This document shows positions 1 through 52,370 of a DNA stretch of 52,370 nt, one piece after another (positions within the stretch are counted from its first letter, which is position 1; each line of letters begins with the position of its first letter). A program made the translations under genes and the position numbers. Source of the DNA: Chitinophagales bacterium (GTDB lineage Bacteria > Bacteroidota > Bacteroidia > Chitinophagales > Saprospiraceae); assembly GCA_026928325.1 (NCBI GenBank), contig JAIXKS010000007.1, forward strand, positions 160,631 through 213,000, given 5' to 3'. Below the pieces are notes generated by a model. That model searched no databases and was not told the origin of the DNA. It was given only the letters and a program-made list of their open reading frames with translations.

Positions 1-90
1 AGGCATAGTGGTAACTATGACGAGTATTTTTAACGATGAGATTTGAAAAAAGAACAACATTTCTTTAAGATTTTTTTGTGGACAGAGCAC
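1..90 (+). repeat. Foldback MITE-like element, copy 1 (right part only)
   Basis: The right-hand part of the 159-bp repeat described at 630-788, cut by the window start. It begins just before the central palindrome (CATAGT at 4-9, ACTATG at 14-19) and ends with the terminal repeat GACAGAGCAC at 81-90. The flank after it is GA, not the TA seen at most other copies. Together with the copy at 630-788 it brackets the ferredoxin gene in direct orientation. Confidence 0.85.
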
Positions 91-189
91 GATCATCCGT
101 TTCACAAATGATAAATTTAAAATAATATTATTTAGAATTGAACTAAATAATTTACTACTTGTTAATCTGTCATACATGATAATATTTTT

Positions 190-531
190 ATGGCAACGAT
201 AAAATTTACTTTTGAAGATAAATCCATCCCGGATGTAATCGCTGAAAATGTCGAAGAAGGCATTTCTATTCTTGAAGCTACAGAAGACCACGGAGTACAC
301 CTTAGCCACAATTGTGGTGGTGTTTGTGCTTGTTCTACTTGCCATGTTTATGTTATGAAAGGGGACGATTACTTAGAAGAAATAAGCGATAAAGAAGAAG
401 ATTTTATAGACCGTGCGATCAACCCAAGGATTGAATCAAGATTAGGATGTCAATGTGTCATCTTAGATGAAGACGCAGTCATTGAAGTCATTATTCCTGA
501 CCAAAGCAATATTATTGGGCACGAAGATTAA
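190..531 (+). CDS. fdx: [2Fe-2S] ferredoxin, ISC/adrenodoxin type
   Basis: A 113-residue plant/vertebrate-type ferredoxin that carries electrons to Fe-S assembly or redox enzymes in the cytoplasm. The cluster ligands are visible as C42, C48 and C51 (C-x5-C-x2-C) plus C87, the same spacing as I recall for E. coli Fdx. C46 and C89 are extra cysteines. The length fits the family. The ATG at 190 follows an AT-rich leader with no clear Shine-Dalgarno. No isc genes adjoin it; NifU-like and Mrp genes lie far away at 48-49 kb. It is alone between two direct copies of the foldback repeat. The family call is firm; the exact electron partner is unknown. Confidence 0.93.
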   Translation: MATIKFTFEDKSIPDVIAENVEEGISILEATEDHGVHLSHNCGGVCACSTCHVYVMKGDDYLEEISDKEEDFIDRAINPRIESRLGCQCVILDEDAVIEVIIPDQSNIIGHED

Positions 532-629
532 TCATAGACTTCTTCCCTATTAATAAAAAAAACAAGCTCTAAGTCTCTGCATAGAATGAGTATTATACTA
601 GGTATTTTAATACCTTGATTGGGGTTTTA

Positions 630-788
630 GTGCTCTGTCTATAAAAAGACTTAAATTATATTGGAAGTTATTTTTTTTAAAGATCAAGGCAAAAAACGCA
701 GGCATAGTCGTAACTATGACAAGTATTTTTAACAATGAGATTTAAAAAAAGAACAACATTTTATAAAGATTTTTTGTGGACAGAGCAC
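630..788 (+). repeat. Foldback MITE-like element, copy 2 (complete)
   Basis: A complete 159-bp element. The ends are GTGCTCTGTC (630-639) and GACAGAGCAC (779-788), perfect 10-bp inverted repeats, flanked by TA on both sides (628-629 and 789-790). The middle holds CATAGT-CGTA-ACTATG (703-718), almost exactly at the element's centre, and the two arms are imperfect reverse complements along their length. It has no coding capacity. Other copies are at 1-90, 8398-8555, 8558-8625, 43775-43934 and 43936-44094. TA flanks resemble Tc1/mariner-IS630 insertion; that assignment is inference. Confidence 0.88.
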
Positions 789-962
789 TAGTGGTTTCCA
801 TGTATTTTTTTAGATGTAATGTAGATTGTTTTCCAAAATTAAAAAAAATCGAATACTTAGTCTTTTGTTTAGCAAATAGAATCACTAAGTTAATCGGAAC
901 AATAGATAATAACTTGTTTTGTTAGAAACATCTACCTTCCTATCTTGTTAATACTTATTGAT

Positions 963-1598
963 ATGAAACCGCAATTTTCAGTAATTATAGCGACCTATAA
1001 TCGAGCCAATTTTTTAAATCGAGCCTTGGATTCTCTGATTCAGCAAACGGAAACAGATTGGGAAGCGTGGATTATTGATGATGGAAGTACGGATAATACG
1101 CTCGAGGTACTTCAAAAATATTTGGACAATTACCCACAAATTCAATATCGAAAAATATCAAAATCCGGCGAAGCTCCTGCAAAAAATCTTGGCATTGCGC
1201 TATGCAAAGGAAAATATATCACCTTTTTAGATTCGGATGATGCCTACGAACCTCATCATTTGGCTCATCGAAAAAGTATTTTAGACCAACATACAAACCT
1301 CCAATTTCTGCACGGTGGAATCAAAATCATTGGAGATCCTTATGTTCCTGACCGGAATAACCCCGGACTATTGATTCATGTTTCATCTTGCGTGGCCGGT
1401 GCGACCTTCTTTATTCGACGTGATGCCATGGCTCAACTAGCAGGTTTTAAGCAGTTGCCACTCGGCAATGATGCAGATTTATACGAAAGAGCGGTTCAAG
1501 CCCAATTGACCATGATGAAAACGGACTTTCCTACCTATATCTATTTTCGAAATCATGACAATTCGATTACGCACAACGCAGCCAAGCCAAATACATAA
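963..1598 (+). CDS. Family 2 glycosyltransferase
   Basis: A 211-residue GT-A fold glycosyltransferase that transfers a sugar from a nucleotide-sugar donor, probably for envelope polysaccharide. The N-terminal signature VIIATYNRANFL is followed by the nucleotide-binding stretch WIIDDGSTDNT, and LDSDD at about residues 89-93 is the metal-binding DxD motif. ATG 963 is preferred over the in-frame TTG at 945 because GT2 proteins usually begin a few residues before the first beta strand. The protein is short for the family and has no membrane segment. It is not in a visible polysaccharide cluster, so the substrate is unknown. Confidence 0.85.
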   Translation: MKPQFSVIIATYNRANFLNRALDSLIQQTETDWEAWIIDDGSTDNTLEVLQKYLDNYPQIQYRKISKSGEAPAKNLGIALCKGKYITFLDSDDAYEPHHLAHRKSILDQHTNLQFLHGGIKIIGDPYVPDRNNPGLLIHVSSCVAGATFFIRRDAMAQLAGFKQLPLGNDADLYERAVQAQLTMMKTDFPTYIYFRNHDNSITHNAAKPNT

Positions 1599-1758
1599 GG
1601 CTATCAAACAATTACTTATGCTGTTATGACATTTCAATAGGTAGTAGTTACTCCCTTTTAAAGGTTTGATTTATTCTTTATCAAGCTTCATATTTACATA
1701 ATTGGATTACAATAACAACATTATTTGAAAATATTAGCCAGAGTTCAAATAAAATTCT

Positions 1759-1766
1759 TAATTTTG
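1759..1766 (+). promoter_or_regulatory. Putative Bacteroidota -7 promoter element
   Basis: TAATTTTG matches TAnnTTTG and lies 27 bp before the ATG at 1794. It supports that start over the upstream TTG at 1725. No well-spaced -33 TTG is seen. Confidence 0.4.
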
Positions 1767-1793
1767 TATTCCAAGATTAATACGTTTTTGGTC

Positions 1794-2672
1794 ATGGTTA
1801 GATTATTTTTACTTTTAGTTGCTTCCTTTTTATACTTGACTAGTCAAGCGCAACTTCCTATAACTGAGGTTTATCTGACCACGCTAAATAAACCCCAAGG
1901 TCAATGGACAATCGGCGATTTGAGATATTTATCCGATTTTAATCCTAGTGGTTACAACAATCAAGCTAATTTTTTTGACAATGGATGGATTTATCTCACT
2001 TCTAATTATAAAGACAGCCTATATACGGATATTATTGCATTACATCCTGATAAAAAACAACTTTTCAAAGTAACTAATACCCTAAGAATCAGTGAATTTT
2101 CTCCCTCACCCATACCCAAAAGTGATGAATTTTGCACGGTAAGAATCGAAAAAAATGGCAAGGATCAAAGTTTGTGGAAATACCCATTATCTCGAGAAAA
2201 TTATGGTCAACGACTATTCCCGAATATTAACAATATTGGATATTTTTGTTGGTTAAATCGTACGAATATTGGCATGTTCCTCGTCGGGGAGCCACATCAA
2301 CTCGCTATTGGCAATGCAAGTACTGGAAAAATCCAAGTTTTAGGTACAAATCCTGGTCGTTGCTTAAAGACTGATCATAATGGCATCCTATATTATGTGG
2401 ACAAGGTTTCTAATGATTTATGGATTTTAAAGGCGTATGACTTAAATCAGGCTTCCACTTCGTCCATCATCAAAATGCCTAGTGGTAAAGAAGATTTTGA
2501 CATCCTACCTGATGGAACATTTATTTCCGCTAATAATAGTTTAATTTTATCATTTCATCCCGAGAAAGATATCGGTTGGCAAGTAATAGCCGACTTATTC
2601 AACGATGGTATTACCAATATCCAACGTCCTATTTATAAAGACAAGCAGCTTTTATTCATCCATGGTAAATAA
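1794..2672 (+). CDS. Secreted TolB-like beta-propeller protein
   Basis: A 292-residue exported protein. From ATG 1794 it has a typical signal peptide (MVRLFLLLVASFLYLTSQAQ), probably cleaved after the SQAQ region. The mature part shows repeated short strands of the kind seen in TolB/WD40-like propellers (GWIYLTSN, GILYYVDKV and a C-terminal LLFIHG), so a small propeller is likely. I cannot assign a ligand or enzyme activity. It lies 26 bp upstream of a DUF1684 lipoprotein and probably shares its transcript. The track-style start at 1725 (TTG) would bury the signal peptide and is rejected. Confidence 0.6.
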   Translation: MVRLFLLLVASFLYLTSQAQLPITEVYLTTLNKPQGQWTIGDLRYLSDFNPSGYNNQANFFDNGWIYLTSNYKDSLYTDIIALHPDKKQLFKVTNTLRISEFSPSPIPKSDEFCTVRIEKNGKDQSLWKYPLSRENYGQRLFPNINNIGYFCWLNRTNIGMFLVGEPHQLAIGNASTGKIQVLGTNPGRCLKTDHNGILYYVDKVSNDLWILKAYDLNQASTSSIIKMPSGKEDFDILPDGTFISANNSLILSFHPEKDIGWQVIADLFNDGITNIQRPIYKDKQLLFIHGK

Positions 2673-2698
2673 ACCATTTTAATCTTTCCATTAAAAAA

Positions 2699-3340
2699 AT
2701 GCGATACCTAGTTTTTTTTATTTTGCTAATATCTATCCAATTTGCCGCTTGCGTTACGAGCAAAAAGACGATAGAGCAACCTCAATCTTTAGCTAGTTGG
2801 CGGGAAGCATACAAAGCTTCCTTTGTGGAAGATGCTCGTTCGCCTCTTAAAGCAGCAGACCTTCCATTTCTTGATTTTTATGAAGAAGACCCAACCTGGA
2901 AATTAACATGTAGCTGCACCGCTATCCAAGATGCCAAACCCTTTGATATGCCGTTATATAGTGGAATAACTCGGTCTTATAAGGTGCATAGTATTTTGAA
3001 TTGCAAACGCCTTGGAACCGATATTCAGCTATACGTATATCAACAAGCAACAAAACCGGCCAATCCGATGTATGCCAATCATTTATTTTTGCCTTTTAAA
3101 GATGAAACAAATGATGAAGCTACTTATGGAGGTGGAAGATATATCGATCTTCAAACTTTCGACATCATTGACGGTCAAGTAACTATAGATTTCAATCAAT
3201 GCTATAATCCTTGGTGTGCATTCAGTGATGGATACAATTGCCCAATACCACCTATAGAGAACCACTTACAACTTGAAGTGCGCGCAGGTGAGAAAAAATT
3301 TAAAGGCACGTATAAAGAAAAATCAAAAACCGATAAGTAG
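2699..3340 (+). CDS. DUF1684 family lipoprotein
   Basis: A 213-residue protein with a lipoprotein signal peptide and lipobox FAAC (Cys at about residue 19), so probably membrane-anchored. The body matches what I know of DUF1684: a FLPFKDET segment, the TYGGGRYID block and the C-terminal signature NPWCAFSDGYNCPIPPIEN followed by RAGEKKFKG. The function of DUF1684 is not established. It is in the same direction as, and close behind, the propeller protein. The stretch TCSCTA is an additional cysteine pair. The family call is confident; any role is unknown. Confidence 0.8.
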   Translation: MRYLVFFILLISIQFAACVTSKKTIEQPQSLASWREAYKASFVEDARSPLKAADLPFLDFYEEDPTWKLTCSCTAIQDAKPFDMPLYSGITRSYKVHSILNCKRLGTDIQLYVYQQATKPANPMYANHLFLPFKDETNDEATYGGGRYIDLQTFDIIDGQVTIDFNQCYNPWCAFSDGYNCPIPPIENHLQLEVRAGEKKFKGTYKEKSKTDK

Positions 3341-3373
3341 CCGATATAGAGGACTTGTAATGACGTACATCTT

Positions 3374-4381
3374 TTACATTCCGAAGTCCATTCTTGACAG
3401 CGGCGTGACGCTTTGGTCTGAAAAATAGCCTTTTTGATATAGGTGATAACCAGCTATCCCAATCATGCCTGCATTGTCTGTACAATACTCAAAAGCCGGT
3501 ATATATGTCGTCCATTTTTTTTCTTCACCAACTTTAGAAAGGGCTTGACGAAGTCCAGAATTAGCAGACACTCCGCCCGCAATTCCTATGTGATTGATAC
3601 CAGTCATAGCAGCAGCTTTAATCAACTTTCGCATGAGAATATGGATAATCGTATTTTGAACAGAACAACAAATATCAGCTAGGTTTTCTACAATAAAATT
3701 GGGATTTTCAGCGACTTGCTTTTGCAAGAAATAAAGTATAGAAGTTTTCAACCCACTAAAACTAAAATCCAAGCCTTCGATTTGTGGCTCAGGAAACTGG
3801 AATTTATGAACACCTTGTTGAGCCAATTTGTCAATAATCGGCCCTGCTGGATACTCCAAACCAAGCATTTTACCGGTTTTATCAAAAGCTTCTCCCGCTG
3901 CATCGTCTTTAGTCGAGCCCAAAACTTCCATATCATCATAATCGTTGACTCGAATGATTTGTGTATGTCCACCCGACACGGTTAAGCACAAAAAAGGAAA
4001 AGGTGGCTTAGGATCTTCTGCAAAATGTGCCAAAACATGGGCTTTCATATGATGCACTTCGACCAAAGGAATATCTAAGCTTAGTGCCAACGTTTTAGCA
4101 ACAGAAACACCTACGATCAGACTTCCAAGCAACCCAGGGCCTCTTGTAAAGGCGATGGCATTTATATCCTTCAATGTCTTTCCGGCATCTTTTAGCGCCG
4201 TATCGATCACAGGTATAATATTAATCAAATGCTGGCGACTGGCTAGTTCTGGAACAACACCACCATAGATACTATGCACTTCTTGATTTGCTGTCCGATT
4301 AGACAAAACACGCCCATTTTCTATGACAGCAGCACTCGTATCATCGCATGAAGATTCAATCGCTAGTATGGAAATATTCAT
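3374..4381 (-). CDS. tsaD: tRNA N6-adenosine threonylcarbamoyltransferase TsaD
   Basis: Catalyses transfer of the threonylcarbamoyl group to A37 of ANN-reading tRNAs, working with TsaB and TsaE (not in the window). The 335-residue length is standard. Visible family motifs are the N-terminal AIESSCDDTSAAV phosphate-binding segment, the metal-binding histidines H111 and H115 (HMKAH), TVSGGHTQI and the C-terminal FEYCTDNAGMIG. It runs towards the DUF1684 gene (convergent) and diverges from the DUF3822 gene. An essential housekeeping enzyme with no oddities seen. Confidence 0.96.
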   Translation of the reverse strand: MNISILAIESSCDDTSAAVIENGRVLSNRTANQEVHSIYGGVVPELASRQHLINIIPVIDTALKDAGKTLKDINAIAFTRGPGLLGSLIVGVSVAKTLALSLDIPLVEVHHMKAHVLAHFAEDPKPPFPFLCLTVSGGHTQIIRVNDYDDMEVLGSTKDDAAGEAFDKTGKMLGLEYPAGPIIDKLAQQGVHKFQFPEPQIEGLDFSFSGLKTSILYFLQKQVAENPNFIVENLADICCSVQNTIIHILMRKLIKAAAMTGINHIGIAGGVSANSGLRQALSKVGEEKKWTTYIPAFEYCTDNAGMIGIAGYHLYQKGYFSDQSVTPLSRMDFGM

Positions 4382-4431
4382 TTTTTTATAAGATTACAAG
4401 ATATTTACGCTAAACATTATCAATAAATATA

Positions 4432-4439
4432 TATATTTG
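4432..4439 (+). promoter_or_regulatory. Putative -7 promoter element for DUF3822-rsmD
   Basis: TATATTTG followed by CACC, in the tsaD/DUF3822 divergent gap and about 93 bp before the ATG at 4533. It matches TAnnTTTG; the -33 TTG is not evident. Confidence 0.5.
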
Positions 4440-4532
4440 CACCGGTAAAATACGTTCTAAAGGTTTAATAACAATCATTTGATTGATAATGTTATTGAGA
4501 TTCGTTATTAAATATAGCTTAAACAAATCACC

Positions 4533-5324
4533 ATGTTACAAAGAGATTTTAATTTATCAGGCAATAACCCACTCTATCATCTCTCTCTGTCGATGACGAT
4601 TGACCAGCTTAATTATGCTATTTTCGATAACAAAGGCATATTGCTCAAGCACAAAACCTACTCGAACATATCCTTTAATGCTGCGGATACCCTCGAACTT
4701 ATCAAGTCAAATCCGGACCTACATGATAAATATGACAAAATAACTGTCACCGCACTTACGTGCAATACACACCAGCTTTCATTTAAAGATGAACAGATTG
4801 CTAAAATCATCCCTAATCTAGAATTCAAAAATGTTAGAGTTGAAAAACTTCCTGGATGTATGGTTTATAATTACTATGGGCTAACACCGGCACAAACCGG
4901 CATATTAAATACCATTTTCAACAATGAAAACTATCAAGTTCACAATTTCGTATTTGCCCTTTCTACTTATTTTATTGGCTTGCAGCAACCTTTATTGCAC
5001 ATTCATTTAGAGCAAAAATTGGCTTCAATCTATATTCAGAAAAATGGCTCTTTACAGTTTTTCAATTCTTATGGTTATAAAACAGCCAACGATATACTGT
5101 ACTTTGTATTAGCAGCATGTAAATTGAATGATATCAATCTTCAAAATGATCAGAAGACCATCAGTGGTTGGATAGAAAAAGATTCCGAAATTTATAATGT
5201 ACTTAATAGATATTTGGGAAATCTCGATGTTCTAAGGGATGATGCATTTTTGATAGAAGAAAAATCAAAGCATCAGCCACATTATTATTTTGCCCATTAC
5301 ATCGGTAAATCATGCGCATTATAG
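4533..5324 (+). CDS. DUF3822 family protein
   Basis: A 263-residue cytoplasmic protein of the DUF3822 family, which in Bacteroidota commonly sits directly before rsmD, as here. The N-terminal segment LSLSMTIDQLNYAIFDNKG suggests an actin/hexokinase-like ATPase-type fold, but that is a weak impression. The gene overlaps rsmD by 13 bp, so the two are almost certainly co-translated. No signal peptide or membrane segment is seen. Its function is unknown; context suggests a link to ribosome modification. Confidence 0.75.
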   Translation: MLQRDFNLSGNNPLYHLSLSMTIDQLNYAIFDNKGILLKHKTYSNISFNAADTLELIKSNPDLHDKYDKITVTALTCNTHQLSFKDEQIAKIIPNLEFKNVRVEKLPGCMVYNYYGLTPAQTGILNTIFNNENYQVHNFVFALSTYFIGLQQPLLHIHLEQKLASIYIQKNGSLQFFNSYGYKTANDILYFVLAACKLNDINLQNDQKTISGWIEKDSEIYNVLNRYLGNLDVLRDDAFLIEEKSKHQPHYYFAHYIGKSCAL

Positions 5325-5860
5325 GTGGTGCATTCAAAGGAAGACGATTTAATCCACCCATAAAAAACTGGCCAACGCGTCCAACCACAGACTTTGCCAA
5401 AGAGGGTTTATTTAACATCCTCAACAATCGCATGGACTTCGAATCCATTTCAGTCTTAGATTTATTTGGCGGTACAGGGAGTATGAGTTACGAATTTATT
5501 TCTCGCGGATGTAAAAATGTCACCTATGTAGATCAGCATAAAGGCTGTATATCCTTTGTAAAGGAAGTAGCCCAAACCTTAGCTATCGAGCCGTACATTT
5601 CCATTTACTCATCAGATGCATTTAAGTTTTTGTCCGGAAATAACCGAACTTTTGATTTTATCTTTGCAGATCCTCCATACGCATTGCCAAAAATAAAAAT
5701 TCTACCGGACATCATTCTCGGTTCAAGTGCTCTGGATCCTCATGGAACCCTAGTCATCGAGCACGACAGCAAACATTCGTTTAAAGACCATCCGCTATTT
5801 AAAGAAGAACGAAAATATGGCGATAGTACGTTTACGTTTTTCGAAGCAATATCTCGTTAG
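5312..5860 (+). CDS. rsmD: 16S rRNA (guanine966-N2)-methyltransferase RsmD
   Basis: Methylates N2 of G966 in 16S rRNA with S-adenosylmethionine. At 182 residues it has the normal length. It begins MRIIGGAFKGRRF, the usual RsmD N-terminus; the SAM site is VLDLFGGTGSMSYE, and the catalytic DPPY motif lies in FADPPYALPK at about residue 118. Its start lies inside the upstream DUF3822 gene. It is convergent with the ABC ATPase gene, with a gap of about 20 bp. Confidence 0.94.
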   Translation: MRIIGGAFKGRRFNPPIKNWPTRPTTDFAKEGLFNILNNRMDFESISVLDLFGGTGSMSYEFISRGCKNVTYVDQHKGCISFVKEVAQTLAIEPYISIYSSDAFKFLSGNNRTFDFIFADPPYALPKIKILPDIILGSSALDPHGTLVIEHDSKHSFKDHPLFKEERKYGDSTFTFFEAISR

Positions 5861-5881
5861 TATTTTACAAATAAAGTTGAA

Positions 5882-6619
5882 TTACTTGATGTTGTAATTA
5901 TGGTTTGGATCTGAAACCTTGATGATATTTTTATTCAATTCATCGACTTCAACAAAGCCGTCTCTCAATCTGATGATTCGATGTGCATGCTCTGCAATAT
6001 CCGGTTCATGGGTTACGATGATGACGGTATTTCCGGCATTATGGATGTTTTCAAAAATACTCATAATTTCGATAGACGTTTTCGTATCCAGATTTCCGGT
6101 AGGTTCGTCAGCTAGGATGATAGAAGGATCATTGACTAAAGCCCGTGCTATGGCTACACGCTGACGTTGACCACCTGACAACTCATTGGGTCTATGGTGC
6201 ATCCGATCCATCAAACCTACCTTACTCAATGCTTCAGCTGCCTTTTCTCGACGTTGACTCTTAGAAAATCCGGCATAAACCAAGGGCAAAGCTACATTAT
6301 CCAAAGCACTCAATCTAGGTAATAAATTAAAGGTCTGAAAGACAAAACCGATTTGCTTATTGCGCACTTCGGCTAGGTCGCCGTCATCCATTTTAGAAAC
6401 ATCGATATCATTGAGCACATAGGTACCGGAAGATGGGCTATCCAAGCAGCCAAGGATATTCATCAACGTACTTTTTCCAGAACCCGAAGGGCCCATTAAT
6501 GCCACATATTCATTTTGACGAATATCCAAAGAAACTGATTTTAAGGCCCGTATTACTTCCTGCCCCATTCTATAGACTTTCGAAATATCTCTAATTGATA
6601 TGATTGTTTTTCTGTTCAT
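5882..6619 (-). CDS. ABC transporter ATP-binding protein, MacB/LolD type
   Basis: A 245-residue ATPase subunit. It has Walker A GPSGSGKS at 43-50, a Q-loop in [10 protein letters not shown], the signature [15 protein letters not shown], Walker [13 protein letters not shown] and the switch histidine in [13 protein letters not shown]. The sequence around [12 protein letters not shown] is typical of the MacB/LolD group, which power mechanotransmission-type or lipoprotein-release permeases in the inner membrane. No permease gene adjoins it in the window, so the partner must be encoded elsewhere. The C-terminal tail after residue about 225 is poorly conserved and polar. Confidence 0.9.
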
Positions 6620-6967
6620 TTTCCTTGATTTTACAAGATATTCACTTCGAATTAAAACTCCACTTAAATTAAGCCATCAACTTCAAATCCATCATTTTGC
6701 TGGATTTATTATTTTTTTTTTAGTGCTCTTAACAAGACCCCATGCAAATCCAAGTTGAATATTGAAGCAAAATAAATCAAATTATTATAAATCCAAACTA
6801 TTTTATGGACATAATGGATAAATCCGTCGGCAAAAGTATTCAAATCATCAGTTAAATTGCTAATTTTGGCACTTTGAATAAAAGGTCTTTTGATGACAGA
6901 TTGCGTTGCAAGCTAGTAAAAGCCTTTTGTTTATATTCGTGAGCAAGTTTAATAACCATAAATTACT
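6620..6967. other. Intergenic region, divergent promoters
   Basis: 348 bp between the divergent ABC ATPase and deoxynucleoside kinase genes. I see no ORF of note and no exact TAnnTTTG; TATATTCG at about 6932-6939 is a one-mismatch candidate for the kinase. TAGTGCTCT at 6721 and TTTTATGGACA near 6802-6812 resemble the ends of the foldback repeat but the interior does not match. Confidence 0.4.
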
Positions 6968-7594
6968 ATGCAATCATTAAAACACGTGGCCGTAGCCGGC
7001 AATATCGGAGCCGGAAAAACCACATTAACATCATTACTCGCCAAACATTATCATTGGGATGTTCAGTACGAAGATACCACTGCCAATCCCTATTTGGCGG
7101 ACTTTTACGATGATATGCAACGTTGGTCTTTTAATCTTCAGATTTACTTTTTGAATAGTCGTTATGATCAAGTACTCCAAATCCGTAGAGGAGAAAATAC
7201 GGTAATCCAAGATCGTACGATTTACGAAGATGCACGCATTTTTGCACCAAATTTACACGAGATGGGATTGATGTCAACCAGAGATTTTAATAATTACATA
7301 TCCCTTTTCAAGTTGATGTCCTCACAAATCCAACCACCAGATTTATTAATATATCTCAAATGCTCGATTCCCAAATTGGTCGATCATATTCAGACTCGAG
7401 GTAGAGATTATGAAGGTAGCATGAGTTTAGACTACCTCAAAAAACTAAATGACAGATATGAGGCTTGGATCAGTGACTATACCCATGGCAACTTGCTTAT
7501 TATTCCAAATGACAATCTAGATTTCAAAAATAATCCTGAGGATTTTGGACTGATTATAGAACAAATCGACGGACATATCCATGGTTTATTTTAA
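6968..7594 (+). CDS. Deoxynucleoside kinase (dNK/dGK-dCK family)
   Basis: Phosphorylates deoxynucleosides for salvage of DNA precursors. The 208-residue protein has a P-loop GNIGAGKTT at 11-19, the DRTIYEDA motif corresponding to the family's DRS/ERS segment, and a LID region with arginines TRGRDYEG. The acidic E in QYEDT after the P-loop fits the catalytic base position. The length fits bacterial deoxyadenosine/deoxyguanosine kinases; substrate preference cannot be read. It is followed 37 bp later by the YggS-type gene in the same direction, probably one transcript. Confidence 0.9.
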   Translation: MQSLKHVAVAGNIGAGKTTLTSLLAKHYHWDVQYEDTTANPYLADFYDDMQRWSFNLQIYFLNSRYDQVLQIRRGENTVIQDRTIYEDARIFAPNLHEMGLMSTRDFNNYISLFKLMSSQIQPPDLLIYLKCSIPKLVDHIQTRGRDYEGSMSLDYLKKLNDRYEAWISDYTHGNLLIIPNDNLDFKNNPEDFGLIIEQIDGHIHGLF

Positions 7595-7631
7595 ACCCGA
7601 ATTACCAATATTCTAAAATAAAAATTGCCCT

Positions 7632-8285
7632 ATGTATAACGACCTTAAAGCATTCGCAGAAAATCACAACGTAACCTTAGTTGCTGTTTCAAAAACCAAA
7701 CCTGTAGAAGCAATTCGTGCACTTTACGATCTTGGGCAACGAGATTTTGGCGAAAACAAAGTGCAGGAAATGGTAGAAAAACAAAGCCAATTACCAGCAG
7801 ATATTCGATGGCACTTGATTGGTCACCTTCAAAAAAACAAGGTCAAATACATCGCACCATTCGTAGCCATGATTCATGCCGTTGACAGTCTAGAATTATT
7901 AACGACCATTCAAAATCAAGCTATCAAAAACAATCGTCAAATACCCGTATTAATTCAATTTCATATAGCCGATGAAACGACCAAATTTGGATTATCCTAT
8001 GATGAAGCAGAAGCTATCTTTGAAGAAATTCAAAAAAATCCAATGCCAGAACTTATTATCGCAGGCGTGATGGGTATGGCAACATTTACCGAAGATAAAG
8101 CCCAAATTAAAGCAGAGTTTCAACAGCTCAAAAAATATTTTGATACCATTAAGGCCAAATACTTCGCCAACGATCCCGAATTTATACACATCTCCATGGG
8201 CATGTCGGGAGATTATCCTATTGCTGTTGAAGCAGGCGCCACCATGATACGCATAGGAAGTGCTATCTTTGGATTTAGAGATTAA
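7632..8285 (+). CDS. YggS/PROSC family pyridoxal phosphate-binding protein
   Basis: A 217-residue alanine racemase-type barrel protein involved in PLP homeostasis, with no firm catalytic activity known for the family. K21 in VAVSKTKP is the PLP lysine; DFGENKVQEM, WHLIGHLQKNK, GVMGMATF and the C-terminal SMGMSGDYPIAVEAGATMIRIGSAIFG are family hallmarks. It lies downstream of the deoxynucleoside kinase with a short gap. A foldback repeat pair follows its 3' end. Confidence 0.94.
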   Translation: MYNDLKAFAENHNVTLVAVSKTKPVEAIRALYDLGQRDFGENKVQEMVEKQSQLPADIRWHLIGHLQKNKVKYIAPFVAMIHAVDSLELLTTIQNQAIKNNRQIPVLIQFHIADETTKFGLSYDEAEAIFEEIQKNPMPELIIAGVMGMATFTEDKAQIKAEFQQLKKYFDTIKAKYFANDPEFIHISMGMSGDYPIAVEAGATMIRIGSAIFGFRD

Positions 8286-8397
8286 TCACTATAATTTTTT
8301 TCAAAACTCACTATTGGCCAAATTCTGAAATCGAGAAACTCGTTTTATTGCTGTTGTTAACGCATCTGCAGATTCATTGTTTCTGTCATTAAATCTA

Positions 8398-8555
8398 GTG
8401 TCCTGTCAACAAAAGAATCTTAATGAAATGTCGTTTTTTTTCAAATCTCATCGTTAAAAATACTCGCCATAGTTACGACTATGCCTGCGTTTTTTGCCTT
8501 GATCTTAAAAAAAATAACTTCCAATATAATTTAAGTCCTTTTATAGACAGAGCAC
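8398..8555 (-). repeat. Foldback MITE-like element, copy 3 (complete, inverted)
   Basis: A 158-bp copy in the opposite orientation to copy 2, flanked by TA on both sides (8396-8397 and 8556-8557). Its left end is GTGTCCTGTC (two changes from consensus) and its right end GACAGAGCAC. The central palindrome CATAGT-TACG-ACTATG is at 8468-8483. The small ORF across it (8423-8620) is judged non-coding. Confidence 0.86.
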
Positions 8556-8557
8556 TA

Positions 8558-8625
8558 GTGCCCTGTCAACAAAAGAATCTTAATGAAAAGTCATTATTAT
8601 TTAAGTCTCTTTTTAGATAGAGCAA
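8558..8625 (-). repeat. Foldback MITE-like element, copy 4 (internally deleted)
   Basis: Starts with GTGCCCTGTC directly after the TA shared with copy 3, repeats the outer arm (AAAAGAATCTTAATGAAA), then jumps to the opposite outer arm and ends GATAGAGCAA followed by TA (8626-8627). Both ends are kept and the middle of about 90 bp is missing, so it is a derivative of the same element joined head-to-tail to copy 3. Confidence 0.75.
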
Positions 8626-8824
8626 TAGCAATGGAATTTCTATATGATTTATATTTCAAAAACATTCAGGGAAAACCCTAGTTTTTAAGCTTAAAGGGAT
8701 ACAACTGGGAGTTTACACACAAAATATTTCTTTAATATATTGATATACAATACATTGCTATTTACTCACACAGAAATAAAGAAAATATTGTAGATAACTG
8801 GTACGCTATATAAAAGAAATGACC

Positions 8825-8832
8825 TATATTTG
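8825..8832 (+). promoter_or_regulatory. Putative -7 promoter element of folD
   Basis: TATATTTG followed by CA lies 26 bp before the ATG at 8858. It sits inside the extended ORF beginning at 8819, which argues that the 13 extra residues are not translated. Confidence 0.5.
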
Positions 8833-8857
8833 CATTGACCAAAATATTCCCCCCGTA

Positions 8858-9742
8858 ATGAAATTAATAGATGGAAAAGCAGTTGCAGAAGAGATCAAGA
8901 GTTTGACAAAAATCGAGCTCTATGATTTTACTAAAAGTAATAACCGTACCCCTACACTGGCTGCTATTTTAGTCGGTGATAATCCGGCGAGCAAGGCCTA
9001 CGTCAACAATAAAGTAAGAACCTGTAAAGAAATAGGATTCAATTCTTTACTCGTCAAGTTGCCCGCAGATATTTCTGAGGAGGATTTATTAGCCGAAGTA
9101 GAGAAGCTCAATAATAATGATGATGTTGACGGATTTATAGTTCAGCTTCCGCTACCGAAGCATATTGATGAAATCAAAGTGACGTTGGCCATTGATCACA
9201 AAAAAGATGTTGATGGATTTCACCCAATCAATTTTGGAAGAATGGCACAAGGACTACCTTGCTATCTTCCGGCTACACCTTACGGGATTACCATGCTTTT
9301 GGAGCGATACAACATCGAAACTGCCGGTAAGCATGTCGTGGTTGTCGGAAGAAGTAATATCGTAGGTACTCCGATTTCTATTTTACTTTCTAGGAAAACT
9401 AAACTCGGTGATGCAACGGTAACATTGGCACATAGTCGAACCAAAAATTTAAGTGACATAACACTCCAAGCTGATATTCTCATTGCTGCTATCGGTATTC
9501 CCGGGTTTATAACGGAAGACATGGTCAAAGAAGATGCAGTCGTTATCGATGTAGGTATCAACCGTGTAGAAAACCCAGATAATCCGGAAACCAATAAACT
9601 TGTTGGTGATGTTGACTTCGAAAATGTAAAAGGTAAATGTAGTTATATCACACCTGTACCTGGTGGTGTCGGACCTATGACCGTTATGGGATTAATCATG
9701 AACACACTCAAAGCTGCCAAAAAGGAAATTTATCCTTCTTAG
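8858..9742 (+). CDS. folD: Bifunctional methylenetetrahydrofolate dehydrogenase/cyclohydrolase FolD
   Basis: Interconverts 5,10-methylene-, methenyl- and 10-formyl-tetrahydrofolate, supplying one-carbon units. From ATG 8858 it is 294 residues, starting MKLIDGKAVAEEI as usual for FolD. Visible motifs are VGDNPASKAYVNNK (active-site Tyr and Lys), GFIVQLPLPKHI, the NADP site VVVGRSNIVGTPIS and the C-terminal TPVPGGVGPMTV. The upstream ATG at 8819 would add 13 residues that overlap a promoter-like sequence and is rejected. PrmA follows after 18 bp. Confidence 0.96.
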   Translation: MKLIDGKAVAEEIKSLTKIELYDFTKSNNRTPTLAAILVGDNPASKAYVNNKVRTCKEIGFNSLLVKLPADISEEDLLAEVEKLNNNDDVDGFIVQLPLPKHIDEIKVTLAIDHKKDVDGFHPINFGRMAQGLPCYLPATPYGITMLLERYNIETAGKHVVVVGRSNIVGTPISILLSRKTKLGDATVTLAHSRTKNLSDITLQADILIAAIGIPGFITEDMVKEDAVVIDVGINRVENPDNPETNKLVGDVDFENVKGKCSYITPVPGGVGPMTVMGLIMNTLKAAKKEIYPS

Positions 9743-9760
9743 TAACCGGACATTAATACT

Positions 9761-10582
9761 ATGACATCATATATTGCAGTAGAGGTTTATACCGTTGACG
9801 AAATCCTAATGGCTTTGTTATCAGCCTATGATTTTGATGCTTTTCACGAAGAAGAATCTTATTTTGTTGGTTATATATCCAAGACTTCCTTTGACGAAGC
9901 AACCGCAACCGAGATAAAAAAGCTGATTGAATCCTATAAGGTCGATTACAAAATATACGAAGTCGAAAATCAAAACTGGAATGCAATCTGGGAAGCTTCG
10001 TTTCAACCGGTCATTGTAGAAGATTTTTGTCAAGTAAGGGCTGATTTTCATCCGGCTGAACCCAATATCCAATACGATATTATCATCAATCCCAAAATGG
10101 CGTTTGGAACGGGACACCACGCTACAACCTATATGATGATTCAGTTGATGTCCGGCATAGACTTTAAAGAAAAGTCTGTATTTGACTTTGGTTGTGGAAC
10201 GGGTATTTTAGCTATTTTAGCTTCGAAAATGGGTGCACCGAGCATTGACGCCATAGATATCGAGCATGAAGCCTACCTCAACTCCTTAGAAAACGCAACC
10301 ATCAACCATACTGAAAATATCCAAGTTTTTGAAGGAGATCTCGATCAGATGCCGACAGCACAGTACGATGTCATCCTAGCCAATATCAATAGGAACATTC
10401 TATTGAAGTACGCTCCAAACTTAGCACAAAGATTGAAATCCCAAGGAGAAATACTACTTTCGGGCATTTTAAATGACGACGCTGCCTTAGTTACAGAAAC
10501 CTTTGAAAAACAAAACTTGCAATTCATCAACCAGATCGAAAGAGACAATTGGGTTTGCCTTCAATTTAAAAAAGTGGATTAG
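9761..10582 (+). CDS. prmA: Ribosomal protein L11 methyltransferase PrmA
   Basis: Trimethylates lysines and the N-terminus of ribosomal protein L11 using SAM. The 273-residue protein has an N-terminal recognition domain (about 1-95), a linker containing NPKMAFGTGHHATT, the SAM-binding FDFGCGTGILAI and the motif IV-like LANINRNILL. It is in the same direction as folD with 18 bp between them, so probably co-transcribed. It is slightly shorter than E. coli PrmA, as is usual in this phylum. Confidence 0.93.
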   Translation: MTSYIAVEVYTVDEILMALLSAYDFDAFHEEESYFVGYISKTSFDEATATEIKKLIESYKVDYKIYEVENQNWNAIWEASFQPVIVEDFCQVRADFHPAEPNIQYDIIINPKMAFGTGHHATTYMMIQLMSGIDFKEKSVFDFGCGTGILAILASKMGAPSIDAIDIEHEAYLNSLENATINHTENIQVFEGDLDQMPTAQYDVILANINRNILLKYAPNLAQRLKSQGEILLSGILNDDAALVTETFEKQNLQFINQIERDNWVCLQFKKVD

Positions 10583-10771
10583 CTAACGTTTAAATTTCCC
10601 TAAAGTTCTGCACTAATTAGCAAAAACAAAGCAGACGGATTCTTCTTTGTCAAGTCAGGAAATATCATGAGGTTATTCGAACATGTTATCAAAACTATTC
10701 TGATTTGATTCTACTTTGATACATTTAATCAAGTAAAATTGAGACAACGTAACTATAAATCTTTTCGAAAT

Positions 10772-10939
10772 TTAAAACGCATAAATCACCACGCTTTTCA
10801 AATGATCCTTGGTTTTGAACTGCTTAATATATCGGTCAGAATCACATTTTTTAACTTCTTTTGTAATAATGGAGTCATCAATTAATGAAATCAGCTGTCC
10901 GAAAACGGATTTTGTCGAAAAATGATTACTTTTGCTCAT
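10772..10939 (-). pseudogene. IS4-family transposase fragment (N-terminal, DUF4372-like)
   Basis: A 55-residue minus-strand stub starting MSKSNHFSTKSVFGQLISLI and continuing through KCDSDRYIKQFKTKDHLKSVV to a stop. This matches the N-terminal DUF4372-like region of Bacteroidota IS4-type transposases (FGQL, SD...K.FKTWDHL). The catalytic DDE part is absent: after IYAF a stop occurs and the following sequence shows no continuation. TAACTTTG on the minus strand at 10960-10967 would be its promoter. It is a dead remnant of an insertion sequence. The similarity is from memory of the family. Confidence 0.6.
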
Positions 10940-11063
10940 CGTAAAAATGTTTTGCAACACAAAGTTACGATTATTATGGGAAGCTATTTGCTTGGCTTCT
11001 CGTTTTTATCGGGCAACAATGATTTCAAATATAAGATTTTGAGCTGATTGTTTTTGTGTTTCT

Positions 11064-11071
11064 TATATTTG
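11064..11071 (+). promoter_or_regulatory. Putative -7 promoter element
   Basis: TATATTTG, 20 bp before the ATG at 11092, with TTTTG ending at 11041, 22 bp upstream, as a possible -33 box. Confidence 0.5.
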
Positions 11072-11091
11072 AACTTTAAAGCCAGTTTAGC

Positions 11092-12711
11092 ATGATACGA
11101 GACTATATATTTTTTACCATTTTCGTTCTTTTTATTTGTAGCTCCTGTGCTTTCAAAAGTAAGACTTTGTATTTTGATAGCATTGATTATTACGATGTTG
11201 CACAGCCGAAAGATGATGACTACCGCTACTCGATATATAGATACGTATATGATACGGTGTCGGATGTTGCTATTCCTGTTTTTGGAACGGTTCAAATCAG
11301 TGGAACAAATACTTCGTGTAAACTTCCTTTAAAGCCATTTAAGAAGGATATATCTAAAGAGCATTATGTTTTTTGGACATGCCATGAGGCTAACCCTTGG
11401 GTTTATACTGTATCTATCAAGAATGTAAAAGATTTGGGCGAAGTAGAAGAAACAGTTGAGCTAAAACATGGGCTTAAATCTACAAAGATTAAAGCGCTTA
11501 ATGACGCTCTTGTTCTGGTTTTAAAAGTTTTTGCGACCAATAAGGATGATTTAGACTTGGGAATCTACAATGCGCTTATTTCGCTTGAAGGGAGTATACC
11601 CGATTTTAACCAGAAGGTCAAGCAGATGTATAAAGAAAATCACATCAGTTATTTTGATGAATATTGGAGGAAGCTTCATACTTATCTTACGCCCTTAGAA
11701 TTATTAGCATATACTGATATTACTTTTGACAATGCTGATGACGCGGCCTTAGATTATTACCGCCTAACAATGGGATATAATTCTGTGCCGACCAATGCTC
11801 TGTTTACTTTTGACAGCACGTGTGTATCTTCTGATGTAATAGATGAGGCTTCTTTTATACAGCAAATCAACGCTGCAAAGGTAATTCTCTTTGGAGAAAA
11901 TCACTATGATCCTAAGACCAGGCGAGTGATAGCAACGATGCTAGATAAATTTAAAGAGGCAAGTTATACCGATATATTTTTTGAAGCATTGCAACTTAGG
12001 CATGGTGTATCTGATTCCGGACTATTAAGCATAGGAGACGGATTCTATACCAATGAATCTGAAATGGCCAATCTCGTACGTAAAGCGATGAAGAGTGGGT
12101 TTAGAGTGCATGCCTATGACGAGACATATACCTTTTGTGATACATGCAAAACCCAGTTTGATTTCTATAAATACAGAGAAACGTCGGCGATGAAAAACAT
12201 GCAAGATTCTGTCAGAAAGTATGATATTCCTAAATTTATCGTTGTAAGTGGTTTTGGTCACTCGTACAAATCGACCTTTAAAAACGGCAATGAGCCATTA
12301 GGCAAATTATTGGCTGATGAGTATGGCAATGATAGCGTCGTATCTATTAGGCTTTTTAACCAACAGCAACTTGACCTACCTGAGCATGTATCTTGGGCGG
12401 CTAAGCCTTGCGACCCACTAAAATATGATTATGAAATCATTTTTAATCCTGATTTTTACGCTATAGAGAGTAAAAATTATAAAACTCGTGGCTATGACAA
12501 AGTACTCAATCTCAAAAAGTATAAATTGGATAAAAATGTGATAAAGCTGATACCGAAGGAATTGTATAAAGAAAACTTAACGATACCCTATTTTACAAGT
12601 CATCCCGATAGTCCAAAACACTATTTAGTGCCAGTCTATAAGGGCGAATACGTTTTGATCGTTGAAAATAGATTTGGAAATAGAATGAAGAGGAAGTACA
12701 TAAAAATTTAA
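11092..12711 (+). CDS. Lipoprotein with ChaN/erythromycin-esterase-like domain
   Basis: A 539-residue protein with a lipoprotein signal (FVLFICSSCAF, Cys at about residue 20), so probably membrane-anchored. The N-terminal half (about 40-230) has no recognisable domain. The middle (about 255-420) contains AKVILFGENHYDPKTR, DIFFEAL, FRVHAYDE and FIVVSGFGHSYKS; this E-x-H / E-A / H pattern resembles the ChaN, TraB/TIKI and erythromycin-esterase superfamily, whose members include haem-binding proteins and metalloproteases. The C-terminal 110 residues are unassigned. It sits in an accessory patch beside a transposase stub. The domain is moderately supported; activity is unknown. Confidence 0.55.
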   Translation: MIRDYIFFTIFVLFICSSCAFKSKTLYFDSIDYYDVAQPKDDDYRYSIYRYVYDTVSDVAIPVFGTVQISGTNTSCKLPLKPFKKDISKEHYVFWTCHEANPWVYTVSIKNVKDLGEVEETVELKHGLKSTKIKALNDALVLVLKVFATNKDDLDLGIYNALISLEGSIPDFNQKVKQMYKENHISYFDEYWRKLHTYLTPLELLAYTDITFDNADDAALDYYRLTMGYNSVPTNALFTFDSTCVSSDVIDEASFIQQINAAKVILFGENHYDPKTRRVIATMLDKFKEASYTDIFFEALQLRHGVSDSGLLSIGDGFYTNESEMANLVRKAMKSGFRVHAYDETYTFCDTCKTQFDFYKYRETSAMKNMQDSVRKYDIPKFIVVSGFGHSYKSTFKNGNEPLGKLLADEYGNDSVVSIRLFNQQQLDLPEHVSWAAKPCDPLKYDYEIIFNPDFYAIESKNYKTRGYDKVLNLKKYKLDKNVIKLIPKELYKENLTIPYFTSHPDSPKHYLVPVYKGEYVLIVENRFGNRMKRKYIKI

Positions 12712-12856
12712 TAAATAATATGTAGCATTAAATGTATAAAATTAGGCTTAGAAAACGTTCTAATTACAAAAAGCAAATATTGGATTAAATAAATATTGCT
12801 TAATTAAAAAGTTGACTTTTAGCCTTGAATATATATTAAAAAATGATACAATTGAT

Positions 12857-13741
12857 ATGTTTAAATCATATTTAAAGTTAATTTCATTTATTGTGTTTTT
12901 TATTTTTAATACCATCTACGCAATAAGTCAAAATCCAACTATTAAGATTTTTTATGAAGATATATATCCATTTCTGGATGTAAATTACGATAAAGCAAAA
13001 AATGCTTATATCCAATATACTGCGATGAAAGCAACATCAAAGTTTCTTCCAAGCTTTCTAGAAAATTTAAGCTATTATGCTTTTGTAAATGATGATTTCG
13101 ATTTTGCATTTAGTTTAGCTGATTCTCTTATCCAAAATTATGGTTTTCAAATATCACCTCCAATCGGACAATTTGAAAAAAGCTATTTTTACGAACTTTT
13201 AGTATCCAAGAATGTGTATAATAAATTTTCAATGATTCAAGATTCTCTTTTGCCAATCTATTATAAGAATAACTTTAGAAGTCTATATGTTAAAGAAAGG
13301 ATAAACGAATGTGTTTTTAAGGATATTCTTTTGTCAAATATAATGTTTGAATTTCCAGATAGTTCATGTTTAAAAGAGCCTTATTATAGTATTTTATCAA
13401 ACGAGGATGCAATATCTATTAGCATTATTGAAAAAATCTGCAAAAAAGAGGGTAGAATGATAAATAATTTTGATCATGGAATAGAGACTGCCCAATATGT
13501 AGAATTTATTTTTCTGCATAGTTTGAAAAATCCCAAAAATATTGAAAGAATTAGACAAATATTATCTCAATATGCCGAATCAACGTATCTTGAAGGTAAA
13601 ATTGACTACAATTTATTTAAGCTTTTTGACAAATGGGAATATTATCATACAGGATATCAATCTTATGGTACAATAAAGGATGCTCCTTATAAATATAACA
13701 AATCAAAACTTATCAATAATGATTTTAATATTGACAAGTGA
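12857..13741 (+). CDS. Secreted protein, DUF6624-like C-terminus
   Basis: From ATG 12857 (preferred over TTG 12812) this is a 294-residue protein with a signal peptide (hydrophobic run SFIVFFIFNTIYAISQ). It is markedly AT-rich, more so than its neighbours. The C-terminal half resembles DUF6624 as I remember it: a dipeptide-rich region IIEKICKKEGR, then TAQYVEFIFLHSL, a helix IERIRQILSQYAE, LFDKWE and the terminal GYQSYGTI. Function of that family is not known. It follows the ChaN-like lipoprotein in the same direction, 145 bp away. Composition suggests recent acquisition. Confidence 0.5.
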   Translation: MFKSYLKLISFIVFFIFNTIYAISQNPTIKIFYEDIYPFLDVNYDKAKNAYIQYTAMKATSKFLPSFLENLSYYAFVNDDFDFAFSLADSLIQNYGFQISPPIGQFEKSYFYELLVSKNVYNKFSMIQDSLLPIYYKNNFRSLYVKERINECVFKDILLSNIMFEFPDSSCLKEPYYSILSNEDAISISIIEKICKKEGRMINNFDHGIETAQYVEFIFLHSLKNPKNIERIRQILSQYAESTYLEGKIDYNLFKLFDKWEYYHTGYQSYGTIKDAPYKYNKSKLINNDFNIDK

Positions 13742-13932
13742 AGAAGATATTGGATGACCCGAAAAAGAATTGATAGGCTGATTATATTCGGTATGATAGA
13801 AACGTAGATATTAAGCAATTGAAAATAGGCATTGTTGATAAAAAGTCGGTTCGATTCTATCAATCATTTTCATATCAGATTTTAAAATTTGACCATTAAA
13901 ATTAAAAAATGCACAAATTTTAAAAAAAGAGT

Positions 13933-13940
13933 TAAATTTG
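13933..13940 (+). promoter_or_regulatory. Putative -7 promoter element
   Basis: TAAATTTG followed by GCAC, 24 bp before ATG 13965. Its TTG is the same TTG that an ORF caller would take as the start at 13938, so ATG 13965 is the better start. Confidence 0.5.
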
Positions 13941-13964
13941 GCACTCCTTAACCAATCTTATCAA

Positions 13965-15068
13965 ATGCAGAAATACAAAAATATCTACGTAGGTGCTACG
14001 AGCCAACACGTAGGAAAAACGACTTCGACACTTGGCTTAGTTTCATCGTTTATGGGTCGTGGCCTAAAGGTTGGCTATTCAAAACCTGTTGGCCAAAAAT
14101 TTCTGGATATACAAAACTTAAGAGTAGATAAGGATACCATTTTATTTGCGGATTTGATACAGTTTGACATCATTCCCGAGGTACACAGCCCAATTATTTT
14201 AGGTCCTGGAGCTACCGAAGCTTTTCTAGACAACCCTAATTCTGAGGAGTTATACGATATGGTACGCCATGCCGAAGAATCCCTCAGCGCGACCAATGAA
14301 ATCGTTATTTATGAAGGTACCGGCCATCCTGGCGTGGGCAGTATAGCCGGCGTATCCAATGCCAAAGTCGCCAAACTACTCAATGCCGGTGTTATCATGG
14401 TCGTAGAAGGTGGTATCGGTAGCACCATAGATAAGCTCAACATGGCTACGGCATTATTTCGAGAAGAAGATGTACCCATCATCGGCGTGATAATCAATAA
14501 GGTCATCCCTGAAAAAATGGAAAAAGTTCGCCATTATGTAGGTAAATGGTTGGAAGCACAAGGTCTCCCACTCTTAGGACTGATGCCTTACGAAAAATCC
14601 CTAGCCTACCCCTTGATCAAATCAGTCTGTGAAGCTGTAAAAGGTGTAATTACTTATAATGCAGATCGAATAGACAACAAGGTAGAAAGCATCATAGCGG
14701 GATCCTTGATTGATTTAAAAGAACTCAAAGAATCTCAAGATTTGCTATTAATTACGGCGATACGTTCGATTAATGAGGCTATTCGAAAGATTGACATGAT
14801 ATCGACACATCACGGCATCAAAAGCTGTCCTCTATCCGGAATTGTAGCCACAGGTCAAGGAGAAATGGATAAATTTACCATTAAGTATATAGAAAAACAC
14901 AATCTTCCATTGATACGGACAGATCTTGATACTTATGGTGCCTACCTTCGTGTCAGCAAGATTGAAGTAAAAATCAATAGAAGCACACCATGGAAAATCA
15001 TGAAAGCCATAGAGATGATCGAAAAAAACATCGATCTCAACAAGATTTTGGAAGCGTGCAAACGCTAA
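13965..15068 (+). CDS. BioD-like ATPase with DRTGG-type domain
   Basis: A 367-residue protein. The first 200 residues are a P-loop dethiobiotin-synthetase/cobyrinate-synthase-like domain, with GATSQHVGKTTSTLGL near the N-terminus and KPVGQKF, YEGTGHPGVGS and VIINKV further on. The rest resembles the DRTGG-type domain that sits in front of the catalytic domain in long phosphotransacetylases. The acetyltransferase domain itself is missing, so this is a stand-alone regulatory-type module, known in several phyla but without an assigned reaction. It ends 16 bp from the convergent ddl gene. Confidence 0.75.
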   Translation: MQKYKNIYVGATSQHVGKTTSTLGLVSSFMGRGLKVGYSKPVGQKFLDIQNLRVDKDTILFADLIQFDIIPEVHSPIILGPGATEAFLDNPNSEELYDMVRHAEESLSATNEIVIYEGTGHPGVGSIAGVSNAKVAKLLNAGVIMVVEGGIGSTIDKLNMATALFREEDVPIIGVIINKVIPEKMEKVRHYVGKWLEAQGLPLLGLMPYEKSLAYPLIKSVCEAVKGVITYNADRIDNKVESIIAGSLIDLKELKESQDLLLITAIRSINEAIRKIDMISTHHGIKSCPLSGIVATGQGEMDKFTIKYIEKHNLPLIRTDLDTYGAYLRVSKIEVKINRSTPWKIMKAIEMIEKNIDLNKILEACKR

Positions 15069-15084
15069 TTTTTTTTTAAAATAA

Positions 15085-16179
15085 CTAATGGGTTACTGCT
15101 AGCGACTGCAATTGTTGGTGTCTAGACAAGGCCAAAGCTATCAATCTATCCAAAAGATCGCTATAAGACAATCCGGTCGCTGCCCAAAGTTTAGGATACA
15201 TACTGATACTGGTAAATCCAGGCATCGTATTAATTTCGTTAAGTACAATAGAAAAATCTGGTCTCAAAAAGAAGTCAACCCTAGACAAACCTTCTGCTCC
15301 AATGGCTTTGAAAGCCAGAATAGCCGTTTTTCGGATGTGATTACTTATTTCCGAAGGTATATCAGCCGGAATCATCAATCTAGCTCCTGTACTTGAGATA
15401 TATTTGGCTTCGTAAGAATAGAATACATCCGTTGGCATAATAGCACCAACCACAGAAGCCTCGGGATATTCATTGCCCAAAATAGCACATTCTACTTCAA
15501 TGCCCTCAATAGCTTCTTCGATTAATACTTTCCGATCATATTTGAATGCTGTATCAAGCGCAGCATAAAATGAAGTCTCATCTTCCACCTTACTAACACC
15601 TACGGAAGATCCTGCGTTGGCAGGCTTAACGAATAATGGCAATCCTAATTTTTCGACCACTTCTGTATATTGAAGTGTTTTTTGATTAGTCAAATCTGCA
15701 ATTACATAATCGGCAATAGGTATTCCCGCATCTCGCCACAAGCGTTTGGACATATCCTTGTCCATACCAACTGCCGATGCCATCACATCCACACCTACAA
15801 AGGCTACATTATTCATCCTAAAATACCCTTGCAAAACTCCATCTTCACCATTAGCACCATGCAACACCGGAAAAATAGCATCTATTTCTACGATAATTTC
15901 AAGGTTCATCCTATTAATTAAACGAGTTTTATCACCTTCTACATCCAATTCAACCGGAGTTTTAGACGGCAAAAGGGCGATTTGGGCTGGATTATCTGCA
16001 TTTTCAATATAAAAATCTCTTTCTTGAAGCCACCAATTGCCAAGCTTATCGATACCAACGACCGTAATATCATATTTATTTTTATCCAAAGCTTGAATGA
16101 CACTATTGCCTGAGATTAGAGAAATATTGTGTTCAGGAGACTTTCCACCTAAAAGCACTACCAGATGTAATCGAGCCAT
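15085..16179 (-). CDS. ddl: D-alanine--D-alanine ligase
   Basis: Makes D-Ala-D-Ala for peptidoglycan in the cytoplasm, using ATP. The 364-residue ATP-grasp enzyme shows VVLLGGKSPEHNISLISG at the N-terminus, HGANGEDGVLQGYF, GSSVGVSKV (omega-loop region), and the metal-binding VLNEINTMPGFTSISMYPKLW near the C-terminus. Length is typical of the longer Ddl type. A promoter-like TACTTTTG lies 37 bp upstream on the minus strand. It is not in a mur cluster. Confidence 0.95.
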   Translation of the reverse strand: MARLHLVVLLGGKSPEHNISLISGNSVIQALDKNKYDITVVGIDKLGNWWLQERDFYIENADNPAQIALLPSKTPVELDVEGDKTRLINRMNLEIIVEIDAIFPVLHGANGEDGVLQGYFRMNNVAFVGVDVMASAVGMDKDMSKRLWRDAGIPIADYVIADLTNQKTLQYTEVVEKLGLPLFVKPANAGSSVGVSKVEDETSFYAALDTAFKYDRKVLIEEAIEGIEVECAILGNEYPEASVVGAIMPTDVFYSYEAKYISSTGARLMIPADIPSEISNHIRKTAILAFKAIGAEGLSRVDFFLRPDFSIVLNEINTMPGFTSISMYPKLWAATGLSYSDLLDRLIALALSRHQQLQSLAVTH

Positions 16180-16520
16180 AATCTATTCATTTATTACAAC
16201 AAATCCATTTTCATCACAAAAGTAAGAATATAAACATATGATGTATTTATTTAATCTATAAATATTCACAAATAATTTTTAGTCAGCAGGGAATCTTGAT
16301 TTTTATCCCATGGTGGATTCTACGGCACATGGAGGCCAGAAAACACGAGTTTTACAAACAAATTAGCCATTTACTATATATTTATAAATTTGATTGTTCG
16401 AAAATTACCTTAATTTTATAAATATTCGTACTTTTACCCTTTGAATGATTTTGAATCAATATTACAGATTTCAAAAGGATTCATAACTTAGTTTTTAATG
16501 CATAAAAATTGAATTACAGC
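16180..16520. other. Intergenic region between ddl and the sigma-54 regulator
   Basis: 341 bp separating divergent genes. It holds the ddl promoter candidate (16217-16224, minus) and a weak TACTTTTA (16429-16436, plus) in front of the regulator. I see no further ORF, repeat or clear sigma-54 -24/-12 site. Confidence 0.5.
16217..16224 (-). promoter_or_regulatory. Putative -7 promoter element of ddl
   Basis: CAAAAGTA on the plus strand, i.e. TACTTTTG on the minus strand, 37 bp before the ddl start. No well-placed -33 TTG. Confidence 0.4.
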
Positions 16521-17798
16521 ATGGCTAAAATTTTGGTAGTTGATGATGACAAGGGAATTAGAAAGGCATTGCGCGATATTCTCGAACTAGAGAAGTATGA
16601 AATCGATGAAGCCGTTGACGGATTAGATTGCATCGTCAAAATCAAACAAAACACCTACGATGTTATCATCATGGACGTTAAGATGCCTCGCATGGATGGC
16701 ATGGAAGCAATTGAAAAAATTCAGGATATTGCTCCTGATGTTCCTGTAGTGATGATTTCAGGGCATGGCAATATTGATACAGCAGTAGAGTCTGTAAAAA
16801 AAGGTGCTTTTGATTTTATTCAAAAACCACCTGATTTGAATAGACTCCTCATTACGCTTAGAAATGCTTTAGATAAATCAAGTCTGATATCTGAAAAAAA
16901 GAAACTTCAGAAAAAAGTTAGTAGCTCTAAAATCCAAGAAATCATTGGAGCTGCTGAGAATATCAGCCATATCAAGGAAACCATTGAAAAAGTGGCGCCT
17001 ACAGATGCTCGTGTTCTAGTCACTGGCCAAAACGGTACGGGCAAAGAACTCGTAGCCCGATGGATTCACGAAATGAGTAAACGTAAGGACTACCCTATAA
17101 TCGAAGTCAACTGTGCGGCCATTCCTTCAGAACTCATCGAAAGCGAATTATTTGGTCATGAAAAAGGATCGTTTACTTCTGCCATCAAACAACGCCTTGG
17201 AAAATTTGAACAAGCGCACGGAGGTACCTTATTTCTCGATGAAATCGGAGATATGAGTATGTCGGCACAAGCTAAAGTACTCCGAGCCTTACAAGAACAA
17301 AAAATCACACGTGTAGGTGGCGAAAAAGATATAACGGTAGATGTTCGCGTCATCGCTGCCACCAATAAAAACCTAAGAGAAGAAATCGCTAAAGGCAATT
17401 TTCGAGAGGACTTATACCATAGACTTGCCGTTATTATCATTCAAGTACCATCGCTCAACGAACGGAAAGATGATATCCCTGTTTTAGCACAACATTTTAT
17501 CGGCATGGTCTGCGACGAATACAATATTTCACATAAAAAGATTGACCCGAAAGCCATAAAATTGTTGCAAGAAGTCAATTGGACTGGGAATATTCGCGAG
17601 TTGCGTAATGTCATCGAGCGTTTGATTATTTTATCGGATAAAACCATAACCGCTGCTGATGTCGAAGCCTATGTGCAAGGATCTTCAGCTAAAGCGAATC
17701 GCAGTATTTACTCTATATTTGACCAATATGACGACTATCCTTCGTTGGAAAAATACGTAAAAGCTGAGTTTGAAAAACATAAAGGTATCCTAGTCTAA
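16521..17798 (+). CDS. Sigma-54-dependent response regulator lacking the DNA-binding HTH
   Basis: A 425-residue NtrC-type protein. The receiver domain (about 1-120) has the acidic pocket VVDDD and phospho-acceptor D52 in IIMDVKMPRMDG. The AAA+ domain (about 140-375) has Walker A GQNGTGKE at 169-176, the sigma-54 contact loop as GSFTSA at 216-221 instead of GAFTGA, Walker B GTLFLDEIGDM and RELRNVIERL. After a short tail (SLEKYVKAEFEKHKG) the protein stops, so the Fis-type HTH expected at the C-terminus is absent. Only 89 bp remain before the next gene, too little to encode it. ATG 16521 is preferred over TTG 16509. No sensor kinase adjoins it. Confidence 0.9.
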   Translation: MAKILVVDDDKGIRKALRDILELEKYEIDEAVDGLDCIVKIKQNTYDVIIMDVKMPRMDGMEAIEKIQDIAPDVPVVMISGHGNIDTAVESVKKGAFDFIQKPPDLNRLLITLRNALDKSSLISEKKKLQKKVSSSKIQEIIGAAENISHIKETIEKVAPTDARVLVTGQNGTGKELVARWIHEMSKRKDYPIIEVNCAAIPSELIESELFGHEKGSFTSAIKQRLGKFEQAHGGTLFLDEIGDMSMSAQAKVLRALQEQKITRVGGEKDITVDVRVIAATNKNLREEIAKGNFREDLYHRLAVIIIQVPSLNERKDDIPVLAQHFIGMVCDEYNISHKKIDPKAIKLLQEVNWTGNIRELRNVIERLIILSDKTITAADVEAYVQGSSAKANRSIYSIFDQYDDYPSLEKYVKAEFEKHKGILV

Positions 17799-17887
17799 TA
17801 AGACTGACCGCCATTATTGCTACTGTTCAAATGGTTATTTATACCTTTTGAATGGTTAAAATTTTAGAAGATTATAAAGCATAAGCC

Positions 17888-18622
17888 ATGACAGAAATGG
17901 AAGCGAATAACGAAAATAAAAGAGTTCGAAAAACCAAAAGATGGATTGAGGTCAAAGGAGAGAACTCTTGGACAATGTTTAAAGTAGTAGCCGAATTAGT
18001 AGAGGGATTTGAAGTACTCAATCGAATGAATCCATGCGTATCTATATTTGGCTCTGCACGCACAAAACCAGACGACCCATTTTACAAGTTAGCGTCAGAG
18101 GTGGCACACAAGGTTGTGGATGAAGGATTTGGCGTTATCACAGGAGGTGGTCCCGGCATCATGGAAGCAGCCAATAAAGGTGCATTCCTCAACAATGGGC
18201 TTTCTGTGGGACTGAATATTGATCTTCCTTTCGAACAGTTTCACAATCCTTATATCGAGCCGGGAAAACTCTTACATCATAGGTATTTTTTTGTACGTAA
18301 GGTCATGTTTGTCAAGTATGCACAAGCTTTTATCGTTTGCCCGGGTGGATTCGGCACTTTGGACGAGTTGTTTGAAGTCCTGACTCTAGTTCAAACCAAA
18401 AAGATAAGACCTGTACCCGTTATTTTGGTCGGTACTCAATATTGGTCTGGCTTAAAACAATGGATTATAGACGTTATGCTCCATCAATATCATAATATTT
18501 CGGAAAAAGATATAGATCTACTTCCGATAACGGATGATCCCGACGAAGTTGTGTCCATCATCAGAAACTTTTATGATGGCTCTGACCAAATACATTGCAT
18601 CAAGCAAAATTATGAATTATAG
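17888..18622 (+). CDS. LOG-family nucleotide monophosphate nucleosidase-like protein
   Basis: A 244-residue Rossmann-fold protein of the TIGR00730/LOG group, once labelled lysine decarboxylase; characterised members cleave nucleoside 5'-monophosphates or cytokinin ribotides to free base and ribose phosphate. SIFGSART, VITGGGPGIMEAANKGAF, the conserved R in FFVRKVMFVKYA and the active-site CPGGFGTLDELFE are all present. A basic N-terminal extension of about 35 residues precedes the fold. It lies 89 bp behind the sigma-54 regulator in the same direction. Substrate unknown. Confidence 0.9.
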   Translation: MTEMEANNENKRVRKTKRWIEVKGENSWTMFKVVAELVEGFEVLNRMNPCVSIFGSARTKPDDPFYKLASEVAHKVVDEGFGVITGGGPGIMEAANKGAFLNNGLSVGLNIDLPFEQFHNPYIEPGKLLHHRYFFVRKVMFVKYAQAFIVCPGGFGTLDELFEVLTLVQTKKIRPVPVILVGTQYWSGLKQWIIDVMLHQYHNISEKDIDLLPITDDPDEVVSIIRNFYDGSDQIHCIKQNYEL

Positions 18623-18734
18623 GACAATTCGGAATTTCTGACCGATGCTATACAATATAATTGAAATATAAAAGTTATCAAATGGGTTACTTTTACAACT
18701 TTTAGAATTGTATAGTTTTTGCACTGACTAGCTG

Positions 18735-20051
18735 ATGAACTTTAGGATACTTTCATTCCAAAACATGCTTCAAGATATTGTCTTTCAGTATCAATATCAT
18801 CAAGTAGCCCGGTATATCGTTAGTTTTGTCGTTTCGATCATCATGGTGCGGAGTGCTCTACCCCAGAAGGCATTGGGTGGATATGAGTTACTAGTATTCT
18901 TCATCGTAAGTATATCGGGATTTTGGGCCAACGGTATTAAAAATGCATTTATTTCCTACTACCATTCATTGGAAGCATCCGAAAAAAAGCGACTTCCATT
19001 TACTGTTTTTATAATCTTATCAGGAATAGCGATCTTGTTAGGAATAGGTTTGATACTTTTTCCTAAAATATTATCATTTTTTCACGCAGAAATTTTAGCA
19101 CCCTATCGAGCCATTATCGCAATATACCTATTGTTTTTTGCCACCTTGCCAATGATTGAAACCATATACCTCCTCGAAAAAAAATCACAAAAACTCTTTC
19201 ATTATACGCATTGGAGTCAGGCTGGAATATTGATTTTAACGATAATGGTTGCCTTAGTGAAGCCTGAATTATCGGCATTTATAGGCATATTGATATTATG
19301 GGCATCGGTGAGATGGCTTTATTTATTAGTTGCAGTTTTACGACCATTCGGATTTGATATTTATCAAAAACAAATCTATATTTTTGCAGTATTTTCTCTA
19401 CCTTTGGTTTTAAACATGGTACTTGGAAGTGCGATGGAGATGATTGATGGTTTGTTTGTAGCCCATTTTTTTGATACTGAATTTTTTCCGGTTTTCCGAT
19501 ATGGCGCTAGGGAAATGCCTTTATCATCGCTCCTCTTTGGTTCTCTTTCGCTTGCCATGATTCCCATGTTGTCCAAAAACCCATCCAACCTTACGATACT
19601 AAAAGCCAAGGCTACAAAACATATGCATTTATTGGCACCGTTATCCATACTATTTATGGTAATATCGCCTTATGTCTATGTCTGGTTTTATGGTGCTGCC
19701 TTTCAAGAATCTGCCTATATTTTCAATATATATCTATTGATTATGGTTAGTAGAGTCATCATGCCACAGACGATTTGTTTTGCTAAACATCAACATGCTA
19801 TCATCATTTGGTCTGGTATTTTCGAAATCATTGCTAATATCGGGCTGAGTTATTGGTGGTTACAATATTGGGGCGTTTATGGGCTTGCTGCCGGAACGAT
19901 TATGGCCTTTTTACTTCATAAGATTATCTTACTCATTTACAATTACAAGGTAAATCAAATTCGGTTTAGTGAATATATTGCTGTCAAACCCTATTTCATC
20001 TATACCCTACTCCTTCTATTGACATTTTTTATAACATTAAAGGGAGCTTAA
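18735..20051 (+). CDS. Polytopic membrane protein, oligosaccharide flippase-like
   Basis: A 438-residue integral membrane protein with about 12 hydrophobic segments, of the Wzx/MATE-like polysaccharide exporter group that flips lipid-linked sugars. The sequence around FFDTEFFPVFRYGAREMPLS and the C-terminal MFYGAAF-like WFYGAAFQES region resemble lipopolysaccharide biosynthesis flippases of Bacteroidota. No glycosyltransferase adjoins it, so its substrate cannot be inferred. prmC starts 18 bp after it and is probably co-transcribed. Confidence 0.75.
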   Translation: MNFRILSFQNMLQDIVFQYQYHQVARYIVSFVVSIIMVRSALPQKALGGYELLVFFIVSISGFWANGIKNAFISYYHSLEASEKKRLPFTVFIILSGIAILLGIGLILFPKILSFFHAEILAPYRAIIAIYLLFFATLPMIETIYLLEKKSQKLFHYTHWSQAGILILTIMVALVKPELSAFIGILILWASVRWLYLLVAVLRPFGFDIYQKQIYIFAVFSLPLVLNMVLGSAMEMIDGLFVAHFFDTEFFPVFRYGAREMPLSSLLFGSLSLAMIPMLSKNPSNLTILKAKATKHMHLLAPLSILFMVISPYVYVWFYGAAFQESAYIFNIYLLIMVSRVIMPQTICFAKHQHAIIIWSGIFEIIANIGLSYWWLQYWGVYGLAAGTIMAFLLHKIILLIYNYKVNQIRFSEYIAVKPYFIYTLLLLLTFFITLKGA

Positions 20052-20069
20052 TCCATTGACAACCAACCT

Positions 20070-20909
20070 ATGCATCTATCGGAAGCCATTCAACACATAC
20101 AACAGTCGATCCACGAGATTTACGATGAAAGAGAAGCCTTTCTCATTGCAAAATACCTCACTGAAGATCTTATCGGAACGGGCATTGCAAGCAATCATCA
20201 ACTCACAGAAGTGGAAATAGAACGTATCCAACAAGCAATAAAGAGGCTACTCAACCACGAACCTTGGCAATATATCAGTGGATATGCGGATTTTTATGGT
20301 CTCAAATTTAAAGTCACACCTGACGTCTTGATACCAAGACCTGAAACAGAAGAACTAGTAAGTATAGCGCTCGATTTAATCAAAGAAAAAGGTTATCATT
20401 CTATCATGGATATTGGTACGGGATCTGGAATTATACCCATTACTATAGGTAAAAAAGCTAAAAATGTACCATCAATTTATGCGACTGATATTAGTGTTCA
20501 AGCCTTAGATATCGCAATTCAAAATGCGCAATATCACGGGGTGCACATCAACTGGATCGAAAACGATATACTTCAGGACAGTCATTGGGCAAACCTACCC
20601 AAAGTAGATATGGTCCTATCCAATCCGCCCTATATTGGCCAAGAAGAAGCAGCTAGTTTATCCGAACAAGTTATAGCTTACGAACCACATCTGGCACTTT
20701 TCACACATCATCATTCGCTTGAATTTTATGATGCTATTTCTAAGATGGTCATGCTTCATCAAAATCGAGGGTGCAAGCTGCTCTCCGAAATTAATGAAAA
20801 ATATGGCCAAGAAGTGGTAGATCTTTATAAGGAAAACGGCTTAATTCAGGTCGAATTACTGCAAGATCTTCAAGGTAAAGACCGAATCGTCACTGGTACT
20901 AAACCTTAA
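20070..20909 (+). CDS. prmC: Peptide chain release factor N5-glutamine methyltransferase PrmC
   Basis: Methylates the GGQ glutamine of release factors RF1 and RF2. The 279-residue protein has the helical N-terminal domain (about 1-80) with PWQYISGYADFYGL, the VLIPRPETEELV linker, the SAM site IMDIGTGSGIIPI and the catalytic NPPYIG motif in MVLSNPPYIGQEE. Length is normal. It follows the flippase-like gene closely and converges on the nucleoside transporter gene. Confidence 0.94.
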   Translation: MHLSEAIQHIQQSIHEIYDEREAFLIAKYLTEDLIGTGIASNHQLTEVEIERIQQAIKRLLNHEPWQYISGYADFYGLKFKVTPDVLIPRPETEELVSIALDLIKEKGYHSIMDIGTGSGIIPITIGKKAKNVPSIYATDISVQALDIAIQNAQYHGVHINWIENDILQDSHWANLPKVDMVLSNPPYIGQEEAASLSEQVIAYEPHLALFTHHHSLEFYDAISKMVMLHQNRGCKLLSEINEKYGQEVVDLYKENGLIQVELLQDLQGKDRIVTGTKP

Positions 20910-20942
20910 AACTCGATAGCATGAAAGCAGGCTGAGCTTATA

Positions 20943-22223
20943 TTAAGCTGCAACTTCCACTTTGGCCTTATCTAAATCCTTATCATCAAATAAGAACATA
21001 AATAAAACGCCGATAATCAAGGCATAAGCCGCAAAAACCAACCAAATTTCTTTCCATTGGAGGCTATTATCTGGGTTTGTAAAGAATTGATGAATCGCCC
21101 AGCCACTAATCATACTACCTAAGATAGCTCCTACACCATTCGTCATCATCATAAAGAGACCTTGTGCACTCGCTCGAATTTTAGGGCTGGTTTGCGTTTC
21201 CAAAAATAAGGATCCTGATATATTAAAGAAGTCAAAAGCCATTCCATATACAATACAACTCAATACAATCATCCAAAGTCCACTTCCCGGGTCGCCATAA
21301 CCGAATAAACCAAAACGCAATACCCAAGCAAACATACTCATCAGCATCACATTTTTAATCCCAAAACGCTTCATAAAAAACGGAATTGTCAAAATAAAAA
21401 GTGTTTCCGACATCTGTGAAATCGACATGATTATGCCCGGATATTTAACCGCAATCGCATCTTGAAATTCAGGAATTTTTGCAAAGTCATGTAAAAAGGT
21501 ATCGCCATAGGCATTCGTCAATTGTAACGCAGCACCTAATAACATAGAGAACATAAAAAAGATAGTTATTCTACGATCTTTAAAAAGAGAAAAAGCATTT
21601 AAACCCATCGCTTCAATTAAAGTAGCACTCTTAGTTCCTTTACCTTCAGGTGGGCATTTCGGCAATGTGAAAGCATATAAACCTAGTATGACCGCAGCAC
21701 CTGAAGCCAGATAAAACTGACTGGCACTAGTTTCTATTTGCAACAAACTCACGGTCCACATCGCCACAATAAATCCAATAGTTCCCCATACACGAATCGG
21801 TGGATACTCCTTGACAACATCCACGCCTTCCTTTTTCAAAGAAGAATAGGCAACCGTGATGGCTAAAGAAATGGTCGGCATATAGAATGCCATATTGAGT
21901 AGAAGCACCCAAAACATCGTGGTTGGATTATCAATAGTAGGTAGTATAAAGAGACACACCGCTCCGGCTAGATGGCTTAAGCCTAACAGTTTTTCCGCAT
22001 TGATCCATTTATCCGCAATAATACCCAAAAGAGAAGGCATAACTAAAGCAGCCCAACCCATGGTCGAAAAAAGCGCCCCGAAGGCCGTCCCACTCCATTG
22101 TTGGTCGGGATATAAGTCTGGAAGCGTTTGAAACCAATATGCGCCTATGGTAATTAGCCAAGATCCCCAGATATAAAACTGAAGAAAATTCATGATGATT
22201 AACCGGATTTTTAGCTGCTTCAT
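20943..22223 (-). CDS. Nucleoside:H+ symporter-type MFS transporter (NupG/XapB-like)
   Basis: A 426-residue major facilitator protein with 12 predicted membrane helices. The N-terminus (RLIIMNFLQFYIWGSWLITIG) and GIIADKWINAEKLLGLSHL are characteristic of the NupG/nucleoside:H+ symporter family, which imports nucleosides. NFLQFYIWGSW and the ADKW loop are the parts I rely on. With the deoxynucleoside kinase and NrdJ in the window it fits nucleoside salvage, but substrate is inferred. It is divergent from the DoxX gene. Confidence 0.85.
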   Translation of the reverse strand: MKQLKIRLIIMNFLQFYIWGSWLITIGAYWFQTLPDLYPDQQWSGTAFGALFSTMGWAALVMPSLLGIIADKWINAEKLLGLSHLAGAVCLFILPTIDNPTTMFWVLLLNMAFYMPTISLAITVAYSSLKKEGVDVVKEYPPIRVWGTIGFIVAMWTVSLLQIETSASQFYLASGAAVILGLYAFTLPKCPPEGKGTKSATLIEAMGLNAFSLFKDRRITIFFMFSMLLGAALQLTNAYGDTFLHDFAKIPEFQDAIAVKYPGIIMSISQMSETLFILTIPFFMKRFGIKNVMLMSMFAWVLRFGLFGYGDPGSGLWMIVLSCIVYGMAFDFFNISGSLFLETQTSPKIRASAQGLFMMMTNGVGAILGSMISGWAIHQFFTNPDNSLQWKEIWLVFAAYALIIGVLFMFLFDDKDLDKAKVEVAA

Positions 22224-22490
22224 TTGTCTATTCTTTTAAGATTATCATTCTATGGAGCAAATATAATTTTTAATGCTGAATTTCACTTAAATAGTGCCAA
22301 TAAAATCTATAAACCCATGAGATTGAATTGTGAATCAAAGCATTTCATTTTCTCTATTTATAGTAATCATCAGATATATATCAAATTTTTGGTTTTCAAT
22401 TAAACCCTTAAAATGTCATGTAAATGACAAGTTGGGTTATGATGAAGTTAAATATTCTTAAAAAAACTAGCCACAATGCCTGAAAAGCTT

Positions 22491-22498
22491 TATGTTTG
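22491..22498 (+). promoter_or_regulatory. Putative -7 promoter element of doxX
   Basis: TATGTTTG followed by CCA, 17 bp before ATG 22516. It overlaps the earlier in-frame ATG at 22492, which is therefore unlikely to be used. Confidence 0.45.
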
Positions 22499-22515
22499 CC
22501 ATAAACAATATTGAT

Positions 22516-22935
22516 ATGAAGTTTATATTTGGAGAAATTAAGAACGGCAATGACTGGGGAATACTGATAATCCGGGTGATTTTTGGACTTGCTCTTTTTT
22601 ATGGTCATGGTTATGGAAAACTGGTAAAACTGTTTTCAGGAGCTGAAATCAAATTTCTCGACCCTATTGGCCTTGGCATGAAATTATCATTTTATTTGGC
22701 CACTTTTGCAGATGCTATATGTGCTATTTTTTTGATTTTAGGCTTATTTACAAGATTTACTACCATTGCACTAATATTTACCTTTCTAGTCATTCTCTAT
22801 CAGCATGGTATCGTTGAAGCAGACGGATTCGATATCATGGAGTTGCGCTATCTTTATTTTGGAGGCTTTGTAGCTTTAATGTTTACCGGTGCAGGAAAAT
22901 ATTCATTAGATCACTACTTGGCTACTAAGAAATAA
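22516..22935 (+). CDS. DoxX family membrane protein
   Basis: A 139-residue protein with four hydrophobic helices. IIRVIFGLALFYGHGYGKLVKLFSG at the N-terminus and the ICAIFLILGLFTRF segment are typical of the DoxX/DoxD family, often linked to quinone or redox processes, with no firm reaction known. Start at ATG 22516 rather than 22492 because the latter lies in a promoter-like motif. It is divergent from the nucleoside transporter and convergent with nrdJ. Confidence 0.85.
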   Translation: MKFIFGEIKNGNDWGILIIRVIFGLALFYGHGYGKLVKLFSGAEIKFLDPIGLGMKLSFYLATFADAICAIFLILGLFTRFTTIALIFTFLVILYQHGIVEADGFDIMELRYLYFGGFVALMFTGAGKYSLDHYLATKK

Positions 22936-23092
22936 GCCAACCTTATTTTATACAAAAGTAATTTTTGGACCATCCTAAAATTCTGTTAGAGTAATTCTAT
23001 GCAAAAATCGGTTGATTATAATGTCTTTTCCTTATTAATCCTTGATTAAAAGACAAGAAATACACAGGGTTGAATATCCTTTCTAAAATAAC

Positions 23093-23124
23093 AAAGCCGC
23101 AAACCTAATCAGCTTTGCGGCTTT
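23093..23124. terminator. Bidirectional terminator between doxX and nrdJ
   Basis: A perfect 11-bp stem, AAAGCCGCAAA (23093-23103) with TTTGCGGCTTT (23114-23124), and a 10-nt loop. It is followed by TTTATT on the plus side and preceded by A-rich sequence on the minus side, so it can serve both convergent genes. Confidence 0.85.
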
Positions 23125-23151
23125 ATTTATTGGATGATTCATGTTATTCTC

Positions 23152-25710
23152 TTATCCGCACTTGCTCGAACCGCAAGATTTACATACGACGCACCCTTCT
23201 TGATACACTACTTCGTTACTACCGCAACTCATACACTTTTGTCCGATAGCTTCTGTACCATCTGGAAGATAACGCTTCAATGCCCTACCCACGCCTGCTT
23301 TCCAATTATTGATAGACTCAGAATCTAGTTCCAAACGGTTAATTAAGCCAATGACATTTTCAAGTGGCATTCCATATCTCAACGTTCCGGAAATGAGCTT
23401 GGCATAGTTCCAATATACCGGATTAAATTTATGAGATAGACCTTCAATTGTCGTTTTATATCCTTTTAAGCTCTTAAACTGAAAATCATATCTTGTATTT
23501 CCTTGTTCGTCTTTATTTCTAATGATCAAACCTTCATTGACCCATCGTGGGATTAGGATACCTTCTTCGTCATCAGCCAATCCTGTAAATATTTCATAAG
23601 GTCTTCCTTCGATTAATCCAACAAAAGCAATCCATTTTTCTTTATTGTTTTGAAATCTGACGACATCTGCTTCCAATATCTGAGGTCGTTTAGTTGGGAA
23701 AGGCTTTAAAACCTCTGTTTCTACAACTTTTTCCTCTTCTTTTTTTGTACTCACAAGCACACCTGCACGCGAACCATCTCGATATACAGTAACGCCCTTA
23801 CATCCTACTTCCCAAGCCTTCAAATATAAATCATTTACTAAATCTTCTGACGCTTCATTAGGGATATTAATAGTAACGGATATCGAGTGATCTACCCACT
23901 TTTGAATTGCGCCCTGCATTTGCACCTTACTCAACCAATCGACATCATTAGAAGTTGCTTTGAAATATGGCGATTGAGCTACCATCTCGTCTAATTCTTC
24001 TTGAGAATAATTTTTATTTACGTCATATCCTTTTGTACTCATCCATGTCTTGAAATGGTGATGGAATACAATATATTCTTCCCAAGAATCACCTACCTCA
24101 TCTACAAAATCAACACGAATATCCTTATCATTTGGATTTACCTTTCGACGACGCTTATACACCGGCAAAAATACTGGTTCAATTCCTGAAGTTGTCTGTG
24201 ACATGATAGAAGTACTTCCGGTAGGCGCTATGGTCAACAATGCGATATTTCGTCGACCATATTTTATCATATCCTCATAAAGTTCCTGATCATGGTTTCT
24301 GATTCGCTGAACAAATGGATTTTTAGCTTCCAAAACGGCATCATAAATTTCAAATGGACCTCGTTCTTTAGCCATTTGGACAGACGCCCGATATGCAGTA
24401 AGTGCCAAGTTACGGTGTATCTCCTCGGAAAAGCTATTCGCAGCTTCACTTCCGTATCGCAATCCTAAAGCCGCAAGCATATCACCTTCAGCCGTGATTC
24501 CAATACCTGTACGACGACCTTGAAGCGTTTTAGCTTTGATTTTTTCCCAAAGATTCAACTCCGTTGCCTTGATATCTTCACTTTCCGGATCATGCTCAAT
24601 CTTATTTAGAATGGCATCAATTTTTTCAATTTCAAGATCAATGATGTCATCCATGATCCGTTGTGCATGTGCAACGTGTTGCTTAAATAAATCGAAATTG
24701 AATTTTGCTTTATCCGTAAATGGTTGTTCTACATAAGAATAAAGATTAATCGCCAATAGTCGACAAGAATCATACGGACACAACGGAATCTCACCGCAAG
24801 GATTAGTTGAAATCGTTCGGAAACCATAGTCTGCATAACTATCAGGCACAGACTCATTGATGATGGTATCCCAAAATAAAATTCCAGGTTCTGCAGATTT
24901 CCAAGCGTTATGCACGATTTTTTGCCATAAAGCACGTGCATTGACCTTTCTTGTTACCTTAGGATTTCGGCTATGAACAGGATAACGCTGCACATACTCT
25001 GTATCATTTTTGACCGCTTCCATAAATTCGTCATCTATTCTAACGGAAATGTTCGCACCCGTAATCTTACCCATGGTTAATTTAGCATCGATAAAGTCTT
25101 CTGCATCCGGATGGTTGATAGATACTGAAAGCATCAACGCACCTCGACGACCATCTTGAGCCACTTCACGAGTGGTATTGGAGTATCGCTCCATAAAAGG
25201 AACAAGGCCTGTTGAAGTCAAAGCAGAGTTTTTGACTGGTGAACCTTTAGGACGGATAAAAGACAAGTCATGACCAACACCACCTCTTCGTTTCATCAAT
25301 TGCACTTGTTCTTCATCGATCTTCATGATACTGCCATAAGAGTCACTATCTTGACCGTTGCCGATTACAAAGCAATTGGATAAAGAAGCAATTTGAAAAT
25401 TATTACCTATACCTGTCATAGGACTTCCTTGAGGTATGATATATTTAAAATCACGAATCAATTCGAATACTTCTTCTGCATGTAGCGGATTGCTGTACTT
25501 ACTTTCTATACGCGCAATCTCTCTAGCTATCCGCCAATGCATATCGTCCGGTGTCGCCTCGTAAATATTGCCATCCGAATCCTTCAATGCATATTTATTT
25601 ACCCAAACGCGAGCCGCTAAATCATCGCCTTTAAAGTATTCCAAAGATTTCGCAACAGCTTCTTCATGCGTTACCTTTTTAACAATTTCCATCAATTGTA
25701 CATTTGTCAT
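23152..25710 (-). CDS. nrdJ: Adenosylcobalamin-dependent (class II) ribonucleotide reductase
   Basis: Reduces ribonucleotides to deoxyribonucleotides using a B12-generated thiyl radical. The 852-residue protein shows MTGIGNNFQIASLSNCFVI and RRGGVGHDLSFIRP at the substrate and allosteric region, the active-site TNPCGEIPLCPYDSCRL, and PTGSTSIMSQTTSGIEP in the second half of the barrel. The C-terminus carries a zinc-ribbon/thioredoxin-accepting cysteine cluster (CMSC, CVVCKSC, KCG). No NrdA, NrdB or NrdD gene is in the window. I saw no cobalamin riboswitch in the 529-bp AT-rich upstream gap. A promoter-like TATTTTTG lies at 25834-25841. Confidence 0.95.
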   Translation of the reverse strand: MTNVQLMEIVKKVTHEEAVAKSLEYFKGDDLAARVWVNKYALKDSDGNIYEATPDDMHWRIAREIARIESKYSNPLHAEEVFELIRDFKYIIPQGSPMTGIGNNFQIASLSNCFVIGNGQDSDSYGSIMKIDEEQVQLMKRRGGVGHDLSFIRPKGSPVKNSALTSTGLVPFMERYSNTTREVAQDGRRGALMLSVSINHPDAEDFIDAKLTMGKITGANISVRIDDEFMEAVKNDTEYVQRYPVHSRNPKVTRKVNARALWQKIVHNAWKSAEPGILFWDTIINESVPDSYADYGFRTISTNPCGEIPLCPYDSCRLLAINLYSYVEQPFTDKAKFNFDLFKQHVAHAQRIMDDIIDLEIEKIDAILNKIEHDPESEDIKATELNLWEKIKAKTLQGRRTGIGITAEGDMLAALGLRYGSEAANSFSEEIHRNLALTAYRASVQMAKERGPFEIYDAVLEAKNPFVQRIRNHDQELYEDMIKYGRRNIALLTIAPTGSTSIMSQTTSGIEPVFLPVYKRRRKVNPNDKDIRVDFVDEVGDSWEEYIVFHHHFKTWMSTKGYDVNKNYSQEELDEMVAQSPYFKATSNDVDWLSKVQMQGAIQKWVDHSISVTINIPNEASEDLVNDLYLKAWEVGCKGVTVYRDGSRAGVLVSTKKEEEKVVETEVLKPFPTKRPQILEADVVRFQNNKEKWIAFVGLIEGRPYEIFTGLADDEEGILIPRWVNEGLIIRNKDEQGNTRYDFQFKSLKGYKTTIEGLSHKFNPVYWNYAKLISGTLRYGMPLENVIGLINRLELDSESINNWKAGVGRALKRYLPDGTEAIGQKCMSCGSNEVVYQEGCVVCKSCGSSKCG

Positions 25711-25833
25711 TTTATTAATTTTCTCCTTTTTATTAAATATTATTAAATATCAAATTTTGAAAAGTTTGCAAATTTTTACCATCAATCGATTGAATTTCAA
25801 TAAATTGCAATTTTATCACCTCAAAATTGTTCA

Positions 25834-25841
25834 CAAAAATA
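25834..25841 (-). promoter_or_regulatory. Putative -7 promoter element of nrdJ
   Basis: CAAAAATA on the plus strand, i.e. TATTTTTG on the minus strand, giving a leader of about 120 nt before the nrdJ start. In such AT-rich DNA chance matches are likely. Confidence 0.35.
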
Positions 25842-26188
25842 GAACTATTTTAGATATATTAAAATATTTTTTAAATTAATTTTTTATAATTTAAAAACAT
25901 TTTCAAATTAATCAACACGTATTGAGCGTCAACATTATATAATTATTAATATTTGTGCTCTTAGAAAGTTTTTTGTATGATGATAGTATATCACCCTTTA
26001 TCTTCTTCATTCTGCCAATAATATTCTTTAAATTCATTAAGAATTTTGCCTTAAAAGGATATAGATATAAGTTTATAAAACGAACCATTTATTAAATTTT
26101 ACATCCATATTTAAATATAAAATAAACATAAAACCCGATAAACAGCCACAATTTTTTAATGTCTTGATCTTAGGTGGTATAAAAGCGT

Positions 26189-26196
26189 TACTTTTG
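26189..26196 (+). promoter_or_regulatory. Putative promoter of the SRPBCC-pabB-pabC operon
   Basis: TACTTTTG followed by CATAG, with TTG at 26164-26166, 22 bp upstream, and the ATG 43 bp downstream. Fits the TTG / TAnnTTTG arrangement of Bacteroidota. Confidence 0.5.
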
Positions 26197-26239
26197 CATA
26201 GTTAATTGCGTTTATTTAAAACATAGTAAGAGTTATCAT

Positions 26240-27256
26240 ATGTCTAAAACAAAAAAATACTTGATTGCTTGTGGCATACTTTTGATACTGATTGTCATCG
26301 GTTCTCTATTCAAATCCAATCAATATGTCGTCAACGTTTCAACTGAAATCAATGCACCGATTAATTTTGTATTTAATGCAATCAACGACCTGAGTTATCA
26401 AGAAGATTGGAATGCAAAGGCTTCTTTAGACACGTCATTTCATGTTGATTGTGATGATCACGCTCGTGGTAGAGGCGCATCATGCAGTTATAAAAGCAAA
26501 TTGTATGGTGATGGAGTCATTCGAATCCTCGAATCGACTGCCAATGACAGTTTAGTCATGACCGAAGTTTCTAATGAGCATGCTACTAAGCTTATTCGAT
26601 ACATTTTAAAAGGTGATGGCGACAATAAATCTACCGTTTTCGTAACAGGAACCAGCGCATCTGGATGGATAACCAATCTTTGGAATTTTATTCACAAATG
26701 GAAACTCAAAAAACACCTCAATCACCAATTAGATAATTTGCAAGTATTTGTACAAGATCGATATATCAACAAGATTTATTCCGGCTATCCTATCGAACAA
26801 GCATCGCTCGATCAAAAATTTTTCCTTATACAAAAGGCGGAAATAAACCTCTCCAATACCGAGGCATACTATACGCAAAACATGAGCGCGCTATATCAAA
26901 CAGCTTTAGACAACAAGCTGATCGTCAGCGGAATGCCATGCGCATTATATTATAGTTGGGACGAATCCCTAGGCAAGACCGAGATGGCAGCAGCCATTCC
27001 GACCCTATCTGAATTATTCATAGCCAATACACAGACCACCCATATATCACCAGGTAGTGCTCTGAAAGCTGTATATAAAGGAGATAAAAAAGACATTCGT
27101 AAGGTACATGAGGCCATACAAGATTATATGCTGGATCATCATCTTCAGGTTATTTTTCCTATAATCGAAGAGTATATGACGACACCCACACAAGAACCAG
27201 ATCCATCTAAATGGACAACCAACATATATTATTATTATTCAGAAGAGCAACACTAA
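26240..27256 (+). CDS. Membrane-anchored SRPBCC (START-like) and GyrI-like two-domain protein
   Basis: A 338-residue protein. One N-terminal membrane helix (about 7-25) is followed by a polyketide-cyclase/SRPBCC domain (about 33-165) with VNVSTEINAPINFVFNAIND and QEDWNAKA, then a C-terminal GyrI-like small-molecule-binding domain (about 185-335). This pairing is common in Bacteroidota and may bind a hydrophobic ligand; no reaction is known. It ends 9 bp before pabB and appears to lead that operon. Why it would be tied to p-aminobenzoate synthesis is unclear. Confidence 0.75.
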   Translation: MSKTKKYLIACGILLILIVIGSLFKSNQYVVNVSTEINAPINFVFNAINDLSYQEDWNAKASLDTSFHVDCDDHARGRGASCSYKSKLYGDGVIRILESTANDSLVMTEVSNEHATKLIRYILKGDGDNKSTVFVTGTSASGWITNLWNFIHKWKLKKHLNHQLDNLQVFVQDRYINKIYSGYPIEQASLDQKFFLIQKAEINLSNTEAYYTQNMSALYQTALDNKLIVSGMPCALYYSWDESLGKTEMAAAIPTLSELFIANTQTTHISPGSALKAVYKGDKKDIRKVHEAIQDYMLDHHLQVIFPIIEEYMTTPTQEPDPSKWTTNIYYYYSEEQH

Positions 27257-27265
27257 TTGACTTTG

Positions 27266-28252
27266 ATGAATCATCCACAAGTAGAGAAAGTACCCTATTG
27301 GCAAAAAGAGATGAATCGTCTGGGAAAAGCCGGAATTCCTTTCTTATTCATCCTCGATTTCGAATTAAACAAGCCAAAAATCATTCCCTTAGAGGATATG
27401 GAGGAAAATGTCTTTTTCAAACTTAATGAATTTCAAAATTACAATAGAGAGGCTGCACCTAGGAAGCAGCTTATTTTCAAGCCGACGCCCATCACTTTAG
27501 ACCAATACAAAAAAGCTTTTATTGAAGTACAAAAGGAAATTCAATTTGGCAATTCTTTTTTGCTAAACCTCACCTTTCCGACTCCCGTTAAAAGCAACTA
27601 TACGCTTAAAGAAATTTTCAATGTAGCTCCTGCACGATACAAACTCTATTACAAAGGCCAATTTACCGTTTTCTCACCTGAGATTTTTGTGCAAATCAAA
27701 GATGGAAAAATCCGTACTTTCCCGATGAAAGGTACGATAGATGCAGACCTACCAGATGCAGAAAATACAATCCTTCAAGATAAAAAAGAGTCTGCCGAGC
27801 ATTATACAATTACTGACTTATTGCGCAACGATCTAAGTATGGTTGCCCATCATGTCGAAGTCAAGCGATTTCGGTATATCGAAAAATTACAAACCCAATC
27901 TAAAAATCTATTGCAGGTTAGTTCGGAAATCGAAGGAACGCTTCCGGATGGTTTTCAAGCTAATTTGGGTGATATATTTAGAATATTACTTCCCGCCGGA
28001 AGCATCTCTGGAGCCCCAAAAAAGAAAACTGTAGAGATTATTCAGGCTTGCGAACAAGATGAACGATCCTATTACACAGGTGTTTTTGGCGTATTTGATG
28101 GCACCAATCTAGATTCCGCAGTGATGATTCGGTTTTTAGAACAGCGAGGAGAACAACTTATTTATCGCAGCGGCTGTGGCATTACGGCAATGAGTGACTG
28201 CGAAGCTGAATACCAAGAAATGATTGATAAAGTTTATGTCCCTATTCATTGA
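27266..28252 (+). CDS. pabB: Aminodeoxychorismate synthase component I
   Basis: Converts chorismate and ammonia to 4-amino-4-deoxychorismate in folate synthesis. The 328-residue protein is the short PabB form without the N-terminal domain. It carries the chorismate-binding signatures FPMKGTID, LLRNDLSMVAHHVEVK, PAGSISGAPKKKTVEII, YYTGVFG and YRSGCGITAMSD. ATG 27266 is preferred over TTG 27257. Its end overlaps the start of the pabC-like gene by 17 bp, so they are translationally coupled. No pabA amidotransferase is in the window. Confidence 0.93.
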   Translation: MNHPQVEKVPYWQKEMNRLGKAGIPFLFILDFELNKPKIIPLEDMEENVFFKLNEFQNYNREAAPRKQLIFKPTPITLDQYKKAFIEVQKEIQFGNSFLLNLTFPTPVKSNYTLKEIFNVAPARYKLYYKGQFTVFSPEIFVQIKDGKIRTFPMKGTIDADLPDAENTILQDKKESAEHYTITDLLRNDLSMVAHHVEVKRFRYIEKLQTQSKNLLQVSSEIEGTLPDGFQANLGDIFRILLPAGSISGAPKKKTVEIIQACEQDERSYYTGVFGVFDGTNLDSAVMIRFLEQRGEQLIYRSGCGITAMSDCEAEYQEMIDKVYVPIH

Positions 28253-28832
28253 AAGTATAAAAATTCTCAACGGCAGATGTTACAACTTACCTGCTCATGA
28301 AAAGCGCATGCATCAAGTGATGCAGAAGGTCTTCAATAGTTCCAAGCGCATCCGCATAAAGGAATATATTCAATTACCACCTGAATTAATGCAAGGCTTG
28401 ATAAAAGCAAGGATTACATATAGTCACAATATATTGGATATTAATTATCAACCATATACAATTAGAAGCATCCAATCAGCTAAACTCGTATATAATGACG
28501 ACATCAGTTATCCTTACAAATCCGTGGATCGAACTGCTTTACTTGCCCTTTATGAGCAAAGGAAAGCGTGTGACGAGATTATCATTATTAAAAACGGACT
28601 AGTAACAGATGCTTTGAATTATAATCTAGTCTTCCAAAAGGATGATCATTTTTATACGCCCAAAGCACCATTACTGCAAGGAACACGTCGTAGTCTACTC
28701 TTAAAAAAAGGGATTCTCAATATGAAAAACATAGATGTAGCATCCTTAGAACAATATGATAGTGTTCATTTTATCAATGCCATGACTAATTTGAAGCAAT
28801 GTCACATAATGGTTAAGGATATTCGGATGTGA
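28236..28832 (+). CDS. pabC: Aminodeoxychorismate lyase-like class IV aminotransferase
   Basis: Probably releases p-aminobenzoate and pyruvate from aminodeoxychorismate. The 198-residue protein is short for class IV PLP enzymes but has the lysine region YPYKSVDRTALLALYEQRK, IIIIKNGLVTDALNYNLVF in place of the usual E-x-x-x-x-N segment, and PLLQGTRRSLLL for substrate binding. The first part starts MSLFIESIKILNGRCYNL. It overlaps pabB and completes the pathway branch. Function is assigned partly from context. Confidence 0.85.
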   Translation: MSLFIESIKILNGRCYNLPAHEKRMHQVMQKVFNSSKRIRIKEYIQLPPELMQGLIKARITYSHNILDINYQPYTIRSIQSAKLVYNDDISYPYKSVDRTALLALYEQRKACDEIIIIKNGLVTDALNYNLVFQKDDHFYTPKAPLLQGTRRSLLLKKGILNMKNIDVASLEQYDSVHFINAMTNLKQCHIMVKDIRM

Positions 28833-28874
28833 GGTGGGATTATAAATAGAAAATTGATGAATTCGTGATAAACC

Positions 28875-29201
28875 TTATGCTTTGATTCTATTGTTTTTTA
28901 TGAGAATTCCTCTTACTTCTTTTTCCAATCTATTGGTTATATTTGCAAGTAAAGGGATTGCCCTACCTTTGTCAAATCCATTTAATATTACCTAAATAAC
29001 GCATTCTTCTCGACCTTCTTCTCTGTCCTCGTTTTTAATTTTTTCTACTATTTTTTGATAAGTTGTCATGATTTTCTGTTATATTGATTCAGGAATTGAT
29101 GCTATTGCTTTTCCTAGATCATGCGACTCCATTTCTGATTATTTCAAAAATATCTTTCAAATCACAAATTTGTCATGGATGTTGTTAATCTCGTTAGCCA
29201 T
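28875..29201 (-). pseudogene. Decayed Rpn-type (PD-(D/E)XK) nuclease/transposase-like gene
   Basis: Reading the minus strand from ATG 29201 gives MANEINNIHDKFVI followed by stops and frame loss; further down, one frame gives MTTYQKIVEKIKNEDREEGR, a TAG stop, then VILNGFDKGRAIPLLANITN and EKEV to a TAA at 28875-28877. The two ends match the N-terminus (HDKFFKE) and C-terminus (FDKGLSI..IANITNLS) of Bacteroidota Rpn family proteins (recombination-promoting nuclease, formerly YhgA-like transposase). The nuclease core of about 200 residues is mostly deleted. A TATATTTG promoter-like motif remains at 29242-29249. The rest of the 674-bp gap (28833-29506) contains nothing else I recognise. Confidence 0.65.
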
Positions 29202-29241
29202 GTATATTTTATAACTGGTTCAATCTTATTCTATCATGTAG

Positions 29242-29249
29242 CAAATATA
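29242..29249 (-). promoter_or_regulatory. Putative -7 element of the Rpn pseudogene
   Basis: CAAATATA on the plus strand, TATATTTG on the minus strand, 41 bp before the ATG of the decayed gene. Confidence 0.4.
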
Positions 29250-29459
29250 GTATTTATATGTGAAAGGCTGTAAAAAATGTTTCTGGGTTGCACCTTCAAG
29301 GGTGTACAAGGCTTCATTTCCACAATTAAGAAGGAAGAAAGCTTTTTATTTGCTTGCCTCTTATATTTAAAAAACCATTATAATCAAGCAGCGAATTAGA
29401 AAATTAACTAAAAAATATATTTGGATGAGTTTTGGTATTAACATATTAAAACAATCTAT

Positions 29460-29467
29460 TATCTTTG
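29460..29467 (+). promoter_or_regulatory. Putative -7 promoter element of mscL
   Basis: TATCTTTG, 39 bp before the mscL ATG, with TTTG at 29431-29434 upstream at a rather long spacing of 25 bp. Confidence 0.45.
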
Positions 29468-29506
29468 TCTATGAAATATATTTTTTAACATAAAAATTAG
29501 AGTATC

Positions 29507-29908
29507 ATGTTTAAAGAATTTAAGGAATTTGCTCTTAAAGGCAATTTAATTGACATTGCCGTTGGTCTTGCTATGGCTGCCGCATTTGCCAAAGTCACTG
29601 ATAGTTTTGTAGATGGTATTTTTATGCCTATTGTTGGCAAGATTTTCCAAATTGGTGATTTATCTGCTTGGAAAATTGTACTGAGTGCAGCCTCTACCGG
29701 TGCTGATGGTGAGGCTATTCCAGAAATAGCTATTCAATATGGTAGCTTGATCAGTGCATTCATAAACTTTCTTATTATTGCTTTTGCAATGTTCTTGATT
29801 ATTAAAGCAATTAATGCTACTAAAAAAGTTGAAGAACCAGCACCTGCACCTGCCGGCCCAACTCAAGAAGAATTGTTAGCTGAAATCAGAGATTTATTGA
29901 AGAAATAA
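29507..29908 (+). CDS. mscL: Large-conductance mechanosensitive channel MscL
   Basis: A pressure-relief channel of the inner membrane that opens under hypo-osmotic shock. At 133 residues it has the normal length. The amphipathic N-terminus MFKEFKEFALKGNLIDIAVGL is highly conserved, TM1 runs to about residue 45, a periplasmic loop follows, TM2 is at about 84-105 (FINFLIIAFAMFLIIKA), and the cytoplasmic helix ends with TQEELLAEIRDLLKK. A strong terminator follows. It is convergent with the PorE-like gene. Confidence 0.96.
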   Translation: MFKEFKEFALKGNLIDIAVGLAMAAAFAKVTDSFVDGIFMPIVGKIFQIGDLSAWKIVLSAASTGADGEAIPEIAIQYGSLISAFINFLIIAFAMFLIIKAINATKKVEEPAPAPAGPTQEELLAEIRDLLKK

Positions 29909-29929
29909 ACCTTAGATTTTCCTTAACTA

Positions 29930-29966
29930 AAAATGCCTATGAGCGATTTTTGCTTGTAGGCATTTT
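29930..29966 (+). terminator. Rho-independent terminator after mscL
   Basis: AAAATGCCTA (29930-29939) pairs with TAGGCATTTT (29957-29966), extended inward by TGAGC/GCTTG with two wobble pairs, and followed by a T run. It could also act for the convergent PorE-like gene. Confidence 0.85.
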
Positions 29967-30029
29967 TTATTATTTTTTTATCCTGATACAAAAGCCTTTC
30001 TTTCCTTGACACTCTGGCTTTTGACTGAT

Positions 30030-32006
30030 TTATTTTACAATTTTGAAGGTTGTTCTTCTATTGATTTGATGTTGTGCTTCGGTACATTTTTCACAAATAC
30101 AGGTTTCCAAAAGCATGGAGGCACCATATCCCTTAGGAATTAGTCGGTCAGACGGGATTTGCTTACTGATAAGATAGTCCACTACGGATTGAGCTCGTTT
30201 TTGGGACAGGTCTTGATTGTAATCGTTCTCTCCTCGACAGTCAGTGTGGCTCGATAGTTGAATCTTTATTTGTGGATTATCTTGCATTAGCCTTGCTAAA
30301 TAGTCCAACGCTGGTTTGGCTGCTTCTTTTATATCCCATTTGTCATAGTCATAGTATATATTATCAAGAATAATCTCCTTATCCTCATAGATTTTATTTA
30401 GGATAGCTGTTAGGTTGATGGTAATCGTATGCGTGGTAGTATCGTAGGTTAGATTTTTCGTATTGAATTCTAAGACACTGTTGAGGTAACCAGCTTTAGC
30501 AGCTACTAATCGGTAGAAAGTTTCGGGAGTTACTTCAGCAACAAAAAAGCCATTAGCATCGGTGTTGTTGCTTATGATTCGCTTTCCTGATTCATCAGTT
30601 ATGTTAATTAGACTATTGCCTAATGGCTTGTTGGCTACGACACCAGAATTGGGATCGTCGGGAGTTTTAAATTCAGGTGTGTAGGTATTGACCGTGATGA
30701 ATACCGATTTTTTAATGGCGATTGGTTCTTCAGGTTTAGTGGTTTTGGGTACGAACTCTTGAAATTTATAGATATCATCCTTACCACTGCCCTGCCTAGA
30801 AGAAACTAAGAAGCCTTCTTTTACAGTGCCAGCTTTGGGCTTAGCGTTTCTGTCTATGACGAATGAAAAATCATCACCTCCACTATTGACCGGATATCCC
30901 ATGTTTTCTGGTTGCGACCAACTACCATCACCCTTGAGGTAGGCTTTAAAGATATCGTATCCTCCCATACCCGGCCAGAAATCTGATGAAAAATAGAGGG
31001 TATCGCCATCCGTTACCGGAAATTTTTCATTGCCTTGGCTATTAATGTAAGCTGGAAGTTTTTCCGGTTGAGAAAAAGTACCATCTCGGCGGATTTCCGA
31101 ATAGTATAAATCCGAAGTACCTCCAGGCGCCTCAATATCGGCTACAAAAATCAAGACTTCTTCTTGCTCAAAAAGCGCCGGCTGGCCATAATTGACCTTA
31201 TCCATCACAAAAGGAAGTACTTCCGGCTCTGACCACGAACCGTCTATCTTATAAGAAACCATGAGCTTACAATATGCATCGGCATTTTGTTCGTTAGCAC
31301 ATCTTGTGAAATATACCGTATTCATATCTGACGTAAAACATGCTGCACCTTCATTGGCATCCGAATTGATTATCGGATCAAAACTTCTAACTTCCGATCC
31401 CGTCTTAAACATGACGAAAATATCTGAAAATTTTTCGCCCGTCCATTTATAAACACTGCTTCCCGTAGCTTCTTTACGCTCCGAGGTAAACACTAAAAAT
31501 TGATTATCATAAATAACAGGTGCATATTCTGAAACCGTCGTATTTTGGTTGAGTCGATCGATTTTATAAGGTTTTGGCTCATCTCTAAGGCTTTGAGCAT
31601 AGCGACAAATCGAGATTTCTCTTTCTATCTCTTGTTTGCGTTGGGTCGCTTCTTCAATCCTTCGATATACCTCAATTGCGGCCTCGTATTCTTCAAGATT
31701 TTTGAGAACTTTTGCATACATGGTCAACGCTTCAACACCATAATCATTTTCAGTAGCAAGTTGCAACCAAGATTTGGCAGCTTCATAGTCTAGGATTTTT
31801 AGATAAGATTGGCCAATGAGGAAAGATTTTCTAGCCTTTTGTTGCTTTGAACTAGTTTTTTGGTATTCCTTTTCAAGTAAATCTATAGCCGTAGCGTATT
31901 GCTTCCTTTCATAGGCTAATTCTCCAGTCTTGACGCTTTGGGTAAAGGAACAAGAGAAGATGGTCATCATCAAGAGCCCTGAAAATAGGAAATATAAACA
32001 TCGCAT
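30030..32006 (-). CDS. PorE-like OmpA lipoprotein (TPR, PD40 propeller, CRD, OmpA domain)
   Basis: A 658-residue outer-membrane lipoprotein from ATG 32006, with signal MRCLYFLFSG and lipobox TIFSC. Domains in order: TPR-type helices (about 25-125), a PD40/WD40-like beta propeller (about 140-400; PVTDGDTLYFSSDFWPGMGGYDIF is a clear repeat), a carboxypeptidase regulatory-like domain (about 425-525; DANGFFVAEV) and an OmpA peptidoglycan-binding domain (about 550-655; IQLSSHTDCRGENDYNQ, NRRTTFKI). This order is that of PorE, a type IX secretion/gliding component anchoring the machinery to peptidoglycan. Saprospiria carry several paralogues, so PorE itself is not certain. The start given in a longer frame at 32057 would hide the signal. 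Confidence 0.8.
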   Translation of the reverse strand: MRCLYFLFSGLLMMTIFSCSFTQSVKTGELAYERKQYATAIDLLEKEYQKTSSKQQKARKSFLIGQSYLKILDYEAAKSWLQLATENDYGVEALTMYAKVLKNLEEYEAAIEVYRRIEEATQRKQEIEREISICRYAQSLRDEPKPYKIDRLNQNTTVSEYAPVIYDNQFLVFTSERKEATGSSVYKWTGEKFSDIFVMFKTGSEVRSFDPIINSDANEGAACFTSDMNTVYFTRCANEQNADAYCKLMVSYKIDGSWSEPEVLPFVMDKVNYGQPALFEQEEVLIFVADIEAPGGTSDLYYSEIRRDGTFSQPEKLPAYINSQGNEKFPVTDGDTLYFSSDFWPGMGGYDIFKAYLKGDGSWSQPENMGYPVNSGGDDFSFVIDRNAKPKAGTVKEGFLVSSRQGSGKDDIYKFQEFVPKTTKPEEPIAIKKSVFITVNTYTPEFKTPDDPNSGVVANKPLGNSLINITDESGKRIISNNTDANGFFVAEVTPETFYRLVAAKAGYLNSVLEFNTKNLTYDTTTHTITINLTAILNKIYEDKEIILDNIYYDYDKWDIKEAAKPALDYLARLMQDNPQIKIQLSSHTDCRGENDYNQDLSQKRAQSVVDYLISKQIPSDRLIPKGYGASMLLETCICEKCTEAQHQINRRTTFKIVK

Positions 32007-32120
32007 AGGCTTATTGTCACAATTTGTATTGACGAATAAAACCCGAAAGATAATCAAAATGTTGTATTCGTTGGCTTAGAATCCTAAACTAATTGTATCA
32101 ACGTCACACTAATACAAAAA

Positions 32121-33662
32121 TTACATCGGCATATTTCCGTGTTTTCGCCTTGGCAACAATACCTTTTTATTAACGAGCATCGAAAACGACTTAATGAGTT
32201 TGCGTCTTGTATCTCTTGGTATAATGACTTCATCTATAAAACCTCTAGCAGCTGCTCGGTATGGATTGGCAAACTTATCTTGATATTCTGTTTCTTTTTC
32301 TTTGAGCTTTTCTTGAGGATTGTCCGCTTTTGCTATTTCGGATTTAAAAATAATCTCACTGGCTCCCTTCGCACCCATCACGGCAATCTCGGCTGTAGGC
32401 CAAGCATAATTCATGTCTGCACCGATATGCTTGGAATTCATCACATCATACGCTCCTCCATAAGCTTTACGAGTTATCACCGTAATACGCGGAACCGTTG
32501 CATCACTAAAGGCATAAAGCAATTTGGCTCCATTGGTGATGATGGCATTCCATTCTTGATCTGTTCCTGGTAAAAACCCGGGGACATCGACTAATACCAG
32601 CATCGGGATATTGAAGCAATCGCAAAACCGCACAAATCTTGCACCCTTTTTCGAGCTTTCGACATCCAAGACTCCCGCCAAAGCATAGGGTTGATTTGCA
32701 ATGATTCCTATTGATTTTCCACCTAAACGAGCAAAACCCACGACAATATTTTCAGCATAATTTTCGTGAATTTCAAAGAAACTGTCTCTATCAACAATGC
32801 CATCAATAACCGACTTCATATCATAAGGTTGCATCGGATTATCAGGAATAATCGTCATCAACTCTTCTCTGTATTCATCCTCCAAATCATAGGGTACATC
32901 TTTGGCCTTTTCATTGCAATTTTGAGGCATATAGGACAACAATTGCTTGATTTGTCGGATACAATCTAGGTCATTGGCGGCAACGCAATGCGTCACTCCA
33001 CTCTTAGTCGCATGAGTCATGGCGCCGCCCAAATCTTCGGAGGATACTTCTTCGTTAGTCACGGTTTTGACTACGTTGGGTCCTGTTACAAACATATAGG
33101 ATGAGTTCTCAACCATGACGATAAAATCTGTAATCGCTGGCGAATAAACTGCACCTCCTGCACATGGCCCCATAATCGCAGACAACTGAGGAATCACACC
33201 GGAGGCGCGCGTATTGCGATAGAAGATATCTGCATAGCCTCCTAAACTATTGACACCTTCTTGTATCCGTGCTCCACCCGAATCATTCAGACCAATGACC
33301 GGCGCCCCGTTTTCGATCGCTAAATCCATGATTCGGCAGATTTTTTCGGCATGAGTTTCGGATAAAGCACCGCCAAAAACCGTAAAGTCTTGGGCAAATA
33401 CATAAACTAAACGACCATCAATCGTACCAAATCCAGTCACGACACCATCACCGGGATATTGCAACTTTTCCATACCAAAATCATAGGAGCGATGTTCTTT
33501 GAGCATTCCGATTTCTTCAAAAGAATTTCTGTCAAGCAGCAATTCGACCCGTTCTCGAGCGGTCAACTTGCCTTTAGCATGTTGTTTTTCAATACGATCT
33601 GCACCGCCACCGAGTAGTGCCATCGACATTTTATCGTTCAACTTTTTGATTTTATCGTCCAT
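32121..33662 (-). CDS. Acyl-CoA (propionyl/methylmalonyl-type) carboxylase beta subunit
   Basis: The 513-residue carboxyltransferase subunit of a biotin-dependent acyl-CoA carboxylase. [68 protein letters not shown] and [28 protein letters not shown] are diagnostic of the PccB/MmdA-type group. Substrate is probably propionyl-CoA, but methylmalonyl-CoA decarboxylase subunits are similar. No biotin carboxylase or biotin carrier gene adjoins it. A promoter-like TATTTTTG with a well spaced -33 TTG precedes it. Confidence 0.9.
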
Positions 33663-33681
33663 TTTGGTATCTTTAAGTGTG

Positions 33682-33689
33682 CAAAAATA
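33682..33689 (-). promoter_or_regulatory. Putative promoter of the carboxylase gene
   Basis: TATTTTTG on the minus strand (CAAAAATA on plus) with a minus-strand TTG at 33711-33713, 21 bp upstream, 19 bp before the ATG. Confidence 0.5.
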
Positions 33690-33815
33690 CTCAAATTATC
33701 CTATTCTCTGCAAAAACAAAATAGAATTGTCAGGATTAAGGCTGTAACGCCACAAATTTTAAGCAAAAAAATTATCAATCCTTTTATATTATCATGTTGT
33801 GCATTTTAAAAGTCG

Positions 33816-33823
33816 TATATTTG
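33816..33823 (+). promoter_or_regulatory. Putative promoter of alaS
   Basis: TATATTTG followed by CACC, 42 bp before ATG 33866, with TTG at 33797-33799 16 bp upstream. It has the same core as the DUF3822 promoter candidate. Confidence 0.55.
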
Positions 33824-33865
33824 CACCATTTTTGATTATTTCTATATAAATCCGTAGATAAAGTG

Positions 33866-36481
33866 ATGAATTCCAAAGAGATCAGGCAAAAATTTCTTGA
33901 CTTTTTTGAGTCTAAAAACCATAAAATTGTCCCTTCAGCACCTATAGTTATTAAGGACGATCCTACTTTGATGTTTACCAATGCAGGGATGAACCAATTT
34001 AAAGACTTCTTTTTAGGTAATAAAAAACCGGACAATCCTCGAATCGCCGATACGCAAAAATGCCTTAGAGTGAGTGGTAAACACAACGACTTGGAGGAAG
34101 TAGGTGTCGATACTTACCACCATACGATGTTCGAAATGTTGGGCAACTGGAGCATCGGCGACTATTTCAAAGCCGAAGCTATCGCTTGGAGTTGGGAATT
34201 ATTAACCGACGTTTTTCATTTGTCGAAAGACAGATTATATGTTACGGTATTTGAAGGAGATCCTAAAGAAAATCTTCCTGCATCCAGCGTTGCACTAGCT
34301 GAGTGGTCAAAACATGTAAGTGATGACCATATCGTTTATGGAAACAAAAAAGATAACTTTTGGGAGATGGGTGATATTGGGCCTTGTGGACCTTGTAGTG
34401 AAATTCACATCGATCTACGTCCGGATGAAGAAAGGAATGCTATACCTGGCCATCTCTTGGTTAATAAAGACCATCCGCAAGTTATAGAAATATGGAATAT
34501 CGTATTCATCCAATATAATCGAAAAGCGGACGGATCTTTAGAACCACTACCCGCACAGCATGTAGATACCGGAATGGGCTTCGAACGATTGGTACGGGCG
34601 ATTCAGAATAAATCGAGCAACTATGACACAGATGTTTTCAGCGGTAGTATTCAAGAAATCGAGAAAATCACCAAGAAAACTTATCATTATGGTGATACCA
34701 AAGAAGACATTGCATTTAGAGTGCTCTCCGACCATATCCGAGCCATATCATTCACGATAGCTGATGGACAATTACCGTCCAATAATGGAGCAGGATATGT
34801 GATTCGCCGTATATTGAGACGAGCAGTACGATATTATTACACCTACCTAGAATTTAAACAACCACTCTTATATCGCCTAGTAGATTTATTGGCAGCGCAG
34901 TACGAAAACGTATTTCCGGAATTATATCAGCAGAGAGCCTTTGTGGCAAGAGTTATTCAAGAAGAAGAAAAAGCCTTTCTCAAAACTCTGGAAGGTGGCT
35001 TGAAGCGCATCGAAGACATCCAAGTTCAAGATCATGTTATACAAGGAAAAGATGTATTCGAATTATATGACACCTATGGATTTCCGGTAGATTTAACGCG
35101 ATTGATTGCTTCAGAAAAAGGCTGGCAGGTCGATGAAGCTGGATTTACCAAAGCGCTCAACGAACAAAAAGAAAGATCGCGAGCCGATGCCAAAAGAGAA
35201 ACTGGAGATTGGATATGGATATATAAAGGCGAACACCCACAATTTGTCGGCTATGATCAGCTCGTAGTAGAAAACAGTAAAGTATTGAGATATCGAATCC
35301 TCAAGCAAAAAGATCACGAATTATTCCAGCTTGTTCTCGATAATACACCATTCTACCCTGAAGGCGGAGGACAAGTTGGCGATACAGGAATCCTCATATT
35401 TGATTGTGAAGTAATCCAAGTGTTGGATACCGTCAAGGAAAATGACTTGATTATCCATATTATCGACCGACTACCAGAAAAATTGGATGTTCCTGTATTC
35501 GGCGAAGTGGATGTAACCAAGAGGACATTGACAGAAAACAACCATACGGCTACACACTTGCTCCATGCGGCACTTCGTCAAATATTGGGTAACCACGTCC
35601 ATCAAAAAGGCTCTTTAGTCAAGGATGAATATCTCAGATTTGATGTTTCTCATTATCAAAAAATCAGCGATCAAGAACTAGCCGCAGTCGAGCAAATCGT
35701 CAACGAAAAGATACGCAAAAACATACCATTGGAAGAAGCTCGACGAATTCCGATTGAAGCTGCCAAACAAGCAGGAGCCATGATGTTATTTGGTGAAAAA
35801 TACGGAGATTATGTGCGGATGATTACTTTCGATCCGGAATATTCCAGAGAACTATGCGGAGGTTGCCATGTTCAAGCCACAGGACAGATCGGGTATTTCA
35901 AAATCACCTCCGAAAGTGGTATCGCTGCTGGTGTGCGAAGAATCGAAGCCGTAACAGCGAGTTATGCGGAACAGTATATCAATCAGCAAATCAAGGAATT
36001 GCACGCAATCAAATCTTTCTTTAAGAATAATAACAATACACCTAAAAATGTTTCCGATCTCCTAGAGACCAATAAAGAATTGCTCAAAGATGTCGAAAAA
36101 TTGCAAGCAGCACAGGCTGCCGGACTTAAAGATCAACTCATAGCCAAAGGCACCAAGCACAAAGACGTACTCATCATCAAGAGCCGACTTCGAGATATTG
36201 ATGCTAAAGCCGCTAAAACGTTATCTGTCAATATCCTAGCAGAAGTCGGAGCTGCTGTCGTATTATTCTGTTTAGAACAAGAAGATAAAATAACCATCAT
36301 GCTCAGTATCGCCGAACAAATCGTACAACAAAATGGCTGGCATGCCGGGAAGATCGTATCCGAATTAGCGAAAGAAGTCGGTGGTGGTGGCGGTGGACAA
36401 CCTTTTTATGCGACTGCAGGAGGTAGTAATAAGGAAGGTATTCAACACGTTTTTGATAAATTAGAATCTTTACTCAATTAA
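33866..36481 (+). CDS. alaS: Alanine--tRNA ligase
   Basis: Charges tRNA-Ala. The 871-residue protein has the full domain order: class II catalytic core (about 1-250; FLDFFESKNHKIVPSAP, TFTNAGMNQFKDFFLG), tRNA-binding domain, editing domain (about 555-720; HTATHLLHAALRQILG and the Zn site CGGCHV) and a C-terminal C-Ala domain ending with the glycine run GGGGGGQPFYATAGG. ATG 33866 is preferred over the GTG at 33863. It is divergent from the acyl-CoA carboxylase gene. Confidence 0.96.
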   Translation: MNSKEIRQKFLDFFESKNHKIVPSAPIVIKDDPTLMFTNAGMNQFKDFFLGNKKPDNPRIADTQKCLRVSGKHNDLEEVGVDTYHHTMFEMLGNWSIGDYFKAEAIAWSWELLTDVFHLSKDRLYVTVFEGDPKENLPASSVALAEWSKHVSDDHIVYGNKKDNFWEMGDIGPCGPCSEIHIDLRPDEERNAIPGHLLVNKDHPQVIEIWNIVFIQYNRKADGSLEPLPAQHVDTGMGFERLVRAIQNKSSNYDTDVFSGSIQEIEKITKKTYHYGDTKEDIAFRVLSDHIRAISFTIADGQLPSNNGAGYVIRRILRRAVRYYYTYLEFKQPLLYRLVDLLAAQYENVFPELYQQRAFVARVIQEEEKAFLKTLEGGLKRIEDIQVQDHVIQGKDVFELYDTYGFPVDLTRLIASEKGWQVDEAGFTKALNEQKERSRADAKRETGDWIWIYKGEHPQFVGYDQLVVENSKVLRYRILKQKDHELFQLVLDNTPFYPEGGGQVGDTGILIFDCEVIQVLDTVKENDLIIHIIDRLPEKLDVPVFGEVDVTKRTLTENNHTATHLLHAALRQILGNHVHQKGSLVKDEYLRFDVSHYQKISDQELAAVEQIVNEKIRKNIPLEEARRIPIEAAKQAGAMMLFGEKYGDYVRMITFDPEYSRELCGGCHVQATGQIGYFKITSESGIAAGVRRIEAVTASYAEQYINQQIKELHAIKSFFKNNNNTPKNVSDLLETNKELLKDVEKLQAAQAAGLKDQLIAKGTKHKDVLIIKSRLRDIDAKAAKTLSVNILAEVGAAVVLFCLEQEDKITIMLSIAEQIVQQNGWHAGKIVSELAKEVGGGGGGQPFYATAGGSNKEGIQHVFDKLESLLN

Positions 36482-36602
36482 GGTAGGAAGGTAACATTAG
36501 CTACATAAATTCTAAAAATTATCATAAAATCAGTAGTAAGCATTTCATTTTCAAAACAAAATGAAAAAACAAATATTATACATTTAAAACAAGGTTACGA
36601 TT

Positions 36603-36929
36603 ATGAGTGATTTAAAATGGAGTTACAACGAGTTTTTAGCTTTTCTGCTGATTTATATAGCTCATGTTGATATGGATTTTTCAGATGAAGAAAAAGACTA
36701 TGTCCGAACAAGAGTAGGCAATGAAACATACGATAAAATGCTAGCCGCCTATGAGACCATGACGGATTATCAAGCTTTTGAAACGATCTTGGATTATAAA
36801 GGAGTTTACTACCCTACGCCGGAGCAAAAACAAGAGTTGATGGATAAAATGATCGCTATTTTCCATGCGGATATGGAATTTAACATCATGGAGAAAGGTT
36901 TATTGCAGTTTATGGAACGCATGATGTAA
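36603..36929 (+). CDS. Small TerB-like protein
   Basis: A 108-residue acidic, helical protein with no signal peptide. The pattern FLLIYIAHVDMDFSDEEKDYV near the N-terminus and IFHADMEFNIMEKGLL near the C-terminus repeats a helix followed by D-x-D/E, resembling the TerB/DjlA-type metal-binding fold. Family members are linked to tellurite resistance or stress, but no ter genes are here. It lies 121 bp behind alaS in the same direction. Fold assignment is moderate and function unknown. Confidence 0.55.
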   Translation: MSDLKWSYNEFLAFLLIYIAHVDMDFSDEEKDYVRTRVGNETYDKMLAAYETMTDYQAFETILDYKGVYYPTPEQKQELMDKMIAIFHADMEFNIMEKGLLQFMERMM

Positions 36930-37018
36930 GTATCATTCAAAACAGCCATTCTTTAGCGAAAATATCCGTTTTTTTCAGTGATATTCGCCATATACAAAGG
37001 CAAGGTTAATACCCATTC

Positions 37019-38413
37019 ATGCAAAACAAGCCATTTGCAATCGTTGACATAGAAACCACGGGAGGCATTCCCGGAAGGGATAGCATTACAGAAATCGGCA
37101 TCGTTTTGTACGACGGCCATAAGATACAAAAGACCTTTACATCATTGATTAATCCCGAATGTGCCATCCCTTATGAGATAACGCGTATTACGGGTATTAC
37201 CAACGAAATGGTCGCTGATGCACCTAAGTTTTATGAGGTTGCCAAGCAAGTAATCGAACTGACACAAGACGCAATATTTGTTGCGCATAATGTGCGGTTT
37301 GACTACAATTTTATCAAGGAAGCTTTTAATTCGCTAGGATATACTTTTACTCGTGAAAAATTATGCACGGTTGTGTTAAGTCGAAAACACTTTCCTGGAT
37401 TGCGTTCCTACAGTTTGGGCAATCTCATTCAACACTTTGGAATCTCAGTCAATAACAGGCACAGAGCATTAGACGATGCCTTAGCTACCACGGATATACT
37501 GCAACGGATTTTATCCAATGAAACGGGTCGATTTCAAGCCAATCAACTCATCCAACGAGGCATTCAAGCCACCAAACTCCCAAAAAACATATCTACAGAA
37601 CAAATCGAAGGGCTTCCAGAGTTAACAGGTGTTTACTACATGTACAATACCTATGGACATATCATTTACATCGGCAAAAGCATCAACATCAAAAAACGCA
37701 TTTTGCAACATTTTTCTGCCAATGATAGCAAAAGCGGAAAACTCCTAGAGCGCGTTGCCGATATCACCTACCAACCTACCGGATCTGAATTATTGGCGCT
37801 ACTCCTTGAAAGCAATGAGATAAAAGCACACCAACCAGAGATCAACAAAGCACAACGATCCAAATCCTATCCGTATTTTATATATTATTATACCGATGAA
37901 CAAGGTTATATTCGGTTTGAATGGGACAAATCCTCGGTTAAAACCCGAAAGAACAAAACGATCCTCAATCATTATAGTTCGAAAAATGCAGCACGAAGTC
38001 ATCTGTTTCATATCGTAGAGATGGCTACGCTTTGCCCGGGTTTGACAGGGATTTACGAGCTCAATGGAAATTGTTTTTACTACCAAACCGGCACCTGTCT
38101 AGGAGCATGTCAAGGTATAGAATCTCCGAAAATCTATAACGAACGTGCTTTATCTGCCATAGAACATTTAAAGAAATCCTTTGATGAATCCTTTTTTATA
38201 ATTACCGAAGGTAGATCAGAAGACGAAGCCGGAATTATACTCATCCATGAAGGCCACTATCAAGGATTTGGTTATCTAGGAACCGATGAAATCAATACCG
38301 GATTCGAAACTTGGCAAGAAGCAATCCAATATGTTCCTTTTAATCCTGAATGCGATCAAATCATCCATAGTTGGATTGAAAAGCATCCTAATACAAAAAT
38401 CGTCAGATTTTAA
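37019..38413 (+). CDS. DnaQ-type exonuclease fused to a GIY-YIG (UvrC/Cho-like) nuclease
   Basis: A 464-residue two-domain nuclease. The N-terminal DEDDh 3'-5' exonuclease (about 1-165) has IVDIETTGG, AHNVRFDYNFI and HRALDDALAT. A GIY-YIG domain (about 195-275) has GVYYMYNTYGHIIYIGKSINIKKRI and the glutamate in LLLESNEIKAHQP. The C-terminal region keeps the UvrC-type CPGLTGIYEL and CLGACQG cysteines. This pairing resembles the epsilon/Cho proteins seen in several phyla and probably acts in nucleotide excision repair in place of or beside UvrC. Confidence 0.88.
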   Translation: MQNKPFAIVDIETTGGIPGRDSITEIGIVLYDGHKIQKTFTSLINPECAIPYEITRITGITNEMVADAPKFYEVAKQVIELTQDAIFVAHNVRFDYNFIKEAFNSLGYTFTREKLCTVVLSRKHFPGLRSYSLGNLIQHFGISVNNRHRALDDALATTDILQRILSNETGRFQANQLIQRGIQATKLPKNISTEQIEGLPELTGVYYMYNTYGHIIYIGKSINIKKRILQHFSANDSKSGKLLERVADITYQPTGSELLALLLESNEIKAHQPEINKAQRSKSYPYFIYYYTDEQGYIRFEWDKSSVKTRKNKTILNHYSSKNAARSHLFHIVEMATLCPGLTGIYELNGNCFYYQTGTCLGACQGIESPKIYNERALSAIEHLKKSFDESFFIITEGRSEDEAGIILIHEGHYQGFGYLGTDEINTGFETWQEAIQYVPFNPECDQIIHSWIEKHPNTKIVRF

Positions 38414-38487
38414 GCATATAAAATATCAAGAACGACTCATAATGATTGTTTCAAACAACTACTCAAGCTAAAAAATGTTTATACTAT

Positions 38488-38507
38488 ACAACAGCATTTT
38501 CTGTTGT
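38488..38507 (+). terminator. Possible weak terminator
   Basis: ACAACAG (38488-38494), a 6-nt loop and CTGTTGT (38501-38507), followed by TTT. A 7-bp stem, in the 117-bp gap before copA. Confidence 0.45.
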
Positions 38508-38530
38508 TTTACTAATTTTTTTTCATCTGT

Positions 38531-40936
38531 ATGCAGGACGAAACGACGGTTATACTTCCACTTGAGGATGTCAATAGCGAACATTGCGCATTGTTGGTGG
38601 ATAAAGCATTGGCAAAGGTTGATGGTTTAGATAGCCACCATGTCGAGTTGAACAACAAAAGAGCGGTCATTGAGGTAAAAGACAATGAAAACATACAAAA
38701 AGCAATCGATGCCATCCAAGATATAGGCTATCACGTCTCTACCGTTCGAAAGACTTTTCCGGTCATAGGCATGAGTTGTGCGTCATGTGCCGCAAGTTCA
38801 GAAAGTATCGTCAAAATAGAACCCGGCGTAGTCGATGCTTCTGTCAATTACGGGACTGGCAATCTTACCGTAGTATATTTGCCCAATATGACCAATCCGG
38901 CTGCACTTAAAGCTGCCGTTCAATATGTCGGATTCGATTTACTTATTGACGAGACTGAAAATCATCAAGCAACCTTAGAAAATATAGAAACAGATCGGTA
39001 CAACCAGCTAAAAACAAGAACATTGTGGGCCGTTTTACTTGCTCTACCGGTCATGATAATCGGCATGTTTTTTATGGGAATGCCCTATGGCGATTTTATC
39101 ATGTGGGCTTTTACGACACCTGTTGTATTTTGGTTTGGTCGTGATTTTTTTGTGAATGCTTGGAAGCAACTCAAACACCATTCGGCCAATATGGATACCT
39201 TGGTCGCGATGAGTACCGGAATAGCCTATATATTCAGTGTTTTTACGATGCTTTTTCCTAAATTCTGGACTGACCGAGGCTTAGAGGCACATGTTTATTT
39301 TGAAGCAGCGGCCGTGATTATTGCCTTTATCTTATTAGGTCGTTTACTCGAAGCACGAGCCAAGAGCAACACTTCCTCAGCCATCAAAAAACTAATGGGT
39401 TTGCAGCCTAAAACAGTAACGGTTGTTCTTGAAGATGGCAGCGAACAACAAAAGCCAATCGAGGATGTCAACATCGGTGATATCATCGCAGTCAAGCCTG
39501 GAGAAAAAATCGCAGTGGATGGTATGGTCATCTCCGGAAGTTCCTATGTGGACGAAAGTATGCTCAATGGCGAACCGCTACCTAGTGAAAAAAATACCGG
39601 AAATACCGTATTTGCAGGAACTATCAATCAAAAAGGCAGTTTCCGTTTTACAGCGCAAAAAGTAGGAAAAACAACCTTACTAGCTCAAATCATCCAAGCC
39701 GTTCAAGACGCCCAAGGCAGTAAAGCACCAGTTCAGAAATTGGTCGATAAAATAGCTGCAATCTTTGTACCGACAGTTATTAGCTTAGCTGTGCTCACTT
39801 TTATTCTTTGGCTGGTTATCGGAGGTAGCCAAGTTATTGTTTATGGTATGATGGCCGCTATTACCGTCCTAATCATAGCTTGTCCTTGTGCCCTTGGATT
39901 AGCGACGCCAACGGCTATCATGGTCGGTGTAGGTAAAGGTGCAGAGCAAGGTATTCTCATCAAAGATGCAGAAAGCCTTGAGTTGGCTAAAAATGTCAAT
40001 GCTATCATTTTAGACAAAACCGGAACTATCACCGAAGGGAGACCGAAAGTTACCCATGAACATTGGAAGAACGAAGACTCTAAGCTGAAAAGCATTCTTT
40101 ATAGTTTGGAGAAAAATTCCGAACATCCGTTGGCCGATGCAATTGTTCAGCATTTAGATGATGTTGGCGTTGTTGAATTGACTGCCTTTGAGAGTATCAC
40201 AGGAAAAGGCGTTAAAGGGAGTTTCGATGGAGTGTCCTATTTTGCAGGCAACAAAAAGCTACTCCTTGACAATGGTGTCGAACTCAGTGAAGCATGGCTT
40301 TCCGAAGAAGCCAAACTCGATGCAGCCGCAAAAACAACCATTTGGTTTGCCTGTGAAAAAGAAGTATTGGCCATTTTAGCTATTGCTGATAAAATAAAAG
40401 ATACTTCGGTCCAAGCAATCAAAACCATGAAAGATATGGGCATCGATGTTTATATGCTCACTGGAGATAATCAGGCGACAGCGCAAGCCATCGCCCAACA
40501 AACAGGTATTGAGCACTACCAGGCAGAAGTCTTGCCTCAAGACAAAGCCGATTTTGTCAAAAAATTGCAAGAACAAGGAAAAATCGTAGCTATGGTCGGC
40601 GATGGCATCAACGACAGTACCGCATTAGCCACCGCCAATGTCAGTATCGCTATGGGTCACGGAAGTGATATCGCCATGGATGTAGCCAAAATGACCATCA
40701 TTTCATCCGACCTTAGCAAGATTCCACAAGCCATTCAATTATCAAAGAAAACGGTCGCTACGATTCGTCAAAATTTATTTTGGGCCTTCATTTACAACTT
40801 AATAGGTATTCCGATAGCAGCAGGCATACTCTACCCTATTTCAGGATTTTTACTCAACCCTATGATCGCAGGAGGAGCGATGGCCATGAGTAGCGTGAGT
40901 GTCGTCTCAAACAGCTTGCGATTAAAATGGAAATAA
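38531..40936 (+). CDS. copA: Copper-exporting P-type ATPase (CopA type)
   Basis: Pumps Cu(I) out of the cytoplasm using ATP. The 801-residue protein has two N-terminal HMA domains; the second keeps C83-A-S-C86 in GMSCASC, while the first (about 7-72) has only C19 and so lacks the metal-binding pair. The actuator domain carries NGEP where TGEP is common. The membrane metal site is C451-P-C453, phosphorylation is at D495 in DKTGT, the nucleotide-binding HP is in [10 protein letters not shown], and the hinge motif is [13 protein letters not shown] CopZ-like gene follows after 64 bp. Confidence 0.93.
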
Positions 40937-41000
40937 ATAAAATTTTAATTAAATTATTAATAATCAGATATCTAAGTATAATAAATTAAAAAATATAAAT

Positions 41001-41228
41001 ATGGAAAGTAAAAATAATATGAAGTTCAAAACCAATATCAATTGTGGTGGATGCATTAAAGCAGTAACACCACACTTAAACAAAGCAGAAGGAATCGCCG
41101 AATGGCAAGTTGATACCGATCATGCCGATAAAATTCTTACCATAGAATCTGAAGGCATCACAGAAGAAAATATCATAGCCATCGTCAAAAAAGCTGGTTT
41201 TAATATTGAACCGCTTCAAGAAGCATAG
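41001..41228 (+). CDS. copZ: CopZ-like copper chaperone (HMA domain)
   Basis: A 75-residue single HMA domain protein with the metal-binding pair in NCGGC and the beta-alpha-beta fold to KKAGFNIEPL. It would pass Cu(I) to CopA, whose own first HMA lacks the metal pair. ATG 41019 (MKFKTNIN) is an equally possible start, giving a 69-residue protein. It lies 64 bp after copA and is closed by a strong terminator. Confidence 0.88.
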   Translation: MESKNNMKFKTNINCGGCIKAVTPHLNKAEGIAEWQVDTDHADKILTIESEGITEENIIAIVKKAGFNIEPLQEA

Positions 41229-41240
41229 GCTAAAATCGAC

Positions 41241-41281
41241 AAAGATGAGGTATTACCCTATTGGGATGATACCTCATCTTT
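41241..41281 (+). terminator. Rho-independent terminator after copA-copZ
   Basis: A perfect 13-bp stem, AAAGATGAGGTAT (41241-41253) with ATACCTCATCTTT (41269-41281), an inner CCC/GGG stem and a T run to 41285. Confidence 0.9.
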
Positions 41282-41381
41282 TTTTAAATAAATCCATGGG
41301 CCGATATGGCAAAAAAACTTGATATTCACTGCAAATAATGTGAAATTTAATATCTATATTCCAATACATCTAAACCCTATA

Positions 41382-42998
41382 ATGAGTAATAAACAAATCG
41401 CTGCTTTCTTTGATCAACTTGCTAAAATTCTTGAACTTCATGACGAAAATCCCTATCGGATAAAATCATTTGCGTCCGCCTATATTCAGCTTCGAAGCTT
41501 AGGACAAGAGATCTACAAAATGACTCCAGATGAAATCTCCTCCATCAAAAGTGTTGGTCCAAAAATCGCCGCTATGATACAAGAAATCATAGCCACGGGC
41601 CAACTTCAAGAATTAGACTTGTGGATATCCAAAACGCCCGAAGAGATCATTGCCATGCTACAAATAAAAGGTATTGGGCCAAAGAAAATCAAGCAAATAT
41701 GGAAAGAAATGGGCATCGAGACGATCGGCGAATTACTCTATGCTTGCAATGAAAACCGCTTAATCAACTATCCGGGCTTTGGCATTAAAACCCAAGAAGA
41801 TATCAAGATTAAATTGGAGTATTATCAAGCCTCCAAGGGTAAATATCTTTACGGTCAAATAGCTCATCAGGCAGAATATTGTCTCCACCTTCTAAAAGGC
41901 CTTATGCCCGATGCTCTTCTTTCCTTCAATGGAGAATTTAGACGAAAAATGCCGATTGTCCCCGGTATCGAAATTATAACAAATCAGGATCCTAGAGCAT
42001 TGCTTGAAGCGCACAAACTATTTACCTTAGACGATGATAAAGTATATTTTGAAGGCATCCCACTTATCGTCAGCGTAGTCGAGACTACCTTGTATCACAA
42101 AGTCCTGTTTGAAAGTTCGTGTAGTCCAGCCTTTCTCAGTGGATTTTCTGAAGAAGCCCTGAGTTTTGGTGATGAAGCAGCCATATTCAAAAGTAAAAAT
42201 AGCTTAGTGATACCTTCGGAGTTTCGAGAAGATTTATCTGCTTTGAGTACATTCAATCAAGAAGGTTTTCAACTTATTGAGCCGAAGGATATCCGAGGTA
42301 TCATTCACAATCACTCTACTTGGAGTGATGGCATACACAGCTTAGAAGAAATGGCAACTTATGTACAAGACCAAGGATATGCTTATTTTGTAATTACCGA
42401 CCACAGTCAGGCCGCATTCTACGCCAATGGTCTTAAAGAAGCGCGTGTTTTACAACAATGGGAAGCCATCGACCGTATCAACGCACAAACCACAGCATTT
42501 AAGGTATATAAAGGTATCGAAAGTGATATTCTATCTGATGGATCGCTAGATTATCCCAATGAACTCTTAGCTGGATTTGATGTAATCATCGCCTCAGTAC
42601 ATACTGTATTAAAAATGGAAGAAGAAAAGGCTACTTCAAGACTTATTAAAGCCATAGAAAACCCATATACCGACATTCTTGGGCATCCTACAGGAAGGCT
42701 TCTACTTTCGAGGCCGGGCTATCCGATAGACCATCACAAAGTTATCGATGCATGTGCTGCCAATGATGTTGCCATAGAACTTAATGCCAATCCTCAACGA
42801 TTAGATATCGATTGGAGTTGGGTACCCTATGCTTTAGAAAAAGGCGTTTTAATAGCCATCAATCCGGATGCGCACAGCAAACCAGCCATTCATAATGTCG
42901 AGTTTGGTGTAATTGCAGCGAGAAAAGGCGGATTAACACCCGAAAACTGCTTGAATACTTACGATAGGCCACTATTTGAAAGATGGATAAACCGCTAA
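41382..42998 (+). CDS. polX: PolX-type protein with HhH and PHP nuclease domains, degenerate polymerase site
   Basis: From ATG 41382, 538 residues. Helix-hairpin-helix motifs are at about 50-155 (SVGPKIAAMI, IKGIGPKKIKQIW, YPGFGIKTQ). The nucleotidyltransferase domain keeps FRR (186-188) but where PolX enzymes have the metal-binding GDIDIL it reads PGIEII (GIE at 195-197), losing the first aspartate. The C-terminal PHP phosphoesterase is intact: HNHS (309-312), ITDHSQ, GIESDI (378-383), SVH (405-407), DILGHPTG and NPDAHS. It is therefore probably a nuclease without polymerase activity. It is read in the same direction as copZ after a terminator. Confidence 0.85.
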   Translation: MSNKQIAAFFDQLAKILELHDENPYRIKSFASAYIQLRSLGQEIYKMTPDEISSIKSVGPKIAAMIQEIIATGQLQELDLWISKTPEEIIAMLQIKGIGPKKIKQIWKEMGIETIGELLYACNENRLINYPGFGIKTQEDIKIKLEYYQASKGKYLYGQIAHQAEYCLHLLKGLMPDALLSFNGEFRRKMPIVPGIEIITNQDPRALLEAHKLFTLDDDKVYFEGIPLIVSVVETTLYHKVLFESSCSPAFLSGFSEEALSFGDEAAIFKSKNSLVIPSEFREDLSALSTFNQEGFQLIEPKDIRGIIHNHSTWSDGIHSLEEMATYVQDQGYAYFVITDHSQAAFYANGLKEARVLQQWEAIDRINAQTTAFKVYKGIESDILSDGSLDYPNELLAGFDVIIASVHTVLKMEEEKATSRLIKAIENPYTDILGHPTGRLLLSRPGYPIDHHKVIDACAANDVAIELNANPQRLDIDWSWVPYALEKGVLIAINPDAHSKPAIHNVEFGVIAARKGGLTPENCLNTYDRPLFERWINR

Positions 42999-43109
42999 CA
43001 AAATTCCCTATTGATAGAAGTATGTGTTAACGCCTTATTATTTGTGTTAAAATCTTGTTAATCGTTTATTTATCAAAATCATTTCTATTGTAGATTTCAT
43101 TTATACGAG

Positions 43110-43117
43110 TAATTTTG
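43110..43117 (+). promoter_or_regulatory. Putative promoter of the DUF1573 lipoprotein gene
   Basis: TAATTTTG followed by CAAC, with TTG at 43088-43090 exactly 19 bp upstream and the ATG about 50 bp downstream. The best-spaced TTG / TAnnTTTG pair in the window. Confidence 0.65.
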
Positions 43118-43165
43118 CAACAGTTTTAATTAGTTTTTCAAACACTTAAAAAAATATTTGGTATA

Positions 43166-43702
43166 ATGAAGAAGTTCAATTTTTTAGCTCTTTTAGCTTT
43201 CGTAACCGTTTTAGCAATCTCTTCTTGTAAAGAGGCTGCAGCTACAGATGATGCTAATGCACCAACAACACAAACAGATGCAACACCATCAGCTACACTT
43301 CAGGATGGCAATAATCCTACTATTGTTACAGATCCGGCTGCTGCTGCGACAACACCGGTTCCTACAGGACCTTCTACAACTGTTAAGTTTGAAGAAGATA
43401 CTTATGATTTTGGTACTATTATGGACGGTGATAAAGTAACACACGTTTATAAGTTCACAAACACTGGTAATGAGCCTTTAGTAATCAGCAACGCAAAAGG
43501 AAGTTGTGGTTGTACAGTTCCTGAATGGCCAAAAGATGCTATCGCTCCAGGTAAATCAGGTGAAATCAAAGTTGTTTTCAACTCTCAAGGTAAAGGTGCA
43601 AAAGGTGGTAAGGAAGACTCTAAAAGAGTTACTATCACTGCGAACACTGATCCAGTTGATACATATTTGACAATCAAAGGAAAAATTGATAAAAACGACT
43701 AA
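43166..43702 (+). CDS. DUF1573 lipoprotein
   Basis: A 178-residue lipoprotein with signal and lipobox AISSC (Cys at about residue 21). A low-complexity Thr/Ala/Pro-rich linker (about 25-70) precedes an Ig-like DUF1573 domain (about 74-175), marked by YDFGTIMDGDKVTHVYKFTN and the GSCGCTVPEWP signature. This family is abundant in Bacteroidota; function is not established. A strong promoter candidate and a strong terminator suggest it is well expressed and monocistronic. Confidence 0.92.
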   Translation: MKKFNFLALLAFVTVLAISSCKEAAATDDANAPTTQTDATPSATLQDGNNPTIVTDPAAAATTPVPTGPSTTVKFEEDTYDFGTIMDGDKVTHVYKFTNTGNEPLVISNAKGSCGCTVPEWPKDAIAPGKSGEIKVVFNSQGKGAKGGKEDSKRVTITANTDPVDTYLTIKGKIDKND

Positions 43703-43730
43703 TTTCATAAGTTGTTATAAATCAAATAAA

Positions 43731-43762
43731 AAAAAGCCTTTTGGGAATCCGAAAGGCTTTTT
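43731..43762 (+). terminator. Rho-independent terminator after the DUF1573 gene
   Basis: AAAAAGCCTTT (43731-43741) pairs with AAAGGCTTTTT (43752-43762), with a 10-nt loop and further T residues. Confidence 0.88.
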
Positions 43763-43774
43763 TTATTTATCTTA

Positions 43775-43934
43775 GTGCTCTGTCCATAAAAAGGCTTAAT
43801 TAATAATGGACAGTTATTTTTTTAAAGATCAAGGCAAAAAACGCAGGCATAGTGGTAACTATGACGAGTATTTTTAACGATGAGATTTGAAAAAAGAACA
43901 ACATTTTATTAAGATTTTTTTATGGACAGAGCAC
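43775..43934 (+). repeat. Foldback MITE-like element, copy 5 (complete)
   Basis: A 160-bp copy with ends GTGCTCTGTCCA and TGGACAGAGCAC, perfect 12-bp inverted repeats, preceded by TA (43773-43774). Its centre carries CATAGT-GGTA-ACTATG. It stands immediately after the DUF1573 terminator and one base before copy 6. Confidence 0.88.
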
Positions 43935-43935
43935 A

Positions 43936-44094
43936 GTGCTCCGTCTATAAAAAGACTTAAATCATAATGGAAGTTATTTTTTTAAAGATCAAGGCAAAAA
44001 ACGCAGGCATAGTGGTAACTATGACGCGTATTTTTAACGATGAGATTTGAAAAAAGAACGACATTTCATTAAGATTTTTTTGTTGATAGAGCAC
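43936..44094 (+). repeat. Foldback MITE-like element, copy 6 (complete)
   Basis: A 159-bp copy in direct orientation to copy 5, separated from it by a single A. Ends GTGCTCCGTC and GATAGAGCAC, followed by TA (44095-44096). The 455-bp gap between the DUF1573 and rdgB genes is filled largely by copies 5 and 6. Confidence 0.86.
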
Positions 44095-44157
44095 TAAGCT
44101 CAATAGACAACATTTCAGAATTGTCCCTTCTTGCATATTGGTACGCTATAAATATCC

Positions 44158-44733
44158 TTATTTAGAAAGATATTTTAAGAGTTCGGCTACTGCTCTAGCA
44201 CGGTGGCTGATTTGGTTTTTTATGGTATCACTCAGCGCTGCAAAAGTTTTATCATAACCATCCGGAATAAATACAGGATCATAACCAAAACCTTCCTTTC
44301 CCGATCGTTGCTCAGCAATGTGACCACGAACTATACCTTCAAAATAAAGCGGGTGTTGACCGTCGTAATAGCAAATCACTGTTCTAAACTGTGCGCTTCT
44401 ATCAGATGCATCCTGCAAGGCTCGCAATAACTTTTCCATATTATCGCTTGGACTTTTTTGATCACCCGCGTATCTGGCCGTATGCACACCTGGTGCACCT
44501 GCTAACACTGTTACTTCGAGGCCTGTATCCTCTGACAAGGCCGTCAATCCTGTTTTATTAAATAGGTACTTTGCTTTAATCAAGGCATTTTCTTCGAGCG
44601 TCTCACCATCTTCCGGGATTTCTTCAAATATACCAACATCATGTAAACCTTGAATCTCATAGAGGGCTAAAATACTTCTTAACTCTTTTAGTTTATGGTC
44701 ATTGGCAGTGGCGAAAACTAAGGGTTTTTTCAT
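44158..44733 (-). CDS. rdgB: XTP/dITP pyrophosphatase RdgB (HAM1 family)
   Basis: Hydrolyses non-canonical purine nucleotides (XTP, dITP) to keep them out of nucleic acids. From ATG 44733 it is 191 residues, beginning MKKPLVFATANDHKLKEL as the family requires; the longer frame to 44772 is rejected. GETLEENALIKA, SEDTGLEV, GAPGVHTARYAG and GFGYDPVFIP are diagnostic. It starts 2 bp after the stop of the 143-residue partner gene, so the two form an operon. Confidence 0.94.
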   Translation of the reverse strand: MKKPLVFATANDHKLKELRSILALYEIQGLHDVGIFEEIPEDGETLEENALIKAKYLFNKTGLTALSEDTGLEVTVLAGAPGVHTARYAGDQKSPSDNMEKLLRALQDASDRSAQFRTVICYYDGQHPLYFEGIVRGHIAEQRSGKEGFGYDPVFIPDGYDKTFAALSDTIKNQISHRARAVAELLKYLSK

Positions 44734-44735
44734 AT

Positions 44736-45167
44736 TTATTTTTTTAAAAACATATTTTGAAATAGCGTCCAAATGGCTTTCTTCTTATCAAGGCTCGCAT
44801 TTAATACTTGCAGGTTATCGGCACAAAGTAGTTGACCCTTTTCCATAAGCACCACATGGTATAACCTAGGGTTGATCTGAAAACCAATCATTGCAGGTGT
44901 GACACCAAACAAGATAAGATCGGACCACGAAGGGATGATGTGACTCAGAATTAAAGGATTTTCATTTTCCTGAATGACAATCAACACATCTTGTTGCATA
45001 TCGTATTGAATGGCTTTCATCATATTTGAAAGCAAATTAGCTGCCGATTCATCATACTGTTGGCGACTCACGACCATAACTAAGCCCTTCTTACCTTCAC
45101 CAACAATCGTGTAATCCTTTCCTAGTACGGCTTCCGGGATATTGAATATTTTGTCATTTAACGCCAT
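44736..45167 (-). CDS. Conserved unknown protein, possibly DNA polymerase III psi (HolD)-like
   Basis: A 143-residue soluble protein with no signal. I do not recognise a named family. The order of elements (a beta-rich LVMVVSRQQYDESAANLLSNM, a central VLIVIQENENPL, IPSWSDLILFGVTP, then a short strand LQVLNASLDKKKAIWTLFQNM) resembles, by eye, E. coli HolD, whose C-terminus reads as a loop then RAALWQQI. This would be an alpha/beta fold related to uracil-DNA glycosylases. It is translationally tied to rdgB. The psi suggestion is a hypothesis only. Confidence 0.4.
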   Translation of the reverse strand: MALNDKIFNIPEAVLGKDYTIVGEGKKGLVMVVSRQQYDESAANLLSNMMKAIQYDMQQDVLIVIQENENPLILSHIIPSWSDLILFGVTPAMIGFQINPRLYHVVLMEKGQLLCADNLQVLNASLDKKKAIWTLFQNMFLKK

Positions 45168-45466
45168 AATAATAAATTATTATTTTAAAATTTTCGCAAA
45201 ATAAAAATTATATTTTAAATTGATAAAATAAATTCAGTAAAATTAAAATTTTATAAAAAATTTACTTACTTTTGTTGGTGAAAATTGCAGGATTTGATAA
45301 TCAATTAATCTGCAACTAGCCGAAAATCAAAAGTAATCGATGCAAAGATGAATACGTTTGACACTAACATTTTCAATATAGGTCAAACGATTAATACAAT
45401 TTATACGCAAAATAGATTGCAATTGTTTTCAAAACAAACCAATTATTAACACAAAACCCATTCCTA
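45168..45466. other. Leader region upstream of ilvE
   Basis: 299 bp that carry the ilvE promoter candidate and a long leader of about 190 nt. A 33-codon ORF runs from ATG 45348 to TAA 45447-45449 (several Ile, Thr and Asn, two Leu). I see no clear terminator/antiterminator pair between it and ilvE, so attenuation is not supported. Confidence 0.35.
45267..45274 (+). promoter_or_regulatory. Putative -7 promoter element of ilvE
   Basis: TACTTTTG followed by TTGG, giving a long leader of about 190 nt before the ATG at 45467. No clear -33 TTG. Confidence 0.45.
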
Positions 45467-46537
45467 ATGAGTTACAAATTTAAAATTACTAAAATCAGTG
45501 AATCAGGAGTATCCAAGTTAGACTTTAACAATATTCCTTTTGGCAAAGTATTTACTGATCATATGTTTGTGGCTGACTATATAGACGGCCAATGGACTAA
45601 TTTTGAAATCAAGCCGATAGCACCGATTCCGACCCATCCGGGTAATATGGCATGGCATTATGGACAAGCGATATTTGAAGGGATGAAAGCTACGGTAGAT
45701 GCAGCAAGAAATCCATTGTTATTTAGACCAGAGATGCATGCGGTTCGATTTAATAAATCCGCTTCTCGAATGTCTATGCCTGAGATACCTAATGATTTGT
45801 TTGTTCAGGCTGTACACAATATCGTACATATGGAAAAAGATTGGATACCGGCACAAGCAGGTTCAGCCTTGTATATTCGCCCTTTCATGTACGCAACAGA
45901 CGAAACCATCGGAGTTAAAGCCTCTGAAACTTATAAATTTATTATTTTCACCATGCCGGTTGGTCCTTATTATACCAATCCGGTTAAATTATTGGCTCAA
46001 GACAAGTATGTGAGAGCCGTCATAGGTGGCGTAGGAGAAGCTAAAACTGCAGGCAATTATGCAGCATCACTCTTACCAGCCACAATGGCTAAAAAAGAAG
46101 GTTATGACCAAGTTATGTGGTTAGATGGTGTTCATAAAAAATATGTTCAAGAAATAGGTACGATGAACATCTTTTTTGTCATCAATGACGAAATTCTTAC
46201 ACCAAATCTTGATGGTGCTATCCTTGCCGGAATCACTAGAGATAGCATGATTCAATTATTTAAGTCAGAGGGCTTTAAGGTGACGGAACGACCTATCACC
46301 ATCGACGAACTCATCGAAGCCGGCAAAAATGGAAGCCTGACTGAAGCTTTTGGATCAGGAACGGCAGCAGTTATTGCTCCGGCATCACACATCAAACACA
46401 ACGATGAAGTCGTAGAGTTAGACATGAATAATCGCAAATACAGCAGTTGGGCATTTGATACCATCAATGGCTTGAAAAACAGAACAGTAGCAGACAAATT
46501 CAATTGGATTGTTCCTGCTGAACCTTACCAAGAATAG
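45467..46537 (+). CDS. ilvE: Branched-chain amino acid aminotransferase
   Basis: Transfers amino groups between glutamate and the keto acids of Leu, Ile and Val. The 356-residue class IV PLP enzyme is of the long (eukaryote-like) type: GMAWHYGQAIFEGMKA, RPEMHAVRFNKSASRM, the PLP lysine in GVGEAKTAGNYAASLL, and GTMNIFFVIND and GITRDSM further on. The ORF is followed by a strong terminator. It has a long leader and stands apart from other ilv genes. Confidence 0.95.
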   Translation: MSYKFKITKISESGVSKLDFNNIPFGKVFTDHMFVADYIDGQWTNFEIKPIAPIPTHPGNMAWHYGQAIFEGMKATVDAARNPLLFRPEMHAVRFNKSASRMSMPEIPNDLFVQAVHNIVHMEKDWIPAQAGSALYIRPFMYATDETIGVKASETYKFIIFTMPVGPYYTNPVKLLAQDKYVRAVIGGVGEAKTAGNYAASLLPATMAKKEGYDQVMWLDGVHKKYVQEIGTMNIFFVINDEILTPNLDGAILAGITRDSMIQLFKSEGFKVTERPITIDELIEAGKNGSLTEAFGSGTAAVIAPASHIKHNDEVVELDMNNRKYSSWAFDTINGLKNRTVADKFNWIVPAEPYQE

Positions 46538-46560
46538 TTTATACACATAGTAAAACAGAT

Positions 46561-46599
46561 AAAAAAAACCTCTGAGTTCAAAGAATTCAGAGGTTTTTT
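46561..46599 (+). terminator. Rho-independent terminator after ilvE
   Basis: An A run, then CCTCTGAGTTC (46568-46578) paired with GAATTCAGAGG (46582-46592) around a 3-nt loop with one G-T pair, then an 8-T run. Could also serve the convergent bacilliredoxin gene. Confidence 0.9.
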
Positions 46600-46624
46600 T
46601 TATGCTTAAAACCAAAGACGCCTA

Positions 46625-47038
46625 TTAACAAAACTTGTCAAAGGCAGCTACTAAATTACTAGCAATGGTTTGTGCGGAATTACCTTCGATATGTCTTCTT
46701 TCCAACATATGGACAAGATTTCCATCCTTAAACAAAGCAATACTTGGCGATGAAGGTGGATAAGGTAGTAAATACTCGCGTGCTCGGTCTGTAGCTTCCT
46801 TGTCCACACCGGCAAACACAGTAATCAATCTATCCGGTTTTTTCCCATTGGCTACAGCCAATTTTGCGCCCGGACGAGCATGAGCAGCAGCACAGCCACA
46901 AACTGAATTCACTACTAATAATACGGTTCCTTCCTTTTGCTCAAGAATCTCAGAGACTTCGTTGGCACTGGCCAAACCTTCAAATCCGAAATCAGTCAGA
47001 TCCTTAGCTAATGGAGTTGTAAATTCTACTGGATACAT
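46625..47038 (-). CDS. Bacilliredoxin (BrxA/BrxB, YphP/YqiW family)
   Basis: A 137-residue thioredoxin-like protein from ATG 47038 (the longer ORF to 47086 is rejected). VNSVCGCAAAHARPGAK contains the CGC motif that reverses bacillithiol-type mixed disulphides in Firmicutes; many Bacteroidota carry it as well. The YPYPPSSPSIALFKDG region holds the cis-Pro. It acts in the cytoplasm in thiol redox control. It is convergent with ilvE. Confidence 0.88.
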   Translation of the reverse strand: MYPVEFTTPLAKDLTDFGFEGLASANEVSEILEQKEGTVLLVVNSVCGCAAAHARPGAKLAVANGKKPDRLITVFAGVDKEATDRAREYLLPYPPSSPSIALFKDGNLVHMLERRHIEGNSAQTIASNLVAAFDKFC

Positions 47039-47118
47039 TTTATAATCAATCGTTTTAATTAATAAATAGGTTAAGATTTTCAACAATAGTATTTCAAAAA
47101 GGTTGACAAATGCCTTCG

Positions 47119-47126
47119 CAAATTTA
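47119..47126 (-). promoter_or_regulatory. Putative -7 element of the bacilliredoxin gene
   Basis: CAAATTTA on the plus strand, TAAATTTG on the minus strand, 80 bp before ATG 47038. No paired -33 TTG. Confidence 0.35.
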
Positions 47127-47161
47127 AGATCCAGATTTGTTTAGCACTGAATATCCCGAGC

Positions 47162-47965
47162 CTAAATATAGGCAGCCATCAACTGCTGCATACCCAAGGC
47201 ACTCAATCGCATTTTCTCCTCATGATCTGCCCCGTCACCGGCATAGATGATATTGCGGGAAGAATTGATCAACATTCCTATCTCGCCATTGCTTCCATTT
47301 TCCATGACTTCCTTCAGATCGCCACCTTGTGCGCCTACGCCAGGAATTAAAAAGAAATAATCTTCAGCCATTTTTCGAATATCCTTCAGTAAATCGGGAT
47401 GCGTCGCTCCTACTACAAACATGAGATTGTTTGGGTTGCCCCATTTTTGAACCGTTTTGATGACCCGCTCATATAACATCTCTCCAGAATCCAATCTAAG
47501 CTGTTGAAAATCATGACTTCCCACATTAGATGTAAGGCCGAGCACTATCACCCACTTATCATCAAATTCGAGAAAGGGTGCTACTGAATCTTCGCCCATA
47601 TAAGGTGCCACCGTTACTGCATCAAAATTCATTTGTTCGAAAAATGTCTTGGCATACATCTTTCCTGTATTTTGAATGTCACCTCGTTTGGCATCCGCTA
47701 TTTTAAAAATATTATCCGGGATATAGTCGATGGTTTTCTCTAAAGATTGCCAACCGGCAATACCCATAGACTCATAAAAGGCGATATTGGGCTTATAGGC
47801 CACACACAAATCCTTTGTCGTATCAATAACGGTCTTATTAAATTCGAAGATCGGATCCTGAGCTTGCGTGAATTGTGAGGGTATTTTCTGAATATCTGTG
47901 TCCAAGCCAACACATAAGCAGCTCTTTTTAGTGCGTATCTGGTTGTATAATTCTTGGCGATTCAT
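47162..47965 (-). CDS. pyrF: Orotidine 5'-phosphate decarboxylase
   Basis: Makes UMP in pyrimidine synthesis. The 267-residue protein is of the longer PyrF subfamily (type 2). CVGLDTD near the N-terminus, the catalytic KIADAKRGDIQNTG block, VTVAPYMGEDSV, VVGATHPDLL and PGVGAQGGDLKE are present. Its ATG overlaps by one base the stop codon of the NifU-like gene (TAATG), so the two are translationally coupled. Confidence 0.95.
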   Translation of the reverse strand: MNRQELYNQIRTKKSCLCVGLDTDIQKIPSQFTQAQDPIFEFNKTVIDTTKDLCVAYKPNIAFYESMGIAGWQSLEKTIDYIPDNIFKIADAKRGDIQNTGKMYAKTFFEQMNFDAVTVAPYMGEDSVAPFLEFDDKWVIVLGLTSNVGSHDFQQLRLDSGEMLYERVIKTVQKWGNPNNLMFVVGATHPDLLKDIRKMAEDYFFLIPGVGAQGGDLKEVMENGSNGEIGMLINSSRNIIYAGDGADHEEKMRLSALGMQQLMAAYI

Positions 47966-48228
47966 TATTTATAATACCCATTTACAGCCATGACTCCATT
48001 AATTTCCGGAAGTTTGTCTTTAATCGTTTGCTCAACACCGGCTCGCATGGTCATTGCAGACATAGAACAAAATTCACAATTTCCGATCCACTTTACCATG
48101 ACAATCATATCATCCGTTACATCGACCAATTCGATATCACCACCGTCGCCATTCAGATGCGGTCGAATCTCGTCCAATGCTCGATTAATCCGATCTAACA
48201 ACTCAAGTTTTTCATTTGATTCTATCAT
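47965..48228 (-). CDS. NifU-like C-terminal domain Fe-S scaffold/carrier
   Basis: An 87-residue stand-alone NifU C-terminal domain protein. ALDEIRPHLNGDGGDIELV and the CEFC motif (cluster-binding) are diagnostic, followed by MTMRAGVEQTIKDKLPE. It binds or delivers [4Fe-4S] clusters. Start at ATG 48228; the five extra residues of the longer frame (to 48243) encode YLCA from a promoter-like sequence. It precedes pyrF with a 1-base overlap and lies close to the Mrp gene. Confidence 0.9.
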   Translation of the reverse strand: MIESNEKLELLDRINRALDEIRPHLNGDGGDIELVDVTDDMIVMVKWIGNCEFCSMSAMTMRAGVEQTIKDKLPEINGVMAVNGYYK

Positions 48229-48232
48229 AGCA

Positions 48233-48240
48233 CAAAGATA
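48233..48240 (-). promoter_or_regulatory. Putative -7 element of the nifU-like-pyrF operon
   Basis: CAAAGATA on the plus strand, i.e. TATCTTTG on the minus strand, close to ATG 48228 (only about 4 bp), implying a very short or leaderless message. Confidence 0.45.
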
Positions 48241-48339
48241 CAATATTTTTACACAAATCTAATTTGAACTTGCGAAAAATCCATACAAGCCACAAAAGCC
48301 CCACCTGCATAAGTTCAAAATCATCACCATAACTGATGA

Positions 48340-49434
48340 CTATTTAACCTTGATTTCAACAATCTTTGTCGGTGCAAATTGGGCATTTCTACGATTGACG
48401 CTATGCACCGTATTTTGAGCCAAGGATTTAAACTCTTGAAATACCAAATGCTCCGAATTAGTAGCAACTGGTTTTCCATTATCTCCGGCCTCTCTGACAC
48501 TTTGGACAATAGGAATTTGGCCTAACAATTCTGTTTCTGCATAGGTTGCCAATTGCTTTCCTCCTCCACTCCCAAAAATATAATACTTATTATTTGGCAA
48601 TTCTTCGGGCGTAAACCAGCTCATATTTTCCACAACGCCCAAAATCGGCACATTGACATTCGGCAATAAGAACATGTTCATCGCCTTCACTGCGTCAATA
48701 ACCGCAACTTCTTGAGGTGTCGTCACCATAATCGCACCTGTAACCGGAACTGTCTGCACGAGCGTAAGCTGAATATCTCCTGTGCCGGGTGGCAAGTCAA
48801 TCACCAAAAAGTCTAAATCTGGCCACATACAATCTTGAATAAACTGTTTGATTAAACCCGCTAATCTTGGACCTCTCAGTACGACAGCCTGCTCGGGTTC
48901 TATGATAAAGCCTATAGACATCACTTCAACGCCATGTGCCTTGAGCGGAATCAATTTATGCTTACCATAAAGCAACTCAACCTTAGGACGTTGGCCAACC
49001 AAACCCATCATCGTAGGAATAGATGGCCCATACAAATCAGCATCGATCAAGCCCACTTTGTACCCTTCATTAGCTAGAGCAACAGCGAGATTCACCGAAA
49101 CGGTAGATTTTCCTACACCACCTTTACCAGATCCAACAGCGATTATATTTTTCACCTGTGGCAATTCTCCCGTATCTTCTGGATGGGTCGTGCTATTTAT
49201 TTTCAAATGGATATCCACTTGTGCCTCCGGATAAATAGCCGCAATTTGCTCCATACAAGCAAAGTTCAAAGAAGATTTTACATCTTGCTCATTTGTATTT
49301 AAGACGATAGAAAAAGAAATATCATTTCCATTGATTCTAAAATCTTCGACCATACGCGCCGTGATAATATCTCTACCCGTTTTGGGATCTTTTACATTTC
49401 GCAAGGCAGCGACAACCATATTATTATCAATCAT
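48340..49434 (-). CDS. Mrp/NBP35 family Fe-S cluster ATPase (ApbC)
   Basis: A 364-residue P-loop ATPase that carries Fe-S clusters to apo-proteins. The N-terminal DUF59/MIP18-like part (about 1-80) is followed by the deviant Walker A GSGKGGVGKSTVSVNLA, DADLYGPSIPTMMGL, VIDLPPGTGDIQL and VVENMSWF. Where many Mrp proteins have a CxxC pair after the ENMS(W/Y)F element, this one reads FTPEELPNNKYYIFGSGGG, with no cysteine. It lies next to the NifU-like gene, which fits a shared role. Confident family call. Confidence 0.93.
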   Translation of the reverse strand: MIDNNMVVAALRNVKDPKTGRDIITARMVEDFRINGNDISFSIVLNTNEQDVKSSLNFACMEQIAAIYPEAQVDIHLKINSTTHPEDTGELPQVKNIIAVGSGKGGVGKSTVSVNLAVALANEGYKVGLIDADLYGPSIPTMMGLVGQRPKVELLYGKHKLIPLKAHGVEVMSIGFIIEPEQAVVLRGPRLAGLIKQFIQDCMWPDLDFLVIDLPPGTGDIQLTLVQTVPVTGAIMVTTPQEVAVIDAVKAMNMFLLPNVNVPILGVVENMSWFTPEELPNNKYYIFGSGGGKQLATYAETELLGQIPIVQSVREAGDNGKPVATNSEHLVFQEFKSLAQNTVHSVNRRNAQFAPTKIVEIKVK

Positions 49435-49540
49435 TATTCAGGATTTTTTTATCTTAAATCAATTTTATCTAACAATACCATTATAAAGTTTAAAAACTTG
49501 TTAATTGTTCACAATAAAATATAATTTTAATAATTTAATT

Positions 49541-49548
49541 TAATTTTG
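49541..49548 (+). promoter_or_regulatory. Putative -7 promoter element of the ribF fusion gene
   Basis: TAATTTTG followed by TGC, 33 bp before the ATG at 49582. Confidence 0.45.
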
Positions 49549-49581
49549 TGCTCAAGTGACTGATAGAGGCGATTACAACCC

Positions 49582-51570
49582 ATGAATATATATAATGATA
49601 TCCAGCAGCTACCCCCTTTTGATAAAGCTGTTATAACAATAGGTTCTTTTGATGGTATCCATAGTGGACACCGAAAAATACTGCATAGAGTCAGAGAATT
49701 AGCCAACGAAATTAATGGCGAAAGTGTAGTGATTACGTTCGATCCGCATCCCAGAAGTGTATTAGATCCTTCATCCAATGCATTGAGCGTATTGACCACT
49801 TTGAACGAAAAATTGGATCTTCTAAAAAAGGTCGGCATCCAAAATGTTGTCGTCGTTCCTTTTACATTTGAGTTTTCTCAACAAGCGCCTAGAGAATATA
49901 TAGAAAAATTCATTATCGGAAATTTCAATCCTGCCTATATCGTCATTGGCTATGACCATAGGTTCGGTTTAAATCGAAATGGAGACATCACACTTTTAAG
50001 AGAGTACGAAAAGCAGTCGAATTTTCAGATTGTAGAAATTCTCCGTCAAGATATCGAGGATATAGCTATCAGCAGTACACGTATCCGTAAGGCCGTATTT
50101 GCCGGCGAAATGGAGGAAGCCGCAGCATATCTGGGTTATCCTTATCTCCTGACTGGAAGAGTAGTCCATGGGGATCAATTAGGTTCGAAAATCGGCTATC
50201 CGACTGCCAATCTTCAAATAGATAGCAAAGATAAGTTGATACCTAAAGAAGGTATTTATGCTGTCGAAATCGACATTGATGACATGATATTTGGAGGCAT
50301 GATGTATATCGGTAAGCGGCCTACAGTGTCCGACCAAGTCATAGAAAACATTGAGATCAATGTTTTTGATTTTGATCAAAATATCTATGATCGAAACATC
50401 CAAGTGAGTGTCATTCACTATTTGAGAGGAGACCATAAATTTCCTTCCGTAGAAAGTATGGTTCGCCAAATTCAACAAGATGAAAAAGATGCTAGATCTT
50501 TTTTATCGACCTACAAACAAAAATTGCCAGAACCGATTGACGTCACGATAGCCATATTGAATTACAACGGTGTCGAACTTTTGGAGTCGTATCTTCCGAT
50601 GATGGGCTATAGCTCTTCTAAGTATAATGTCGATATTGTCGTCATTGACAACCATTCGGAGGATTTGTCCATTGATTTTGTCAGGGAATGGTACCCTGAA
50701 ATCAAAACGGTAGAACTATCCAAAAACTATGGTTTTGCCGAAGGATACAACAAAGGCCTTAAAGATATCGATTCCGAATATATCGTCATTATCAATTCTG
50801 ATGTTCAAGTCACAGAAAATTGGCTAGATTCCATCATCGACGCCATGAATGCCGATAAAACCATTGGTGCCATACAGCCAGGTATCAAATCCATGGAAGA
50901 TAAATCGCGTTTTGAATATGCCGGTGCAGCAGGTGGATTTATGGATGCCTTAGGTTATCCTTTTTGTCGTGGACGAATATTTGATACCATAGAAAAAGAC
51001 GAAGGCCAATACAAAGACGCACTAGAGGTATTTTGGGCTAGTGGTGCTGCTATGGTCGTTCGCAATAAGTTGTTCAAAGAAATAGGCGGATTTGATGGTG
51101 CTTTCTTTGCACATCAAGAAGAGATCGACCTTTGTTGGAAAATCAAAATGGCCGGATATAGCATACTTTGTATGCCACAAAGCACGGTCTATCATGAAGG
51201 AGGCAGTACTTTAGAATATAACAATCCAAGAAAAGACTTTCTTAATTTTAGAAACAACCTTTACTTGCTGACAAAAAACATGCAACTAACGTCTTTACTT
51301 TGGCTGATTCCGATTCGATTAGTTTTGGATGGAATCGCAGGTATTAAATTTTTAGTAGAAGGCAAACCCAAATCGACGCTAGCGATTATACGAGCACACA
51401 TGTCGTTTTATGTGCATCTTCCACTCGTTTTAGAACGTAGAAATAAAGAATACCAATGGATCAAGCATGTAAAAATTGACAAGCCCAACTTTAATGGAAA
51501 GTACTACGGCTCGATCGTTTATAAGTACTTTGTCGAGGGAAAAAAGAAATTCAGTCAGCTAAAATTCTAA
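49582..51570 (+). CDS. ribF: Riboflavin kinase/FAD synthetase fused in frame to a family 2 glycosyltransferase
   Basis: A 662-residue ORF with two unrelated enzymes. Residues 1-185 are the FAD synthetase (GSFDGIHSGHRKIL at 21-34, FDPHPRSV, GYDHRFG, SSTRIRKA at 164-171). Residues 186-307 are the riboflavin kinase (GYPTANL at 205-211, GIYAVEI, IEINVFDFDQNIYD). This is complete RibF, usually about 310 residues. After a 12-residue linker a GT2 domain begins at about 320 (VTIAILNYNG, DIVVIDNHSEDLS, IIINSD near 403-406, WASGAAMVVRNK, GGFDGAFFAHQEEIDLCW) and runs to the end. There is no stop between them and no ATG at the junction; only a TTG (L315) could start a separate GT2. RibF makes FMN and FAD; the sugar acceptor is unknown. 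The next gene starts three bases after the stop, in the same frame. Confidence 0.9.
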   Translation: MNIYNDIQQLPPFDKAVITIGSFDGIHSGHRKILHRVRELANEINGESVVITFDPHPRSVLDPSSNALSVLTTLNEKLDLLKKVGIQNVVVVPFTFEFSQQAPREYIEKFIIGNFNPAYIVIGYDHRFGLNRNGDITLLREYEKQSNFQIVEILRQDIEDIAISSTRIRKAVFAGEMEEAAAYLGYPYLLTGRVVHGDQLGSKIGYPTANLQIDSKDKLIPKEGIYAVEIDIDDMIFGGMMYIGKRPTVSDQVIENIEINVFDFDQNIYDRNIQVSVIHYLRGDHKFPSVESMVRQIQQDEKDARSFLSTYKQKLPEPIDVTIAILNYNGVELLESYLPMMGYSSSKYNVDIVVIDNHSEDLSIDFVREWYPEIKTVELSKNYGFAEGYNKGLKDIDSEYIVIINSDVQVTENWLDSIIDAMNADKTIGAIQPGIKSMEDKSRFEYAGAAGGFMDALGYPFCRGRIFDTIEKDEGQYKDALEVFWASGAAMVVRNKLFKEIGGFDGAFFAHQEEIDLCWKIKMAGYSILCMPQSTVYHEGGSTLEYNNPRKDFLNFRNNLYLLTKNMQLTSLLWLIPIRLVLDGIAGIKFLVEGKPKSTLAIIRAHMSFYVHLPLVLERRNKEYQWIKHVKIDKPNFNGKYYGSIVYKYFVEGKKKFSQLKF

Positions 51571-51573
51571 CCA

Positions 51574-52302
51574 TTGAAGTACTTTAAACCCGAAATAATA
51601 TTTGAAGATGAGGATTTGGTGGCCGTAAATAAGCCTGCCGGTGTACTCACGATTCAAGACCGATTTAATGCTGCTATTCCCAATCTGATAACCATCTTAA
51701 AGGCATCTTATCCCGAGATAATCCCGGTGCATAGAATCGACAAGTTTACAAGTGGCATTAATCTATTTGCAAAAAATGCAACTAGCCACAAATGGATGTC
51801 CGCTATCTTTGAATCCCGAGAAATTGAAAAGTATTATACGGCAATTGTGGACGGAACACCCTACCCTGAATCCGGTAGAATAGATATTCCCATAGCTGAA
51901 TCGACAGTCACACGGGGAAAAATGTTGGTTCATAAACGCGGAAAACCCTCTATTACGGATTATAAAATCATCAAATCTTACGGGCGATATTCTTTGCTTC
52001 ATGTTCGGATATTGACTGGTCGGATGCATCAAGTGCGCGTTCACCTACAATATTTAGGGCATCCTTTGATCGTTGACGCAATGTATGGCAATAGATCGGC
52101 TTTTTACCTTTCCGAATTAAAACAAAAGAAATACAATCTTACAAAATACGAGGAAGAACAACCTTTGCTAGGCAGACAGCCGTTACACGCACATAAACTT
52201 CTATTCACGCATCCTATTACAGAGCAACCTATAGAGATAACTTGCCCTTTACCCAAAGCCATGTCGGCCATCCTCAATCAGATGGACAAGTGGTTGAAAT
52301 AA
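51574..52302 (+). CDS. RluA-type RNA pseudouridine synthase
   Basis: A 242-residue pseudouridine synthase of the RluA superfamily, probably acting on rRNA or tRNA. VAVNKPAGVLT, the catalytic aspartate in HRIDKFTSG, TDYKIIKSYGRYSLLHVRILTGRMHQVRVHLQYLGHPLIVD are diagnostic. No ATG is available at the N-terminus: the upstream stop of the ribF fusion is in the same frame at 51568-51570, so TTG 51574 is the only reasonable start. It lacks the N-terminal S4 domain. Exact target is unknown. Confidence 0.9.
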   Translation: MKYFKPEIIFEDEDLVAVNKPAGVLTIQDRFNAAIPNLITILKASYPEIIPVHRIDKFTSGINLFAKNATSHKWMSAIFESREIEKYYTAIVDGTPYPESGRIDIPIAESTVTRGKMLVHKRGKPSITDYKIIKSYGRYSLLHVRILTGRMHQVRVHLQYLGHPLIVDAMYGNRSAFYLSELKQKKYNLTKYEEEQPLLGRQPLHAHKLLFTHPITEQPIEITCPLPKAMSAILNQMDKWLK

Positions 52303-52370
52303 TTTCAAGTATTTTAATCCTAAAATCGACCTTGGTGAGACGTCATAATGTCTCGTTTACTAAAAAAATT

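Follow-up and report, generated by a model that had tools for sequence, protein, structure and literature searches.

A lineage-specific fusion of the sole RibF with a GT2 glycosyltransferase in Saprospiraceae, with a labile junction

Why a bifunctional RibF and a GT2 glycosyltransferase should be encoded by one gene is the question raised by the window, the 52,370-nucleotide stretch of a Saprospiraceae genome analysed here. The initial annotation had described an intact RibF in frame with an intact GT2, with neither a stop nor an ATG at the junction, and had called the architecture unfamiliar. Its coordinates and frame are exact, Pfam and NCBIfam models cover both halves, and reading of the frame bears out the absence of both codons; our literature search likewise found no description of a RibF-GT2 architecture. 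The fusion is genuine and lineage-specific, occurs family-wide and has a labile junction. We use 'Saprospiraceae' in a wide sense; Neolewinella and Portibacter are placed by NCBI in Lewinellaceae and Haliscomenobacteraceae, order Saprospirales.

Architecture of the ribF-GT2 gene

The gene is a single open frame of 662 codons, from the ATG at 49582 to the TAA at 51568-51570. The features of the locus are as follows.

48340..49434, minus strand: presumably an Mrp/ApbC-like ATPase gene, as we name it from its sequence; divergent upstream neighbour
49582..51570, plus strand: ribF-GT2 fusion gene, 662 aa, from profile matches and full-length homologues
49624..50082, plus strand: FAD synthetase (adenylyltransferase) domain, residues 15-167 (Pfam PF06574 FAD_syn, 6e-47)
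50131..50505, plus strand: riboflavin kinase domain, residues 184-308 (Pfam PF01687 Flavokinase, 5e-40)
50506..50538, plus strand: variable linker, residues 309-319; in relatives, the site of the switch between fused and split genes and of the A-runs
50524..50526, plus strand: TTG, the sole ATG/GTG/TTG codon within the linker of the window gene
50539..51561, plus strand: GT2 glycosyltransferase, residues 320-660 (Pfam PF00535 Glycos_transf_2 at 346-501, 2e-16)
51286..51471, plus strand: C-terminal helices, residues 569-630, with a hydrophobic stretch (helices from the structure model, hydrophobicity from the sequence)
51574..52302, plus strand: RluA-type pseudouridine synthase, a separate gene with a TTG start, from profile matches; a common downstream neighbour

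The two halves correspond to proteins that are known separately. Both domains of the bifunctional RibF of Corynebacterium ammoniagenes (2x0k) and Thermotoga maritima (1mrz) match residues 12-310 in sequence and fold; those proteins, of about 300-340 aa, end where the linker begins, and the NCBIfam RibF models reach residue 314. Stand-alone GT2 orthologues are common in Bacteroidota (Flavobacterium, Pedobacter and Parabacteroides among the best 80 matches), where they have their own start codon, align at residues ~320-660 and are 44-51% identical. Among the 63 named loci in these best 80 matches, ribF lies in the flanks of only one and in opposite orientation (L104, a named Bacteroidia MAG in which GT2 and ribF are convergent, ~0.6 kb apart).

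Across 20 aligned fused homologues, F23, D24, G25, H27, H30, S164, S165 and R169 are invariant in the FAD synthetase half, as are G205, P207, T208, A209, N210 and E258 in the riboflavin kinase half; we take these to be the catalytic motifs of RibF. In the GT2 half, N405 and D407 of NSD (405-407) and E513, E514 and D516 of EEID (513-516) are invariant, which we assume to be the acidic metal/nucleotide-sugar motif and the catalytic acid, respectively. As in a bifunctional RibF, both domains and conserved catalytic motifs are present in one protein, and as in GT2 enzymes, a GT-A type fold and a profile match accompany the acidic motif and catalytic acid residues. The structure model contains two well-formed domains (pLDDT 86.6, pTM 0.57), and the confident domains together with the low pTM fit two bodies on a flexible joint, a compatibility rather than a proof. 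In Foldseek, the GT2 half resembles the GT-A enzymes GalNAc-T2 and GlfT2 with moderate TM-scores. From the model and the hydrophobicity, the helices at residues 569-630 could serve for membrane attachment. No FMN riboswitch or other Rfam RNA was detected at gathering threshold in 44000-52370.

Searching of the assembly yields only one RibF match in the window genome, and every one of the 30 fused genomes checked has its single FAD_syn match at the fused ORF; hence the flavin supply of the cell seems to rest on the ribF-GT2 protein. Five genomes that are 90-98% complete (G022, G083, G192, G246 and G275) have no FAD_syn match, probably because of assembly gaps at the locus. One genome (G263; 87% complete, 4% contamination) carries two different ribF-GT2 genes, on C202 and C56, and is possibly a mixed bin.

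The stand-alone orthologues also give a hint of the function of the GT2 half. Of 74 stand-alone GT2 loci, 15, a minority, are preceded by a lipid A acyltransferase homologue in the same orientation; other frequent neighbours in these 74 loci are an OmpA-family gene (17), an HSDR_N-like gene (19), holA (19) and a GWxTD gene (19). From neighbours such as the acyltransferase homologue, the GT2 half may perhaps transfer sugar in the synthesis of an envelope glycolipid (LPS or lipid).

Distribution and switching of the fusion

A search for the two-domain architecture, which the initial annotation had proposed, returned full-length homologues from the same genus and many other genera. Among 60 relatives searched, most of the family has full-length matches, including 8 of the 9 further members of the genus; the remaining one is 65% complete. 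One full-length match at E<=1e-150 was found in 289 of 398 family genomes, a recurrence beyond chance; the figure slightly overstates fusion because a few such genomes, at least two of them (G031 and G221) among these, have a stop at the junction. There were no full-length matches outside the family: samples of the order (18/149), class (5/395) and phylum (5/395) gave family members only, at thresholds that would miss fusions whose linker is long or whose similarity is low. Among the best 80 matches, 12 of the 17 named full-length loci are 'Saprospiraceae bacterium' MAGs, and Neolewinella persica and Portibacter marinus are also represented; one of the 17 (L101) is split, and an Mrp/ApbC-like ATPase homologue is present at 11 of the 17.

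MAGs make up most of these sequences, which might be taken to favour an assembly or sequencing artefact, and a sequencing error hiding a stop codon near the junction had been named as a possible refutation. The same single ORF occurs, however, in independent genomes, including those of the cultured N. persica and P. marinus. Since full-length matches are found in the same genus and in many other genera, we regard such an error as excluded, and the chance that the fusion is an artefact as negligible.

We read 156 family genomes at base level, a set that is not random, comprising nearly all two-match genomes and only part of the fused ones. The genes are fused in 113 (the gene end is seen in 112 and one runs off its contig), two neighbouring genes in 41 and apart in 2, so that 113 of 154 neighbouring cases are fused. 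One further locus (L207) has no RibF and lies at a contig end, and two genomes with short RibF pieces were omitted from the tree. The commonest spacing of the split genes is a 4-nt overlap, found in 11 of the 37 split pairs in which GT2 has a start codon; one report ties such overlaps to translational coupling and to subunits of complexes (PMC10666635). In the other four split cases (G013, G253, G094 and G154) GT2 has no start codon, and these may be errors. In one split genome (G130, L196), 1.36 kb separates ribF and GT2, and the only two family genomes with the genes apart (G107 and G087, L203-L206) cluster with split ones in each tree. Outside the family, none of the 10 order relatives read has the two genes side by side; in one they are ~10 kb apart.

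Parsing of these states on trees reveals frequent exchange. There are 13 state changes on one tree (11 without four doubtful genomes) and 12 on a second, including switches inside genera, e.g. G137/G216 and G248 against G094/G186. One tree also contains two long-lived clades, of 44 and 27 genomes, in which every member is fused. A fused root gave the better fit (lnL -45.7 vs -49.6), whereas a fit with a flat prior gave the opposite reading, and such tests of a single origin followed by losses rest on a poorly resolved deep tree, the second tree mixing the family with outgroups. Judging from these ~11-13 changes, covalent joining is dispensable over evolution. The linker of the fused genes is 14-30 residues long and freely variable in sequence.

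The downstream gene provides a comparison. RluA lies directly downstream in 100 of the 147 family loci with room for it, and GT2-RluA shares the favoured 4-nt overlap with ribF-GT2; nevertheless, not one of the 104 cases in which GT2 and RluA are neighbours is a fusion. The initial annotation had correctly placed RluA in the frame of the fusion after one TAA and had taken this as a sign of a history of in-frame joining. That interpretation does not stand: the shared frame of the GT2 stop and the RluA TTG (51568-51574) is ordinary, since 19 of 104 relatives share it, and RluA as a third member of a serial joining is ruled out by the absence of any fused case. Because the equally tight GT2-RluA pair is never fused, tight packing alone does not explain the ribF-GT2 fusion; either this join is favoured or joining of RluA to GT2 is harmful, and a specific benefit of the ribF-GT2 fusion is possible.

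A separate GT2 product might also arise by initiation inside the gene, for instance at the TTG at 50524. Such a codon exists in the window gene, at least one ATG/GTG/TTG is present in 65 of 112 fused linkers, and in 7 of 37 split GT2 genes the start codon nearest the stop is TTG. Between the last conserved RibF residue and the GT2 motif, however, 47 of the 112 fused genes have none of the three codons, so that GT2 lacks an ordinary start of its own in them, and ATG is lacking from 93 of the 112 while present in 27 of 37 split GT2 genes. In a second set of 43 genomes, read over a slightly different stretch, 37 lack ATG and 18 lack all three. We consider a separate GT2 product improbable, although in the window gene the TTG might serve as such a start.

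Adenine runs at the junction

The linker of some relatives contains long runs of A. In 149 genomes, five of the 154 being omitted for the length of their junction, there are 24 runs of at least nine A in 13,260 nt of junction as against 2 in the remaining 281,567 nt of these genes, and no T, C or G run of at least nine in the junctions. The runs occur in 23 of these 149 relatives, and A9-A11 in 11 of 43 further fused genomes, which were selected by full-length match from listed coordinates before their junctions were read and overlap the first set in genera. A run of at least eight A is present in 31 of the 149 (23 of 113 fused and 8 of 36 split). The first-set loci with A9-A11 are L003, L015-L017, L019, L022, L025, L047, L060, L062, L174, L175, L177, L178, L212, L214, L229, L230, L237, L240, L248, L265 and L266, and the junction of L060 (G080) has two such runs. 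The longest run in the window junction is A5.

The excess is above coding, intergenic and codon-resampling expectation. The window and 20 stretches of these genomes hold, in 377,676 nt of other coding sequence, 2 runs of at least nine A; 32,381 nt of intergenic DNA contain 8 such runs of A or T, i.e. 0.12 per kb per strand vs 1.8 in the junction. Runs of at least nine A are found at 23 of 154 ribF-GT2 junctions vs 3 of 104 GT2-RluA start regions (Fisher p 0.0013, with kinship ignored). When codons were resampled with the protein kept and each gene's own usage, 18 of 112 junctions were seen with a run vs 7.1 expected (0 of 400 draws), and in the second set 11 of 43 vs 4.8 (0 of 1000 draws), kinship again being ignored. 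In the junctions, 11 of 12 Lys-Lys-Lys triplets begin with AAAAAAAA; elsewhere in the genes 1 of 26 does so and in other coding sequences 4 of 30, a striking avoidance of these codons outside the junctions. The runs are also present in GC-rich genes (GC 0.5-0.59). That they are relics of a stand-alone GT2 leader is unsupported, because none of 74 stand-alone GT2 genes has at least nine A upstream.

A possible function of the runs is slippage. In a survey by Baranov et al. (PMC1088944), nine is given as the run length from which selection against A or T repeats becomes apparent in numerous bacterial genomes, and the nine-A run in dnaX of Thermus thermophilus as yielding about half short product; in that survey, IS elements form the largest group of slippage cases, with one non-mobile candidate. 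By analogy, slippage of RNA polymerase or the ribosome on A9-A11 may allow one gene to yield both RibF alone and RibF-GT2, a reading that we regard as tentative. The likeness is confined to relatives of the window gene, which itself has no run of nine or more A in its coding region, and for dnaX slippage and both products were measured according to the same source, whereas for ribF-GT2 the parallel is one of sequence.

The enrichment of the runs over every background above, the GT2-RluA junctions and the resampled codons of both sets included, their absence upstream of stand-alone GT2 genes and the concentration of AAAAAAAA in the junctions would all be consistent with slippage, as would the finding that a one-base shift in the 23 fused genes with at least eight A runs into a stop at a median distance of 2 codons in the nearer frame vs 4.5 in the 90 others. 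Against it, most junctions, including that of the window, have no such run; the runs are gained and lost often, with 24 changes for 32 tips, so the site is not conserved; Lys-rich linkers account for part of the excess (7.1 of 18); most of the genomes are draft MAGs; and no marked stem-loop follows the run (mean -12.0 vs -10.7 kcal/mol, at higher GC), which leaves a ribosomal frameshift aided by such a structure without a marked signal. Relative to the RibF frame the runs end in each of the three phases, which would suit transcriptional slippage better than a fixed ribosomal heptamer.

Insertion of one A would open the frame into GT2 in 6 of the 8 split genes with at least eight A. We discarded this direction of shift as support, because 26 of 41 split genes are in the -1 frame and the same direction is usual in those without runs. 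In three of the split genomes without any GT2 start codon (G253, G094 and G154), which have A10-A11, slippage would be the sole ordinary route to GT2, unless these are assembly errors.

Origin and meaning of the fusion

The fusion is a genuine, lineage-specific joining of the sole RibF to a conserved Bacteroidota GT2, and we consider it probable that it is made as one chain whose halves work independently. The RibF half is predicted to produce FMN and FAD, and the GT2 half would transfer sugar in envelope synthesis, probably of LPS or lipid, independently of it. The genes have come to lie side by side within the family, fused or tightly packed; joining would fix their co-expression at a one-to-one ratio, and small indels in the unconstrained linker would create or remove the fusion. 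In a subset of species, the window gene not among them, A9-A11 at the join may also yield RibF alone.

The initial annotation had offered flavin-linked sugar transfer and a by-product of co-regulation as explanations. The latter fits better; for the former we found no evidence: inside the family the two genes have changed ~11-13 times between the joined and the split state, and outside it they do not adjoin in the genomes sampled. A biochemical purpose of the covalent link, such as flavin-dependent glycosylation or use of the GT2 half as a membrane tether for RibF, would account for the fusion of 113 of 154 neighbouring pairs while GT2-RluA is never fused, for the all-fused clades of 44 and 27 genomes and for the hydrophobic C-terminal helices; the repeated split states in which both genes are intact and the lack of adjacency in the 10 order relatives speak against it, and we think it rather unlikely. 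Riboflavin kinase is fused to another enzyme in plants as well, in FMN hydrolase/riboflavin kinase, where the partner acts on flavins, in contrast to the glycosyltransferase here.

Somewhat less doubtful, and still unlikely in our judgement, is that overlapping neighbours fuse and separate through chance indels without consequence. The 11-13 switches and the freely variable linker of 14-30 residues are what such drift would produce. It leaves aside that GT2-RluA is fused in 0 of 104 cases under like spacing, that large clades remain fused and that the A-runs exceed the intergenic background.

Of the leads, the possibly slippery linker of some family members is the most interesting and goes beyond the initial annotation, the window gene being excluded from it. 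It is conceivable, though we would not put it higher, that the A9-A11 run determines how much free RibF is made relative to RibF-GT2 in part of Saprospiraceae and that a change in run length flips the gene between fused and split; if so, slippage would give a chromosomal enzyme gene two products by this route. For annotation, the locus is a warning that a GT2 and an essential flavin enzyme can stand under one gene name. Within a single family this gene pair occurs fused, overlapping or separate, which makes it a natural series on why genes fuse, for which the like-packed GT2-RluA pair serves as an internal control.
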